From the NCBI GenBank assembly GCA_030651695.1, contig JAUSCD010000015.1, positions 1-64,000 of the forward strand: 64,000 bases of DNA. The letters run 5' to 3'. Under the pieces are notes generated by a model. The model had not been told where the DNA came from. It made no database searches and saw only the letters and a program-made list of their open reading frames with translations. Numbering within the stretch: position 1 is the first letter of the stretch; every line of letters begins with the position of its first letter. Source of the DNA: Pseudohongiella sp. Lineage in GTDB: Bacteria; Pseudomonadota; Gammaproteobacteria; Pseudomonadales; Pseudohongiellaceae. Made by a program: the position numbers and the translations under genes. Positions 1-64,000 of the stretch are shown here, piece after piece.

Positions 1-96
1 GGATACCATCCAGTTTGTTAAGAAGGAAAGCGTCAGTCGCTCATCTCGCGCCCAGCATCAAAGTGCTCAGGACTGTTACAGCTATACTGACGCTTC

Positions 97-125
97 GCTA
101 CATTGGTTAGCTACACCAGTGTAGC
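97..125. repeat. Intergenic stem-loop (GCTACATTGG / CCAGTGTAGC) next to a second hairpin, GGACT-gtttg-AGTCC, at 141-155
   Basis: Inverted repeats read directly from the sequence. Confidence 0.5.
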
Positions 126-250
126 AAAGGAGAGATATAAGGACTGTTTGAGTCCTGAGCGGCGCAGCCGCGAAGTCGAGTTCCGCAACGCCGGTCGGAT
201 GACCAGAGGATGCGGCCGGTCCGGTGCGGCGACCCGCTCCCGTTGCGGCT

Positions 251-321
251 GCACCTGAAGTTGCGGTTGCACCTGAAGTTGCGGCTGCACCTGAAGTTGC
301 GATTGCACTGAAGTTGCGGTT
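251..321. repeat. 18-bp tandem repeat, about 4 units (GCACCTGAAGTTGCGGYT); last unit is 17 bp
   Basis: Units 251-268, 269-286, 287-304, 305-321 aligned by eye; the last lacks one C. Confidence 0.9.
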
Positions 322-335
322 GTTATCCCGATTGA

Positions 336-1127
336 TCAAAGAAAACAAGGCCCGTAAGGCAACACAGGCAACCCGAACCGCTCAGGATACTCCACACCAA
401 CCAGATACAGACCATCCGGCCGCGCCGTCACTCCAGCCAGATTCCGGTCCCGCCCGGCAAGCACCTCAGCCACCCACTGCACCGGTCGCCGCCCCATCGC
501 CACCTGCAAAAGGCTGCCCACAATATTCCGCACCATATGCTGCAAAAACGCATTTGCCTCAATTTCCAGCACAATAAACTGACGCTGCCTGCGCACCTCA
601 ACAAAACGCACCTCACGCATCGGCGTATTGGCCTGGCAACCCGCTGCCCGAAACGCACTGAAATCGTGTTCACCTACCAGAGACTGAGCCGCTGTATGCA
701 TCAACTCCACATCCAGCAACTCCGGCACATGCGTCAACTGCCCGATCAACACTGCGGGTTTGACCTTGCCACAATAGATTACATAGCGATAACGACGACT
801 TAAAGCTGAATGGCGGGCATGAAAATCGTGTGGGACCTCACGCGCCCATTGCACACGCACTTCCGGCGGCAGACGCGTATTGGTGCCCATAACCCAGGCT
901 TTTTCATTTCGGATGGCTGGACTGTCAAAGTGCACTACCTGACCGCTGCCATGCACACCGGCATCGGTTCGCCCGGCACAGCTGATTGCCACAGGCGCAT
1001 CAGCAATAAATGCCAGTGCATCCTCCAGAATGCCTTGCACTGTGGGGAGGGCCGGCGACAACTGTCGCTGCCAACCGGAAAAGGAGGCGCCGTTGTATTC
1101 AACGCCCAGGGCATATCGAGTCATCAC
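336..1127 (-). CDS. truA: tRNA pseudouridine(38-40) synthase TruA
   Basis: MTRYALGVEYNGASFSGWQRQ and CAGRTDAGVHGSGQVVHFD motifs; adjacent to fimV. Confidence 0.95.
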   Translation of the reverse strand: MMTRYALGVEYNGASFSGWQRQLSPALPTVQGILEDALAFIADAPVAISCAGRTDAGVHGSGQVVHFDSPAIRNEKAWVMGTNTRLPPEVRVQWAREVPHDFHARHSALSRRYRYVIYCGKVKPAVLIGQLTHVPELLDVELMHTAAQSLVGEHDFSAFRAAGCQANTPMREVRFVEVRRQRQFIVLEIEANAFLQHMVRNIVGSLLQVAMGRRPVQWVAEVLAGRDRNLAGVTARPDGLYLVGVEYPERFGLPVLPYGPCFL

Positions 1128-1129
1128 GC

Positions 1130-3532
1130 TCAGAGTCTTCCCAGCAGATCCTGCGCTTCTTTGCGTTGTGCTTCCGTGCCTTCACTCAGTACTTCTTCGA
1201 GGATTTCACGGGCACCATGGCCATCACCCATATCGATATAGGCACGGGCAAGATCGAGCTTGGTTGCGGATTCGTCGGAATCGGAAAGGAAATCAAAATC
1301 CTCTTCGTCCTCTGCATCTGCCTGGTCGGTGAAATCATCTTCCGATGGCAGGAAAGCCAGATCGTCGAAGTCATCCGCAGTCGACTTTGTCAGAGGAACC
1401 GCGTTGGTTGCAGGTTCAGGGGGTTGAGGCGCTGTGCTGGCAGGCTCAGGGCTGACTGCTGCACCGCTGACTTGCTCAGGAGCGGAAACGGATACATCTT
1501 CTGCGAGCGGATCGTTGTCATCAGGCAAACTGATATCAAACTCATCACCCACCTTCGCGGCCTTGTCTTCATCAGGCCAATCCAGATCTGCGCCGGTGTC
1601 CTCACTACTCAGCTCATCAGAGTCGGGATTATCCAGAGCATCTGCATTGAACTCTCTGGACAACACGTCGGCATCAGCCGTGTCGTCAAAATTGTCTGCT
1701 GTTTCATCGAGCTCAAAACGAGCGTCAAACTCTGCGGTCTGCGGGCTCAGCTCACCCGGCTGCCAATCGTCTTCCATCTCAGGTTCAGACAGATCCGTTG
1801 CCTGCGGCAGAGCTGGTTCAGCGCTGTCAGCATCATGCAGTCCTTCTTCAAATTCCTGCTGTACCTTGTTGTTATATATTTGTTTATCAAGCTCCGGGTC
1901 AGCATCTGGATCAGAACTTTCTTCAACCAGTTTATACAACGCTGCTGCTTCCTCATTTGAAGCAGTCTCTTCAGCGGCGGCTGCCGATGATGCAGCAGAT
2001 TCGGCTGCGGCCTCCGCAACGCCGGAGAACAGCAATTCATCGTCCTCACTGCCCAGACTCATGCCATCGTTCTCACGCGCGCTAGCCTGGGCTTTTGATT
2101 CAGCTGCGGCCCGGTTGCGGCGAACCATCAGCAACACCAGTAACAGCACCAGAACGCCGGCTGCTGCGAGCATGGCCCAGGTGTTACTGGTAAGTATGTG
2201 CATCAGACGCTGAAACGGGCCGGCATCAGGTGCCATGGTGATCACAGTAGGAGGCGTATCAGCTGACGCAGTGCCAGTCTCTTCTGACAAGCGTTGCTGC
2301 AACTGCGCCAGCTCAAGATCACGCAGCCGGATTATTTCCTGCGCCGAAGCAATCTGCTGCTGAAGCAAGGCCAGACGCGCGTTCAGTTCGCTGTTCTGGG
2401 CATCCAGACGAGCAAGATCCTCTTCCCCTAAAGATATACGATCTTCCAGCGATTCGATCTGATCACTGCGTTGAGTGGACTGATTACCGGCAGCCGAAGC
2501 ATCAGCCTGTTGGTTATCCGCATCATCAGCAACTGTCACAACACGCAGCTCACCCTGAGCACCGGCGCCGGGCGCCGCAGAGGGCGCACTGGTGACTGGT
2601 TGCGCTGCGACGGCAGAAGCGCCAGCTGCCAATTGTTGATTCTGACGGTTGACTTCGCTGACGGCTTCAGTCGCGGCCAGCTGACGGATCTGGGAGAGTT
2701 CAGGCACCTGAAGTATTTCACCGCGGCGCACACGGTTGATATTGCCACCAATAAACGCCTGCGGATTCAGGCGCTGCAGTGCCAGCATGGTTTGTTGAAC
2801 ACTGACCGACGAGTCCGGCCGCACACGTTGCGCCAGCTCCCATAAGGTATCGCCGGCGTTAACAGTGATAGTGCTGGCATTGGATACCGTTGCTGCCGGC
2901 TGTGGTGCGGCAGCTTGTTGAGAGGCAAAGCCGGGCTGTGGAGACGCCGGGCTGGTTGCCGGTGATGACTGTGCGGCTGCTGCCTGACTACTGACCGGTG
3001 CATTGGAAACTGATGCAGTTGTTTCTGGCACTGCAACTGCAGGCGCTTCAGCAACCTGTTCGGCCAATGGTTCCTGTACTGAGCGAATGGGCGCTGATGA
3101 TGCCGGAGCCCCCGTCTGGGCACTGAACGCAGGCGACTCAAGGCGCAGGGTATATTCGGTAAGCACACGGCCTGAAGGCCAGCGTGTATCGAGCACCAGA
3201 CTGACAAACGGTTCGTTGATAGTCACCGGGCTGCTGACGCGCAGCACCGGTGTTCTGCCTGAGAAGTCGACCTCGATCTGCAACGTGTCAAGGGCTGCGA
3301 GGCGCTCCAGTGAAAAACGTTCAAAATCAGCGGCGGACGCCACCTGAACATTTATTTGAGAGGCATTCAGACCATCAGTATCAGATAACTGAACGGTGGC
3401 CACCAGCGGCTGGCCGCTGGCTGACTGCAGGCTGATATTCCCCAGCTCCACAGCATCCGCTGGCGCCATCATGAGCAGCGCCATCGATAAAGACGACAGC
3501 GTAGCAACAGAAGGCAACCAGCGTTTGACCAT
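1130..3532 (-). CDS. fimV: FimV-like pilus assembly / polar hub protein (LysM domain, TM segment, acidic C-terminal region)
   Basis: N-terminal VELGNISLQSASGQPLVATVQLSD, LysM-like ITVNAGDTLWELAQRVRPD, C-terminal LDLARAYIDMGDGHGAREILEEVL. Confidence 0.92.
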   Translation of the reverse strand: MVKRWLPSVATLSSLSMALLMMAPADAVELGNISLQSASGQPLVATVQLSDTDGLNASQINVQVASAADFERFSLERLAALDTLQIEVDFSGRTPVLRVSSPVTINEPFVSLVLDTRWPSGRVLTEYTLRLESPAFSAQTGAPASSAPIRSVQEPLAEQVAEAPAVAVPETTASVSNAPVSSQAAAAQSSPATSPASPQPGFASQQAAAPQPAATVSNASTITVNAGDTLWELAQRVRPDSSVSVQQTMLALQRLNPQAFIGGNINRVRRGEILQVPELSQIRQLAATEAVSEVNRQNQQLAAGASAVAAQPVTSAPSAAPGAGAQGELRVVTVADDADNQQADASAAGNQSTQRSDQIESLEDRISLGEEDLARLDAQNSELNARLALLQQQIASAQEIIRLRDLELAQLQQRLSEETGTASADTPPTVITMAPDAGPFQRLMHILTSNTWAMLAAAGVLVLLLVLLMVRRNRAAAESKAQASARENDGMSLGSEDDELLFSGVAEAAAESAASSAAAAEETASNEEAAALYKLVEESSDPDADPELDKQIYNNKVQQEFEEGLHDADSAEPALPQATDLSEPEMEDDWQPGELSPQTAEFDARFELDETADNFDDTADADVLSREFNADALDNPDSDELSSEDTGADLDWPDEDKAAKVGDEFDISLPDDNDPLAEDVSVSAPEQVSGAAVSPEPASTAPQPPEPATNAVPLTKSTADDFDDLAFLPSEDDFTDQADAEDEEDFDFLSDSDESATKLDLARAYIDMGDGHGAREILEEVLSEGTEAQRKEAQDLLGRL

Positions 3533-3610
3533 GTTCAGTTCCTTTTTCCTTGCGGAAATACCTTACGCACATTGATTGGCGGCGGGCTTTTAATTACCCG
3601 CGAGTATTGA

Positions 3611-4627
3611 TTAAAGGTAGTCTTTTATCAACACTTCAGCTATCTGGATAGAGTTGGTGGCGGCACCCTTACGTACGTTATCGCCCACAATCCACATATC
3701 TATACCGTTCGGATGACTGATGTCCTTACGGATACGGCCGACCGCAACAGCGTCTTTGCCAGCTGAATCGGTGACCGGTGTCGGATACCCGCCGGGAACC
3801 TGATCATCCATCAGCACAACACCCGGCGCATCGCGCAACAGCGCCCGCACTTCTTCTACACTGATAGGTGTTTTGGTTTCAAAGTGTACGGCTTCGGAGT
3901 GGCCGTAAAACACCGGCACACGCACACAGGTCGCGTTAACTTCTATACTTTCATCCAGGATTTTTTTGGTTTCCCAGGACATTTTCATTTCTTCCTTGGT
4001 GTAACCATTTTCCATAAATACATCGATCTGCGGCAGCACGTTAAACGCAATCTGCTTGGGATAGACTTTGGTTTCCAATGTACGGCCGTTTAACAATGCC
4101 GCGGTCTGGGCAGCCAGCTCTTCTATGGCCTCCTTGCCAGTGCCGGAAACAGCCTGATAAGTAGCGACGTTGATGCGGGTAATACCCACCTTGTCGTGAA
4201 TAGGCTTCAGCGCAACCAGCATTTGAATGGTTGAGCAGTTCGGGTTAGCGATGATGTTGCGGTTTTTGTATTGCGCAATCGCTTCCGGGTTTACTTCCGG
4301 CACTACCAGAGGAATGTCAGCGTCGTAACGGAAATGCGAGGTGTTGTCGATCACGATGCAACCGGCCGCGCCAGCTTTGGGGGCGTAAATTTCAGAAATG
4401 CTGCCACCCGCTGAGAACAAACCAATCTCTGCTCTGGAGAAATCAAAATCCGCCAGATTCAGCACGGTGACCGACTTGCCACGGAACTGAATCTTGCTGC
4501 CGGCAGACCGCTCGCTGGCCAGCGGGAACAATTCATTCACCGGAAAGTCGCGCTCTTCCAGAATATTGATCAGCGCTTCGCCGACTGCGCCGGTTGCGCC
4601 TACTACTGCTACGTTGTACTTTTTCAT
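3611..4627 (-). CDS. asd: Aspartate-semialdehyde dehydrogenase
   Basis: VAVVGATGAVGEALINILEER; active-site motif NPNCSTIQM. Confidence 0.92.
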   Translation of the reverse strand: MKKYNVAVVGATGAVGEALINILEERDFPVNELFPLASERSAGSKIQFRGKSVTVLNLADFDFSRAEIGLFSAGGSISEIYAPKAGAAGCIVIDNTSHFRYDADIPLVVPEVNPEAIAQYKNRNIIANPNCSTIQMLVALKPIHDKVGITRINVATYQAVSGTGKEAIEELAAQTAALLNGRTLETKVYPKQIAFNVLPQIDVFMENGYTKEEMKMSWETKKILDESIEVNATCVRVPVFYGHSEAVHFETKTPISVEEVRALLRDAPGVVLMDDQVPGGYPTPVTDSAGKDAVAVGRIRKDISHPNGIDMWIVGDNVRKGAATNSIQIAEVLIKDYL

Positions 4628-4670
4628 AACACTAAAACTCCCGAATTAATTCCCTGGGTTCCGGCCTGCA

Positions 4671-5315
4671 TCAGGCAGCGGTAAAGTACCAGGGTGATTT
4701 TTCCCGCCACTGTTTTTCAAACGCCTTGATGGCGTCTGCGTCTTCCAGGGTCAGGCCGATGTCATCAAGACCGTTCAGCAGGCAATGCTTACGGAACGCG
4801 TCTACTTCAAAATAAATGACAGAACCATCGGGTCGGGTGATGGATTGCGCTGGCAGGTCCACGGTGAGCGTGTAACCTTCAGCGGCATTCACCTCTTTGA
4901 ACAGAGCATCTACAACTTCCTTATCCAAAACAACAGGAAGAATGCCGTTCTTAAAGCAATTGTTAAAGAAGATATCCGCATAGCTCGGGGCAATCAGCAC
5001 ACGGAATCCGTAGTCATCCAGCGCCCATGGCGCGTGTTCACGACTGGAACCACAACCAAAGTTCTCACGCGCCAGCAATACACTGGCACCTTTGTAACGC
5101 GGTTGGTTCAGCACAAAATCCTTGTTCAGTGGCCGCTTGCTGTTATCAGCATCCGGCTCGCCTTTATCAAGGTAACGGTGCTCATCAAACAGGTTGATAC
5201 CAAAACCACTGCGCTTGATCGACTTCAGAAACTGCTTGGGGATAATGAAGTCGGTATCCACGTTAGCGCGATCCAGTGGCATGGCCACGCCGGTATGTAC
5301 GGTAAATGCTTTCAT
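4671..5315 (-). CDS. leuD: 3-isopropylmalate dehydratase small subunit
   Basis: [22 protein letters not shown] and [16 protein letters not shown] motifs. Confidence 0.96.
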
Positions 5316-5391
5316 ATCATGTCACTCAATTCTGTAGGTCTGATGTGTGATCAGCTTGGCTTATGTTCGTCCATCTGTGTGTGCGTCTGCG

Positions 5392-6831
5392 TCAGGCGCG
5401 CGTCGTGTCCAGCAGGATGTCACGCACGTCCACAAAATGTCCGTGGATGGCGGCTGCTGCAGCCATCGCCGGGCTCACCAGATGTGTGCGACCACCAAAA
5501 CCCTGACGACCTTCAAAGTTACGGTTTGAGGTGGAGGCGCAGTGTTTACCTGCTGGCAACTGGTCGGCGTTCATCGCCAGACACATTGAGCAACCCGGCT
5601 CGCGCCACTCCAGACCTGCTTCAGTGAAGATCTTGTCCAGCCCCTCCGCTTCCGCCTGCTGCTTCACCAGGCCTGAACCCGGCACAACCATGGCCAGCTG
5701 AATGGTGCTGGCCACTTTGCGACCTTTCACAACCGCTGCTGCTGCGCGCAGATCTTCGATACGCGAGTTGGTGCAGGAACCAATAAATACCACATCGAGC
5801 TGAATGTCTTTGATCGCAGTACCCGGTTTCAGGCCCATGTACTTCAGCGCCTGACGGATATTGTCAGCGCGGCTTGGGTCTTTTTCCTGATCCGGGTCTG
5901 GCACAAAACCGGTTACCGGCGCAACCATCTCGGGCGAAGTTCCCCAGGTCACCTGCGGGATAATGTCGGCCGCGTCCAATACCACCACACGATCAAAATG
6001 TGCATCAGCATCACTGATCAGTGTTTTCCAGAACTCGGCGGCTTTGTTAAACATCTCGCCCTGCGGCGCCATCGGACGACCTTTGATGTAGTCAATGGTG
6101 GTCTGGTCGACAGCAATCAGACCGGCGCGCGCGCCTGCTTCAATTGCCATATTGCAGACAGTCATACGACCTTCCATGCTCAGCGAACGAATCGCCTCAC
6201 CACCGAATTCGATGGTGTAACCGGTGCCGCCAGCAGTGCCGATCTCACCAATAATGGCCAGCACGATGTCCTTGGCAGTGACGCCCGGATTGAGCTTGCC
6301 ATCCACCCGGATCAGCATGTTTTTCATTTTTTTCTGGATCAGGCACTGTGTTGCCATCACGTGTTCAACTTCAGAGGTCCCAATGCCGTGCGCCAATGCA
6401 CCCAGCGCACCGTGAGTAGAGGTGTGCGAGTCGCCGCAAACAATGGTCATGCCTGGCAGCGTAGCGCCCTGCTCCGGACCTACGACGTGTACGATGCCCT
6501 GACGGATGTCATCCATGTCGAGTTCAGTAATGCCAAATTCACGGCAGTTATCAGCCAGCGTGCGGACCTGAATACGCGATACCGGGTCAACAATACCGTC
6601 CAGTCCACGACTGCGCTCAGCTTTGGTGGTCGGAATATTGTGGTCCGGCGTCGCCAGGTTGGCATCAGCGCGCCACGGCTTGCGGCCAGTCAGGCGCAGA
6701 CCTTCGAAAGCCTGTGGCGAGGTGACTTCGTGGATCAGCTGTCGATCGATATAAATCAGTGCTGTGCCGTCATCACGCTGTTTGACCAGATGTGATTCCC
6801 AGAGTTTGTCGTATACGGTTTTACCAGACAT
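5392..6831 (-). CDS. leuC: 3-isopropylmalate dehydratase large subunit
   Basis: [56 protein letters not shown]. Confidence 0.97.
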
Positions 6832-6898
6832 GAATGCTTCCCACTAACAATTTAACTTTAAGTGAATTCTATATCTCTCTGTATTAACTGGCTTTTTC

Positions 6899-7984
6899 TT
6901 ATATTTTTGGTGTCATGCTGCGCACATCGAAATTTTGTGCGCGGTGACGCAATAAATGGTCCATCAACACAATGGCCAGCATGGCTTCAGCAATGGGCAC
7001 GGCACGAATGCCTACGCAGGGATCGTGGCGGCCAGTGGTCACAACCTCTACCGCATTGCCATGGACATCAATGGATCGGCCGGGTATACGCAGGCTTGAA
7101 GTCGGCTTGAGCGCGATGTGCGCAACAATATCCTGACCGCTGGAAATACCACCAAGCACACCACCAGCATTGTTCGAGAGGAAACCCTGAGGTGTCATCT
7201 CGTCCCTGTGCTCGGTACCTTTCTGTGTGACGGAATCAAATCCGGCACCAATCTCCACGCCTTTGACGGCATTGATGCTCATCAACGCATGCGCGATGTC
7301 TGCGTCCAGCCGGTCAAATACCGGTTCGCCCAGGCCAACAGGCACACCTGAGGCCACCACAGTAATTCTGGCGCCGATGGAATTGCCCTCTTTGTTCAGG
7401 GCAGCCATATATGATTCCAGTTCGGCAACCTTGCTGGCATCGGGGCAAAAAAATGCGTTCTGCTCTACCTCTGCCCAATCCAGCGTCTCGGCCCTGATCG
7501 GACCAAGCTGGCTCAAATACGCCCGCACCTGCACACCGCAATGCTGTTGCAAATACTTCTTGGCAATGGCACCAGCTGCGACGCGGATGGCGGTTTCGCG
7601 GGCGGAAGAGCGTCCGCCGCCCCGATAATCGCGTATTCCGTACTTCTGCTGATACGTATAATCAGCATGAGCAGGGCGAAACAAGTCTTTGATATTGCTA
7701 TAGTCCTTGGATTTTTGATCAGTATTCTCGATCAACAATCCTATCGGTGTTCCGGTAGTGACACCTTCAAATACACCTGAGAGAATTTTTACCGCGTCGT
7801 CTTCGCGACGCTGCGTTGTGAAACGTGACTGGCCGGGTTTGCGCCTGTCCAGATCGTGCTGCAGGTCGGCTTCGCTCAAGACCAGCCCGGGAGGACAGCC
7901 ATCAACAATACCGCCCAGCGCCAAGCCGTGGCTTTCGCCAAAGGTCGTTACTGTGAACAAGCTTCCTATACTGTTACCGGACAT
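6899..7984 (-). CDS. aroC: Chorismate synthase
   Basis: [43 protein letters not shown]. Confidence 0.97.
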
Positions 7985-8031
7985 CTGTCAGTGTTCCACC
8001 TGTCTGGAAAAGGCGCACATTGTACACGAAT

Positions 8032-8919
8032 TCACCAAACCGCACGAATCAGCTCTTCGCGCGAAATCGCCAGCACCCCATCACCACCACTTTCAAATTC
8101 CAGCCATGCCACAGGTAATCCGGGATAGCGCTGAGCCAGCAACTCCCAGCTGTACCCCAACTCCAGCACCAGCACACCCTGCTCCGTCAGATACTTTGGC
8201 GCTTCACGCAATATCCGCAGAGGAATGGCCAGGCCGTCATCGCCCGATAACAGGCCAAGATCAGGTTCCTGCTGGTATTCAGGTGGCAACTCCGCCACTT
8301 CCTCTGCGGATACGTAGGGTGGATTACTGACGATGAGGTCATAGACTCCATCCAGGCTGCCAAACAGATCGGACTGCAGCGCAGTAACCCTGCCCTCCAA
8401 TCCATGCTGCCGGATATTGTGCACGGCAACTTCCAGGGCATCGGTTGAAATGTCGGCCAGATCCACCTGTGCATGCGGAAAGACCAGAGCGGTGGCAATG
8501 CCAATGCAACCACTGCCCGTACACAGGTCCAGCACTCTTGCTGGCACCTGTGGCAGCAGAGGTTGGTACTGCTGCAATATCAGCTCGGCTATAGGCGACC
8601 GCGGCACCAGTACGCGCTCATCGACGTAAAACGGCAGACCGGCAAACCAGGCCTGTTTCAGCAGATAAGCCATGGGCAGACGCTCACGGATACGTCGGTC
8701 GGCTAATGCTGCAATCTCTTCCGACTCCGCGGTGGACAGAGCGCGGCGCTCAATGGACTTGAGATCGGAATCATCTTCACCGGAATTGAACGCGATACCC
8801 AGTGTGGTAAAAACCAGATACACAGCCTCATCCCAGGGATTGTCGGTGCCATGCCCATAAAACAGTTCGGCCTGATCAAAACGCAAGGCCAGTTCTTCCA
8901 CACACTCCAGTACGTTCAT
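8032..8919 (-). CDS. prmB: Ribosomal protein uL3 N5-glutamine methyltransferase
   Basis: VLDLCTGSGCIGIATAL and DLIVSNPPYVSAEE motifs; located next to aroC. Confidence 0.93.
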   Translation of the reverse strand: MNVLECVEELALRFDQAELFYGHGTDNPWDEAVYLVFTTLGIAFNSGEDDSDLKSIERRALSTAESEEIAALADRRIRERLPMAYLLKQAWFAGLPFYVDERVLVPRSPIAELILQQYQPLLPQVPARVLDLCTGSGCIGIATALVFPHAQVDLADISTDALEVAVHNIRQHGLEGRVTALQSDLFGSLDGVYDLIVSNPPYVSAEEVAELPPEYQQEPDLGLLSGDDGLAIPLRILREAPKYLTEQGVLVLELGYSWELLAQRYPGLPVAWLEFESGGDGVLAISREELIRAVW

Positions 8920-9013
8920 ATGCTGCTGTCTCAGTCAAAAATTGCTTTACGCACGCCCGGTGTTATCGTACGGTATCGACCCTTTTGCAATGACTCAGGA
9001 TCCGTAGTCTGCC

Positions 9014-9583
9014 ATGACTAACAAAACACCTCTGGATACCATGGAAAACGCCTTTCGCGACATTATCTCTGCCATTGGCGAGGATATGTCCCGTCCCGGT
9101 CTGGTTGACACACCTTTGCGGGCCGCCAAAGCCATGCAGTTTCTGACACGAGGTTACGGGCAGGATATTGACACGGTCATCAATAATGCCTTGTTTCCCT
9201 CATCGTCAGAAGAGATGGTGATCGTCAAAAACATCGAATTATATTCCATGTGTGAGCACCATATGCTGCCTTTTATTGGCAAGTGTCATGTTGCCTACAT
9301 GCCTAAAGGTCAAGTGATCGGCCTGTCAAAAATCGCAAGAATCGTGGATATGTTTGCACGCCGGCTGCAGATTCAGGAAAACCTGACCAAGGAAATAGCG
9401 GAAGTCATCATACAGAAAACCGGTGCAGCTGGCGCCGGCGTCATTATTGAAGCTCAACACATGTGCATGATGATGCGGGGTGTAGAAAAACAGAATTCGG
9501 TAATGACAACCTCTTGCATGCTGGGCGCTTTCCGCAACAGCCAGACCACCCGTAACGAGTTTCTGTCACTGATCCGGAACTAG
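9014..9583 (+). CDS. folE: GTP cyclohydrolase I
   Basis: [43 protein letters not shown]. Confidence 0.96.
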
Positions 9584-9604
9584 TATTGGCTGTAGTCGGA
9601 TGCG

Positions 9605-10567
9605 TCAGGGACGCACGACTACTTCGATTCGTTGTCTGCAAGGACCCGGCCGGCAAAACGGGGCCAGCGGTCCTACTCCCTGCGCTTCCAGACGGTCTGC
9701 CGCGATACCCGCTGCAATCAGGCTGCTGCGCACAGTCTCTGCGCGCTCGCGCGAGCGCTGTATCTGCTCTGCAAGGGGTGCTTCAGCCTGCAAGTGTCCA
9801 ACAATATAAATGTTCAGAAGTGAATCAGCGCTCAGCACGGCTGCCAGCAACTCCAACCCTTCACTATCACCAAGCTCATCGTTTTCGTTAAACACAAGCC
9901 CGGGCACAACGGCCAGACCATCTTGCTCAAGGCGAGCTGCAAGCGCCTGCGGGCTCACGATCTGGGCCGCACGCTGCTCCGCCGCCTGGGATGCTGACAG
10001 TTCCAGAAACTCGACGTGAGCGTAAAGCCGTCGGTTTGCACGCGTCACTACATAGAGCGCTGCGTAGCCGCTGACCGTCTGTTGCTGCTGCTCGCTTTCA
10101 TAGGTGCTGGCCATATAAAACTGGCCTGTCTCCGGACCATACAGGATACGGTTACCAAACACATCGTTAGCCCAGAAGTTGCTACTGCCACAATCCCTGC
10201 CCTGGCAATTGAACAGCTCACGCTGATTGGCGCTCAACAACTGGGTACGGAAATGATTAAACACTTCCTGAGCATTAAAACCGTCAGGTATTTCATAGGT
10301 GATGCGCCGAAGATTGCCCTGAAAGCGCTCCGATTGACTTGGTGCCACGCGACCGGCGGCACGCTGCATGCGTCCTAACGCCAGGCTGTAGACCGCGTTG
10401 TTCTCAACGCGGTAATCAACGATCTGGGACCCGGGGAAGCGCTCAAAGCGCGCATAATCAGACGAACCCGCCACATCGGCGACCACAGCCTGACAAAACA
10501 CCAGAGCAGTGCTTATCAGGAACAGTCCGAGCCGCCGATATCGGGCAGAGAAGTCAGTGTTAAACAT
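9605..10567 (-). CDS. DUF4892 / OmpA-like C-terminal domain envelope protein
   Basis: Signal-like N-terminus MFNTDFSARYRRLGLFLISTALVFCQAVVA; OmpA-like NIYIVGHLQAEAPLAEQIQRSRERAETVRSSLIAAGIAADRLEAQGVGPLAP. The ORF track start (10735) overlaps the upstream gene, so M at 10567 is preferred. Confidence 0.75.
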   Translation of the reverse strand: MFNTDFSARYRRLGLFLISTALVFCQAVVADVAGSSDYARFERFPGSQIVDYRVENNAVYSLALGRMQRAAGRVAPSQSERFQGNLRRITYEIPDGFNAQEVFNHFRTQLLSANQRELFNCQGRDCGSSNFWANDVFGNRILYGPETGQFYMASTYESEQQQQTVSGYAALYVVTRANRRLYAHVEFLELSASQAAEQRAAQIVSPQALAARLEQDGLAVVPGLVFNENDELGDSEGLELLAAVLSADSLLNIYIVGHLQAEAPLAEQIQRSRERAETVRSSLIAAGIAADRLEAQGVGPLAPFCRPGPCRQRIEVVVRP

Positions 10568-10583
10568 GGTGCCAGTGTCGCGA

Positions 10584-11201
10584 TCAATCATCCGTACGGA
10601 ATTCCTCCGGATCAGTGGTTTTTTTCTTTCGGCCTGTGGTACGTCTGCGTGCAGCGGCTGGTTCAGTGCTATACGACGCTGCGTCATCCAGCGACACTTC
10701 AGCCGCTCCGCTGACATTGTTAAAACCATCGTCATCGGCCACCGCTTGCTGCGCAGCAGTGGGCTCCGGGGCAGTAGGCTCAGTGGCAGCGGGCTCTGTG
10801 ACAGCAGGCTCTGTTGCTACCGGCTCTGTTGCTATCGGCTCTGAAACAACCGGTTCAACAACAACCGGTCGGGCAACTGTCGGTTCAACGGCAGGCTGCG
10901 CAAAGGGCCCGTCCGGCGAGGGCTCCAGAGGAAACGGCAAAAATGGAAATGGTTTCTGTTCACTGTTATAGGTCAGAAATGCCAGTATCTGAGTGACATA
11001 ACTTGCGAGATTGGCGCCCAGACGGCGCAGATTGATATTGTCCTCGCCGGTTAACAGGCTGAATATTATCTGGGCCAGCATCACTACCAGCAGGATGACG
11101 CCAGCGACATAAAGCGCAATCACAAAACCCGCCATAAACAATACACGAAACCAGGCTGACGGCTTTTTCAGGTTATTGACGATTTCATCGGACATTGTCA
11201 T
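10584..11201 (-). CDS. DUF4389-type membrane protein with repetitive xEP(V/A)-rich C-terminal tail
   Basis: KKPSAWFRVLFMAGFVIALYVAGVILLVVMLAQIIFSLLTGEDN...YVTQILAFLTYNSEQKPFPF; tail EPVVSEPIATEPVATEPAVTEPAATEP. Confidence 0.75.
   Translation of the reverse strand: MTMSDEIVNNLKKPSAWFRVLFMAGFVIALYVAGVILLVVMLAQIIFSLLTGEDNINLRRLGANLASYVTQILAFLTYNSEQKPFPFLPFPLEPSPDGPFAQPAVEPTVARPVVVEPVVSEPIATEPVATEPAVTEPAATEPTAPEPTAAQQAVADDDGFNNVSGAAEVSLDDAASYSTEPAAARRRTTGRKKKTTDPEEFRTDD
10755..10890. repeat. 15-bp imperfect tandem repeat inside the DUF4389 gene (GCAGCGGGCTCTGTG-like units)
   Basis: Successive 15-mers ...gcagcgggctctgtg/acagcaggctctgtt/gctaccggctctgtt/gctatcggctctgaa/acaaccggttcaaca...; boundaries approximate. 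Confidence 0.75.
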
Positions 11202-11263
11202 TGCTCTCCGTTTGATTCAAACACCAAATGACAGCTTTAATCTCCGCCATCCACTTGACTGTG

Positions 11264-12304
11264 TCAGCTTGACCGATCCATTTGCTTGGCGCGGTGCGCT
11301 TCGTATTCAACATCCAGAGCACCTTCGCCCAGCATCAGAGCTGAAATAACCTGACTGACCGGTTTACCCTCGTACACAATCTGATAAAGACCTGAAGCCA
11401 GTGGCATATAGACACCCAACTCATCAGCCCTTTCCTTGACCTGTTTCAGTGTGTTGACACCTTCAGCTACCTGGCCGATACCGGCAATCGCGTCCTGTAT
11501 CGACTTGCCTTCACCTAAGGCCAAGCCTACACGAAAATTGCGACTCAGCGAAGAAGAGCAGGTGACGATCAGGTCGCCGACCCCGGCCAGACCCAAAAAT
11601 GTCATAGGATCTGCACCCAGCTCGCGACCAAAGCGCGCCATTTCAGTCAGGCTGCGCGTGATCAGCATGCTGTTGGTGTTTTGTCCCATCCCTTTGGCAG
11701 ACGCCAGCCCTGCGATGATCGCGTAGATATTCTTGAGCGAACCTCCGAGTTCTACACCAAACATATCGTCATTGGTATAAACACGAAAATAATCTGACTT
11801 CAGAACCTCACGCACACGCTCGCGCACCGCTTCATTTGTGCTTGCGATAACAGTGCCTGTGAGGCTGCGCTTTGCTATTTCCCCTGCCAGATTGGGGCCG
11901 CTTAATACGCCAATCGGCGCATTGGGAGCCTCTTCACGCATGACCTGGCTCATCAGCAGGAAACTTCCGGCTTCAATGCCCTTGGTGGTGCTGACCAGCA
12001 TGGTATCGGCAGTTAACGCTGGCAACATGGTACGCACCACTGTACGGAAGTAAGCGCTGGGCACGGCTACAAACACCAGTCGACTGCCACTGACGGCCTG
12101 TTCGATGTCGTCTGTCGCGGTGACGCCGTCATGCAATTTATAGCCCGGCAAGTACTGGGCGTTTTCCCGGGTGGCGTTAACCTGGTCAACAAGTGCTTTG
12201 TTTCGCATCCAGAAGTTAACCTGATAACCATTTTGCGCAACAATATTGGCGATGACAGTACCAAAACTGCCGCCGCCCAAAACACTGATTGTCTGTGCCG
12301 GCAT
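11264..12304 (-). CDS. gpsA: NAD(P)H-dependent glycerol-3-phosphate dehydrogenase
   Basis: ISVLGGGSFGTVIANIVAQNG; KNIYAIIAGLASAKGMGQNTNSMLITRSLTEM; GLAGVGDLIVTCSS. Confidence 0.96.
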   Translation of the reverse strand: MPAQTISVLGGGSFGTVIANIVAQNGYQVNFWMRNKALVDQVNATRENAQYLPGYKLHDGVTATDDIEQAVSGSRLVFVAVPSAYFRTVVRTMLPALTADTMLVSTTKGIEAGSFLLMSQVMREEAPNAPIGVLSGPNLAGEIAKRSLTGTVIASTNEAVRERVREVLKSDYFRVYTNDDMFGVELGGSLKNIYAIIAGLASAKGMGQNTNSMLITRSLTEMARFGRELGADPMTFLGLAGVGDLIVTCSSSLSRNFRVGLALGEGKSIQDAIAGIGQVAEGVNTLKQVKERADELGVYMPLASGLYQIVYEGKPVSQVISALMLGEGALDVEYEAHRAKQMDRSS

Positions 12305-12401
12305 CGATTCTCTCCTGCGGACATCAACAGCCCCATGCCGACGCCATTGACGACCTGAAGCTATTGATTTTAATCATTTTTATAAAATCGAATCACACTG
12401 C

Positions 12402-13787
12402 TTAAAATACCCTGTTCAGGCCATCAAGCGCAGCAATCCGATAGGCTTCTGCCATCGTGGGATAGTTGAATGTTGTATTCAGAAAATACTTCATGGTATT
12501 GGCAGCGCCCTCTTGTTGCATGATGGCCTGGCCAATATGCACAATCTCTGAAGCCTGGTCACCAAAACAATGGATCCCCAGAATTTCCAGGGTCTCAAAA
12601 TGGAAAATTATTTTGAGCATTCCAACCTGTTCACCGGTGATCTGACCGCGTGCGGTATTGTTGAAAAACGCTTTGCCGACCTCGTAAGGCACCTGTGCCT
12701 TGGTGAGTTCGCTTTCAGTCTTACCCAATGTGCTGATTTCAGGGATGGTGTAAATACCGGAAGCAACCCGATCGATGAATACAAAAGCATCCGTATCAAC
12801 TATCGCATTACAGGCCGCCCTGCCCTGATCATAAGAAGCACTGGCCAACGACGGCCAGCCAATCACATCACCGGCGGCGTAGATATTTTCCACAGCAGTC
12901 TGATACCGCTCATTAACCTCAATATGTCCGCGCGCATTGAGCTTGATACCCAGCTCCTCCAGGCCCATACCATCTGAGTTGCCTGTGCGGCCGTTAGCCC
13001 AGAGAATAATGTCACTCTTGATGCGTTTGCCCGAACGCAGATGGGTCACCACATACTTGTCGTGGTACTCGATTTTTTCATACTCTTCATTGTGTCGGCT
13101 GCGCACACCAATATCACGCAAGTGATAACTGAGTGCATCAGAAATTTCCCAGTCCAGAAACGACAGCAACGTTGACGCAGGATTAATCAATTCCACCTTG
13201 CAACCTAAACCACCAAAAATGGAGGCGTATTCACACCCGATCACACCTGCCCCGATTACAGTCACTTTTTTTGGCGAGTGATCCAGAGACAATATCTTGT
13301 CGCTATCAAAAAGGCGGGGATGATCAAAGTCTACATTGGCCGGGCGATACGGCCGCGAACCGGTCGCTATAATAAAATGGCCTGCTTTCAGCGACGGGCC
13401 TTTTGTTCCTATTTTGATCGTGTGAGCGTCCTGGAAAACCGCGTAGCCCTGAATGATCTCCACATCATTTTTTTCGAAATAGGTGCTGCGCAGATAAACC
13501 TGTTCGTCAATCACTCGTGCAGCATGCCGCATGATTTCCTGAAAACTGGGTTTATGCAGCGTGGCAAACTCGCGCAGCAAAGGATTGCTGCGGAACTGCA
13601 TCACCTGTTTAACAAAATGGCGTAAAGCTTTTGAGGGAATAGTCCCGAGGTGGGTGCAGTTACCGCCGACCTGGTCACGATCGGAAATCAGCGCTACTTT
13701 TTTCCCGTGTTTCGCCGCATTGATGGCCGCTGATTCACCGGCAGGTCCACTGCCAACCACAATGATGTCATACGTGTTTCGAGCCAT
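12402..13787 (-). CDS. sthA: Soluble pyridine nucleotide transhydrogenase
   Basis: [42 protein letters not shown] (not the redox-active CxxxxC pair); C-terminal GLNRVF. Confidence 0.94.
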
Positions 13788-13814
13788 GCTTCTTGTTCTC
13801 TCAGGAAATTACAA

Positions 13815-13997
13815 CTAGCGGGCAGATTCTTCGCAGCTTGCAGGCTTGCCGCCACAAACTTCGCAGTTGCCATCGATACCTACATTATTCAATCCACCAC
13901 AAGAACCTTTGAGCGGCGCCCGTCCGAACATGACACCAATTGCCATGCCCGCGACAACCAGCAACAGAATTATAAAACTGGCAATCAGAGTACTCAT
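13815..13997 (-). CDS. nqrM: (Na+)-NQR maturation protein NqrM
   Basis: Single TM followed by Cys-rich KGSCGGLNNVGIDGNCEVCGGKP; next to apbE and the nqr operon. Start M at 13997 preferred. Confidence 0.9.
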   Translation of the reverse strand: MSTLIASFIILLLVVAGMAIGVMFGRAPLKGSCGGLNNVGIDGNCEVCGGKPASCEESAR

Positions 13998-13998
13998 A

Positions 13999-15042
13999 TC
14001 ATTCCTCCATATACGCGCTGAATTCGGGGGTAAAACGCTCGATAAAACCATCACCACCTGCCTGCTTGATAATGAAATACACTGCCAGGCCCAGTCTGCT
14101 GGCCAACTCCATAGACTTTTCTTCGCCCATCACCATAAAGGCGGTTGCCAGCGCATCTGCGGTAGTCGCATTGTCCGCTATCACAGTAACGGCCGCCAGC
14201 GCGTGGCTGACGGGACGTCCGGTGAACGGATCGATTTCGTGCGAATATCTCACGCCATCCTGTTCAAAATAGTTTCGGTAGTCGCCGGACCCAGCCACCG
14301 CCAAAGACTCACCACGACTGTAAAAGACCTGGTAAAGCTGCGGCTGTTCCGAGTCAACCGGCCTTTCTATCGCTGGCACCCAGGTGCTGCCGTCCGGCTT
14401 GACGCCTTTGATGCGCAACTCTCCGCCAATCTCGATAAAATAACTCGTCATATTCAACGAATCAAAATACTCCGCTATCACATCTGCGCCAAAACCTTTG
14501 GCGATTCCGCTGAGATCAACATAGACCCGGGAATCCTTGCGCAGCTGAGGCGGTGACAAATTCACCTGCAGATGGTGATAACCAGTCTGCAGACGCAGGG
14601 ACTGGATTTCTGCCTCATCCGGTATGCGGGACTGATCTATCCGCTGACCAACCAAGGGACCAAAACCCCAACGATTTACCAGTGGCCCCACCGTGACATC
14701 AAAGTAACCGTCTGTCAGCTCACTATAATACAAAGCACGATCCACAACATGAGCCAATTCCTGTGATACATCAAACCACTCACCCGGCTCGCTGCGGTTG
14801 AAGCGGGACAGTTCGGACTCCGGCGCGTATGTTGACATCAGTTCGCGGTCTACCCGATACAGTCTTTGTTCTATGCCGGCAGCCAGTTCGCTGTCAGATA
14901 CCGAGTCAGGAAAGCCTGAGACCAGTATCTGGTACTTGGTGCCCATGGTGGCGCCGTTTAACTGATATATCTGCGGCGCGGCATCTGGCCGCATCCACAA
15001 CCAAATAAAATAGATAAGTAAAAACAGCAGCGTATAACGCAT
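13999..15042 (-). CDS. apbE: FAD:protein FMN transferase
   Basis: GATMGTKYQILVSG; VDLSGIAKGFGADVIAEY; adjacent to nqr. ATG at 15042 (MRYTLLFLLIYF) preferred over the 15150 ORF start, which overlaps an inverted repeat. Confidence 0.92.
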   Translation of the reverse strand: MRYTLLFLLIYFIWLWMRPDAAPQIYQLNGATMGTKYQILVSGFPDSVSDSELAAGIEQRLYRVDRELMSTYAPESELSRFNRSEPGEWFDVSQELAHVVDRALYYSELTDGYFDVTVGPLVNRWGFGPLVGQRIDQSRIPDEAEIQSLRLQTGYHHLQVNLSPPQLRKDSRVYVDLSGIAKGFGADVIAEYFDSLNMTSYFIEIGGELRIKGVKPDGSTWVPAIERPVDSEQPQLYQVFYSRGESLAVAGSGDYRNYFEQDGVRYSHEIDPFTGRPVSHALAAVTVIADNATTADALATAFMVMGEEKSMELASRLGLAVYFIIKQAGGDGFIERFTPEFSAYMEE

Positions 15043-15125
15043 GCGCTTGATTAAAGCCAATGCGCGATTTACCACTACGTTATTCTGCAAGGCACGCTCC
15101 ACAATCCAAACTCTCCGTGTTATCA

Positions 15126-15175
15126 AAACAAACAGGGGAGCGGCTTCCACGTTAAAGTAGCCTGACTCCCCTGTT
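15126..15175 (-). terminator. Putative terminator downstream of nqrF
   Basis: Perfect 10-bp inverted repeat AACAGGGGAG (15131-15140) / CTCCCCTGTT (15166-15175), with a T-rich tract following on the minus strand. Confidence 0.5.
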
Positions 15176-15208
15176 ATTTATGTCATCGATTTTTAAACCT
15201 GATCAGAA

Positions 15209-16435
15209 TCAGGAGAATTCATCCAGCGCGATATTTTCGTCTTCGACGCCCAGACTTTTCAACATCTTGATACAGGACGCGTTCATGATGGGCGGACCAC
15301 ACATGTAGTACTCACAATCTTCCGGTGCCGGATGATCTTTCAGGTAGTGGTCGTGCACCACATTGTGAATAAAGCCTGTGTAACCAGTCCAGTTGTCTTC
15401 AGGCTGGGGCTCTGAAAGCGCCACATGCCATACAAAATTATCATGCTCAGCTGCAAGGCGATCAAAGTCCTCCACATAGAACATTTCTTTTTTGCTGCGC
15501 GCACCATACCAGAAGGTAATTTTGCGTTTGCTGTTCAGGCGGCACAGCTGATCAAAAATGTGGGAGCGCATAGGTGCCATACCGGCACCACCACCAATAA
15601 ATACCATTTCGTTTTCGGTTTCCTTGGCGAAGAACTCACCGAAAGGTCCAAACACTTTGATCTTATCGCCCGGCTTCATGTTAAACACATACGAGGACAT
15701 GATTCCCGGCGGGTGGCTGCTGCGCGGCGGCGGCGTAGCAATACGGATGTTGAACTTGATCAAACCTTTTTCATCCGGGTAGTTCGCCATAGAGTAGGCG
15801 CGGATGGTGGTCTTGTCGCATTTTGATTTATGATTAAACAGCCCGAACTTTTCCCAGTCACCACGGAAACGCTCTTCGATTTCGAAATTCTTGTAGTCAA
15901 CTTCGTGAGGCGGCACTTCCAGCTGCACATAACCACCAGCACGGAAATCAACACTTTCACCCTCAGGAATCTTCAATACCAGTTCTTTGATAAATGTCGC
16001 AACGTTGTGGTTGGAGATCACCTCGCATTCCCACTGCTTCACGCCGAAGAATTCTGGCTCAACTTCAATCTTCATGTCCTGCTTGACAGCAACCTGACAA
16101 GACAAACGCCAGTGCTCCTTGGCCTCACCCATGGTGAAGTGGCCAGCCTCTGTGGGCAGCATGGAGCCACCGCCATCCATCACTTTGCATTTGCACTGCG
16201 CGCAGGTGCCGCCGCCACCACAGGCAGATGACAGGAAAATGCCTGCATCAGCCAATGTAGTGAGCAGTTTGCCGCCGGCCGGCACAGTGATGGCCTTGCT
16301 GGGATCACCGTTAATTTCAATTTTTACATCGCCGGAACTAACCAGTCGTGCACGCGCCGCGATGATCATGACTACAAGCAGCATGACGATCACGGTGAAC
16401 ATCACCACACCAGCTACAATCGTTGAGATATCCAT
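15209..16435 (-). CDS. nqrF: Na+-translocating NADH:quinone reductase subunit F
   Basis: 2Fe-2S motif [24 protein letters not shown]-binding [21 protein letters not shown]. Confidence 0.97.
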
Positions 16436-16476
16436 TGTTACTGAAACCTTCTCACGTCAACGTTAATTAGAGTGGA

Positions 16477-17085
16477 TTACAGAGTCAGGCCACTGAAAGA
16501 CATAAAGCCCAATGACATCAGACCGGTGGTTATGAAAGTTATTCCAAGACCACGTAAACCCTGAGGCACATCACTGTATTTAAGCTTTTCGCGAATACCG
16601 GCCAGCAGCACAATCGCCAGCGCCCAGCCAATTCCTGCGCCAAGACCGTACACAACACTCTCAGGGAATGTATAGCTGCGCTCAACCATAAACAGCGAGG
16701 CACCCATGATGGCGCAGTTCACTGTAATCAGCGGCAGGAAGATACCCAGAGCGTTGTAGAGTGCCGGCACAAACTTGTCCAGAAACATCTCCAGAATCTG
16801 TACGATGCCGGCGATAACGCCGATGTAACACAGGAACCCGAGGAAACTCAGATCCATATCCGGCAAGCCAGCCCAAGCCAACGCGCCGTCTTTCAGCAGA
16901 TAGTTGAAAATAAGGTTGTTAACCGGAACAGTAATAACCTGAACAACAACAACGGCGATACCCAGACCAATTGCAGTATCCACTTTTTTGGATACAGCCA
17001 GAAAGGTACACATACCGAGGAACAGCATAAGTGCCATGTTTTCCACAAAAATGGCACTGACCAGAAGACTCAGATAATGTTCCAT
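16477..17085 (-). CDS. nqrE: Na+-NQR subunit E
   Basis: [35 protein letters not shown]; operon position. Confidence 0.96.
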
Positions 17086-17087
17086 TA

Positions 17088-17753
17088 TTAATGAGCTCCC
17101 TTCTCAGCAGTGTGGGCAGACATAGGATAATCATTCTTTTCAATCTGTTCCGCATTACGCTCACGCAGAATCCAGATAAAGAAACCAATAATAAAAAACG
17201 CACTGGGCGCCAGCAGCATCAGACCATTTGGCTGATACCAGCCACCATTGGCAACAGTCGGCAGAATTGTGAAACCCAGCAAACTGCCGGAACCAAACAA
17301 TTCACGCAAAGTACCCACTACAATCAGTACCAGGCTATACCCCAGACCATTGCCTATACCATCAAGAAAGCTCGGGATGGGCGGGTTTTTCATCGCAAAT
17401 GCTTCAGCACGCCCCATCACAATACAGTTGGTAATGATCAGCCCCACAAACACACTCAACTGTTTGCTGGTTTCGTAAGCAAATGCCTTCAACACCTGAT
17501 CTACCAGAATTACCAGTGAGGCAATCACTGTCATCTGGATGATGATACGTATGCTGCCTGGCATGTTGTTGCGAAGCATGGAAATAAACAGGTTGGAGAA
17601 CGCCACCACTGTTGTCAGTGCCACACACATCACCAGGGTCACCTGCAGACTGGTTGTTACAGCCAGCGCGGAACAGACACCAAGGATTTGCAGTGCAATC
17701 GGGTTTTCCTTGAAGATCGGCTTGATCAGAATCGTTTTGCTCATCTCAGACAT
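17088..17753 (-). CDS. nqrD: Na+-NQR subunit D
   Basis: [20 protein letters not shown]...[19 protein letters not shown]. Confidence 0.96.
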
Positions 17754-17766
17754 CAGATAACTCCTC

Positions 17767-18564
17767 TCAGCCTTTTACTTCGTTATTGAGGAAGCGACCA
17801 AAACCGCGCTCGCCCAGCCAGAATGCAATCATGTTCTCGACACCGCGGCTGGTCAGTGTTGCGCCGGAAAGCGCATCAACCTGGTGAGGGCCCTGTCCGC
17901 CGCCCTTCACAACTGCAAATGCCACTTCATCTGAGTCTGCATCGGTGTAAATTTCTTTGCCGGGCCACTGCGCCTGCCAGCGCGGGTTGCTGATTTCGCC
18001 ACCCAGACCGGGAGTCTCTTTATGGTCGTAGAAGCCTATGCCCAGTATGGTGTTGCCATCGCCTTCCAGCGCCAGATACCCGTACATGATTCCCCACAGA
18101 CCATAACCACTAACCGGCAATACCACACTTTCAAAACCACCGTCAGCATTGTCTATGGTGTAAACCGTGGCATATCTCACACGCCGGCGGATTTTTGCTG
18201 TGTCCTGTTCCCCGGGCAGCGCATCGGAGAACGCCGGATCGTTGCGCGCGGCAGATTCACTGTAGGTCTGCGGATTCAGGCCAAGACGCTGCGCCTCTTC
18301 ATCGCTCAGGAATGTGCCACTATCCAGATCAACGATTCGCGCGTTAAAACGCTCGAACATCGACTGCACTTCAGCATTGGTATTAACCGCAGGATCAAAA
18401 AGACCGGCAGCAACCAGGATATTGCGGTTCCTGTCCAGAATCTGGTTTTCCGTCTGCATTGGTTTAAGCAGAACAGCCGCACCGGAAATAACAACCGAAC
18501 ACACAGCACATAGCAGCAATGCTACCTTGAGCGTGTTGGCGACGGAGTTGACGTTAGACGACAT
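17767..18564 (-). CDS. nqrC: Na+-NQR subunit C
   Basis: FMN-attachment-type motif [17 protein letters not shown]; operon position. Confidence 0.96.
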
Positions 18565-19771
18565 GGCGGGCGATCCTCCGTTGGATATTGGCTTTTACTA
18601 CAAAGTAGTCAATCAGCGGGGCGAACAGGTTACCAAACAGAATCGCCAGCATCATGCCCTCGGGATACGCCGGGTTCAGCACACGAATCATCACCACCAT
18701 AAATCCGATCAGAATGCCGAATACCCACTTACCTGTATTGGTCATGGACGCAGACACCGGGTCTGTTGCCATGAACACCATGCCGAAAGCAAATCCTCCG
18801 AGCACCAGGTGCCAGTACCACGGCGTCGCAAATCCCGGATTGGTGTCTGAGCCAATCATATTGAGCATGGTAGAAAACGCCACCATGCCAAGGAATACGC
18901 CCAGCATGATGCGCCAGGATGCAATACGGGTCACCAGCAGTATCACTGCGCCAATCAGAATGGCCAGGGTTGACACTTCGCCAATAGAACCCTGCATACG
19001 ACCAAAAAATGCATCAATCCAGGTCAATTGCTCGCCGGTGGCAGACAGAATCGCTGGCAACCCGCCGTTAGCGATCTGGCTCAGCGCTGTTGCGCCACTG
19101 AATCCGTCCACTGCCGTCCATACGGAATCTCCGGAAATCTGTGGTGCGTACGCAAAAAACAGAAACGCACGACCGGTCAATGCCGGGTTCAGGAAATTTT
19201 TGCCGGTGCCACCAAATACCTCTTTGCCAACAATCACCCCGAATGAAATACCGAGCGCAGCCTGCCACAGCGGCAGTGAGGGCGGCACAATCAATGCAAA
19301 CAAAATGGAGGTAACAAAAAAGCCTTCGTTGATTTCATGTCCACGCTTGACCGCAAACAGCACTTCCCAGAATCCGCCTACAATAAACACCGTGGCATAG
19401 ATCGGAAGGTAATACATGGCGCCGTGCCAGAAGTTATCCCAGATGCTGGTCGGATCATTACCGGCCAGTGCACCAATGAGCACACCGCGCCATCCTTCCA
19501 TCTCGGTAATACCCATGTTTATCATGGCCATATTGGCCTGATAACCCACGTTGTACATACCATAGAACATGGCAGGGAACACAGCCAGCCAGACGGTAAT
19601 CATGATGCGTTTGAGGTCGATACCATCACGCACATGAGAACCACCGACAGTCACTTTGCTCGGGGAATAGAAAATCGTATCCACTGCTTCATACAGGGGA
19701 TACATCTTTTCGTACTTGCCGCCTTTCTCGAATTGCGGCGCTAAATCATCAAGTATTTTACGCAGACCCAT
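18554..19771 (-). CDS. nqrB: Na+-NQR subunit B
   Basis: [14 protein letters not shown]-attachment motif; [24 protein letters not shown]; overlaps nqrC by 11 bp. Confidence 0.96.
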
Positions 19772-19786
19772 GGTGAGTTTTTTCCG

Positions 19787-21142
19787 CTAGCATTCTTTTT
19801 CGATACGCGTGAGGTTGTCACGCAGAATCGGACCGTATTCATATTTACCCGGGCACACATAGGTGCACAGCCCCAGATCTTCCTCGTCCAGTTCCAGCGC
19901 GCCGAGATTCATCGCAGATTCAATATCACTAACTATCAATGTGCGCAGCAGCTGAGTCGGCAGAATGTCCAGTGGCATGATGGTTTCATAGGAACCCACC
20001 GGCACCATCGCACGTTCGCTGCCATTGGTTGTGGTCGTAAAATCGAATTTTTTGCCTTTTAAAAGACTCGACAGATAGATGCCCAGATTGGAATGGCGGT
20101 TGGCACCCGGTGACAGGTAACCGAACAGGGGGCGCTCTCTGCCTTCACGCAGGACACAAACCTGCTGATCGTAGCGGCTCAGGAACTGCATGGGCTCTGC
20201 GACTTTCCGACCTGCCAGCACTGAACCGGAAATCAGGCGGTTTTCACCATCATTCAATTCGCCGTCAGTGACTTCATGCAGATTGGCACCCAGACGTGTA
20301 CGCAACAGGCGCGGGCTTTTAACCTGCGGTCCTGCCAGCGCCACAACGCGCTCAGTCCATATTTTGCCAGTGGTGAACAACTTCGCTGCAGCAATCACAT
20401 CCTGGAAACCAATGCTCCAGACCCATTTGCTGAGGCTGACCGGATCCAGAAAATGAATATGTGTACCTGTCAGACCTGACGGATGCGGGCCGGAAAAATC
20501 CTCTACCTGCACATTGGCGGCAAATGCTTCTTTCTCCAGACCATCAAAACTGCCTTCACGACGGCACAGGAACACTTTACCGTCAGTGAGTTTTGCCAAA
20601 AGATTGATGCCGCGCACCAGATCCTGTGAATGCTCGCGCGCAACCACTTCCGGCAGCATCGCAAGCGGATTCGAATCCATCAAATTGATGAACAGAGATG
20701 AGGGCTTGCTCTGCGGATCCGGCACCTTGCTGAACGGACGCGTGCGAAGCGCAGTCCACAAACCTGAATTGACCAGATTCTCGACAATCTTGTCCCGGGA
20801 CAGTGACGCCAGTTGGGCATCATCATATTGATCGAAGGTAATCTGTTCACTTTCATCATCAAGGTCAATCACGACTGACAGGAACAGACGCTGCTCGCCG
20901 CGGTTGACCGCGCGCACAGTACCGCTACCGGGTGCGGTATAAATCACGCCGGGAGTCTTTTTGTCCGAGAACAGTATCTGGCCCAACCGGACCTTGTCGC
21001 CTTCCTTGACTTCCATGGTGGGCTTCATGCCCACATAGTCTTGCCCCAGAACCGCCACCGAGCTAACCGGTTTGGCATTGTGAATCACCTGCTCTGGAGC
21101 GCCATTGATAGGCAAATCCAACCCGCGCTTAATTCTGATCAT
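19787..21142 (-). CDS. nqrA: Na+-NQR subunit A
   Basis: MIRIKRGLDLPINGAPEQVI; TGKIWTERVVALAGPQVKSPRLLRTRLGAN. Confidence 0.96.
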   Translation of the reverse strand: MIRIKRGLDLPINGAPEQVIHNAKPVSSVAVLGQDYVGMKPTMEVKEGDKVRLGQILFSDKKTPGVIYTAPGSGTVRAVNRGEQRLFLSVVIDLDDESEQITFDQYDDAQLASLSRDKIVENLVNSGLWTALRTRPFSKVPDPQSKPSSLFINLMDSNPLAMLPEVVAREHSQDLVRGINLLAKLTDGKVFLCRREGSFDGLEKEAFAANVQVEDFSGPHPSGLTGTHIHFLDPVSLSKWVWSIGFQDVIAAAKLFTTGKIWTERVVALAGPQVKSPRLLRTRLGANLHEVTDGELNDGENRLISGSVLAGRKVAEPMQFLSRYDQQVCVLREGRERPLFGYLSPGANRHSNLGIYLSSLLKGKKFDFTTTTNGSERAMVPVGSYETIMPLDILPTQLLRTLIVSDIESAMNLGALELDEEDLGLCTYVCPGKYEYGPILRDNLTRIEKEC

Positions 21143-21454
21143 TCATCAGGCCTAGTAGTAATTTCAGGATAAACACTTGTTTCACGTATTTCACGCCATA
21201 AACACAGCGTACGCATAAGCATCATAGCGGCCGGTTGCCGCTTTATGAGAGTGCTCACCCTGTTCTGGCAAAATAAAAGCATAAGCAGGGTGATCATCGG
21301 GGTGCTGCATCAGTGTTGCGAGCTAGCAGCAGGCGCCGTGAAAACGCGCACAATTATAGGGATAAGGACCCTGATTTGCTACCGTTTTCTTGGGCTTAAT
21401 GAACTTACTCAGAAAAGAATCCGGCATCAGCCACGCCAATGCCGGACCTGTCAA

Positions 21455-22918
21455 TCAACCTTCGTTGGGGTAAATGCGATAGTTCACGCCCGCCATTTTA
21501 TAGACCATGCGAACAACCTGATTGCAGTAGCCGAATTCATTGTCGTACCACAAGTACAGTACACACCGGTTGCCCTCAACAATGGTCGCTGTGGAATCCA
21601 CAATGGACGCCTCACGGGACCCGACAAAGTCGCTGGAAACCGCATCAGGGTCTTCGGTATAACTGATCTGGTTCTGCAACGGCGAGTGCAGCGCCAGCAC
21701 ACGCAGGAACTCGTTGATTTCTTCCTTGCTGGTAGCTGTTTCCAGATTCAGCATCAGAATTGCCATGGACACGTTAGGAATAGGCACACGTACAGCATTG
21801 CCCGTAAGCTTGCCTGCCAGCTCGGGAACCGCCTTCACGACTGCTTTTGCTGCGCCTGTCTCGGTCAATACCATGTTGAGCGCAGCACTGCGGCCGCGAC
21901 GGTTGCCCGTATGGTAATTGTCGATCAGATTCTGGTCATTGGTATATGCATGCACAGTCTCAACGTGCCCGCTCACTATACCGAATTTGTCATTCAGAAC
22001 TTTCAATACCGGCGCAATCGCGTTTGTAGTGCAGCTGGCGGCGGTGATGATCTTGTCATCCGGACTGATCTGGTCATGGTTGATACCATACACTATGTTT
22101 TTCAGCGTGCCTTTACCCGGAGCAGTCAGCATGACTTTGCTGGCACCTTTGGACTGCAGATGTCGCGACAAACCCGCTTCATCACGCCAGCTGCCGGTGT
22201 TATCAATAATCAACGCATCGTTAATCCCGTACTGAGTGTAATCGATCTCATCCGGGCCGTTTGCGTAAATGATCTGCACAACATTGCCATTACAAATCAG
22301 ACAGTTGTTTTCTTCGTCAATGCGCACTGTGCCCTGAAATGCCCCATGCACAGAGTCAGTGGTAAATAGGCTGGCACGCTTGATGATATCGCCGGGCTTG
22401 CCGGGACGCACCACCACTGCTCTCAAACGCATGACTTCGCCGGTGCTGGTGCGCTCAATCAGCAGACGGGCAATCAGGCGGCCAATACGGCCAAAACCGT
22501 ACAACACAACGTCCTGTGATTTCTCGCTGGGCGGTGTTTTGACACCCACCAATGAAGCCAACTCTGAGGCTACAAATGCATCAACGGCAGGTGCGTTACC
22601 CGCCTGCTGCAACTCCATGTACTTCACTGTCATCTTGCCCAGATCGATCTGGCAGTGCCAGATATCCAGTTTGGCCAATGCCATCAGTACGGGATGGGTT
22701 TCAAACTCAGACATCTCATTGCGGCCAACCTGGCGCACAAAGCGATGAGACTTCATGATATTGGTCACGGAGCGGTTATGCAGTGCGCGACCATAAACAA
22801 AAACACCAACGTTGCGTTCACTGTAGAGTCGTCCAACTACAGGGATCATCTCCTGAGCCAGTGCTTCTCTTTGCTTCCAATCGCTGAAATAGTCTTCCGG
22901 GCTGGGTCGTGTCGTCAC
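21455..22918 (-). CDS. gap: Glyceraldehyde-3-phosphate dehydrogenase-like protein with N-terminal extension
   Basis: VLYGFGRIGRLIARLL; AASCTTNAIAPVLKVL; WYDNEFGYCNQVVRMV. GTG start at 22918 (VTTRPSPEDYFSDW) inferred; the ORF track starts at 23089. Confidence 0.9.
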   Translation of the reverse strand: MTTRPSPEDYFSDWKQREALAQEMIPVVGRLYSERNVGVFVYGRALHNRSVTNIMKSHRFVRQVGRNEMSEFETHPVLMALAKLDIWHCQIDLGKMTVKYMELQQAGNAPAVDAFVASELASLVGVKTPPSEKSQDVVLYGFGRIGRLIARLLIERTSTGEVMRLRAVVVRPGKPGDIIKRASLFTTDSVHGAFQGTVRIDEENNCLICNGNVVQIIYANGPDEIDYTQYGINDALIIDNTGSWRDEAGLSRHLQSKGASKVMLTAPGKGTLKNIVYGINHDQISPDDKIITAASCTTNAIAPVLKVLNDKFGIVSGHVETVHAYTNDQNLIDNYHTGNRRGRSAALNMVLTETGAAKAVVKAVPELAGKLTGNAVRVPIPNVSMAILMLNLETATSKEEINEFLRVLALHSPLQNQISYTEDPDAVSSDFVGSREASIVDSTATIVEGNRCVLYLWYDNEFGYCNQVVRMVYKMAGVNYRIYPNEG

Positions 22919-23174
22919 GTAAGGGCACCTGTCTGTCGAGTGTTTAAAGTCGGATAATTCAGGAAAGTTGTGCAAGCGTACCGCGCTTATTCCAGAATCG
23001 GCGCATATTATCTTTTGATTAACCGACCGGTGCAACTTTATCGACCGCTTGCTCAGGCTGGCTCTGTGCTTCCTGAGCGGTGTATGCAAGAATACGCGCC
23101 CTCTTTTACCCTGCTTGCGAGACCAGTTGGTCAGAATTTATGACAACGGGTCCGGGACCTTAGCGGAACAGAAC

Positions 23175-26100
23175 ATGTCGGGTTTTGATCTCAGAACACC
23201 TCCTCTGCCCAAAGCCGGCCATAGTCTGCAATGGCCTGCCCTGCCCGACAGTCAGTTCAGCCTGGCACTTGCATCTGCGGCACACGCACACAATTCGCCC
23301 TTGCTGCTGATAACCAACAGCAGTGAGGAGGCCGAGCAGCGCCGGCGCGAACTGCAGTTTTTTATACCGGCCGAAGGCGCCGAAGCCCTGCCAGTCCTGA
23401 GTTTTCCTGATTGGGAGACTCTGCCCTATGACAGTTTTTCCCCGCATCAGGATATTGTTTCCGAGCGGCTGCATGCCTTGTATCAATTGCCGGACATGCG
23501 CCGTGGCATTCTGATCGTACCGGTCAGCAGTCTGATGCACAGATTGCCACCTCCGGCCTATATTCAGGGCAACAGCCTGATGCTGAGTGTCGGCGAGTCA
23601 CTGAATGTCGACCGTCTGCGCCAGCGCCTGACCGGAGCCGGATATCAGCACGTGGATTCAGTGTATGAACATGGTGAGTTCACGGTACGCGGAGCCATTA
23701 TCGACATATTTCCGATGGGCAGTCGCTTGCCTTATCGCATCGACCTGTTCGACGACGAAGTGGAATCGCTGCGTGTTTTTGATCCCGAAACCCAATTGTC
23801 GCTGGAAAAGGTCAAACAGATCCGCCTGCTGCCCGGCAAAGAATATCCCTTGCATGAAGCCGGCCGCACGGCGTTCCGCGCCCGCTTCCGTGAAATGTTC
23901 GATGTTGATTCGCGCCAATGCACTCTGTACCAGGACGTTAGCGAAGGCATCGCCTCCGCTGGTGTGGAATACTATCTGCCACTGTTTTTTGATGAGCTGA
24001 GCCAACTGTTTGAGTATCTGCCGGCAGATACACTGATTGTTCGCGATCGCCATCTGGAGCAGCCCGCTCAACGTTTCTGGCAGGACATCAACAATCGTTA
24101 CGAAGATCGTCGTTATGACCGGCAACGTCCGATACTGACTCCGCAGGATCTTTTCCTGTCGCCTGAGGAATTGTTCCGCCAGCTTAAAGCCTTCAGTCTG
24201 ATTACAGCCGACATGCTGACTGCTTCAACCGAGTTCCCGGTGCTGGGTGCCGACAGCACACTGGCAACACCACTGCGCGCATTGCAGACATTGATTGCAT
24301 CACGCCCGAACTATCGCCTGCTGTTTTGCGCAGAAAGCGCCGGGCGACGGGAAATTCTTGCTGAACTGCTGCGCTCCGCCAGCATGAACGCATCATCAGT
24401 GGATAACTGGCAGACGTTTATCTCGGGCGGCGACCATCTGGCGATCACTGTCGCAGCATTGGACAAGGGCCTGATGCTGCACCAGGAGCAGCTGATGGTG
24501 ATCACGGAGTCGCAGCTGCTGGGCCGCAAGATTGCCCAGCGCAGACGACGTCGCCGCGCGCAGGACAATACTGATTTAATTATCAAGAGCCTCACCGAAC
24601 TGCACCCCGGCGCAGCGGTTGTTCACATCGATCACGGTGTTGGCCGTTATGTGGGACTTCAGACCCTTACCATAGATGGCGACGCTGCCGAGTTTCTGAC
24701 ACTGGAATACTCCAACAAAGCCAAACTGTATGTGCCCGTAGCATCCCTGCACCTGATCAGTCGTTACGGCGGCACCGATCCGGAGCAGGCGCCGCTGGAC
24801 ACATTGGGCAGTGATCTCTGGCAGAAAAACAAACGCAAAGCTGCAGAAAAAATACGCGATGCAGCGGTTGAGCTGCTGGATATTTATGCCAAACGTGAGT
24901 CACGTGGCGGCCACTCGTTCCGTGTGGATGATATTGACTATGACAATTTTGCCGCGGGCTTCCCTTTCGAAGAAACCCCCGATCAGCTGGAAGCAATTCA
25001 ATGTGTTATTGCTGACATGCAGTCAACCAAGAGCATGGACAGACTGGTGTGTGGCGATGTCGGTTTTGGCAAAACAGAAGTTGCCATGCGCGCGGCATTT
25101 ATAGCTGTGCAAAACCATAAACAAGTTGCCATGCTGGTGCCCACCACCTTGCTGGCACAACAACACTACGACAGTTTCCGCGATCGTTTTGCAGAGTGGC
25201 CGGTCAGCATAGATCTGATCTCCCGTTTCAGAAGCGGAAAGCAGCAGGACGAAACGCTGGAGCGCATCAAAAACGGCCGTGTCGATATTATCATCGGCAC
25301 TCACAAGCTCCTGCAAAATTCTATTGAGTACAAAGATCTCGGCTTATTGATTATCGACGAAGAGCATCGCTTTGGTGTTCAGCAGAAAGAGCGTATTAAG
25401 GCCATGCGCGCGGAAGTGGATATTCTGACACTCACAGCCACGCCCATTCCGCGCACATTGAATATGGCGATGTCCGGCGTGAGAGACCTGTCCCTCATTG
25501 TGACTCCACCGGCAAAACGCCTCTCAGTAAAAACCTTTGTGCGTGAACACCAGGACAGCCTGGTCAAAGAGGCCGTACTTCGTGAACTTCTTCGTGGGGG
25601 TCAGGTATTTTATTTACACAATGAAGTCAAAACCATTGAACGTACCGCTGAGCATCTGCGGGAACTGATTCCAGAAGCGCGGGTTTGTGTAGCCCATGGT
25701 CAACTGCCTGAGCGTGAGCTGGAAGTCATCATGGCTGACTTCTATCACAAGCGTTACAACATACTGGTGTGCTCCACAATCATCGAAACCGGTATCGACA
25801 TCCCAAGCGCCAACACCATTATTATTGACCGCGCTGACAAACTGGGACTGGCACAACTGCATCAGTTGCGCGGACGCGTGGGCAGATCGCATCACCAGGC
25901 TTACGCGTACCTGCTGACGCCACCACCCAAGGCGTTGACCACGGATGCGGAGAAACGACTGGATGCAATCATGGCGGCAAGCACTCTGGGCGCAGGTTTT
26001 ACGCTGGCCAGTCACGATCTGGAAATACGCGGCGCAGGTGAAATTCTGGGCGAAGAACAGACCGGCCACTTGCAAAAAATCGGTTTTACGCTTTACACCG

Positions 26101-26615
26101 AGATGCTGGACGAAGCCGTTAAAGCCATACGCGAGGGGCGTACACCTAATATCGATCTGGTTATGCAGAGCGGCAGTGAAATCAATCTGCGTGTGCCTGC
26201 GTTGATTCCGGAAGATTATCTGCCTGACATTCATACCCGCCTGATCATGTACAAACGCATAGCAGGCGCCCGCGACGACGAAGAGTTGCGCGATCTGCAG
26301 ATAGAAATGATAGACCGTTTTGGTTTGCTGCCTGAGTCAGCAAAAATACTGTTTGCTGTGACTCAGCTCAAACTGCGCGCAGAAGAATTCGGGATCAGCA
26401 AAATCGACGCCAGCGCCCAGACCGGTCGTGTAGTGTTCCGCCAGCATACGCGTGTCGATCCCCTGTCGATTGTCCAACTGGTGCAGAAGCATTCACGCGT
26501 GTACAAACTTTCCGGACCAACACAGCTTGGGTTTACGCACGAAAAAGCATTACCTGCCGCTCGTATCGAATTCATAAACAAAACACTGGATTTACTCAGA
26601 CTGCTGCCGGCATGA
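23175..26615 (+). CDS. mfd: Transcription-repair coupling factor Mfd
   Basis: CGDVGFGKTEVAMRAAF, IIDEEHRFGVQQKERIK, TATPIPRTLNMAMSG, QLRGRVGRSHHQAYAYLL. ATG at 23175 (MSGFDLRTPPLPKAG) preferred. Confidence 0.96.
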   Translation: MSGFDLRTPPLPKAGHSLQWPALPDSQFSLALASAAHAHNSPLLLITNSSEEAEQRRRELQFFIPAEGAEALPVLSFPDWETLPYDSFSPHQDIVSERLHALYQLPDMRRGILIVPVSSLMHRLPPPAYIQGNSLMLSVGESLNVDRLRQRLTGAGYQHVDSVYEHGEFTVRGAIIDIFPMGSRLPYRIDLFDDEVESLRVFDPETQLSLEKVKQIRLLPGKEYPLHEAGRTAFRARFREMFDVDSRQCTLYQDVSEGIASAGVEYYLPLFFDELSQLFEYLPADTLIVRDRHLEQPAQRFWQDINNRYEDRRYDRQRPILTPQDLFLSPEELFRQLKAFSLITADMLTASTEFPVLGADSTLATPLRALQTLIASRPNYRLLFCAESAGRREILAELLRSASMNASSVDNWQTFISGGDHLAITVAALDKGLMLHQEQLMVITESQLLGRKIAQRRRRRRAQDNTDLIIKSLTELHPGAAVVHIDHGVGRYVGLQTLTIDGDAAEFLTLEYSNKAKLYVPVASLHLISRYGGTDPEQAPLDTLGSDLWQKNKRKAAEKIRDAAVELLDIYAKRESRGGHSFRVDDIDYDNFAAGFPFEETPDQLEAIQCVIADMQSTKSMDRLVCGDVGFGKTEVAMRAAFIAVQNHKQVAMLVPTTLLAQQHYDSFRDRFAEWPVSIDLISRFRSGKQQDETLERIKNGRVDIIIGTHKLLQNSIEYKDLGLLIIDEEHRFGVQQKERIKAMRAEVDILTLTATPIPRTLNMAMSGVRDLSLIVTPPAKRLSVKTFVREHQDSLVKEAVLRELLRGGQVFYLHNEVKTIERTAEHLRELIPEARVCVAHGQLPERELEVIMADFYHKRYNILVCSTIIETGIDIPSANTIIIDRADKLGLAQLHQLRGRVGRSHHQAYAYLLTPPPKALTTDAEKRLDAIMAASTLGAGFTLASHDLEIRGAGEILGEEQTGHLQKIGFTLYTEMLDEAVKAIREGRTPNIDLVMQSGSEINLRVPALIPEDYLPDIHTRLIMYKRIAGARDDEELRDLQIEMIDRFGLLPESAKILFAVTQLKLRAEEFGISKIDASAQTGRVVFRQHTRVDPLSIVQLVQKHSRVYKLSGPTQLGFTHEKALPAARIEFINKTLDLLRLLPA

Positions 26616-26706
26616 GAGCCAGTCAAGTACGTCATTGACTGGGCCCTACGCCTGAGCAAGAATGCTGTCAATCCGCCAGCCGTAGCATTAAACCGGGATC
26701 TGATGC

Positions 26707-27603
26707 ATGAAACACGCATGGTTTAGACGACTTAGCCTGACTGCTGCCGGCCTTGGCGCACTGATGTCAGGCCTGCAGGCGCTGGGTCAGACGCAACCAC
26801 AAGCTGATCAGCGCTGGTATCAGATAGAAATCACTCTGTTTGCCCATGATACTGCCATGCAGGCGCAGGAGCATTGGCCCATGGAGCTGCTTGCGCAGCC
26901 TCTGCCGCGCAACACCCGCCCGCTCGATTCAATGCTGGAAGTGCTGAGCCTGCCTGCATGGCAAGCGGCTGCATCACAATTCAGGGAAGATGAACCTTTG
27001 CCTGAACCTGTCGAAATCGCTGTGCCTTTGCGCACATCAGAGTTCAAATTGCCCGACTTTGAGCGTGATGCCTTTCTTGCACTTCCCGCTTCAGCTCACG
27101 GATTTACGGATACCAATCGCGCGCTCACCAACGCTGCGGATTATCGGGTGCTTTATCATAATGCATGGCGCCAGCCACTCTCCGGTGCCAATCAGGCTGT
27201 ACCCGTCTGGATCAGCGCCGGCGGACTGTTTGGTGACAGGCACGAGTTAGAGGGGACGCTCACATTCCGGTTCAACCCCGGTCAGGACAGAGTTGTGTTG
27301 GACGCAAGGTTATGGCTGACACAATTCAGCACAACGCCTCCGGGAGCAGGTAATGAAATCAGCTTGCCTGAACTGCCGTTGTCACTGATCAGTCGTCTGG
27401 CACAGACTGCAGCAAACGCAACTGCAATCGATGTCCCAACCATTCAGACATGGTATCCGGCGCAAGTCATACCCGTAGTCAATACAAGAGAGATGCGCAG
27501 CAATGAGTTCCACTATGTGGACCACCCAGCAGTCGGCATTGTGGTGCACGTGTTCCCTTACACCCCGCCACCGCTGCCGGCAGATTCAGCGGCTTTGCTG
27601 TAA
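26707..27603 (+). CDS. csiV: CsiV-family cell-shape protein
   Basis: Signal peptide; QRWYQIEITLFAH; C-terminal MRSNEFHYVDHPAVGIVVHVFPY; position between mfd and MTIP as in Pseudomonas. Confidence 0.8.
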   Translation: MKHAWFRRLSLTAAGLGALMSGLQALGQTQPQADQRWYQIEITLFAHDTAMQAQEHWPMELLAQPLPRNTRPLDSMLEVLSLPAWQAAASQFREDEPLPEPVEIAVPLRTSEFKLPDFERDAFLALPASAHGFTDTNRALTNAADYRVLYHNAWRQPLSGANQAVPVWISAGGLFGDRHELEGTLTFRFNPGQDRVVLDARLWLTQFSTTPPGAGNEISLPELPLSLISRLAQTAANATAIDVPTIQTWYPAQVIPVVNTREMRSNEFHYVDHPAVGIVVHVFPYTPPPLPADSAALL

Positions 27604-28367
27604 AGTTTTGCGGCTTGCAGTAACACTGCCCGGATATTGCCCATACCTTGTGACAGTATTTGTCTTATGCCATCCATGGTGATGACATCATCAGTCAGCC
27701 CTGCACCCCAATTGACAGATATCGCCATGCAGGCGTAAGGCAATCCCGCTTCCCGTGCCAGTGCAGCTTCCGGCATGCCCGTCATCCCAACCATGTCACA
27801 TCCGTCACGCTGCAGACGTTTGATCTCTGCCGGTGTTTCCAGTCGCGGCCCCTGAGTCGCGCCATATACTCCATCGGGCCAAACTGCTATGTTCTGTTCA
27901 GCCGCACTTCTCACCAGCAGCGCTCTCAAACCTGCATCATATGGCTCAGTAAAATCGATATGGGTAACCGATGCAGAAAGCTTGTCCGCAGACTCCAGAG
28001 CGATTACCTGTCCATCAAAAAAAGTGTGAGCCCGACCATAGGTATAATCAATAATCTGGCGCGGAACTGCGATGACTCCCGGGCCCATATTTTTGTTTAT
28101 CCCGCCTACAGCGTTAACGGCCAATACGGCAGTGGTACCCAGCTCACGCAAGGCAAAAATATTTGCGCGATAGTTGATAATATGCGGCGGAACCGAATGC
28201 CGTGCGCCGTGCCGCGGCAGAAAAGCGATTTCAGTCTTACAGTCAGCCAGAGTGCCGCACAGGATCGCCACCGGCGCAGCCTGATACGGAGTCACAACAA
28301 GCTCCTCACGCGCAACTGAAAAGCCCGGTAATTGATTAAGACCAGTACCCCCTATAACCACCAACAT
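27558..28367 (-). CDS. S-methyl-5'-thioinosine (or 5'-methylthioadenosine) phosphorylase
   Basis: IGGTGLNQLPGF; LPRHGARHSVPPHIINYRANIFAL; GMTGMPEAALAREAGLPYACMAISVNWGAG. The 3' end overlaps csiV by 46 bp (convergent). Confidence 0.9.
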   Translation of the reverse strand: MLVVIGGTGLNQLPGFSVAREELVVTPYQAAPVAILCGTLADCKTEIAFLPRHGARHSVPPHIINYRANIFALRELGTTAVLAVNAVGGINKNMGPGVIAVPRQIIDYTYGRAHTFFDGQVIALESADKLSASVTHIDFTEPYDAGLRALLVRSAAEQNIAVWPDGVYGATQGPRLETPAEIKRLQRDGCDMVGMTGMPEAALAREAGLPYACMAISVNWGAGLTDDVITMDGIRQILSQGMGNIRAVLLQAAKLYSKAAESAGSGGGV

Positions 28368-28451
28368 GACTGCTACAATCTCCGGAACATGATTCGATAT
28401 CGGCCGATTCTTCCAGTTGCAGCCTGATGCCGCAACAAAATTTTCAGGCGT

Positions 28452-28482
28452 TTGACATTATGTAGCTCATATCACATAGAAT
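28452..28482 (+). promoter_or_regulatory. Possible sigma70-type promoter upstream of the FkbM gene
   Basis: TTGACA (28452-28457) and TAGAAT (28477-28482), 19-nt spacer (suboptimal). Confidence 0.3.
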
Positions 28483-28531
28483 GCCAACAACTCCACAGGA
28501 ACCGGACGCTGGTTAAAATGGCAGGACTCTT

Positions 28532-29479
28532 ATGGGAACATCATTAAAAGTAGCTAGTCTGCAATGGTTATGGACTTTGCAAAACTACTTGCCGCTGAAA
28601 ATTTCTCAGTTGGTTTACAAAACCCTGAGCAAGTCAGGACATACACCTGCTCTCAGCTTTCGCTGCAGGTTCTACGGCCTCGAGTACGAAGGCAACCTTA
28701 ACAACAATATTGATGCGGCGATCTATTATTACGGTGCGTTTGAAAAACCCTTGCTGCATTTTATGGGCGCGGCAATTACCGCCATCGCCGGGAAAGACGG
28801 CGTGTTCGTTGATGTCGGCGCGAATATCGGCCAGCACTCGTTGTATATGTCACAAACATCAAAACATGTTATTGCGTTTGAACCCTTCACCCCTGTGCGC
28901 GCAAGACTGGAACATCATAAAAAGCTGAACCGGATCACAAATATAGAGATACATGCACTGGGACTAAGCAATGTAACTGAGCAACAACCGTTTTATGCAC
29001 CTTCCGGAGCGAACGCTGGCATAGGCTCTTTTGACCCGGATAGCACCTGCAAAGGCAACAAATCGATCGGTGCCCTGCAGCTGATTCGGGGTGACGAGTT
29101 TTTTGATCAATGCGGCCTGCCGCAACTACACCTGATCAAGATTGATGTGGAAGGTTTTGAAAAAAAAGTATTACTGGGACTGCGCAACACGCTCATTCGC
29201 TTCCGCCCGCTGATCGTGTGCGAAATGACATATTCGCAAAAGCATTCTTTTGTTTCATCCCGTGAAATACTCGATATGCTTCCGGACAACTACGTCCTGC
29301 TATGCTTTAACAAACGACGCCCGGACGGCTCAAAATTGCATCGGAAAAACGCGCATGCCCGCCGTAGTGGCGCGTTTCAACTGGTGCCCTATAGCGGACC
29401 GCAATCAAGGGGGCAGGACGATGTCATTTTGTGCCCGCAGGAGCTGCTGGCAACCTTACCGCATACAAGCAGGACGTGA
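28532..29479 (+). CDS. FkbM family methyltransferase
   Basis: VFVDVGANIGQHSLYMSQ; VIAFEPFTPVRARLEHH; LIKIDVEGFEKKVLLGL. Confidence 0.88.
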   Translation: MGTSLKVASLQWLWTLQNYLPLKISQLVYKTLSKSGHTPALSFRCRFYGLEYEGNLNNNIDAAIYYYGAFEKPLLHFMGAAITAIAGKDGVFVDVGANIGQHSLYMSQTSKHVIAFEPFTPVRARLEHHKKLNRITNIEIHALGLSNVTEQQPFYAPSGANAGIGSFDPDSTCKGNKSIGALQLIRGDEFFDQCGLPQLHLIKIDVEGFEKKVLLGLRNTLIRFRPLIVCEMTYSQKHSFVSSREILDMLPDNYVLLCFNKRRPDGSKLHRKNAHARRSGAFQLVPYSGPQSRGQDDVILCPQELLATLPHTSRT

Positions 29480-30165
29480 TGAAACTAAATTCTGATTTTA
29501 ATTTACGTGTCGTTATCAACACCGCTGAAATGGAATGGACGCCCTCCCCCATGGCTGGTGTCGAGCGCAAAATGCTGGACCGGATTGGCGGGGAAGTTGC
29601 ACGCGCGACCAGTATCGTGCGTTATGCAGCAGGATCTTCTTTCAGCGCACACACTCATGGAGGTGGTGAAGAGTTTTTTGTGCTGGAGGGCGTTTTTAAT
29701 GACAGCAACGGATCATATCCGGCTGGCACTTACGTCAGAAATCCCGCCGGGAGCTCCCACGCACCCTGGGCCGGCCCCGAAGGCGCCGTGATATTTGTCA
29801 AACTGCATCAGTTTGATGAGGAGGACAACGCCCGCGTTGTGATCAATACCTTTGAGCAGCCCTGGTTTAAAGGGATAGTGAACGGCCTTAGCGTGATGCC
29901 TCTGCATGAGTTTGCAGGCGAACATATTGCACTGGTGAAATGGGAACCAAACACCCGCTTTAATCCACACCACCACTGGGGTGGAGAGGAAATTCTGGTG
30001 CTGGAAGGCATTTTCAGAGATGAGTACGGTAACTATCCTGCCGGCAGCTGGCTACGCAGCCCTCACCTTTCAAAACATCAGCCCTATACCGGAGACGATG
30101 GTGCAGTTATTTATGTGAAAACGGGGCATCTTGCCGGGATGACAGATCGCTGGCAAGAAGTTTGA
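29479..30165 (+). CDS. ChrR-like double-cupin protein
   Basis: Two cupin repeats FSAHTHGGGEEFFVLEGVF and FNPHHHWGGEEILVLEGIF. ATG at 29479 overlaps the upstream TGA (ATGA). Confidence 0.85.
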   Translation: MKLNSDFNLRVVINTAEMEWTPSPMAGVERKMLDRIGGEVARATSIVRYAAGSSFSAHTHGGGEEFFVLEGVFNDSNGSYPAGTYVRNPAGSSHAPWAGPEGAVIFVKLHQFDEEDNARVVINTFEQPWFKGIVNGLSVMPLHEFAGEHIALVKWEPNTRFNPHHHWGGEEILVLEGIFRDEYGNYPAGSWLRSPHLSKHQPYTGDDGAVIYVKTGHLAGMTDRWQEV

Positions 30166-30201
30166 ATATGAGGAAAATCGATGCTCTGAGGTATCAGAGA
30201 A

Positions 30202-30299
30202 TTTTGTCGAACCAACAGTTTCGCTCCTGCTGTCAGACTCGCCAAACAAAAAAGGCCACTCTTTGAGTGACCTTTTTGTTTGGTGCGCCCGACAGGAAT
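30202..30299 (-). repeat. 98-bp direct repeat copy A: last 19 nt of tRNA-Arg + terminator + downstream
   Basis: Identical by eye to 30367-30464 (offset 165 bp); contains ATTCCTGTCGGGCGCACCA on the minus strand. Confidence 0.95.
30246..30280 (-). terminator. Duplicated copy of the tRNA-Arg terminator
   Basis: GGTCACTC-AAA-GAGTGGCC-TTTTTT on the minus strand. Confidence 0.8.
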
Positions 30300-30348
30300 G
30301 ACTCGGGCCCTCCATGGCCCTCGCCCTGCGGGTGACCTTCGGTCATCC

Positions 30349-30370
30349 AAAACGGCTATCCTGCCGTTTT
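30349..30370. repeat. Perfect stem-loop AAAACGGC-tatcct-GCCGTTTT within the 165-bp unit
   Basis: Direct reading; preceded by a second hairpin GGGTGACC-ttc-GGTCATCC (30330-30348). Confidence 0.8.
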
Positions 30371-30464
30371 GTCGAACCAACAGTTTCGCTCCTGCTGTCA
30401 GACTCGCCAAACAAAAAAGGCCACTCTTTGAGTGACCTTTTTGTTTGGTGCGCCCGACAGGAAT
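30367..30464 (-). repeat. 98-bp direct repeat copy B (continuous with the intact tRNA-Arg gene)
   Basis: Identical by eye to 30202-30299. Confidence 0.95.
30411..30445 (-). terminator. Rho-independent terminator of the Pro-His-Arg tRNA cluster
   Basis: GGTCACTC-AAA-GAGTGGCC-TTTTTT directly after the CCA end of tRNA-Arg. Confidence 0.9.
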
Positions 30465-30522
30465 CGAACCTGTAACCCCCGGCTTAGAAGGCCGGTGCTC
30501 TATCCGATTGAGCTACGGGCGC
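30446..30522 (-). tRNA. tRNA-Arg (anticodon TCT), CCA encoded
   Basis: GCGCCCGTAGCTCAATCGGATAGAGCACCGGCCTTCTAAGCCGGGGGTTACAGGTTCGATTCCTGTCGGGCGCACCA folds as a cloverleaf. Confidence 0.97.
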
Positions 30523-30641
30523 AGCGCTTATCGAACCAACTCGTTTTTATAACAATTTGATTATGGGAAAAACCGGGCGCAATTAACGTCAGCAAGTGGA
30601 TTTTCGCGAGTGAAAAATCACCCGCAAAGCACCATGGAATA

Positions 30642-30718
30642 TGGGGTGGCCGATGGGGCTCGAACCCACGACAACCGGAGTCACAGTCCGGGACTCTACC
30701 AACTGAGCTACGACCACC
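30642..30718 (-). tRNA. tRNA-His (anticodon GTG), CCA encoded
   Basis: GGTGGTCGTAGCTCAGTTGGTAGAGTCCCGGACTGTGACTCCGGTTGTCGTGGGTTCGAGCCCCATCGGCCACCCCA; G-1:C73 present. Confidence 0.97.
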
Positions 30719-30750
30719 ATAAATCAACGACTTGTACCAGACCAACGAAA

Positions 30751-30827
30751 TGGTCGGGGTAGAGAGATTCGAACTCCCGACATCCTGCACCCAAAGCAGG
30801 CGCGCTACCAGACTGCGCTATACCCCG
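30751..30827 (-). tRNA. tRNA-Pro (anticodon TGG), CCA encoded
   Basis: CGGGGTATAGCGCAGTCTGGTAGCGCGCCTGCTTTGGGTGCAGGATGTCGGGAGTTCGAATCTCTCTACCCCGACCA. Confidence 0.97.
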
Positions 30828-30938
30828 TTTCCGTCCCGATAACCTACGACTTTATCGCGAGGTCGGCATAATACTCATGAGTGCGTTGCCCGTCAACGAC
30901 TGCATCGGTTTTCAGAGCACTTTTCCATCATAAACTTG

Positions 30939-32336
30939 TTATCGCTCGATTCGCCAGCTACTTCCGTCCGATCCGTCCTCAACCACCACTTTCATGGCGC
31001 CGAGCTGGTCACGGAGTTGATCTGCCAAAGCCCAGTTTTTATCTGCTCTTGCCTGTTTGCGCTGCGCGATCAGACCATCAATCAGTGCAGCATCAACATC
31101 TTGCGCGCCACGCTGCAGAAACTCTTCCGCATTGCCCTGCAAAATACCGAGCACACCTGCCAGTTTCAGCAGCAATTTAGCCAACTGGCCTGCGAGCACA
31201 GCATCCTGTTCTTTGGCCTTGTTGAGCTCTCGCGCGAGATCAAACAAGACCCCCATCGCTTCTGCCGAATTAAAATCATCATCCATGGCTTCACGAAAAG
31301 CTCTTTCGTATCGGCTGTTAATCAGATCTTTGGCTTCTGCGGCGTTAATACCACGCAACGCCAGATACAGACGCTCCAGCGCGGAAGCGGCCTGATCCAG
31401 ACCCTGATCTGAATAATTGATGGGACTGCGATAATGGCTGGCCACCAACAGATAGCGCACAACTTCAGCAGGATACTTCGCCAGTACGTCACGCACGGTA
31501 AAAAAATTGCCCAATGACTTGGACATTTTTTCGTTATCAACGCGCACAGGGCCGTTATGCATCCAATACTTTGCAAACTGTTTTCCGGTTGCGGCTTCCG
31601 ATTGCGCAATTTCATTTTCGTGGTGAGGGAACATCAGATCTGATCCGCCACCATGAATATCGAATGAGTCACCAAGGCAGCAGGTAGACATCGCGGAGCA
31701 CTCTATATGCCAGCCGGGGCGTCCATAGCCCCATGGCGAATCCCAACCAACCTCCTCATCACTGGCGGCTTTCCACAAGGCAAAATCGCGCGGATCACGT
31801 TTCAGCTCACCCACTTCGATTCGTGCGCCCGCAAGTAATTCATCAAGATTCTTGTTGGAAAGCTTTCCATATTCCGCAAACTGGCGCACCGCGTAGTAGA
31901 CATCACCATTGGCCGCTTTGTAGGCATAATCGTTGGCAATCAGCTTTTCAATCATGGCAATGATTTCTGCAATATGCGCCGTGGCACGCGGCTCTTCATC
32001 AGGGCGTATCACAAACAAAGCTTCTTCATCTTCCCTTGTTGCCTGTATAAAGCGGGCGGTGAGATCTTCGAAATACTCATCGTTCTCTGACGCGCGACGC
32101 AAAATCTTGTCGTCGATATCGGTAATGTTGCGTATGTAGGTAACATCAAAACCGCTATAGCGCAGGTAACGCACCACGATATCAAACGCTACAAACATAC
32201 GGGCATGACCAATATGGCTGTAGTCGTACGTGGTCAGGCCGCACACATACATGCTGACCTTGCCGGCCTCGCGCGGAATAAAAGTTTCTTTTTTCCGGGT
32301 TAACGAATTATGTATTTTCAGTGACGTTGTATTCAT
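30939..32336 (-). CDS. cysS: Cysteinyl-tRNA synthetase
   Basis: [55 protein letters not shown]. Confidence 0.97.
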
Positions 32337-32341
32337 GCGTT

Positions 32342-34072
32342 TTATTTTGTCCAGGAGTCCCGCAGACTGACAGTTCTATTGAATACCAGCGCACCAGGGC
32401 GCGAGTCAAACCGATCGGCACAGAAATAACCCTCACGTTCGAACTGGAAACACTCTTCCGGTTGCGCGCTGCCCAGTGAAGGTTCAACCAGACAACCTGT
32501 CAGCACCTGCAGCGAATCAGGATTGAGACTGTTTTTGAAATCACCAAGCGCTTTGTCGTCGGGGTTGGCATCAACAAACAGCCTGTCATAGATTCTGATC
32601 TCCGCTGTCAACGCTGTGTCTGACGGCACCCAGTGAATAACACCTTTGACCTTGCGCCCTACCGGATTCTGACCCAGCGTAGCCGTATCCATGCTGCAAC
32701 GCAGCTCCACGATATCGCCAGTGGCATTCCTGATCACTTCTTCACAACGGATCACATAAGCGCCGCGAAGACGGACTTCTTCCCCCAGACTCAGGCGTTT
32801 GTACCCGGGCGGCGGGACTTCTTCAAAGTCAGTGCGATCGATGTACAGTTCCCGACCAAAATTCATTTCACGATTGCCAATCTCTTTTTTCGGATGACGA
32901 GGCAGTTGCAACAACTCCGGCGCGGCCTTATCAAAGTTGGTAATGGTCACTTTGAGTGGGCGCAGTACACACATGGCACGAGCAGCATTTTCATCCAGAT
33001 CCTCACGGATGCAGTGCTCCAGCATGGCCACATCCACAACACTTTCACTGCGGCTCATGCCAATAATGTCGCAAAACTTGCGGATTGATGCAGGCGTATA
33101 ACCTCGGCGACGCAAGCCAGACAAAGTCGGCATACGGGGATCGTCCCAGCCCGTTACCAGACCAAGTTCCACCAGTTCTTTCAACTTACGCTTGCTCATC
33201 ACGTTATAGTTGATGTTCAGGCGGGCAAACTCGGTTTGTTGTGGCAACACATACCTGACATCCGAATCCAGATTGCCAAGCTCTGAGGCCGCTGCGCTCA
33301 GGCTGTCCAGCGACAGGTTATTCAATATCCAGTCATACAGCGGGCGATGATCTTCAAACTCCAAGGTACACAGAGAGTGGGTGACATGCTCCAGCGCATC
33401 GGAAATACAGTGCGCATAGTCATACATTGGATAGACTTTCCAGGTGTCGCCGGTCTGGTGATGATGCACATTGCGAATACGATAGATCACCGGATCACGC
33501 ATATTAATGTTGGGCGAAGCCATATCAATTTTGGCTCGCAGACTATGGCTGCCGTCAGCAAATTCACCTTTTTGCATACGCAGGAACAGGTCGAGATTGT
33601 CCTCAATGCTGCGATCACGGTAAGGGCTGTTACGACCCGGCTCTGTGAGGGTGCCGCGGTATTCACGCGCCTGTTCTGGTGTCAGACTGCACACATAAGC
33701 CTTGCCGCTTCGGATTAACTGCAGCGCAAAATCAAAAATCTGCTGGAAATAGGCCGATGTATAACGCACATCACCACTCCAGCTGAATCCCAGCCAGTTC
33801 ACGTCAGCCTGTATGGCATTGATGAACTCCTGACTTTCTTTTTCCGGGTTGGTGTCATCAAAGCGCAGGTTGCAGGCACCACTATATTGTTCTGCCAGAC
33901 CAAAATTCAGGCAAATGGACTTGGCGTGACCAATATGAAGAAAACCATTCGGCTCAGGCGGAAATCGTGTCTGCACACGGCCGTCATGCTTGCCTGACGC
34001 CAGATCCTGATCAATCAGGTGGCGTATAAAATGTGATGGCGTCGTATGCTCGGACTTTGTGGCGTCGGTCAT
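32342..34072 (-). CDS. glnS: Glutaminyl-tRNA synthetase
   Basis: [53 protein letters not shown]. Confidence 0.97.
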
Positions 34073-34233
34073 GATGGCGAATCTGCTTTCTCAGTGGGCG
34101 TAAAGCCATTATTATAACCACACAACGCGCTTCTCAATAAGGGGCGCTTGATTGTTCCCGACAAAGGCGCGTGAATCATCACGAATTCAACGGGCCGGAT
34201 GGCCCGGACACTTGTACAGCAGGACTGACAATA

Positions 34234-34734
34234 ATGATTGTTTTCAAGACCAACTATGGTGATATACAGATTGAACTGGATTTTGACAAAGCCCCCATCA
34301 GTGCCGCCAATTTCCTGAGCTACGCCAAAAGCGGTTTTTATGATGGCACCATCTTTCACCGCGTAATAGATAATTTCATGGTTCAGGGTGGTGGTTTCAG
34401 CTCTGGTATGGAACAAAAGTCCACCGGCAAACCAATTCAGAACGAAGCTGACAACGGTTTGACCAATGACACTGGCACCCTGGCCATGGCCAGAACCTCC
34501 GACCCGCACTCTGCCAGCGCCCAGTTTTTTATCAACGTTGCCGACAACGCTTTCCTCAATCACAAAGGTAAAACTTCTCAGGGTTGGGGTTATGCAGTGT
34601 TTGGCAAAGTCACTGAGGGGATGGATGTAGTCAATCGCATCAAACAGTGCAAAACCGGCTACATTGGTGGCCACGAGAATGTACCTCTGGATGAGGTCAT
34701 CATCAATTCAACCGTTGTCACCTACAACGACTGA
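34234..34734 (+). CDS. ppiB: Peptidyl-prolyl cis-trans isomerase B (cyclophilin)
   Basis: [44 protein letters not shown] at 34234. Confidence 0.95.
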
Positions 34735-34748
34735 TACCCAAGTTCAGG

Positions 34749-35519
34749 ATGACCATGACAGCAAAACAAAATAATAAGACACTGTTCATATCCGACCTGC
34801 ATATAGAATCCGCCAACGGTATTATCCTCAAAAGCCTGTTGCAACTCCTTGAGCAGCAGGCGATTGGTGCTGATGCCATCTATATAATGGGAGACCTGTT
34901 TGAAGCCTGGGTTGGCGACGACGACATTAACGAGGCCGGCGACAAAGTAGCCGGGGCTCTGTATGCACTCAGTCAGAACGGCACCCGGGTCTTTCTGATG
35001 CACGGTAATCGTGACTTTTTGCTCGGACCGGATTTTGCCAGCAGATGTGGCGGTCAACTCCTGCCAGAACCTGTTGTGATTGACTGCTATGGCCAGAAAG
35101 TCGTGCTGCTGCACGGCGACAGCCTGTGTACCCGGGACACTGCCTATATTAGTTATCGCAACCAGGTACGGGACCCGGCCTGGCAACAGGCTTTTCTTGC
35201 CCGACCTTTACTTGAGCGGCACATGGTCGCCCAGCAGATCCGCCAGCAAAGCAAAGACGCAAACAGCCACAAAGCATCCGACATTATGGATGTCACTCAC
35301 CAGGAAGTACTGGATCTAATTGAAAAGCTTCAGGTTAACCTGATGATCCATGGCCACACACACCGTCCCGGCATACACACCATCCGACTGCATGAACCGA
35401 TCAACGGCAAACATGAGGCAGTGCGCATTGTGCTTGGCAGCTGGGATCAGAAAGCCTGGGTACTGGAATTTACACCCGAAGGGTATGACCTCAAACACTT
35501 CAGCCATCCAACTGACTGA
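34749..35519 (+). CDS. lpxH: UDP-2,3-diacylglucosamine diphosphatase
   Basis: FISDLHIE; YIMGDLFEAWVGDDD; MHGNRDFLLG; IHGHTHRP. Confidence 0.95.
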   Translation: MTMTAKQNNKTLFISDLHIESANGIILKSLLQLLEQQAIGADAIYIMGDLFEAWVGDDDINEAGDKVAGALYALSQNGTRVFLMHGNRDFLLGPDFASRCGGQLLPEPVVIDCYGQKVVLLHGDSLCTRDTAYISYRNQVRDPAWQQAFLARPLLERHMVAQQIRQQSKDANSHKASDIMDVTHQEVLDLIEKLQVNLMIHGHTHRPGIHTIRLHEPINGKHEAVRIVLGSWDQKAWVLEFTPEGYDLKHFSHPTD

Positions 35520-35964
35520 TCTCGGGAAAATAGCGCGTCAGGTGCGCTTCACATAACACCAGCAGCTGGCTATCAACGTCTTCAGCCAACTCGGCCAGCG
35601 TGAGATGCTGCCAACCCGGGCGCACCTCGACACCAAATGAGCCCAATTCGGTCAATGCACGGTGACGCTTTTTTAAGAGGTTGTGCAACCACGTTGCTGG
35701 CGGCAAATCCTCGTTGAAAGGCACAGCCTGCCGTTTAAGGCCAGCAGCCAGCTCAATCTGTGAACGGATGATAAAGCGGGTATCCATAATAGGTTCAATA
35801 AGGCGGCACAAACGCTCCAGAACGGCCCTTTTTTCGTTTTCTCCATAAGCGTTCCAGTCTATGACCTCGGCAGAGAAGCGCTTACAGCCCCGGCAGATTT
35901 TGTCTCCAACAGAAGTGGTGGAGCAGATACCAATACAGGGGGTTTTGGTACTGACTGATTTCAT
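35500..35964 (-). CDS. DUF1289 domain-containing protein
   Basis: TPCIGICSTTSVGDKICRGCKRFSAEVIDW Cys pattern. Start M at 35964 inferred; 3' end overlaps lpxH. Confidence 0.8.
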   Translation of the reverse strand: MKSVSTKTPCIGICSTTSVGDKICRGCKRFSAEVIDWNAYGENEKRAVLERLCRLIEPIMDTRFIIRSQIELAAGLKRQAVPFNEDLPPATWLHNLLKKRHRALTELGSFGVEVRPGWQHLTLAELAEDVDSQLLVLCEAHLTRYFPEISQLDG

Positions 35965-36125
35965 AACGAGGGCATGTCCTGTAGAGGTTTTGCTGTGGTT
36001 TTGCAGTCGCCAACTGGAAATTTTCTGCATTCTACACTAGAATCTGAGCCCATTTTTCACCGCTTACCGTTTTAGACTGCGGCATCGCGTTTAGACTCAC
36101 CATTTCTTCTGAAGGGGATTACTCT

Positions 36126-38720
36126 GTGTTAGAAGCCTATCGTAAACACGTGGCCGAACGGGCTGAACTCGGCATTGTAGCCAAACCGCTGGATGCCGCT
36201 CAGGTTGCCGAATTGGTCGATCTGCTCAAGAACCCGCCAGCAGGTGAAGAGCAATATATCCTCGACCTGATCACTAACCGCGTGCCAGCGGGCGTGGATG
36301 AGGCGGCTTATGTCAAAGCCGGCTTCCTGTCTGCGGTCGCCAAAGGCGAGACCCGGTCTCCGCTGATCGACAGAAAACACGCCATCAAGCTGCTGGGCAC
36401 CATGCTCGGTGGTTACAACATCACCACCCTGGTGGACTTGCTGGATGATGCCGAATTTGGCGCTGCTGCGGCAGAAGAGCTGAAACACACTCTGCTGATG
36501 TTTGATGCATTCCACGATGTGGAAGAAAAAGCCAAAAACGGTAATAAAAATGCACAGGAACTGATGCAGTCATGGGCTGATGCCGAGTGGTTCCTGAACC
36601 GTCCTGAGCTGGCCAAAAAAATGACCTTATCGGTATTCAAGGTTCCCGGCGAAACCAACACCGATGACCTGTCTCCGGCGCCTGATGCGTGGTCACGTCC
36701 TGATATCCCCTTGCACGCGCTGGCCATGTACAAGATGCCACGTGAAGGCGTTACCAATGCAGCCCAACAAATTGAAGAATTAAAGAAAAAAGGTTTCCCG
36801 GTGGCACTGGTTGGCGATGTGATGGGCACTGGTTCCTCACGCAAATCTGCCACTAACTCCGTCCTCTGGTATATCGGTGACGACATCCCGCACATCCCCA
36901 ACAAACGCGATGGTGGTGTGTGTATCGGCAGCAAAATTGCACCGATTTTCTTCAACACCATGGAAGATGCCGGCGCCCTGCCGATTGAATGTGATGTTGA
37001 AAACATGAACACCGGTGATGTCATCGACATTTACCCTTACGAAGGCAAAGTGCTGCGTCATGGTACCGACGAACTGGTTTGCAACTTCGAATTAAAAACC
37101 GACGTATTGCTGGACGAAGTCCGTGCTGGCGGACGTATTCCGCTGATTATCGGCCGCGGTCTGACTGACAAGGCACGTGCCTCGCTGGGTCAGCCTTACT
37201 CCACAGTATTCCGCCGCCCGACATCAGCCGCCGACACTGGCAAGGGTTTTACCCTTGCACAGAAAATGGTTGGCCGCGCTTGTGGCGTGGAAGGCGTTCG
37301 TCCCGGCACCTACTGCGAACCAAAAATGACCACGGTGGGTTCACAGGACACCACTGGCCCGATGACCCGTGACGAGCTGAAAGATCTGGCCTGTCTGGGT
37401 TTCTCTGCCGATCTGGTGATGCAGTCTTTCTGTCACACCGCCGCTTATCCAAAGCCGGTGGATATCGAAACCCAGCACACGCTGCCCGACTTTATCCAGA
37501 CTCGCGGTGGTGTAGCCCTGCGTCCGGGCGACGGCATCATCCACAGCTGGCTGAACCGTATGCTGCTGCCGGATACCGTAGGCACCGGTGGTGATTCACA
37601 CACACGTTTCCCGATTGGTATTTCGTTCCCGGCCGGTTCCGGTCTGGTTGCGTTTGCTGCGGCCACCGGCGTAATGCCGCTGGATATGCCAGAGTCTGTG
37701 CTGGTGCGGTTTAAAGGCGAAATGCAGCCGGGTATCACACTGCGCGACCTGGTTAACGCCATTCCGTATGCAGCGATTCAGTCAGGTGATCTGACAGTAG
37801 AAAAGAAAGGCAAAAAGAATATTTTCTCCGGTCGTATTCTGGAAATCGAAGGCCTGCCAAATCTGAAAGTTGAGCAGGCATTCGAGTTGTCAGATGCTTC
37901 CGCTGAGCGCTCTGCTGCCGGCTGTACCATTCGTTTGAGCGAAGCTCCCATTATTGAGTACTTCAAATCCAATATCGCGCTGCTGCGCTGGATGATCAGT
38001 GAAGGTTATGGTGACCCGCGCACACTGGAACGTCGTGCCCGCGCCATGGAAGACTGGCTGGCCAAACCAGAGCTGTTGCAGCCAGATGCCGATGCCGAGT
38101 ACTACAAAATCATCGAAATTGATCTTGCCGGGATCAAAGAGCCGCTGCTGGCCTGCCCGAATGATCCGGACGACATCAAACCGCTGTCTGCTGTTCAAGG
38201 CACCAAAATTGATGAAGTGTTTATCGGTTCCTGCATGACCAACATCGGTCACTTCCGTGCCGCGAGCGAAGTGCTGAAACAGACCAAGGGCACCATCCCG
38301 ACCCGTCTGTGGATTTCTCCGCCAACCAAGATGGATCAGCATCAGCTGACTGAAGAAGGCATTTACAGCGTGTTTGGTGTTGCCGGTGCACGCACCGAGA
38401 TGCCTGGTTGCTCACTGTGCATGGGTAACCAGGCACGTGTAGCCGCCAATTCAACTGTGGTATCCACCTCTACCCGTAACTTCCCCAACCGCCTGGGCGA
38501 TGGTGCCAATGTGTTCCTGGCCTCATCAGAACTGGCGGCGGTGGCTGCTGCGTTGGGTCGTATTCCGACCATGGAAGAGTACATGAGCTACATGGGCATG
38601 GTGGATACCATGTCTGACAAGATCTACCGTTATTTGAACTTCAATGAAATCAAATCCTACATGGATGCGGCTGAGCGTCAGAAGGCGATCCCGGTAACCA
38701 ACGTGGTTGAGGTGGCGTAA
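36126..38720 (+). CDS. acnB: Bifunctional aconitate hydratase 2 / 2-methylisocitrate dehydratase
   Basis: GTG start preceded by [44 protein letters not shown]. Confidence 0.97.
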
Positions 38721-38731
38721 CGACATCTCCC

Positions 38732-38761
38732 GGGGTCGGAGGACGCATGTCCTCTGACCCC
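38732..38761. repeat. REP-like hairpin GGGGTCGGAGGAC-gcat-GTCCTCTGACCCC
   Basis: 13-bp arms with one mismatch (G/T wobble), 12 bp after the acnB stop. Confidence 0.75.
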
Positions 38762-38780
38762 TGAACCCACTCTGATCGAC

Positions 38781-38866
38781 GGGCCGGTAGCGGAGAGTAG
38801 TTTGTCGGACGACGCCTTTGGCGCCTGATTGTCCGAAAACTACTCTCCGCTACCGGCCCTTTTTCT
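38781..38866 (+). terminator. Very long terminator-like stem-loop downstream of acnB; apex carries the shared 24-nt motif (copy 1, inverted)
   Basis: GGGCCGGTAGCGGAGAGTAGTTT..AAACTACTCTCCGCTACCGGCCC then TTTTTCTTT; apex ACGACGCCTTTGGCGCCTGATTGT (38809-38832). Confidence 0.85.
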
Positions 38867-38953
38867 TTGTTGGGTCAAGAGACACCAATTCGTTTGCAGA
38901 GGCAGGAGATGTCTAACTATTTTGGCCGCATGAGCCGGCACAGTCAGTGGATA

Positions 38954-39033
38954 AGGGGTGATGCCGGGTGCCGGTTGATGAACAATCAGGCGCCGCAGGC
39001 GTCGTTCAGCGTCCGGCACCCGGCAGCGCCCCT
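38954..39033 (+). repeat. Stem-loop with shared 24-nt apex motif (copy 2)
   Basis: Stem AGGGGTGATGCCGGGTGCCGG / CCGGCACCCGGCAGCGCCCCT; apex ACAATCAGGCGCCGCAGGCGTCGT (38982-39005). Confidence 0.85.
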
Positions 39034-39055
39034 CGCACGCTGAAGCTGCACCTGG

Positions 39056-39085
39056 AATTCCAAGTGCCCCTAATTCCAAGTGCCC
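39056..39085. repeat. 14-bp direct repeat AATTCCAAGTGCCC (two copies)
   Basis: 39056-39069 and 39072-39085. Confidence 0.85.
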
Positions 39086-40882
39086 TCAGCGCTGCACTGA
39101 GAAAAAAGCCCTGAGCCGACCAAGCTCTTCAGAAGTCCAGCCGACAGGCTCCGTCAACGCCACCCACGAATCCAGGTAGTGCTCAGCCGCATAAGCATGT
39201 CCATACCCCCGCGGCGACACACCGCTGGCCATATCCGCTGCCAGCTGCAACATTGTCACCACCGGAAACCAACGCAGATCCGGTGTCACGTCAGGGCCAC
39301 GTGCGCCCTGCATCCAGTCTGGTTCACGATACAGGACCTGAGGCGCAAAAAAAGTGATGGGGTCACTGGCGTACTGCAAAAACGCAATCCGGAAAGCGCC
39401 CCAGTCACTACCAGGCAAATCCAGGCCACCGGATTGGTTGGCAAAGCGCACCACCGCACCATGTCTGAATTTTGGCAACCAGGCTGGAGAGCCGGGGTCA
39501 CGCAGCAGTGTTACAGAGCGCCACGTCTCACTTCTGAACGGAGGGCCGCTCCACAATGCGCCGTGAAACGGGTCTTCAATGATGTCATAAAAATCAAAGG
39601 ACAAATCGGAATTAAGCGCACCCAGACTTAGTCCCAGCAAATAAAAATCAGGGCGATCGTCTGCGGGCAATTCTGACCAGTAACCATAAATGGTCTGGAA
39701 CATCGCGCGAGCTGTTTCTACGCCGTAGTCCGCTTCAGATAAAATAGCCAGCGGACTGGACAGATAGGAATACTGAGCAGCAACACTGGCAGTATTGCCA
39801 CCATACAGGTACTCAAGCGGACCAATGCTGCCAGGGTCTACCCAGCCGGTGCCGGTGGGTGTTATCAGTACCAGCACTGCACGGCTGAAAGCACCAACCC
39901 GAAGCAACTCCGCCAACGCCAGATCCGCACGTTCCTGCGCAGTTTCAGCGGAGTTCAGCCCTACATAAACCCGCAGTGGGTCCATTGTCTGAGCGATTGA
40001 TTGCAAGGGGGCGTATTCCGCAATCTGCTGACGGGTTGGTGCAAGGCTGACAAAACGACGCCCTTGCCGGCCCAACTGCTCCCACGATATAAGGGACGTG
40101 GCGCTGCCGGTTTTATTGGTTTCCAACGGTGGTTCAAACTCTGGTTCAATCAACGCGTCGATGCGCTGATAAGAGCGATCCGCCGCCTGTAATGCCAACG
40201 AAAACAGCACACCATCAATAATCGACCAGAACAGGATCAGTGCGGACAACAAACCAGCCAGATGTGAGACCCGGGTGGGGACAAAGTGTTGCATTTTTTT
40301 TGATAAAAACAAAAACGTGCGATAAAAAAGGCGGAAGAGCCATAGCAACGTTAAAAAAAGTGTCACCGCAATCACTGCAATCATGCTCATCTGGATGCCG
40401 GTGATTGCTTCCATTCCCATCAGGTCGCGCACATTGTTCTGCCAGCCACTGGCCTGCCACAAGAACACTATGACAACAAAAACAAATAATACGGTCACCA
40501 CCAACTGAATGAGTCGCCGGACACGATGCTGTGCTACTGGCAGTCCGAAATAGTCCCAGACCAGATAAAGAAGGACACCCGCCCCATAACCTGCACTTAA
40601 AGACAGCCCTGAAATCAGTCCCTGCACATAATCCGGGCGAGGCAATAATGATGGTGTTAACGAGACTGCAAAAAAAAGTGTACCAAGCAGAAGTCCGATT
40701 GAATGAAAATGCCGGCTGACGCGGCGTAATAGCAGCCGCCAGGCCAGACTGACTCGACGGCTGTGGACTACACTGCCTCTGGCACTATGATTGATACTGC
40801 GGTTGAGCACGCGATATTTCCTGAGCAAAGTCATGGTATGTATCGCAGTCTCTGACATGCTCCCCGCCGCTGTCAACCGCAC
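39086..40882 (-). CDS. Membrane-anchored alpha/beta-hydrolase family protein
   Basis: N-terminal TM segments (LLLGTLFFAVSLTPSLLPR...), C-terminal YLLGLSLGALNSD nucleophile-elbow-like motif and WSGPPFRSETWRSVT. Confidence 0.75.
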   Translation of the reverse strand: MRLTAAGSMSETAIHTMTLLRKYRVLNRSINHSARGSVVHSRRVSLAWRLLLRRVSRHFHSIGLLLGTLFFAVSLTPSLLPRPDYVQGLISGLSLSAGYGAGVLLYLVWDYFGLPVAQHRVRRLIQLVVTVLFVFVVIVFLWQASGWQNNVRDLMGMEAITGIQMSMIAVIAVTLFLTLLWLFRLFYRTFLFLSKKMQHFVPTRVSHLAGLLSALILFWSIIDGVLFSLALQAADRSYQRIDALIEPEFEPPLETNKTGSATSLISWEQLGRQGRRFVSLAPTRQQIAEYAPLQSIAQTMDPLRVYVGLNSAETAQERADLALAELLRVGAFSRAVLVLITPTGTGWVDPGSIGPLEYLYGGNTASVAAQYSYLSSPLAILSEADYGVETARAMFQTIYGYWSELPADDRPDFYLLGLSLGALNSDLSFDFYDIIEDPFHGALWSGPPFRSETWRSVTLLRDPGSPAWLPKFRHGAVVRFANQSGGLDLPGSDWGAFRIAFLQYASDPITFFAPQVLYREPDWMQGARGPDVTPDLRWFPVVTMLQLAADMASGVSPRGYGHAYAAEHYLDSWVALTEPVGWTSEELGRLRAFFSVQR

Positions 40883-40921
40883 TCCCTGATGTGCGGGCTA
40901 TGGAGTATGAGACGTGCCGGA

Positions 40922-41275
40922 TCAGCGACGCTCCACCCAGTGATCGGCGACTACGCCATCCCGCATCTCGATGATCAATGTCTCCTCTTCATCGCTCGAA
41001 ACATCAATATTGAAGAGTAGAAACATGCCTATCTCTGTTTCTTTGGAGCGGGTATTTCGATATCTCCAGACCTCACTCCCATCGTCGCGGACAGAGCGCC
41101 TGTCGGGCGGTCCGAATGCCTCCCGAACCCAGTCAGCTGACGTCTGACCTGACACAAGCTGTGAACGGTCGTCCTGATGCCACTGTGTTCTGCCAGCCTT
41201 CTGCTTGGAGTCCACCACAAAAAGACAACCCATCAGACTGATGCAAAGTAATGTTGTGCCGATCAATTTCCACAT
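40922..41275 (-). CDS. Small lipoprotein, SmpA/OmlA (BamE)-like
   Basis: Lipobox CISLMGC; LVSGQTSADWVREAFGPPDRRSVRDDGSEVWRY. Confidence 0.65.
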   Translation of the reverse strand: MWKLIGTTLLCISLMGCLFVVDSKQKAGRTQWHQDDRSQLVSGQTSADWVREAFGPPDRRSVRDDGSEVWRYRNTRSKETEIGMFLLFNIDVSSDEEETLIIEMRDGVVADHWVERR

Positions 41276-41617
41276 ATCCCCTCCATACCCAGAGTTAACT
41301 CCGGTTGCAAAAAATTGTAATTATTCCTGCGAACTTATGACGTTGGCAGATACCTAATTCGTTCAGCAGAATTCGTGCCATTCAAAAATAATTTACAAGC
41401 ATATGATTTTAATGATTTTTTCTTGCCAGCCTCAAAAGAGCTCTTTAAATTTCAACAAGCTTTGGTGCGGCTGACCAAGAAGTAGTGAAAATGCTCATTC
41501 AGACACAATGCAGTTCTTGCAAGCCGGATGGCGATGACGGCCGCAAGGGCGATGAATATACTGCTGTCAGCCCGGTCTAAGGCCGACCCAATCAGTCACC
41601 ACGCACAGGACGTTGCC

Positions 41618-42853
41618 ATGAATCCATCGACTAAATTAAGAACGCTGACGGCCACTCTGCTACTCAGTGCCGCTGCATGTGCAAGCTCAGGCTCTGCGCT
41701 TGCACAAAATGAAATTATTCGCGGTGCGATTCCACCTATGCCGGAAATTACGTACCAGCCTTCGCCTGAAGCTTACAAAGTAGAAGAATTTGTGACTGAC
41801 CTGCAGGTGGTCTGGACAATACGGTTTCTTCCGGACGGCAGGTTGATGGTTACTGAACGTCCGGGACGTGTGCGACTGATTTCAGCGCAAGGGGTGATGG
41901 ACCCGGAACCCTGGCTGAGTGTTGAAGACAAGGTTTTTTTTCAGGGCGAGAGTGGTCTGACCGGTCTTGCCCTGCATCCCCAATACCCCGAGGTGCCTTG
42001 GGTCTACGTGATGTACACCTACTCTGGTGACAATGGTGTGTTTAACCGCATCAGTCGTTTTACCGAAGTTGACGGCCGTGCGGGCGAAGAAAAAATTCTG
42101 TTCGATGGCCTGGCAGCACAGGAGCGCGGAGGTAGCCACAGCGGTGGCACTCTGCAGTTTGGCGCCGATGGGATGTTGTATGTAGCGACCGGCGACGCTT
42201 TTGAACGGCAGCGCTCCAACGATCTCGAGGATCTGTCTGGCGCGGTGCTCAGAATTACACCCGATGGCGAAGTGCCGGCAGACAATCCATGGCCGGGCAA
42301 CCCGATCTGGGCGCACGGTATGCGAAATCCCCATGGCCTGGCCTGGCAGCCGGGCAGTGGGCGACTGTTTACCGGCGATCATGGCCCAACCGGTGAAGAT
42401 CAACTGATGGCTCACGACCGCATTGTTGTACTTGAGGGCGGTCGCCATCACGGTTGGCCCATTATGGTGGGGGCAGCCGGAAATCCCGACTACGTGGATC
42501 CCATTCTGACCTTTGTACCCTCCTCTCCCCCCGGCGACGTGATGTTCTACACCGCGGACCTGATGCCCGGGTTAAAGAATGATCTGTTTGTATCTGTGCT
42601 GGGGTTCCAGCCAATAGAACGCCAGAATCTGATGCGTATACGTTTTCAGGACGCTGCCAATCCTACCCGCCCGACTGCTATTGAACGGTGGTTTAACGAT
42701 GAACAAGGCAACAGTGTGTACGGCCGCCTGCGCGCTCTGGCCACCGGCCCGGATGGCGCCATTTATGTCGGCACCAGTAACCACGACGGCAGACAGATGA
42801 CTGCATCCCAGCGTGAACAGCCAGATAGAATTTTGCGTATCAGCCCGCGCTGA
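41618..42853 (+). CDS. PQQ-dependent sugar (aldose) dehydrogenase family protein
   Basis: Signal peptide; RPGRVRLISAQG, GLTGLALHPQYPE, HSGGTLQFGADGMLYVATGDA, HGMRNPHGLAWQPGSGRLFTGDHG. ATG at 41618 preferred. Confidence 0.88.
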   Translation: MNPSTKLRTLTATLLLSAAACASSGSALAQNEIIRGAIPPMPEITYQPSPEAYKVEEFVTDLQVVWTIRFLPDGRLMVTERPGRVRLISAQGVMDPEPWLSVEDKVFFQGESGLTGLALHPQYPEVPWVYVMYTYSGDNGVFNRISRFTEVDGRAGEEKILFDGLAAQERGGSHSGGTLQFGADGMLYVATGDAFERQRSNDLEDLSGAVLRITPDGEVPADNPWPGNPIWAHGMRNPHGLAWQPGSGRLFTGDHGPTGEDQLMAHDRIVVLEGGRHHGWPIMVGAAGNPDYVDPILTFVPSSPPGDVMFYTADLMPGLKNDLFVSVLGFQPIERQNLMRIRFQDAANPTRPTAIERWFNDEQGNSVYGRLRALATGPDGAIYVGTSNHDGRQMTASQREQPDRILRISPR

Positions 42854-42918
42854 TCTGCTCTTCCCGGCCAGCGCCCGGTTTGCATATTTATGTTACCGGG
42901 CGAATTCTGGCGCCCTTG

Positions 42919-42934
42919 TGTGATCGAAATCACA
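42919..42934. promoter_or_regulatory. Candidate CRP/Vfr-type binding site
   Basis: TGTGATCGAAATCACA, a perfect TGTGA-N6-TCACA palindrome extended to GTGTGAT-CGAA-ATCACAC. Confidence 0.65.
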
Positions 42935-43066
42935 CACAGGCCAGATTGCTCAACTCCGTCATTGACGCCCCTGTCCGCAATTGGTAAAAATTCCCACAGC
43001 AAGCAAAATCAAGCTGTAGGTTCAAAAGGGATCACGTGCTTGCTGCAGTCAACACGGAGAGCAGTC

Positions 43067-43615
43067 ATGAAAAATCTGTACGAGAGCTTTGTTTTTGCCA
43101 TCAGCCTGATACTCGCTGGCAGTGCCTTTGCCAGCGAAACTCCGGTTTACTCGGATAACAAAGGGCAGCTGCAAGTGCCATCTGTCAAAGTGGACGGCGT
43201 CCCCGGCGTTTACCAAGACATCATCATGAAATTTGAAGACAGCGACACCCTGCGCATGTTGTCGGTCAAAGAAGGCGTGTTGCTTGACTACATCAACCAA
43301 GTCAATTCATTCCAAACCAACACTTTCCCTGTGCAGGTGTTTCTTGAGATCAGCGGCACATTCCCGAGCGGTTGTGGTGCAATCGGCCAGATCCTTCAAA
43401 CCGTAACCGGCAATGACTTCAGTGTCCTGGTCTACTTTGAAAATGATGCATGGCTGGAGAGCCCGGAATCGGTAGCTTGCACTCTGGCCATGCGCCCATT
43501 CAAAAAAGTTATTGCTTTAGACGTCTATGGTCTGCAAGCCGGCACATATGGGTATACATTAAATGACAAGTTCAGTGGCAGCTTCAGCCTGGCAACTGAT
43601 AACAGGATTCAGTAA
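43067..43615 (+). CDS. Secreted protein of unknown function (paralogue 1)
   Basis: Signal peptide MKNLYESFVFAISLILAGSAFA; RBS-like GGAGA; conserved ISGTFPSGC...ENDAWLESPESVACTLAMRPF...YGLQAGTYGYTLNDKFSGSFSL. Confidence 0.8.
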   Translation: MKNLYESFVFAISLILAGSAFASETPVYSDNKGQLQVPSVKVDGVPGVYQDIIMKFEDSDTLRMLSVKEGVLLDYINQVNSFQTNTFPVQVFLEISGTFPSGCGAIGQILQTVTGNDFSVLVYFENDAWLESPESVACTLAMRPFKKVIALDVYGLQAGTYGYTLNDKFSGSFSLATDNRIQ

Positions 43616-43670
43616 TTTTTTGTATGCCAGATCAAAAACTGCAAAATTTGATAAAAAGGACATTATCGTG

Positions 43671-44240
43671 ATGAGGACAAGATTATCTGCATTCGGCATA
43701 GGCATTGGCCTGTTGTTTTCCGCAGCCCTGAATGCCGATCAACATCCGGTCTATTCGGAAGAAGAAGCTACATTGGTGCTGCCTTCAATTTCTCTGGACA
43801 GCAGCCCGGGTCATTTCCAGGAAGCAGAACTTGAACTGCTCCAGGACAACCTCTGGCAACTGCGGGATGTCAGGGAAGGCAAGCTCAATGAAGACATTCA
43901 AAATGTTGAGCTGATCATAACCGACTCATTTCCGCTTCAGGCCTTCCTGAGGATCAGTGGCGAATTCATGCACGGTTGCGCACGCAAAGGGCAGGTTCAA
44001 AGCCAGATCGTAAACAACAAAATTATTGTAAACGCTTATTATGAAAACAATCTCTGGACCAAATCGCCTGAGATTGTGCTTTGCACTCTCGCCACAGAAT
44101 CATTCAGCTTTGTGTACCCGTTGCCGGTTTACGGATTGCCCGCAGGTGACTATACGTATGAGTTGAACAACACGTTCAGCGGCTCTTTCACTTTGTCACA
44201 GAGCAATGTGTACGAGTCATCCAGCCCGGCCTGGCAATAG
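43671..44240 (+). CDS. Secreted protein of unknown function (paralogue 2)
   Basis: Signal peptide MRTRLSAFGIGIGLLFSAALNA; ISGEFMHGC...ENNLWTKSPEIVLCTLATESF...YGLPAGDYTYELNNTFSGSFTL, aligning with paralogue 1. Confidence 0.8.
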   Translation: MRTRLSAFGIGIGLLFSAALNADQHPVYSEEEATLVLPSISLDSSPGHFQEAELELLQDNLWQLRDVREGKLNEDIQNVELIITDSFPLQAFLRISGEFMHGCARKGQVQSQIVNNKIIVNAYYENNLWTKSPEIVLCTLATESFSFVYPLPVYGLPAGDYTYELNNTFSGSFTLSQSNVYESSSPAWQ

Positions 44241-44311
44241 TTTTTGTCGGCAAGTTTTGAACGCGAGGAAGAAGCGTTTAATCAGTCAAGTGAGCAGGAT
44301 GTTCGCTTGCA

Positions 44312-44353
44312 GGGTATCTACCGGCAAGGAAGTCGGCAGATACCCTTTTTTTT
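44312..44353 (+). terminator. Rho-independent terminator of the secreted paralogue pair
   Basis: GGGTATCT...AGATACCC followed by eight T. Confidence 0.88.
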
Positions 44354-47063
44354 ACTTAAGACTTTTACTCACCACTTCAAACACATCCCTGGAAAGTTCA
44401 GGCAGTGCAGCGATGCGTTGCAGCTGAGTTTTCATCAGCGCCTGACGTCCCGCATTGTACTTCCTCCAACGGGTCAGCGGTGTCAGCAAGCGCGACGCAA
44501 TCTGCGGGTTTGCCAGATTCAGGGCCACGACCTGATCGGCAAGAAACTCGTATCCGGCACCATCCAGATGGTGGAAATTGAGTGGGTTGGAGTTGCAGAA
44601 CGCACTGATCAGCGAGCGCACCTTATTGGGGTTGCGCATATCAAACGCTTCGTGATTCATCAATGCTTTGACCTGTTGCAGCGTGCCGGGGCGCGTTGCA
44701 ATTGCCTGCACTGTGAACCACTGATTCACCACCAGCGATTCATGCTTCCAATTCTGGTAAAAATCCGCCAGGGCCTGATCGCGCATGTGTGCCGCGGCAG
44801 GGTATCTGGAATTGACCAGAAGTTTGAGTGCAGCATCAACATCGGTCATATTGGCTGCAGCCTGATACTGCTCAAAACATGTCTGCAGATGCTCAGGTTC
44901 TGGCAGACGCATCATGTAGGCCAGACAGGTATTTTTTAAAGCCCGTTTTGCAATACTGTCTGCATCTGCACTATATGCGGTGCTGGTCTGGCACAGTCCA
45001 TATAACTCGGCAAAACCAGCAGCATGTGCGACTGCAAGAGTATTGGCTACGAACTCTCGCACCAGATGAATGCCATCCACATCGATCTCTGCAGACAACT
45101 CGCCCAAGTAAGCTTCCGAAGGCAATGTCACCAGTTGCGCCAGCATGGCCTGATCAAGCTGCTTCGCCCCCCGTGCATCGGCTACAGCGGCGGCAAGCAG
45201 TTCACCTATCGCTGTGACAAGGCCCGGGTACACTTGCAGTGTCTTGCCCTGTTGATGTAATGCCAACAACTCCTGGATAACACCCACAGCCAATTCTTGC
45301 GCAGCGTTCCAGCGATTAAAGCCGTCGCTGTCGCGCGTCATGATAAACAGCAGTTCATCACGCGTGTAATCAAAGGCCAGTTTTACTGGCGCTGAGAACC
45401 CGCGCAGCAGTGAAGGGACCGGTTTATCTTTCACGTGTGTGAACACAAAACTTTGTACCGGCCGCACAACATCAAGCACGCGTTCCGTCATCGGCTGCGC
45501 AACAATTTCACCTTGCAGTATCAACGGCAGCGCCTGACCGTCCGGGCCTAACAAACCCATGCGCAAGGGAATATGGAAAGGTTCCTTGAGGGCCTGATCC
45601 GGAGTAGGCGGACAACTCTGACGAACCAGCAACTCATAAGTCTCAGTGCTGGAATCATAGTGACCGGTGACCTGCAACTGGGGAGTGCCTGCCTGTGAAT
45701 ACCAGCGCCGGAACTGAGTCAGATCAACACCACTGGCATCTTCCATGGCACGCACAAAATCTTCTGTCGTTACAGCCTGACCATCATGTCTTTCAAAATA
45801 GATATCTGAGCCTTTGCGAAAGCTTTCCGGGCCGATCAGTTCACGAATCATACGCACGACCTCTGCGCCTTTTTCGTAAATGGTCAACGTATAAAAGTTG
45901 GAGATTTCCATATAGGAGTCAGGCCGTACAGGATGAGCCATCGGACCGGCATCTTCAGCGAACTGTTGTGTGCGCAGGAAACTGACATCATCGATTCGTT
46001 TGACAGTACGCGAGCCCATATCGGCAGAAAACTCTGCATCGCGGAATACGGTAAACCCTTCTTTCAAACTGAGCTGGAACCAGTCGCGGCAGGTAACGCG
46101 ATTGCCTGACCAGTTGTGAAAATATTCGTGAGCGACGACCGCCTCGACACGCTGGAACGCCAGATCTGTGGTGGTAGCCGGATTGGCGAGGACACAGGAG
46201 GTATTAAAAATATTCAGTCCCTTATTTTCCATTGCTCCCATATTGAAATCGTCTACCGCCACGATCATGAAAATGTCCAGATCATATTCCCTGCCGTACA
46301 CCTCTTCGTCCCAACGCATGGAGTTCTTCAGTGACAACATGGCGTGATCGCATTTATCCAGATCTTTTTCTTCAACAAAAATGCGTAAAGTGATATCACG
46401 TCCCGACATGGTACTGAAATGATCTTCGATAAACTTCAAATCACCGGCCACCAGGGCAAACAGGTAACAGGGTTTTCGAAATGGATCTTCCCAGGTGACC
46501 CAGTGGCGACCATCTTCAAAGTCGCCCCGCGCAATGTCATTCCCGTTTGACAATAGTACCGGGTAGCGCTTTTTGTCAGCTACTACGGTAGTAACGAATT
46601 TTGCCATCACATCCGGGCGATCAAGGTAATAAGTAATCTTGCGGAACCCTTCGGCTTCACATTGTGTACAGAACATCGTGTTGGATTTATACAAACCTTC
46701 AAGACTGGTGTTTTCCTGCGGTTTGATCAGAGTTTCGCATTCCAGCACAAATCCTGAATCCAGCGAATCACCCAGCATACCGGCAAGATTTCTGATAGTC
46801 AGAGACTCCTCGTCCAGCTGGTACTGGTCGGAACCAAGAATGTGATCATTGAGTTGCAAACGCAGCAGTTGCATATCCTGCCCGTCCAGACGAAGGGAGT
46901 CATGTTGGTTTCCTATCAGCTCAGGATTGCGACGCATATGCAGTCTGGAACGTACACGTGTTTCAGTCTCGGCCAACTCAAAATGCAACTCTGTCAGTTC
47001 AATCAGAAAAGCAGGTGTCTGATAGTCTTTCAGGTAAATGGTTGTTGCCTGCGCGTCTCTCAT
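44352..47063 (-). CDS. pepN: Aminopeptidase N (M1 family)
   Basis: [50 protein letters not shown]. Confidence 0.96.
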
Positions 47064-47114
47064 GATAGTTCCTGTAATTCGCTACGTTGTTCGCTGCGTT
47101 GTTCAGTACGTCGC

Positions 47115-47945
47115 TCAAGCGCGACTGATTTCAAGCTCATAACCGCTGAAGCGGCGAATATTGATAACTCCGGTATCAAACATCAGATACTGACCTTTGA
47201 TGCCCAGAAGGGTGCCTTCCACCAGCGCGTCGTTATCCAGATTAAACGAAGTAATTTTGTCCGGATACCCCTGCACCGGATACTGGATCTCAACCGGCTC
47301 TATACCCGTCAGTACGCTGACAGCATGAAAACCAAAACGCTGGACCATGTCTTTGAGATCAGTTTCGCAGATGTTCAGCAGATGATCCCGCTCGGCTTTC
47401 AGATCCACAACCTGATCCCCCTCTCTCAGCATATCGCGCCAGTTGGTTTTATCCGCAACATGCTGACGGAACATCACTTCAAGCGAACCACTCTGCAAAC
47501 GCGTGCGCACACGCACAATCGGAAGCGCCTGCACTGCGCCCTGATCCACCCAGCGCGTGGGGACCTGCGTTGCCCGCGTAATGCCAACCTTCACGCCTGA
47601 CGAATTAGCCAGATAAATGATGTGATCCTGCATACAAAACTCTTCACCCCAGGCCGGCTCGCGGCAGGTGCCCAGATCAAAGTGGCACTTCTCGGGATGG
47701 ATAATACAACTGTCGCACTGCGCCAGCTTCTGAAAACACGGATAACAATAACCCTGATTAAAACTCTTGTTGCTGAGCCGGCCACAATGCACACAGTTTA
47801 TCTTGCCGGTATAACGCAACCTGACCGTGCTGCCGAGCAGATCGTTCATCGGCGTCAGCGTATCGCCCAGCGGCAACTGATAACGTACCGGTGACTCCAG
47901 CCGTGAATGAAGCTTGCGAACCGTGCCTTGTGCCAATACCTGCAT
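47115..47945 (-). CDS. DUF2797 family protein (Cys-rich plus GIY-YIG-like segment)
   Basis: CVHCGRLSNKSFNQGYCYPCFQKLAQCDSCIIHPEKCHF; IIYLANSSGVKVGITRATQVPTRWVDQGA. Confidence 0.8.
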   Translation of the reverse strand: MQVLAQGTVRKLHSRLESPVRYQLPLGDTLTPMNDLLGSTVRLRYTGKINCVHCGRLSNKSFNQGYCYPCFQKLAQCDSCIIHPEKCHFDLGTCREPAWGEEFCMQDHIIYLANSSGVKVGITRATQVPTRWVDQGAVQALPIVRVRTRLQSGSLEVMFRQHVADKTNWRDMLREGDQVVDLKAERDHLLNICETDLKDMVQRFGFHAVSVLTGIEPVEIQYPVQGYPDKITSFNLDNDALVEGTLLGIKGQYLMFDTGVINIRRFSGYELEISRA

Positions 47946-48062
47946 GCGAAAACTCTCTACGGGGATTTAAAAATCATTTGCGTCGTTAATTTTTCGTTCA
48001 TTTGAACCGGCACGACCCCGGCGAGTAAGCCGAGGCGGCACGATCCCCACAAGCAAGCCGAT

Positions 48063-48125
48063 GTGGGGGACTAGCTTTTTTGACAATCAGACGCCGCAGG
48101 CGTCGTCAAAAAAACAGTCCCCCGC
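48063..48125 (+). repeat. Stem-loop with shared 24-nt apex motif (copy 3)
   Basis: GTGGGGGACT..AGTCCCCCGC and TTTTTTGAC..GTCAAAAAA stems; apex ACAATCAGACGCCGCAGGCGTCGT (48083-48106). Confidence 0.85.
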
Positions 48126-48205
48126 AGCGGCGCAGCCAGGCGCTGACCGCTACCCGCCCCTTTCCGAAAATACAAAAATAACTTCCATCACATAAGGCTG
48201 ATTTT

Positions 48206-48499
48206 TCAGTGCGTAATAATCTTCAGCGGCTCAACCCGCTCATGATCATGGCTGTGATTGTCATCATCACACTGCGTTTTTTTCAACCCCGTGCGATCTA
48301 TATAACCTACCCGCATATCCTCAGGCAGATGCTGCTGCTCATACGCGATAATCGCCTGCAGACAATACTCGATCTGCTCCGGCGTCAACTTGCGGCCATC
48401 CTGCCAGCGCCCGAGCTCAACGGCAGTCTTCAGATTCATATGCACTTCAGGATTCATCATCCCAAGAATGTCTTGCATGGATTCTATAGGTTTGTCAGA
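48206..48499 (-). CDS. YeaC-like DUF1315 protein
   Basis: MMNPEVHMNLKTAVELGRWQDGRKLTPEQIEYCLQAIIAYE; start M at 48499 inferred. Confidence 0.8.
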   Translation of the reverse strand, partial: SDKPIESMQDILGMMNPEVHMNLKTAVELGRWQDGRKLTPEQIEYCLQAIIAYEQQHLPEDMRVGYIDRTGLKKTQCDDDNHSHDHERVEPLKIITH

Positions 48500-49400
48500 C
48501 ATCGGCTCCACTCCTGTTACCAGCTCTCTTAAACACGGTTCCCAGCACCAACCCACTCAGCATGCCAGCAACCAGGCCACCCAGATGCGCGGCACTTGCA
48601 ATCATGGACGACGCAAGAATCTCCATCAAAACCAGTGCCACCAGAAATACCATAATCATGGGCAGGGGCAAACGCAACCGCGATTGCGGACGCAGTGTTT
48701 GCCACATCCAGATGAGACCAATCTGACCATATACTACGCCAGACATACCCCCGAAGTTGGGTGTACCTGACCACAAATATTGAGAAATATTGGCGCTGAA
48801 TGCGAGTAGTAAAATCAGTAACAGATAAATCGGTTTGCCAAACTGCGGCTCCATCATGCGGCCAAAAAACCACAGCCAGAGCAAATTAAAAATCAGGTGC
48901 ACAGGACCAAAATGCAGCAACGCAGGTGTTAACGTCCTGATCCAGTCACCCGGCGAATCCAGACCACTGATCAAAGCTGCCAGCGGAAATTGTCCAGGCT
49001 GTATAACGTCCGGAAAAAACAAGCTGCGCACTGACATGACATCGGCACCCAGATCACTGATAACAGCAACCAGCACGCAGGCCAATATCAGTATCACGGT
49101 GACAGGGGCCAGCCACAGCGCACCCAGAAAACCTTGCAATAGCGATTTTACCGGCAGCATCGGTACAGCAGGGCCGCCCTCTCGAGCGCCACCATATTCG
49201 TTGTTTTCCGGTAACGCCAGAGTGCCGTCCTGCCAGCGCTGCCAGGCGGACGCTATCACAACCACCTGTTCCTGATCCGGCGCCCAGATCACCAAAGTCC
49301 CGGATTCTTCTGTGACATGGTGAGGCAGGTGATATGACCGCAAAACTTTAATGAACGGTCTCAGGTCATGAGTTGCAGAAACAGAAACGGCTCTATGCAT
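48495..49400 (-). CDS. Rhomboid family intramembrane serine protease
   Basis: HFGPVHLIFNLLWLWFFGRMME; GGMSGVVYGQIGLIWM; SAAHLGGLVAGMLSG. Confidence 0.88.
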   Translation of the reverse strand: MHRAVSVSATHDLRPFIKVLRSYHLPHHVTEESGTLVIWAPDQEQVVVIASAWQRWQDGTLALPENNEYGGAREGGPAVPMLPVKSLLQGFLGALWLAPVTVILILACVLVAVISDLGADVMSVRSLFFPDVIQPGQFPLAALISGLDSPGDWIRTLTPALLHFGPVHLIFNLLWLWFFGRMMEPQFGKPIYLLLILLLAFSANISQYLWSGTPNFGGMSGVVYGQIGLIWMWQTLRPQSRLRLPLPMIMVFLVALVLMEILASSMIASAAHLGGLVAGMLSGLVLGTVFKRAGNRSGADV

Positions 49401-50283
49401 CGTCCCTGACCAGTCGATTGCCCCAGCCGAGTTTGCTGCGGCAGGCTTCGTAATAATTGTAGTCCAGTGGATGTATCAGTCGCAGTGGTCCGGCTTTTTT
49501 GCGAATGATGATACTGTCCCCCGGTTCAGTGTGAAAACGCACGGCGCCGTCGCAACTGACCAACGGGGAAATAGCTCGTTGTTTGACGACTTCCAGCCGG
49601 ACTTCGCAGTCGCCATCCAACACGAGTGGCCGGCTGCTCAAAGTATGCGGATACATGGGAACCAGCACCAGAGCATTCAGACTGGGATGCATGATGGGCC
49701 CGCCGGCGGACAATGAGTAAGCAGTAGAGCCCGTGGGGGTCGCTACGATCAAACCGTCAGCCTGCTGGGAATTAACAAACTGCCCGTTGATGAACAGCTC
49801 GAACTCTATCATTTGCGCTGCCGTACCGGGATGTAACACGACGTCATTCAACGCAGTGCCACCAGGCAGAAGTACGTCGTCGCGCAGTACTGAAAACTCC
49901 AGCATAAATCGTGACTCTTCGACGAACTTTCCATCCAGCACATCTGCCAGGGCTTCTTCTATTTCATCAGGCAGGATATCAGTGAGAAATCCGAGACGAC
50001 CGCGGTTGACACCGAGGACCGGCACATCATGACTGACCAGAGCGCGTGCTGCATTGAGCATACTGCCATCACCACCTACCACAACAACCAGATCACATTC
50101 ACCACCCAATTCATGGCGACGAAAAACCGGCAGGAGCTGATCAGGCACCAGCTCAGAAGTTGCCTGTTCCAGCACCACACTGAGTCCGCGTGAGTTCAAA
50201 AACGTGATCAGCCTTTGCAGGGTTTCAACGACGCCACTGTGACCCGGGCGACCTACCAGTCCGATCTGTTTAAAATTTGCCAT
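49393..50283 (-). CDS. nadK: NAD kinase
   Basis: VVVGGDGSMLNAARAL; GVNRGRLGFLTDI; TGSTAYSLSAGGPI. Confidence 0.95.
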   Translation of the reverse strand: MANFKQIGLVGRPGHSGVVETLQRLITFLNSRGLSVVLEQATSELVPDQLLPVFRRHELGGECDLVVVVGGDGSMLNAARALVSHDVPVLGVNRGRLGFLTDILPDEIEEALADVLDGKFVEESRFMLEFSVLRDDVLLPGGTALNDVVLHPGTAAQMIEFELFINGQFVNSQQADGLIVATPTGSTAYSLSAGGPIMHPSLNALVLVPMYPHTLSSRPLVLDGDCEVRLEVVKQRAISPLVSCDGAVRFHTEPGDSIIIRKKAGPLRLIHPLDYNYYEACRSKLGWGNRLVRDDA

Positions 50284-50416
50284 GCCGGGGGATTCCATCC
50301 GCAGATGTGCTTGTCCTGACAAGCTGCGCCTTCAGGAGCAGCAACCTGGCGGCGAGTATAACACGCGGGTTTGGCGGCGCGAGGTCAAGGAGCTGTCGAG
50401 AACCGTTTTGGGGCAA

Positions 50417-52705
50417 TCAGTGTGCAGCACAAATGCTGACAACCAGAGGTTCAAGCGTGTAAATCAGCTCACCGGTGTCCGACAGTTGATAAGCAAGGAA
50501 CAGCACCAGAGGAAAACCGTGCAGTTCCTGCGCCGGCACAAAATCACTCAGAATTCTCAGATATTCAATGGGCTTGAGGATTCCGGGCACGCTGAAAGGC
50601 ACCAGACCTGCCACCGCACCGTTCCACCCAAAGAGTTCGCCTCGCTCATTGAGCTGAACCAGGCCGAGCCCGGCAGCGCTCAGATCTGCCAGGACATGAA
50701 ACTGTCCGCGTTTGCCGATATGAGCAGGGTCCACATAAAAATCGGCGGTAATATCCATGCGTTGTGACGCCGTTACCGACTCCACATAACTCAGCCCTTT
50801 GTCGGTAGACGCCGCGATTGCGATACGAGCCGCTGTTGCCCCGCCATTCAACATGCCGACCCGACGTCCCGGCAAAAGCGGCACTTTTGTTGGCATATAG
50901 GACGCTATCTGGAAACGCACCAGATTCAATGCAAGTACCGCATCTGCACCGTGAACAGGGTCATTGTAGTCAACACCGCAGGGCAATGACTTGCAGAGTG
51001 CCTGCGGATCAGAAAAACGCGCAATACGACTGGCATTGCCGAAACGGCCGGGGGTTGCCATTACGGTAGTAAAATGACCTTCAACACCATGGCCCGTTGC
51101 GAAAGGGAATGTCCCGCCTTCTCCATCTTCACGATGGGAATGCGTCAAACCCATATTGTGCCCCAGCTCATGCGCCAACACTGAACTCACTGGGCAATCT
51201 ATGGCCACCAGTGAGAATGCGTAATCACGCTCATTAAACGCCATCATGTCTCCCATGGTCCGGTAGCCACCCAGATTGGCAAGGCCACACATGTCAGACT
51301 GTGGGTTCATGGGGCGCAGTAACACCACAAGATCTGCGCCGTAGCGCTCTCTGAGCGCTGCGACCTGACTGAAGGCAGGGTGATTGCCAGTGGTCAGCTC
51401 GTCCAGTTGGCGGTACATATCAACGCCGCTACTCTGGTAATTCACACGTCCGTGATGCACAGGCCGCAAGGTAATTCCCACACCGCTGTCCTGATAAATC
51501 TGATTGGTCACACTGATCATCTGATTGATACGTGTTGCCGTCGCAGCTCCGTACATAGCTTCAGCGTCGGGGGTATATAACGTCATGATATCGATGACTA
51601 CATTACCTAATTGATCACGGGTCAGCTCAGGCAACAGACCCAGGTTGAATGCTCCAAGACCGTTGTTCGGTGCACCCTTGGTAATGTTATTTACCACATT
51701 AAGGTTGGCGTCGTGTCTTTGCGCGCCCACAAAAACAGTACTCCATAACCTCATGGGAGATGATTTTGCCGGCACCCGCACCAGATAGCTCAGTGTGCGG
51801 GTGGCTCCGGCTGCGACACCACCGGACAAATCACAACGCAGAATCGGCTGCCTCGGAGACGTGTTAGTCAGTGCTCTGACGCAAGCCGGAGCACTGACCA
51901 GTTCGGCGTCCTCAAGAATAAAATAAACATCTGCGCTCAGGCGCGGCAAACTCTGGCTACTGGTATTGCGGAAATGCAGCGTGACTTCCACCTCACTGGA
52001 CTGACCAACGTAAACAGCTGTCTGGCTGAAACGCTGGCTGATCTCCAGTGCGGATGCAGCCGCCTGCTGCCGGGCTCCGCTGCCACTGCCTGCAGGCGAA
52101 TCCCCTATCACCAGGCGCTGTGCACCTGGCCTGTCAGGCACTGTCGGACGCAATACGCCGTCGGGCGTACGTAAATCGGGAATCACAAAATCGGTAGCGG
52201 TATCCTCCGATACGTGATGGTGGTGGGAGTCCCCCACTACAGCCGGCTGATACAAAACACCTGATATCACATCATCAACCTGGCGGGCGTCAAAGACCCA
52301 GCGCAGATGATCGAGTGCGATTTCAGCAAATACAGCAGACGTGCCGACAGTGAGGACCAGTCGCAGCCCCGAAGAAGCAGCATCCTCTGCGCCGCGCGCA
52401 AAAAGCACACGATCACCATTTATATAATAGTCATCCTTCTCAATAACGGCATTGACCAATAACAGGCTCTGCGCGCCGTGATCATTTGATACCGGAAGGC
52501 TGAACGAAAATTCATCACCAACTGCAATCTGTTCAAGTGCAGCAACCTGCACACTTACGTCCAAAGCGTTTGCAGGCGGACTTGGCTGCACAGCAAAAGC
52601 AGGGGAAACCAGACCGGAAAATAACCACAGCAGCACAAAAAGCCGTATTGACGGCAGTCTGTTAAGGGATTTTAGTGTTCGCTGTCTCAACCGGGTCATC
52701 AGCAT
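50417..52705 (-). CDS. Secreted reprolysin-like zinc metalloprotease
   Basis: Signal peptide; zinc-binding HELGHNMGLTHSH; ATATRINQMISVTNQIYQDSGVGITLRPV. Confidence 0.82.
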   Translation of the reverse strand: MLMTRLRQRTLKSLNRLPSIRLFVLLWLFSGLVSPAFAVQPSPPANALDVSVQVAALEQIAVGDEFSFSLPVSNDHGAQSLLLVNAVIEKDDYYINGDRVLFARGAEDAASSGLRLVLTVGTSAVFAEIALDHLRWVFDARQVDDVISGVLYQPAVVGDSHHHHVSEDTATDFVIPDLRTPDGVLRPTVPDRPGAQRLVIGDSPAGSGSGARQQAAASALEISQRFSQTAVYVGQSSEVEVTLHFRNTSSQSLPRLSADVYFILEDAELVSAPACVRALTNTSPRQPILRCDLSGGVAAGATRTLSYLVRVPAKSSPMRLWSTVFVGAQRHDANLNVVNNITKGAPNNGLGAFNLGLLPELTRDQLGNVVIDIMTLYTPDAEAMYGAATATRINQMISVTNQIYQDSGVGITLRPVHHGRVNYQSSGVDMYRQLDELTTGNHPAFSQVAALRERYGADLVVLLRPMNPQSDMCGLANLGGYRTMGDMMAFNERDYAFSLVAIDCPVSSVLAHELGHNMGLTHSHREDGEGGTFPFATGHGVEGHFTTVMATPGRFGNASRIARFSDPQALCKSLPCGVDYNDPVHGADAVLALNLVRFQIASYMPTKVPLLPGRRVGMLNGGATAARIAIAASTDKGLSYVESVTASQRMDITADFYVDPAHIGKRGQFHVLADLSAAGLGLVQLNERGELFGWNGAVAGLVPFSVPGILKPIEYLRILSDFVPAQELHGFPLVLFLAYQLSDTGELIYTLEPLVVSICAAH

Positions 52706-52798
52706 CAGAGTGTCTGAATAGTATTGGCATCAGGGTATTGCTGTAATCGGCCTGCAGAATAACCCGCCGTGGGAAATTTTTCCACTCTGACTCAGCAA

Positions 52799-53839
52799 TC
52801 AATACTGAGTCGTCATCCGTCCCTGAAGACCGCCGGTGTGCAACAACAAAAGGCGGGTTCCAGGAGGGTACAGTCCGGCAGCAACCCGCTGATATAGAGC
52901 GGCCATCAGCTTGGCGGTATATACCGGGTCGAGCAGAATCCCGTGCCTGATTTCGAATTCCCGGACAAAAATCGCCAGAGCCTCAGGGAAACGCGCATAA
53001 CCACCATAGTGATGTTCAGTCTCTACAGCCCAATCAGGGAATTCAGATCCGGGCGCACGCAAGCTTTGCAGGCAGCGGGTAACTTCAGCACGGATAAACC
53101 CCCCTTGCTTCAGTACAGCTATGCCTCTTACAGAAGGCAATCTGGTTACAGAAGGCAATCTGGTTGCAGAAGGCAGACTGGTTGCAAAAGGCAGACTGGT
53201 GTCTGAGGACATCTCACTTTTATGACGCAGCTCTCCAAGGCCCGCCACTAATCCGGCCATGGTAGTGCCGGTACCGCATGCCAGCATGATTTCATCTGGT
53301 AAGTACGTATGCAGACTGTTGTTGATTACCGATGCCAGTTGCATACAACCGCGTATGCCCGACTCATTGGCACCGCCTTCGGGCACCAGATAGAAGTCGC
53401 CGAATGCATCCCGCAATTGGTCAATAAACTGAGCGTCTGCCCTACGCCGGTATTCCTGCCTTGAAATACGGAAAAGCCTCATCCCGCGGGATGCTGCAAA
53501 TTGCAAAGTGTGGCTGTCTGCCTGCCCGTCATCACCTCGGATCACGCCAATAGTTTTGAAACCGAAACGTTTGCCAGCCTCAGCCAGCGCGTGGATATGA
53601 TTAGAGTAGGCTCCGCCAAAACTTAGCACGGTATCAAAACCGGAAGCTCTGGCAGCAACAAGATTGGGTATCAATTTAAATGCTTTGTTGCCGCTGAGCA
53701 CTGGATCAATCTGATCCAGTCTGAGCATCTGAACGCTGACATTTTTTTCTATAAAAATCTCGTCCGCGATATCCGATACCGGCGCGCTGCCGGGGATAGC
53801 AAGTTCAGCACTGAGATTTGGATTACCGCCTGCAGGCAT
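52799..53839 (-). CDS. ACC deaminase / D-cysteine desulfhydrase family PLP enzyme
   Basis: SGNKAFKLIPNLVAARASGFDTVLSFGGAYSNHIHALAEAGKRFGF; LACGTGTTMAGLVAGLGELRHK; LLLHTGGLQG. Confidence 0.85.
   Translation of the reverse strand: MPAGGNPNLSAELAIPGSAPVSDIADEIFIEKNVSVQMLRLDQIDPVLSGNKAFKLIPNLVAARASGFDTVLSFGGAYSNHIHALAEAGKRFGFKTIGVIRGDDGQADSHTLQFAASRGMRLFRISRQEYRRRADAQFIDQLRDAFGDFYLVPEGGANESGIRGCMQLASVINNSLHTYLPDEIMLACGTGTTMAGLVAGLGELRHKSEMSSDTSLPFATSLPSATRLPSVTRLPSVRGIAVLKQGGFIRAEVTRCLQSLRAPGSEFPDWAVETEHHYGGYARFPEALAIFVREFEIRHGILLDPVYTAKLMAALYQRVAAGLYPPGTRLLLLHTGGLQGRMTTQY
53129..53200. repeat. 18-bp in-frame tandem repeat, 4 units, within the PLP-enzyme gene
   Basis: TTACAGAAGGCAATCTGG x2, TTGCAGAAGGCAGACTGG, TTGCAAAAGGCAGACTGG; encodes (S/R)LP(S/F)(A/V)T repeats. 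Confidence 0.95.
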
Positions 53840-53873
53840 GATTCATAATGCTCAGGGCAATAACTGGCGGAAA

Positions 53874-53903
53874 TAAAAAAGCCCTTGCATAACAAGGGCT
53901 TTT
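53874..53903 (-). terminator. Rho-independent terminator downstream of tRNA-Asp
   Basis: AAGCCCTTG-ttatg-CAAGGGCTT-TTTTA on the minus strand. Confidence 0.85.
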
Positions 53904-53911
53904 CTGAATAG

Positions 53912-53988
53912 TGGCGGACCGGACGAGGCTCGAACTCGCGACCTCCGGCGTGACAGGCCGGCATTCTAACCAACTGAACTACCGGTCC
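53912..53988 (-). tRNA. tRNA-Asp (anticodon GTC), CCA encoded
   Basis: GGACCGGTAGTTCAGTTGGTTAGAATGCCGGCCTGTCACGCCGGAGGTCGCGAGTTCGAGCCTCGTCCGGTCCGCCA. Confidence 0.97.
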
Positions 53989-54063
53989 GCATTACTCATG
54001 CATGTACTGCTTTTTGAACAGTTACTTGCTTTTACAGCAACCTGTCAGCGTCACATTTCTGAC

Positions 54064-54139
54064 TGGTGGGATGTGAGGGATTTGAACCCCCGACATTCGC
54101 CTTGTAAGGGCGACGCTCTACCAACTGAGCTAACATCCC
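54064..54139 (-). tRNA. tRNA-Val (anticodon TAC), CCA encoded
   Basis: GGGATGTTAGCTCAGTTGGTAGAGCGTCGCCCTTACAAGGCGAATGTCGGGGGTTCAAATCCCTCACATCCCACCA. Confidence 0.97.
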
Positions 54140-54342
54140 GCTGTGTTGAGTGACGCGCATTTTACCGACTTGAGCTAACATGTCAAATAGAATTTAAACT
54201 ATTCGGCGCACAAAACTTGCGAACCGTGTATCTGATTTGAATATGTTATCGCGCGCTACTCAAATCGATTAACTGTACAAGAACCAGCGGCGCCGTTAGT
54301 ATTGCATTCGTTTTTTCACAGCAGAACCTGCGGAATCCAGCC

Positions 54343-54702
54343 ATGGAAATCTACAAAGAATTTAACTTCGAAGCTGCACATCGCCTGCCCAATGTACCCG
54401 AAGGTCACAAGTGCGCGCGTTTGCACGGACATTCATTTCTGGTGCGTCTGGTAGTGAGCGGACCCGTCGGTGAGAAAACGGGTTGGGTGATGGATTTTGG
54501 CGACATCAAAAAAGCTTTTAAACCGGTGTGGGAACAACTTGATCATCATTATTTGAATGAGATCACAGGGCTTGACAATCCCACCAGTGAAAACATCGCT
54601 GCGTGGATCTGGCAAAAATTAAAACCCGCTCTGCCCGAGCTTTGTCGCGTAGAAATCCGTGAGACCTGCACCAGCGGGTGTATTTATTCAGGACCTTTGT
54701 AA
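54343..54702 (+). CDS. queD: 6-carboxytetrahydropterin synthase
   Basis: [50 protein letters not shown]. Confidence 0.93.
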
Positions 54703-54727
54703 ATGACTTTGAAGCCGCCACGACTGC

Positions 54728-55918
54728 TTAAAGTCGCTGAGCCAGTGCTGTTTTTATCGCCATAAAATCTTTAGGACGGTTAACACAATCAGCGGCAATC
54801 AACTGTCCCTGCCGGAAATACTTAAGTACAAAACCTTGCGATTCTGCTGCATTCAGGCTGCCTTCAAGTTCAGTCTGGTCGAAGTCTTGCGACAAACCCG
54901 CCGACTGCAGCTTGATATCATACTGGTCCGACCAGAACCAGGGCGCAGCACAATACTTCTCTTGCAGCGCTATCATATTCACAGCGGCAACACGCGACTG
55001 GTCATTAGCATTTTGCACAGACTCCAGACGCAAGCGTCGCTGATACAAAAAAGAGGGATGACTGGCACAATCACCCGCGGCAAAGATTTTTTCGTCGCTG
55101 GTTCTGGCATATTCATCTACGTGAATTCCGTTCTCAATTCTCAGACCTGCTTCCTGCGCCAGCCTCGTTTCCGGTACTACACCAACTCCGATGATCACCA
55201 ACTGTGCTTCAAACTTTGATCCATCTGCACAGCTGACCGAATCGACGTTGCCTTGACCATTGATTGCTGTGACTTCGGCGTTGCAGCGGATATCAACGCC
55301 GTGAAGCTGATGCAGTGAAGCAAAATATCCAGACACCTCTTCCCCGGTTACCCGCTTGAGCACCCGATCTGCACGTTCAAGTACCGTTACATCAATGCCC
55401 TGGCTACGTAGCACCGCTGCCGCTTCAAGACCAATGTACCCTGCGCCTACAATGACTGCCTGTTTAACATCAGGCAGTGCGCTTCGAATCGCCAATACAT
55501 CGTCCAGCGAGCGCAGATAAAATACCCCGTCCAATCCATCACCCAAGGGCAAACGTATCGGACTCGCACCAGTGCACAGCGCCAGACGATCATAGTGCAG
55601 CGATTCACCTGTTGATAACAGTACTCTCTGATCCTCACGCAGCAATGCGTCAACATGTGAGCCCAATTTCAATTCAATCTGGTTGTTGTCATACAACGCT
55701 GATGGACGCAGCTGAATGTCTTCAGCATTTTTGCTGCCGGACATCACTGCTTTCGACAAAGGCGGGCGATGATATGGCAGATGTGCTTCATCACCAATCA
55801 ATACAATACGGCCCAACCAGCCGCTTTTACGCAGATGAATTGCGAGCTGCGACCCGGCGTGACTGGCGCCAATTACAATCGCGGTCTGCTCCTTATTGTT
55901 CAACTCTGGCGAATTCAT
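54728..55918 (-). CDS. FAD-dependent ferredoxin/rubredoxin reductase-type oxidoreductase
   Basis: AIVIGASHAGSQLAIHLRKSGWLGRIVLIGDEAHLPYHRPPLSKA; VIVGAGYIGLEAAAVLRSQG; FAAGDCASH. Confidence 0.88.
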   Translation of the reverse strand: MNSPELNNKEQTAIVIGASHAGSQLAIHLRKSGWLGRIVLIGDEAHLPYHRPPLSKAVMSGSKNAEDIQLRPSALYDNNQIELKLGSHVDALLREDQRVLLSTGESLHYDRLALCTGASPIRLPLGDGLDGVFYLRSLDDVLAIRSALPDVKQAVIVGAGYIGLEAAAVLRSQGIDVTVLERADRVLKRVTGEEVSGYFASLHQLHGVDIRCNAEVTAINGQGNVDSVSCADGSKFEAQLVIIGVGVVPETRLAQEAGLRIENGIHVDEYARTSDEKIFAAGDCASHPSFLYQRRLRLESVQNANDQSRVAAVNMIALQEKYCAAPWFWSDQYDIKLQSAGLSQDFDQTELEGSLNAAESQGFVLKYFRQGQLIAADCVNRPKDFMAIKTALAQRL

Positions 55919-55931
55919 GTCGCACTCCAAT

Positions 55932-56648
55932 TTATTTCAGCGCTGGCAGCTGCCAATTGATGGGACTCGCGCCATGTTCAGCCAGATAAAGATTGGTTCT
56001 GGAGAAATGACGATTACCAAAAAATCCCCGGTGGGCTGACAAGGGTGAGGGGTGCGGGGATTCCAGTACCAGATGTTTGTTGCGATCAATGATCGCACCT
56101 TTTTTTTGTGCATAACTGCCCCACAACAGAAATACCAGATGCTCTCGCCGCTGATTTAGCTCGTGGATAATTCTATCGGTAAAAATTTCCCAGCCTTTGC
56201 CTTGATGAGAACCGGCCTGCGCTGCTTCAACTGTCAGCACGGAGTTCAACAGCAACACACCCTGCTCTGCCCATGCCATCAGATAGCCGTGAGGGGGCTG
56301 ACGAATGCCAAGGTCCTTTTCGATTTCTTTGTAGATATTCTGAAGTGACGGCGGCGTTGCAACACCCGCCTGAACAGAAAAGCACAAACCATGAGCCTGC
56401 CCCGGACCGTGATACGGATCCTGGCCCAGAATGACCACTTTAACCTTGTCAAAAGGTGTATGGTCCAGCGCATTGAATATCTGTGCGCCGGGAGGGAAAA
56501 TCACACTACCTGATTGTTTACGTTGCAACAAAAACGCCTTCAGCGCCAGCATATATTCTTTAGTGAACTCTTCGGCCAACACCGCCTTCCACGTCGGATC
56601 CAGTCGCACATCGCGGATTGTGTCGGTTTGTGCGACGGATTCAGACAT
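55932..56648 (-). CDS. ung: Uracil-DNA glycosylase
   Basis: [42 protein letters not shown]. Confidence 0.97.
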
Positions 56649-56696
56649 GTTTTTCCTTTCCAGACTGTTAGCGTCAATGCACTGATGTGCAGCAGA

Positions 56697-58232
56697 TCAA
56701 TCGCGTGCAGGGCGCATATGCGGGAACAACAATACGTCTTTGATCGACGGAGCATCGGTAAACAGCATCACCAGGCGATCCACACCAATGCCCTCACCTG
56801 CTGTCGGCGGCAGTCCGTATTCCAGCGCGGTAATGTAGTCCGCGTCAAAATGCATGGCTTCGTCGTCACCGGCGTCTTTTTGCGCAACCTGCTCATGGAA
56901 ACGCGCGGCCTGGTCTTCCGCATCATTTAACTCCGAGAATCCATTCGCCAGCTCACGGCCACCGATCATCAACTCAAACCGGTCGGTTACATCCGGATTG
57001 TTATCGCTGCGGCGCGCCAACGGAGAAATCTCGGTCGGATACTCGGTGATAAAGGTAGGTTGCAGCAGATGATGCTCAACTTTGGCATCAAAAATTTCCA
57101 TCATGATGCGACCCAGGCCCCATGACTTCTCAACCTTCACGCCAAAGCTTGCAGCCAGTTCAGCTGCTGCATCACGGGTCTGCAGTTGCTCAGGTTTGAC
57201 GCCCTCACAGTGACGAAGAATTGAGTCCCGTACGCTCAGACGGGTAAAAGGCTGCGCAAAATCAATTTCCAGACCCTGGTACACAATCTTTGTAGTGCCC
57301 AATACTTCGGTCGCAATCTGACGGAACATGTTTTCAGTAAAGTCCATCAGATCATGATAATCAGCATAAGCCTGGTAGAACTCGACCATGGTGAATTCCG
57401 GGTTGTGGCGCGTAGACAATCCCTCGTTACGGAAGTTACGGTTGATCTCAAACACTTTTTCAAAACCACCGACCACCAGTCGCTTCAGATACAGCTCAGG
57501 CGCAATTCGCAGGTACATCGCCTGATCAAGCGCATTGTGGTGCGTAACAAACGGCTTGGCGCTGGCGCCACCGGGAATCACATGCATCATGGGAGTCTCA
57601 ACTTCCATGAATCCCTGCGCCTGAAAATACTGGCGCATACTATTGATGATTTGTGAACGCAACATAAAAGTGCGACGCGACGCCTCATTGGCAATCAGGT
57701 CAACATAGCGCTGGCGATACCGCACTTCTGTATCAGACAGACCTTTCCATTTGTCCGGCAGCGGACGCAAAGCCTTGGTCAACAGACGCAGTGACTCAAC
57801 ATTTACGGTCAACTCACCTTTACCTGTGCGGAACACTTCACCATGCACACCTACAATGTCGCCCAGATCCAGGAATTTGATTTCTTCCATCATTTCCGCT
57901 GGCAGCGCTTTATGATTGACATACAGTTGCAGCGCTTCAGTGCTGTCCTGAATCACCAGAAACGGCCCGCGCTCACGAATCAGACGACCGGCAACCTTCA
58001 CTTTACGTCCAATCTTTTCCAGATCTTCGCGCGAAGTTTCTGCGTATTCGCTATGTAGATCCTGTGCATGAGCATCGCGTCGGAAATCATTTGGAAATGC
58101 GTTACGCTTCTGCTGAATCGCGTGCAGTTTATCGCGGCGCGCGGCTATCAGTTTGTTTTCTTCATGGACTGACAGCACTGTAGTTTCTGCATTGGCCTGG
58201 GCATTCGCCTGATCCGGAGTAGTTTGAGTCAT
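56697..58232 (-). CDS. lysS: Lysyl-tRNA synthetase (class II)
   Basis: [69 protein letters not shown]. Confidence 0.97.
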
Positions 58233-58238
58233 CTGAGT

Positions 58239-59334
58239 TTACAATCCCATTTTTAAGCTGGCTTCGATGAAGCGATCAAGGTCACCGTCAAGCACGGAGC
58301 CAGTGTTTGAATTTTCCACGTTTGTGCGCAGATCTTTGATGCGCGACTGATCCAGCACGTACGAACGGATCTGACTGCCCCAGCCGATATCTGATTTTTC
58401 GGCTTCAACAGCCTGGGCTTCCTGCTTGCGTTTAAGTTCTTCCAGTTCGTACAGTTTAGCTTTCAGTTGTTTGATTGCCTGATCTTTGTTTTTATGTTGT
58501 GACCGCTGGTTCTGGCACTGCACCACCGTACCCGTAGGCAAGTGCGTCAGACGGATAGCCGAATCGGTGGTGTTAACGTGCTGACCACCGGCGCCGCTGG
58601 AGCGGAATGTATCAACACGCACCTGCGACATGTCCAGATCGATTTCGATATCGTCATCAATTTCCGGTGAAACAAACACCGAAGAAAATGACGTGTGGCG
58701 ACGATTACCGGAGTCAAACGGCGATTTGCGTACCAAACGATGCACACCTGTTTCGGTCCGCAGCCATCCAAAGGCATATTCGCCGCTAAACAAAATCGTA
58801 CAGTTTTTTATACCAGCTACTTCACCGGCAGAGACATCGATTACCTCTACACCAAATCCTTTGGCCTCACCCCAGCGCATATACATACGCATCAGCATCT
58901 GCGCCCAATCCTGCGCTTCGGTGCCACCTGAGCCGGCCTGAATATCCAGATAAGCCCCATTGGGATCCATCTTGCCTGAGAACATACGGCGGAATTCAAG
59001 TTCTTTCAGTGAAGCTTCGAGGGAATCGAGCTCATTGCCAACTTCCGCCAGCAACGCTTCATCATTTTCGTCCTGCGCAAGCTGCAACAACTCCCGGCAA
59101 TCATCCAGTCCACTGTACATACGCTCAATGGTATTGACCACACGCTCAAGGCTGGCACGTTCACGGCCAAGTTCCTGCGCGTACTCCGGTTTGTCCCAAA
59201 TAGCAGATTCACCCAGTTCGAGCTCGACTTCTGTCAGCCTCTCCTTTTTGGTGTCGTAGTCAAAGATACCCCCTGAGCGTACCGGTACGCTCCGAGAAGT
59301 CTTTGATTTTCTGCAAGAAGGGATTGATTTCCAT
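58239..59334 (-). CDS. prfB: Peptide chain release factor 2, with programmed +1 frameshift
   Basis: [40 protein letters not shown]-terminal [24 protein letters not shown], then AGGGGGTATCTTTGAC and shift into DYDTKKERL. Confidence 0.96.
59259..59274 (-). promoter_or_regulatory. prfB programmed frameshift signal (AGGGGGTATCTTTGAC)
   Basis: Canonical SD-like AGGGGG, spacer, CTT TGA C; in-frame TGA at 59260-59262 on the minus strand. Confidence 0.95.
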
Positions 59335-59475
59335 GGATGATCCTGAAAAATGGCGACGCTGAAAAATAGGCTGCGCATTTTACACCACTATGCCCGCTTT
59401 TCACAGGAAGCGGATTCACCACTAACATTTCACAGCTGCAGGCAACCCAATGCTGTGTTTGACGGATAAGGTACA

Positions 59476-61527
59476 ATGCGCGCCATGAAAAAACCCGCTT
59501 ACCCCAATATGCTTGCCGAACTTCATCCGGCTGATCTGGACTGGCAGGAGGATGGTGCGCCGTTCTCTACCCGGTATGGCGATGTCTATTTCTCCCGAAA
59601 CGGCGGCCTTGCTGAGACCGCGCACGTATTTCTGGAAGGCAACAACCTGCAGCAGCGCTGGCTTGAACTTGATCAGCAAGACCAGCCCGGCGTGTTCACT
59701 ATCGCTGAACTGGGATTTGGCACTGGCCTTAATTTTCTGAGCTGCTGGCGACTCTGGCAGACAACCGGCTGCAAGCGTCTGCGCCTGCACTTCATCAGCT
59801 GTGAAAAACACCCAATGAGCCTGCATGCCCTGACGCGGTCACTACAGCAATGGCCGGAGCTCAGAGATATCAGCCCGGACCTGATCAACCAGTATCCTGA
59901 CCACAGCCCGGGTTATCACCGACTGATGTTCATGAATACTGCCAGTGACCAGCATAAACCCGTCATTCTGGATCTCTATTACGGTGATGCTCTGGCCATG
60001 CTCCAGCAACAATCCAGTCCGGGCGCAAAAATGGATGCCTGGTTTCTGGATGGGTTTTCGCCCAGTCTGAACCCGGAATTGTGGAGCGAAGAGCTGCTGC
60101 AAACCATTTCTGCATTCTGCAAACCGGGTAGCACATTGAGTAGTTACAGCGTCACCGGCAAAGTTGTCCGGGCGCTGAAAGCGCTGGATTTTCTGGTAGA
60201 AAAACGCAAAGGGTTCGGGCCGAAACGGCAGATGCTGTTTGCCCGGTATCGCCCTGAGCATGAACCATCTTTCACTGCGCCTGCCCAGCCGCGGCGTAAA
60301 ACAGCCATTGTGATCGGCGCGGGCCTGGCCGGCGCCACCGCCGCACGCAGTCTGGCTCAGCGCGGCGTCAACGTTACTGTGCTGGATCAGGCGGATGCCA
60401 TTGCCAGCGGCGCCTCTGGCAACCGACAGGCCGTTGTGCAACTTCGACTTAACAAACAGTTTGATGCCCATTGTCAGTTTCACATACACAGCTATCTGTT
60501 TGCGCTGCGCTTTTATCAATATATGGGTGCCGTCCCCAATAATGACTTTGCCTGGCATGGCTGTGGTGTGCTCACGCTGAACAGCGCTTACACAAATACC
60601 CGGGATGCGGCGGACAGCAAGACACTGGCAGAAACCTACAGTCACTACCCCGATGTCGTGCTGCAGGCAGTTGACGCCGGCCGCGCTCAGACGATTACCG
60701 GACTGGCGATACAGGAAGATGGCCTCTGGCAAGCGGCGGGCGGTTGGATGAATCCAGCCCTGTGTTGTGAGACCTGCCTGAATCACCCACTGATCCGGGT
60801 TGAAACCGGAACACGGGCAGAGTCGCTGGAACGCACTGAAAACGGCTGGATTGTCCACACGGACCAGCAATCGGCTACGGCTGACTATGTCATAGTTGCC
60901 AACAGTTACTCTGCACGTGAGTTTGAACAAACAGCGCTATATCCGGTTTCGCCACTGCGCGGGCAGGTCAGCCATGTGCAACAGAATTCTGTGAGCGCCA
61001 CCCTCAAACACGTCGTATGCAGCCAGCGTTACCTGGCGCCGCCAGATGCCGACGGGCAGCATTGTGTCGGTGCCAGTTATATCAAAAACGCTATCAATAC
61101 TGAGCTCAGTCCGGATGAGCACCGGGAAAATCTGGAAAAACTCGGCGCGCTGGCTGAACTGGTAAATCTGAAGCCGGATCTTGCACTTGCGGGTCGCGCC
61201 GGCATTCGGGGCGCATCACAGGATTACACACCCATCGCGGGACAAGTCCCTGATACAGATCTGCCAGAATGGAGATACGGCGGCGCTCAACATCAAAGTT
61301 TGGAACAGCTGGATTCTGACAAAAGTGGCGAAGTAAAACGATTGCCAGGACTTTTTATCACTACAGGGCATGGGTCACATGGCACGGTTAGCTGCCCGAT
61401 TATTGCAGAGCACATCGCGGCGCTGGTTTGCGAAGAAGCCAGCCCGCTGCCGCAGGCACTGGCCGATGTCATCGATCCAGTGCGATTTGTGCATCGCCAG
61501 CGTCGGCGTGCTAAGCCCCGGAGCTGA
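59476..61527 (+). CDS. mnmC: Bifunctional tRNA (mnm5s2U34) methyltransferase / FAD-dependent oxidoreductase
   Basis: N-terminal IAELGFGTGLNFLSCWRLW, DAWFLDGFSPSLNPELW; C-terminal AIVIGAGLAGATAARSLAQRGVNVTVLDQ. Possibly starts at the downstream ATG (59485). Confidence 0.95.
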   Translation: MRAMKKPAYPNMLAELHPADLDWQEDGAPFSTRYGDVYFSRNGGLAETAHVFLEGNNLQQRWLELDQQDQPGVFTIAELGFGTGLNFLSCWRLWQTTGCKRLRLHFISCEKHPMSLHALTRSLQQWPELRDISPDLINQYPDHSPGYHRLMFMNTASDQHKPVILDLYYGDALAMLQQQSSPGAKMDAWFLDGFSPSLNPELWSEELLQTISAFCKPGSTLSSYSVTGKVVRALKALDFLVEKRKGFGPKRQMLFARYRPEHEPSFTAPAQPRRKTAIVIGAGLAGATAARSLAQRGVNVTVLDQADAIASGASGNRQAVVQLRLNKQFDAHCQFHIHSYLFALRFYQYMGAVPNNDFAWHGCGVLTLNSAYTNTRDAADSKTLAETYSHYPDVVLQAVDAGRAQTITGLAIQEDGLWQAAGGWMNPALCCETCLNHPLIRVETGTRAESLERTENGWIVHTDQQSATADYVIVANSYSAREFEQTALYPVSPLRGQVSHVQQNSVSATLKHVVCSQRYLAPPDADGQHCVGASYIKNAINTELSPDEHRENLEKLGALAELVNLKPDLALAGRAGIRGASQDYTPIAGQVPDTDLPEWRYGGAQHQSLEQLDSDKSGEVKRLPGLFITTGHGSHGTVSCPIIAEHIAALVCEEASPLPQALADVIDPVRFVHRQRRRAKPRS

Positions 61528-62848
61528 AAAACAGCCGGAGCACTCTGGCCAGATACCAGCCATCGTCGCTGCCTGCAAGTTCACGTATCGAGTGCATGCC
61601 AAAAGTCGGCACGCCGATATCAATAGTCTCAACCCCCAGGCCCGACGCGGTAATTGGCCCGATAGTGCTGCCACAACCCATATCACTGCGCACAACAAAT
61701 GACTGACACGGCACACCGCTGTTGTCACATAGCGCCTGGAATAACGCCATGGTGCGGCTGTTGGTAGCATAACGCTGGTTGGCATTGACTTTGATCACCG
61801 GGCCTCGATTCAACAACGGGCCGTGATTGGCATCGTGCTTTTCCGGAAAGTTCGGATGCAAACCATGGGCGTTATCGATAGACAAAAACAAGGACCTGCG
61901 AATCAGGCGTTCCATCGATTCAGCCGGCTCACCGGCACTGAGCTGCGCACTGATCCGGGACAGTACCGAACGCAGGAAAGGACCTTGCGCGCCGCACGCC
62001 GATGAACTGCCTACTTCCTCATGATCATTACACACCAGCAGTGAAAACTGATCTGCTCGCGCTTCGTGTGCACTTAGCATGGCTTCCAGGCTGATGTAAC
62101 AACTGAGCAAATTATCCAGCCGGGCCGAGGCAATAAAATCCTCGTTCAGCCCCACCATCGCTGGCGGCTGCGTATCATAAAAATATAACTCGTGGCCGAG
62201 CACTTTGTGCATCTGACTGATGCCGTGCTGTTGCTGCAGAGCCTGCGCTATAAACTGATCAAACTCAAAGCGACCAGCGTCCAGCATGGGCATCGCGAGC
62301 AGCGGCGGCATATCTTTTTGCGCATTGATGCTTCGGTTCTGGTTGGCTTCCCGGTCAAGATGGATAGCCAGGCTGGGCACTGTTGCAATTGGTTTTTGCC
62401 AGTTCAACAGGGCTGACTGCATGGAGCCGTCTTCAAGCTGGTATTCAACCCGACCTGCCAATGACAGATCACGATCAAACCAGGGGGCTAACAAAGCTCC
62501 CCCATAAATTTCGACTGCAAACTGCACTGCAAATGCCGACTGCATCACGGCATTGGGTTTGAGTTTCAGACAGGGGCTGTCGGTGTGCGCGCCGGTCATG
62601 CTGAAGCCGCTGAGTGCAGGATCACCCTGCCCCAGACGGAACGCAATAATGGAGGAACCATTGCGCTGGACCACGTATGAGCGGCCGGATTTGAGCTGCC
62701 AACTGGCTGACTCGTCCAGCAGTTCAAAACCGGCCTCTTCAAGACTGGCGGTCATGGTCTGCACCGCATGGAACGGCGTCGGGGACTGCTGCAGAAATTT
62801 CAGCAGCCCCCGGTTAAACGCGTGTTTGTCCACTTGATCTATATCCAC
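61511..62848 (-). CDS. apeB: M18 family aminopeptidase
   Basis: GAHTDSPCLKLKPN; NDHEEVGSSSACGAQGPFL; DNAHGLHPNFPEKHD. Overlaps the mnmC 3' end by 17 bp. Confidence 0.94.
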   Translation of the reverse strand: MDIDQVDKHAFNRGLLKFLQQSPTPFHAVQTMTASLEEAGFELLDESASWQLKSGRSYVVQRNGSSIIAFRLGQGDPALSGFSMTGAHTDSPCLKLKPNAVMQSAFAVQFAVEIYGGALLAPWFDRDLSLAGRVEYQLEDGSMQSALLNWQKPIATVPSLAIHLDREANQNRSINAQKDMPPLLAMPMLDAGRFEFDQFIAQALQQQHGISQMHKVLGHELYFYDTQPPAMVGLNEDFIASARLDNLLSCYISLEAMLSAHEARADQFSLLVCNDHEEVGSSSACGAQGPFLRSVLSRISAQLSAGEPAESMERLIRRSLFLSIDNAHGLHPNFPEKHDANHGPLLNRGPVIKVNANQRYATNSRTMALFQALCDNSGVPCQSFVVRSDMGCGSTIGPITASGLGVETIDIGVPTFGMHSIRELAGSDDGWYLARVLRLFFSSGA

Positions 62849-63547
62849 TTATTGGGGATTTACTTCAAGCAGCTCAACATCAAACACCAAGGTGGAAAAT
62901 GGAGGAATCGGACCTGAGCCGCCCGTGCCGTAAGCTAATGCAGCGGGAATCACCAGTCGCCACTTGTCACCCGGCTTCATCAGCTGAAGACCTTCGGTCC
63001 AGCCCGGGATGACCTGATTAAGCATAAACTGGGCTGGTTCGCCGCGTTCTATAGAGCTGTCAAAGACTTCGCCATCGATAAAACGACCTTCGTAGTGCGC
63101 AAGCACCGAATCAACCGCGGTTGGGGAGGTGCCTGATGCGGCACCGGATTCCAGCACTTCATACTGCAATCCTGATTCAGTTGTCGTTACACCTGAACGC
63201 TGACCGTTTTGCACAAGGAAGGCTTCGCCTTCGGCGCGGGCAGCATCAGCAACAGCCTGCTGCTGGTCCATCAGTTGCTGCTGGAATGTCATCAGTGCAG
63301 CCATCATCTCATCGTCAGTCATTTTGGACTGATCAAGAATGATGTCTCGAAGACCGGCAATAAATGCGTTCAGATCTATCTGATCTGTCAGACCTTGCAT
63401 GACCAGGTTCTGACCGATGTTTACGCCAACGCTATAGCTGATCTGGTTACGCTCTACCGTAAGATCGACATCCTGAGCTTGAGTCTGGGCGCCAAACATC
63501 AGCAGCGATACCGCCAAGCCTAGGCCTGTGGCACGAAATTTATTCAT
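62849..63547 (-). CDS. FKBP-type peptidyl-prolyl cis-trans isomerase
   Basis: Signal peptide; VLAHYEGRFIDGEVFDSSIERGEPAQFMLNQVIPGWTEGLQLMKPGDKWRLVIPAALAYGTGG. Confidence 0.93.
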   Translation of the reverse strand: MNKFRATGLGLAVSLLMFGAQTQAQDVDLTVERNQISYSVGVNIGQNLVMQGLTDQIDLNAFIAGLRDIILDQSKMTDDEMMAALMTFQQQLMDQQQAVADAARAEGEAFLVQNGQRSGVTTTESGLQYEVLESGAASGTSPTAVDSVLAHYEGRFIDGEVFDSSIERGEPAQFMLNQVIPGWTEGLQLMKPGDKWRLVIPAALAYGTGGSGPIPPFSTLVFDVELLEVNPQ

Positions 63548-63739
63548 AATAGGTTCCTGTTAGAGGCATGGGTTCTTAAACGCCGGTCAGTCTAAACCCT
63601 GTGCCCGCGTATTTCCAGTGCGCAGTTTTCGTGTGCAGCGCCTGAGCCAGCCCTTGCAAGGACCGTGTGCGGGCAAGGCGGCTTTCGTGCACAGGCATCA
63701 TGGAGTATGCTGCGCGATCAATCAGGGGAATCAAAGTTT

Positions 63740-64000
63740 ATGTTGTTATCGTGCCGCTCAGGTCATGGCCTGAAATCAGCAACTATTACCATCGCGCTGG
63801 TGACTCTGGTATTGCTCAGTGGTTGCAGCCGTAAATTCAGCGTCAGTCTGAACGAGCAGTTGTTGTACGACCCCCGCCCGGGAAACATGCTGGTTCAGGT
63901 CGCAGACGCCGGGCTGCAAAGCTGTATCAATGTGCTGATGCGGGATCGCTCGCTGACTGATCCGGCGTTGGTTCAGGTGCTCGCCTGCCCTGCGCTTGAG
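63740..64000 (+). CDS. Partial lipoprotein (runs off the window)
   Basis: ATG at 63740, open to the window end: MLLSCRSGHGLKSATITIALVTLVLLSGCSRKFSVSLNEQLLYDPRPGNMLVQVADAGLQSCINVLM...; lipobox LLSGC. Missing from the ORF track because it has no stop in the window. Confidence 0.7.
   Translation, partial: MLLSCRSGHGLKSATITIALVTLVLLSGCSRKFSVSLNEQLLYDPRPGNMLVQVADAGLQSCINVLMRDRSLTDPALVQVLACPALE

What the first reader, a model, noticed from the sequence alone, without database searches (positions are those of the whole stretch)
38781..39033. Intergenic hairpin family: conserved 24-nt apex on unrelated, covarying stems (copies 1 and 2 of 3)
Seen: downstream of acnB there are two long stem-loops in opposite orientation. 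Their tips share ACAATCAG(G)CGCC(NNA)GGCGTCGT (38809-38832 on the minus strand; 38982-39005 on the plus strand), and a third copy lies at 48083-48106. The flanks differ in sequence but stay complementary: GGAC..GTCC, GAAC..GTTC and TGAC..GTCA for copies 1-3. The outer stems are unrelated (GGGCCGGTAGCGGAGAGTAGTTT, TGCCGGGTGCCGG, GTGGGGGACT). A one-sided AATCA bulge sits at the same place each time. Inference: this is a structured RNA/DNA module, either a REP/REPIN-like element or a domain grafted onto stems, with one copy built into the acnB terminator.
Basis: partly seen in the sequence, partly recalled or inferred. Interest (0 to 1): 0.68.

Follow-up and report, generated by a model that had tools for sequence, protein, structure and literature searches.

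The report
Strand-selected hairpins with locus-specific stems
The three hairpins belong to a larger, apparently undescribed family of repeated foldable elements at the ends of genes in Pseudohongiella bacteria: each copy has a conserved tip on its own private long stem, and base-pair statistics show that one particular strand is kept foldable by selection.

Summary
Observation confirmed. The 24-nt apex occurs 3 times in the window (0 expected), and a covariance model of it finds about 16-38 copies per genome in most Pseudohongiella of the window's clade. Outer stems are long (mean about 32 folded pairs), locus-specific, and change in step on both sides even among orthologues of the acnB copy. 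The sites are gained and lost: copies 1, 2 and 3 are each missing at the syntenic site in at least one relative. Copies sit at gene 3' ends (1 of 84 between divergent genes); close neighbours are head-to-head (21 against 0). The tip is one of at least three modules joined at the same AATCA bulge: the small tip, a 75-nt three-hairpin block, and a larger module with a covarying 67-nt core also found in other Gammaproteobacteria. Imperfect stem pairs are G.T rather than A.C on the AATCAG strand (71 v 20, p=7e-8; repeated in three further sets). So the folded AATCAG strand, not the neighbouring gene's mRNA, is what selection sees. Best reading: a REP-like, non-autonomous folded single-strand DNA element family whose enzyme is unknown. 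An RNA role is the main rival. It fails the GTAG/CGTC-REP tag and stem tests, and the local RAYT has its own unrelated repeats.

The parts
38781..38859 (-). Copy 1: whole hairpin, 23-bp perfect outer stem plus conserved apex, just 3' of acnB; AATCAG strand is antisense to acnB
   Evidence: orthologous in G002, G004, G006, G011 with compensatory stem changes; absent in G001
38809..38832 (-). Copy 1 apex: ACAATCAGGCGCCAAAGGCGTCGT (AATCA bulge plus 6-bp hairpin)
38954..39033 (+). Copy 2: whole hairpin, head-to-head partner of copy 1 between convergent acnB and the alpha/beta-hydrolase gene 39086-40882
   Evidence: orthologous in G001, absent in G002
38982..39005 (+). Copy 2 apex: ACAATCAGGCGCCGCAGGCGTCGT
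48058..48130 (+). Copy 3: whole hairpin between DUF2797 gene (47115-47945 -) and rhomboid gene (48495-49400 -)
   Evidence: the 286-bp G000 interval is 47 bp in G001 and 68 bp in G002
48083..48106 (+). Copy 3 apex: ACAATCAGACGCCGCAGGCGTCGT
129..195 (+). Core of one copy of the larger sister module (GGACTGTTTGAGTCC...GTCGAGTTCCGC), downstream of truA (336-1127 -)

Best explanation
The hairpins are copies of a REP-like, non-autonomous interspersed DNA element whose working form is one folded single strand, the one that reads AATCAG. SHOWN: the apex is the conserved part. A 5-nt AATCA bulge separates an outer stem from an inner hairpin, in small copies mostly with tandem G.A pairs about 5 bp below. 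The outer stem is constrained in structure but not in sequence. Other modules join at the same bulge. Copies are gained and lost at individual sites, sit at gene 3' ends and often form head-to-head pairs. INFERRED: an unidentified enzyme that acts on folded single-stranded DNA (as TnpA-REP, IS200/IS605 transposases or integron integrases do) recognises the apex and occasionally copies or moves the unit. The stem is kept because a stable hairpin is needed. Insertions survive mainly at gene 3' ends, where copy 1 may also have been recruited as a transcript end.
For: Copy number and dispersal. Presence/absence at syntenic sites. Wobble asymmetry favouring the AATCAG strand: 71 G.T v 20 A.C, per-copy sign test 35 v 12, large modules 47 v 11 and 24 v 8, other families 12 v 1. 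It holds whether the AATCAG strand is sense or antisense to neighbouring genes: ++ 20 v 4, -- 16 v 5, so mRNA-level selection is an unlikely cause. Orthologous tips in two close species differ by a clean 75-nt three-hairpin block at the bulge, at two loci in opposite directions. Head-to-head pairs 21 v 0, with bulges as little as 96 nt apart, leaving little room for two promoters. Strand-specific recognition of one REP strand, with bulge dependence, is published for TnpA-REP (PMC8266576).
Against: No transposase could be tied to the family. RAYT presence correlates only weakly with small-tip presence (Fisher p=0.09) and its flanks carry other repeats. No replication-strand bias in the one single-contig genome (15 v 16), although IS608-like elements prefer the lagging strand. 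Multi-hairpin junctions and tandem G.A motifs are also typical of RNA. Flank divergence (about 75-85% identity) prevented seeing exact empty sites for whole elements; only the bulge block has a clean filled/empty pair.
Confidence: 0.48

Rival explanations
1. RNA elements at transcript ends: the hairpins act in 3' UTRs as transcription barriers, terminators or mRNA stabilisers between convergent genes. In a head-to-head pair each mRNA ends in the hairpin it reads in the AATCAG sense.
For: Gene 3'-end location, convergent genes over-represented; copy 1 followed by TTTTTCTTT on acnB's strand and conserved in orthologues; G-U tolerance and covariation are what RNA structure gives.
Against: In tandem genes the AATCAG strand is sense to the mRNA about as often as antisense (20 v 21), and the wobble bias is the same in both. 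Nearest 3' ends are more often antisense (48 v 19). T-runs are rare; the terminator scan finds none at copies 1-3.
Confidence: 0.27
2. A family of independent structured small RNAs, each with its own promoter, with multi-way-junction full-length forms and cut-down forms.
For: Five-way-junction forms, covarying 67-nt core, strand-specific selection independent of neighbours, a weakly recurring TGGCACAAG box just 5' of the left arm.
Against: No promoter-like site fits copies 1-3 on the needed strand; head-to-head pairs leave only tens of bases for two promoters; no Rfam relative.
Confidence: 0.15
3. Stems are perfected by quasi-palindrome (template-switch) repair, so that covariation needs no selection and the elements are inert repeats.
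For: Near-perfect, locus-specific stems; arms re-copied in tandem duplications.
Against: Such repair is blind to which strand is read, so it should not give 71 G.T v 20 A.C, seen again in three further sets.
Confidence: 0.05
4. Ordinary intrinsic terminators whose loops resemble each other by chance or local duplication.
For: Long GC-rich hairpins after stop codons.
Against: 0 expected tip matches, dozens of copies genome-wide and genus-wide, few T-runs.
Confidence: 0.02

Closest known systems
GTAG- and CGTC-tagged REPs / BIMEs (Di Nocera 2013, PMC3733652)
   Same: Interspersed palindromes, predominantly head-to-head dimers, between convergent or unidirectional genes, downstream of coding regions; one strand recognised.
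   Different: REP stems are 5-13 bp with family-conserved sequence and an unpaired GTAG or CGTC tag at one end; here stems average about 32 folded pairs, are locus-specific, and the conserved part is an apical bulge module.
REPINs with RAYT transposases (TnpA-REP; PMC3116915, PMC8266576)
   Same: Paired inverted units; strand-specific folded DNA with a bulge; Y1 transposase genes exist in these genomes.
   Different: The candidate RAYT (about 240 aa) is flanked by GGGGACGGAG/CTCCGTCCCC-type repeats, not by this family; the other Y1 protein (about 335 aa) is single-copy and present even in the element-free genome G013.
Stem-loop sequence families such as ERIC (PMC2267715)
   Same: Long stem-loop repeats in intergenic DNA.
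   Different: Members of such a family are detected by overall sequence similarity; here similarity is confined to the apex.
Integron attC sites (from general knowledge)
   Same: Folded single strand with extrahelical bases and a variable segment.
   Different: attC conserves the base of the stem and varies the tip; here it is the reverse.

Membership tests
GTAG/CGTC-tagged REP | Unpaired GTAG or CGTC tag at one end of the palindrome | tested here: not met
   Conserved unpaired segment is an internal AATCA bulge; the CGTC in the apex is base-paired
GTAG/CGTC-tagged REP | Stem 5-13 bp, sequence shared by the family | tested here: not met
   Mean about 32 pairs by folding; arms unrelated between loci; definition from PMC3733652
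GTAG/CGTC-tagged REP | Head-to-head dimers at gene 3' ends | tested here: met
   -+ 21 v +- 0 within 600 nt; 1 of 84 between divergent genes
RAYT-mobilised REPIN | Cognate RAYT gene flanked by the same repeat | tested here: not met
   RAYT loci have no R1 match and carry a different repeat
RAYT-mobilised REPIN | RAYT presence tracks repeat presence across genomes | tested here: inconclusive
   Fisher p=0.09 over 15 genomes, confounded by phylogeny and draft assemblies
Intrinsic terminator | U-run directly after the hairpin on the transcribed strand | tested here: not met
   Copy 1 only (TTTTTCTTT); most copies lack it
Known Rfam RNA family | Covariance-model match above gathering score | tested here: not met
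   Window at gathering threshold, small and large loci at E-value threshold: only chance matches below gathering at the elements
Integron attC site | R/L core boxes at the stem base with an IntI integrase | not tested
   Considered only from architecture

The most novel reading that the evidence does not exclude
A previously undescribed class of mobile, strand-specific folded-DNA elements in Gammaproteobacteria, built as a locus-private long stem plus exchangeable apical modules joined at an AATCA bulge, with its own unknown single-strand recombinase and a role of the stem that does not depend on its sequence.
Probability: 0.25. Interest if true: 0.8.

Novelty: new variant of a known kind. Interest (0 to 1): 0.6.

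Why it matters
Repeat finders rely on sequence similarity, so a family whose members share only about 24-40 nt on a private stem is easily overlooked. If it is mobile DNA, it points to an unknown enzyme that works on folded single strands. If it is RNA, it is a new structured RNA class with dozens of copies per genome. The wobble test (G.T against A.C by strand) is a simple way to ask which strand of any palindromic repeat is under selection, and here it gives a clear answer for a repeat type whose function has long been argued over.

Tried and rejected
Rfam at gathering and E-value thresholds: only microRNA-type chance matches to long hairpins. Generic pentamer-bulge scan: too strict, most copies missed. 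RAYT as partner: rejected by flanks; the 335-aa Y1 protein rejected because it is a single-copy gene in a conserved place and present in the element-free genome. Cargo genes between paired large modules checked as possible transposase: an NAD(P)H dehydrogenase-like gene, a DUF-type gene and others (named by eye from the translations), no recombinase. Plasmid and phage collections: no match; one viral contig. Exact core pattern across the phylum: only Gammaproteobacteria, 3 of 399 genomes. Literature searches by sequence and by description found no description of this family. Replication-strand bias: none. Most non-Pseudohongiella hits of the genome scan judged chance by fold and flank.

Full report
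WHAT IS THERE. The hairpins span 38781-38859 (-), 38954-39033 (+) and 48058-48130 (+) and fold with z-scores of about -8 to -12. Each has an outer stem, a one-sided AATCA bulge and an inner 6-bp hairpin.

HOW MANY. A 4th exact apex lies elsewhere in the genome. Exact or near matches are confined to the genus among 37 genomes searched. A covariance model of the 40-nt apex (R1) finds 32 copies in the window's genome, 38 in G001, 31 each in G002 and G011, 9 in G003, 5 in G014, 2 in G007 and none in G008, G010, G012 and G013. In a sample of 146 genomes of the order only the two small-tip Pseudohongiella included have matches. The few convincing hits elsewhere (L177, L206) are other uncharacterised gammaproteobacterial bins.

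ANATOMY. Across 25 distinct apices, 99.6% of pair cells are standard pairs and 6 of 11 pairs change on both sides. Subfamilies differ just below the bulge: AGTTGAGGAAC..GTTCCGAAACT, GTGAGCGARNNAC..GTNNYGAGGAAC, GTCGAGGAAC..GTTCCGAGAC, and a T-rich form. Several place tandem G.A opposite G.A. Beyond that each copy has its own arms, often 20-45 bp and nearly perfect. In five orthologues of the acnB copy five outer-stem pairs have changed on both sides.

A MODULAR TIP. Downstream of acnB, more distant Pseudohongiella carry a larger module on another long stem: [stem]-(C)C-AATCA-GGCCGC-[second variable stem]-core. It is in 14 of 15 genomes of the genus, with 25 copies in the window's genome, one at window 129-195. 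Its 67-nt core covaries strongly: 9 of 17 pairs with double changes, covariation score 0.33 against 0.11 in shuffles. G026, from another family of the order, has the complete design with an unrelated outer stem. Other gammaproteobacterial families have the core on locus-specific stems. A third tip has three more hairpins between AC and AATCA, making a five-way junction. In two close species (mostly about 95% identical here, by eye from the alignment) one orthologous hairpin differs only by this 75-nt block at the bulge, in G002 and not G005. At another locus G005 has it and G002 does not. The bulge is therefore a joint at which modules are gained or lost.

WHICH STRAND. In the arms outside the conserved module, counted with a strand-symmetric alignment, mismatches are G.T 71 times and A.C 20 times on the AATCAG strand (p=7e-8; per copy 35 v 12, p=0.001). 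A.C here would be G.T on the other strand, so selection sees the AATCAG strand. Large modules repeat it (47 v 11, p=2e-6; inner stem 24 v 8, p=0.007), and so do copies in other families (12 v 1, p=0.003, where one of the eight copies is again from the window's genome). The copies include some orthologues and are not fully independent, but four sets agree. Strand-blind repair of quasi-palindromes does not explain it.

WHERE. With genes called by codon usage (my own caller), 42 of 84 copies lie between convergent genes, 41 between tandem genes and 1 between divergent genes. The AATCAG strand is sense to tandem genes 20 times and antisense 21 times; the wobble bias is present in both groups. Selection on the neighbour's mRNA is therefore not a good cause. 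Close neighbours are head-to-head 21 times and never tail-to-tail.

GAIN AND LOSS. Copy 3's interval is 286 bp in the window's genome and 47 bp in G001; G001 lacks copy 1 and G002 lacks copy 2. Orthologous flanks are about 75-85% identical, too diverged to define whole-element ends.

MECHANISM. I favour a REP-like, non-autonomous DNA element acting as a folded single strand (0.48). Shown: strand-specific structural selection, modular apex, gain and loss, location, pairing. Inferred: an enzyme on ssDNA. An RNA role (3' UTR 0.27, independent small RNA 0.15) is not excluded, since no expression data were available. Against the DNA reading: no cognate enzyme found and no replication-strand bias.

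KNOWN FAMILIES. REPs and REPINs share layout and strand-specific recognition (PMC3733652, PMC8266576), but the tag and stem tests fail, and the local RAYT has other repeats. No Rfam family, plasmid or phage relative, and no paper describing it was found. I therefore call it a new variant of interspersed bacterial palindromes, possibly a new class.

Noticed in passing
window 38732-38761: GGGGTCGGAGGACGCATGTCCTCTGACCCC right after acnB is a copy of the repeat type that flanks the genus's RAYT genes, next to hairpin copy 1.
   Followed up: partly
L113 (G000:C26:577-3155), L114, L117, L118: A RAYT-type Y1 transposase of about 240 aa, flanked by GGGGACGGAG/GGGGTCGGAG palindromes; present in roughly the genomes that have the small tips.
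   Followed up: partly
L130 (G001:C1:1276619-1279948), L121: A single-copy 335-aa Y1-domain protein in a conserved context (next to what look like cmoB and rpmG/rpmB), present in all 15 Pseudohongiella genomes; looks domesticated.
   Followed up: partly
L027:1400-1575 (G002:C93): A hairpin copy whose left half comes from another copy, so its arms no longer pair: natural recombination between copies inside the tip.
   Followed up: partly
L313 (G000:C1:1-1600), L315 (G001:C12), window 1-600: An NAD(P)H-dehydrogenase-like gene lies between truA and trpF, flanked by large modules in head-to-head orientation in two species; L312/L317 show another flanked gene.
   Followed up: no
L331, L334, L341, L336, L337: In other Gammaproteobacteria the core hairpin is followed by a second palindrome of the CTTTTGGTTACTTTT..AAAAGTAACTCGCC type.
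   Followed up: no
L105 (G001:C1:623500-624300), L092, L028: Tandem duplications of apex plus right arm (66-80 bp units), as if the unit had been re-copied from one end.
   Followed up: no
L314 (G000:C23:143000-145573): About 100 bp of extra perfect inverted repeat around a large module at a contig end; probably an assembly fold-back.
   Followed up: no
window 39056-39085: Direct repeat AATTCCAAGTGCCC twice, 16 bp apart, just 3' of copy 2.
   Followed up: no
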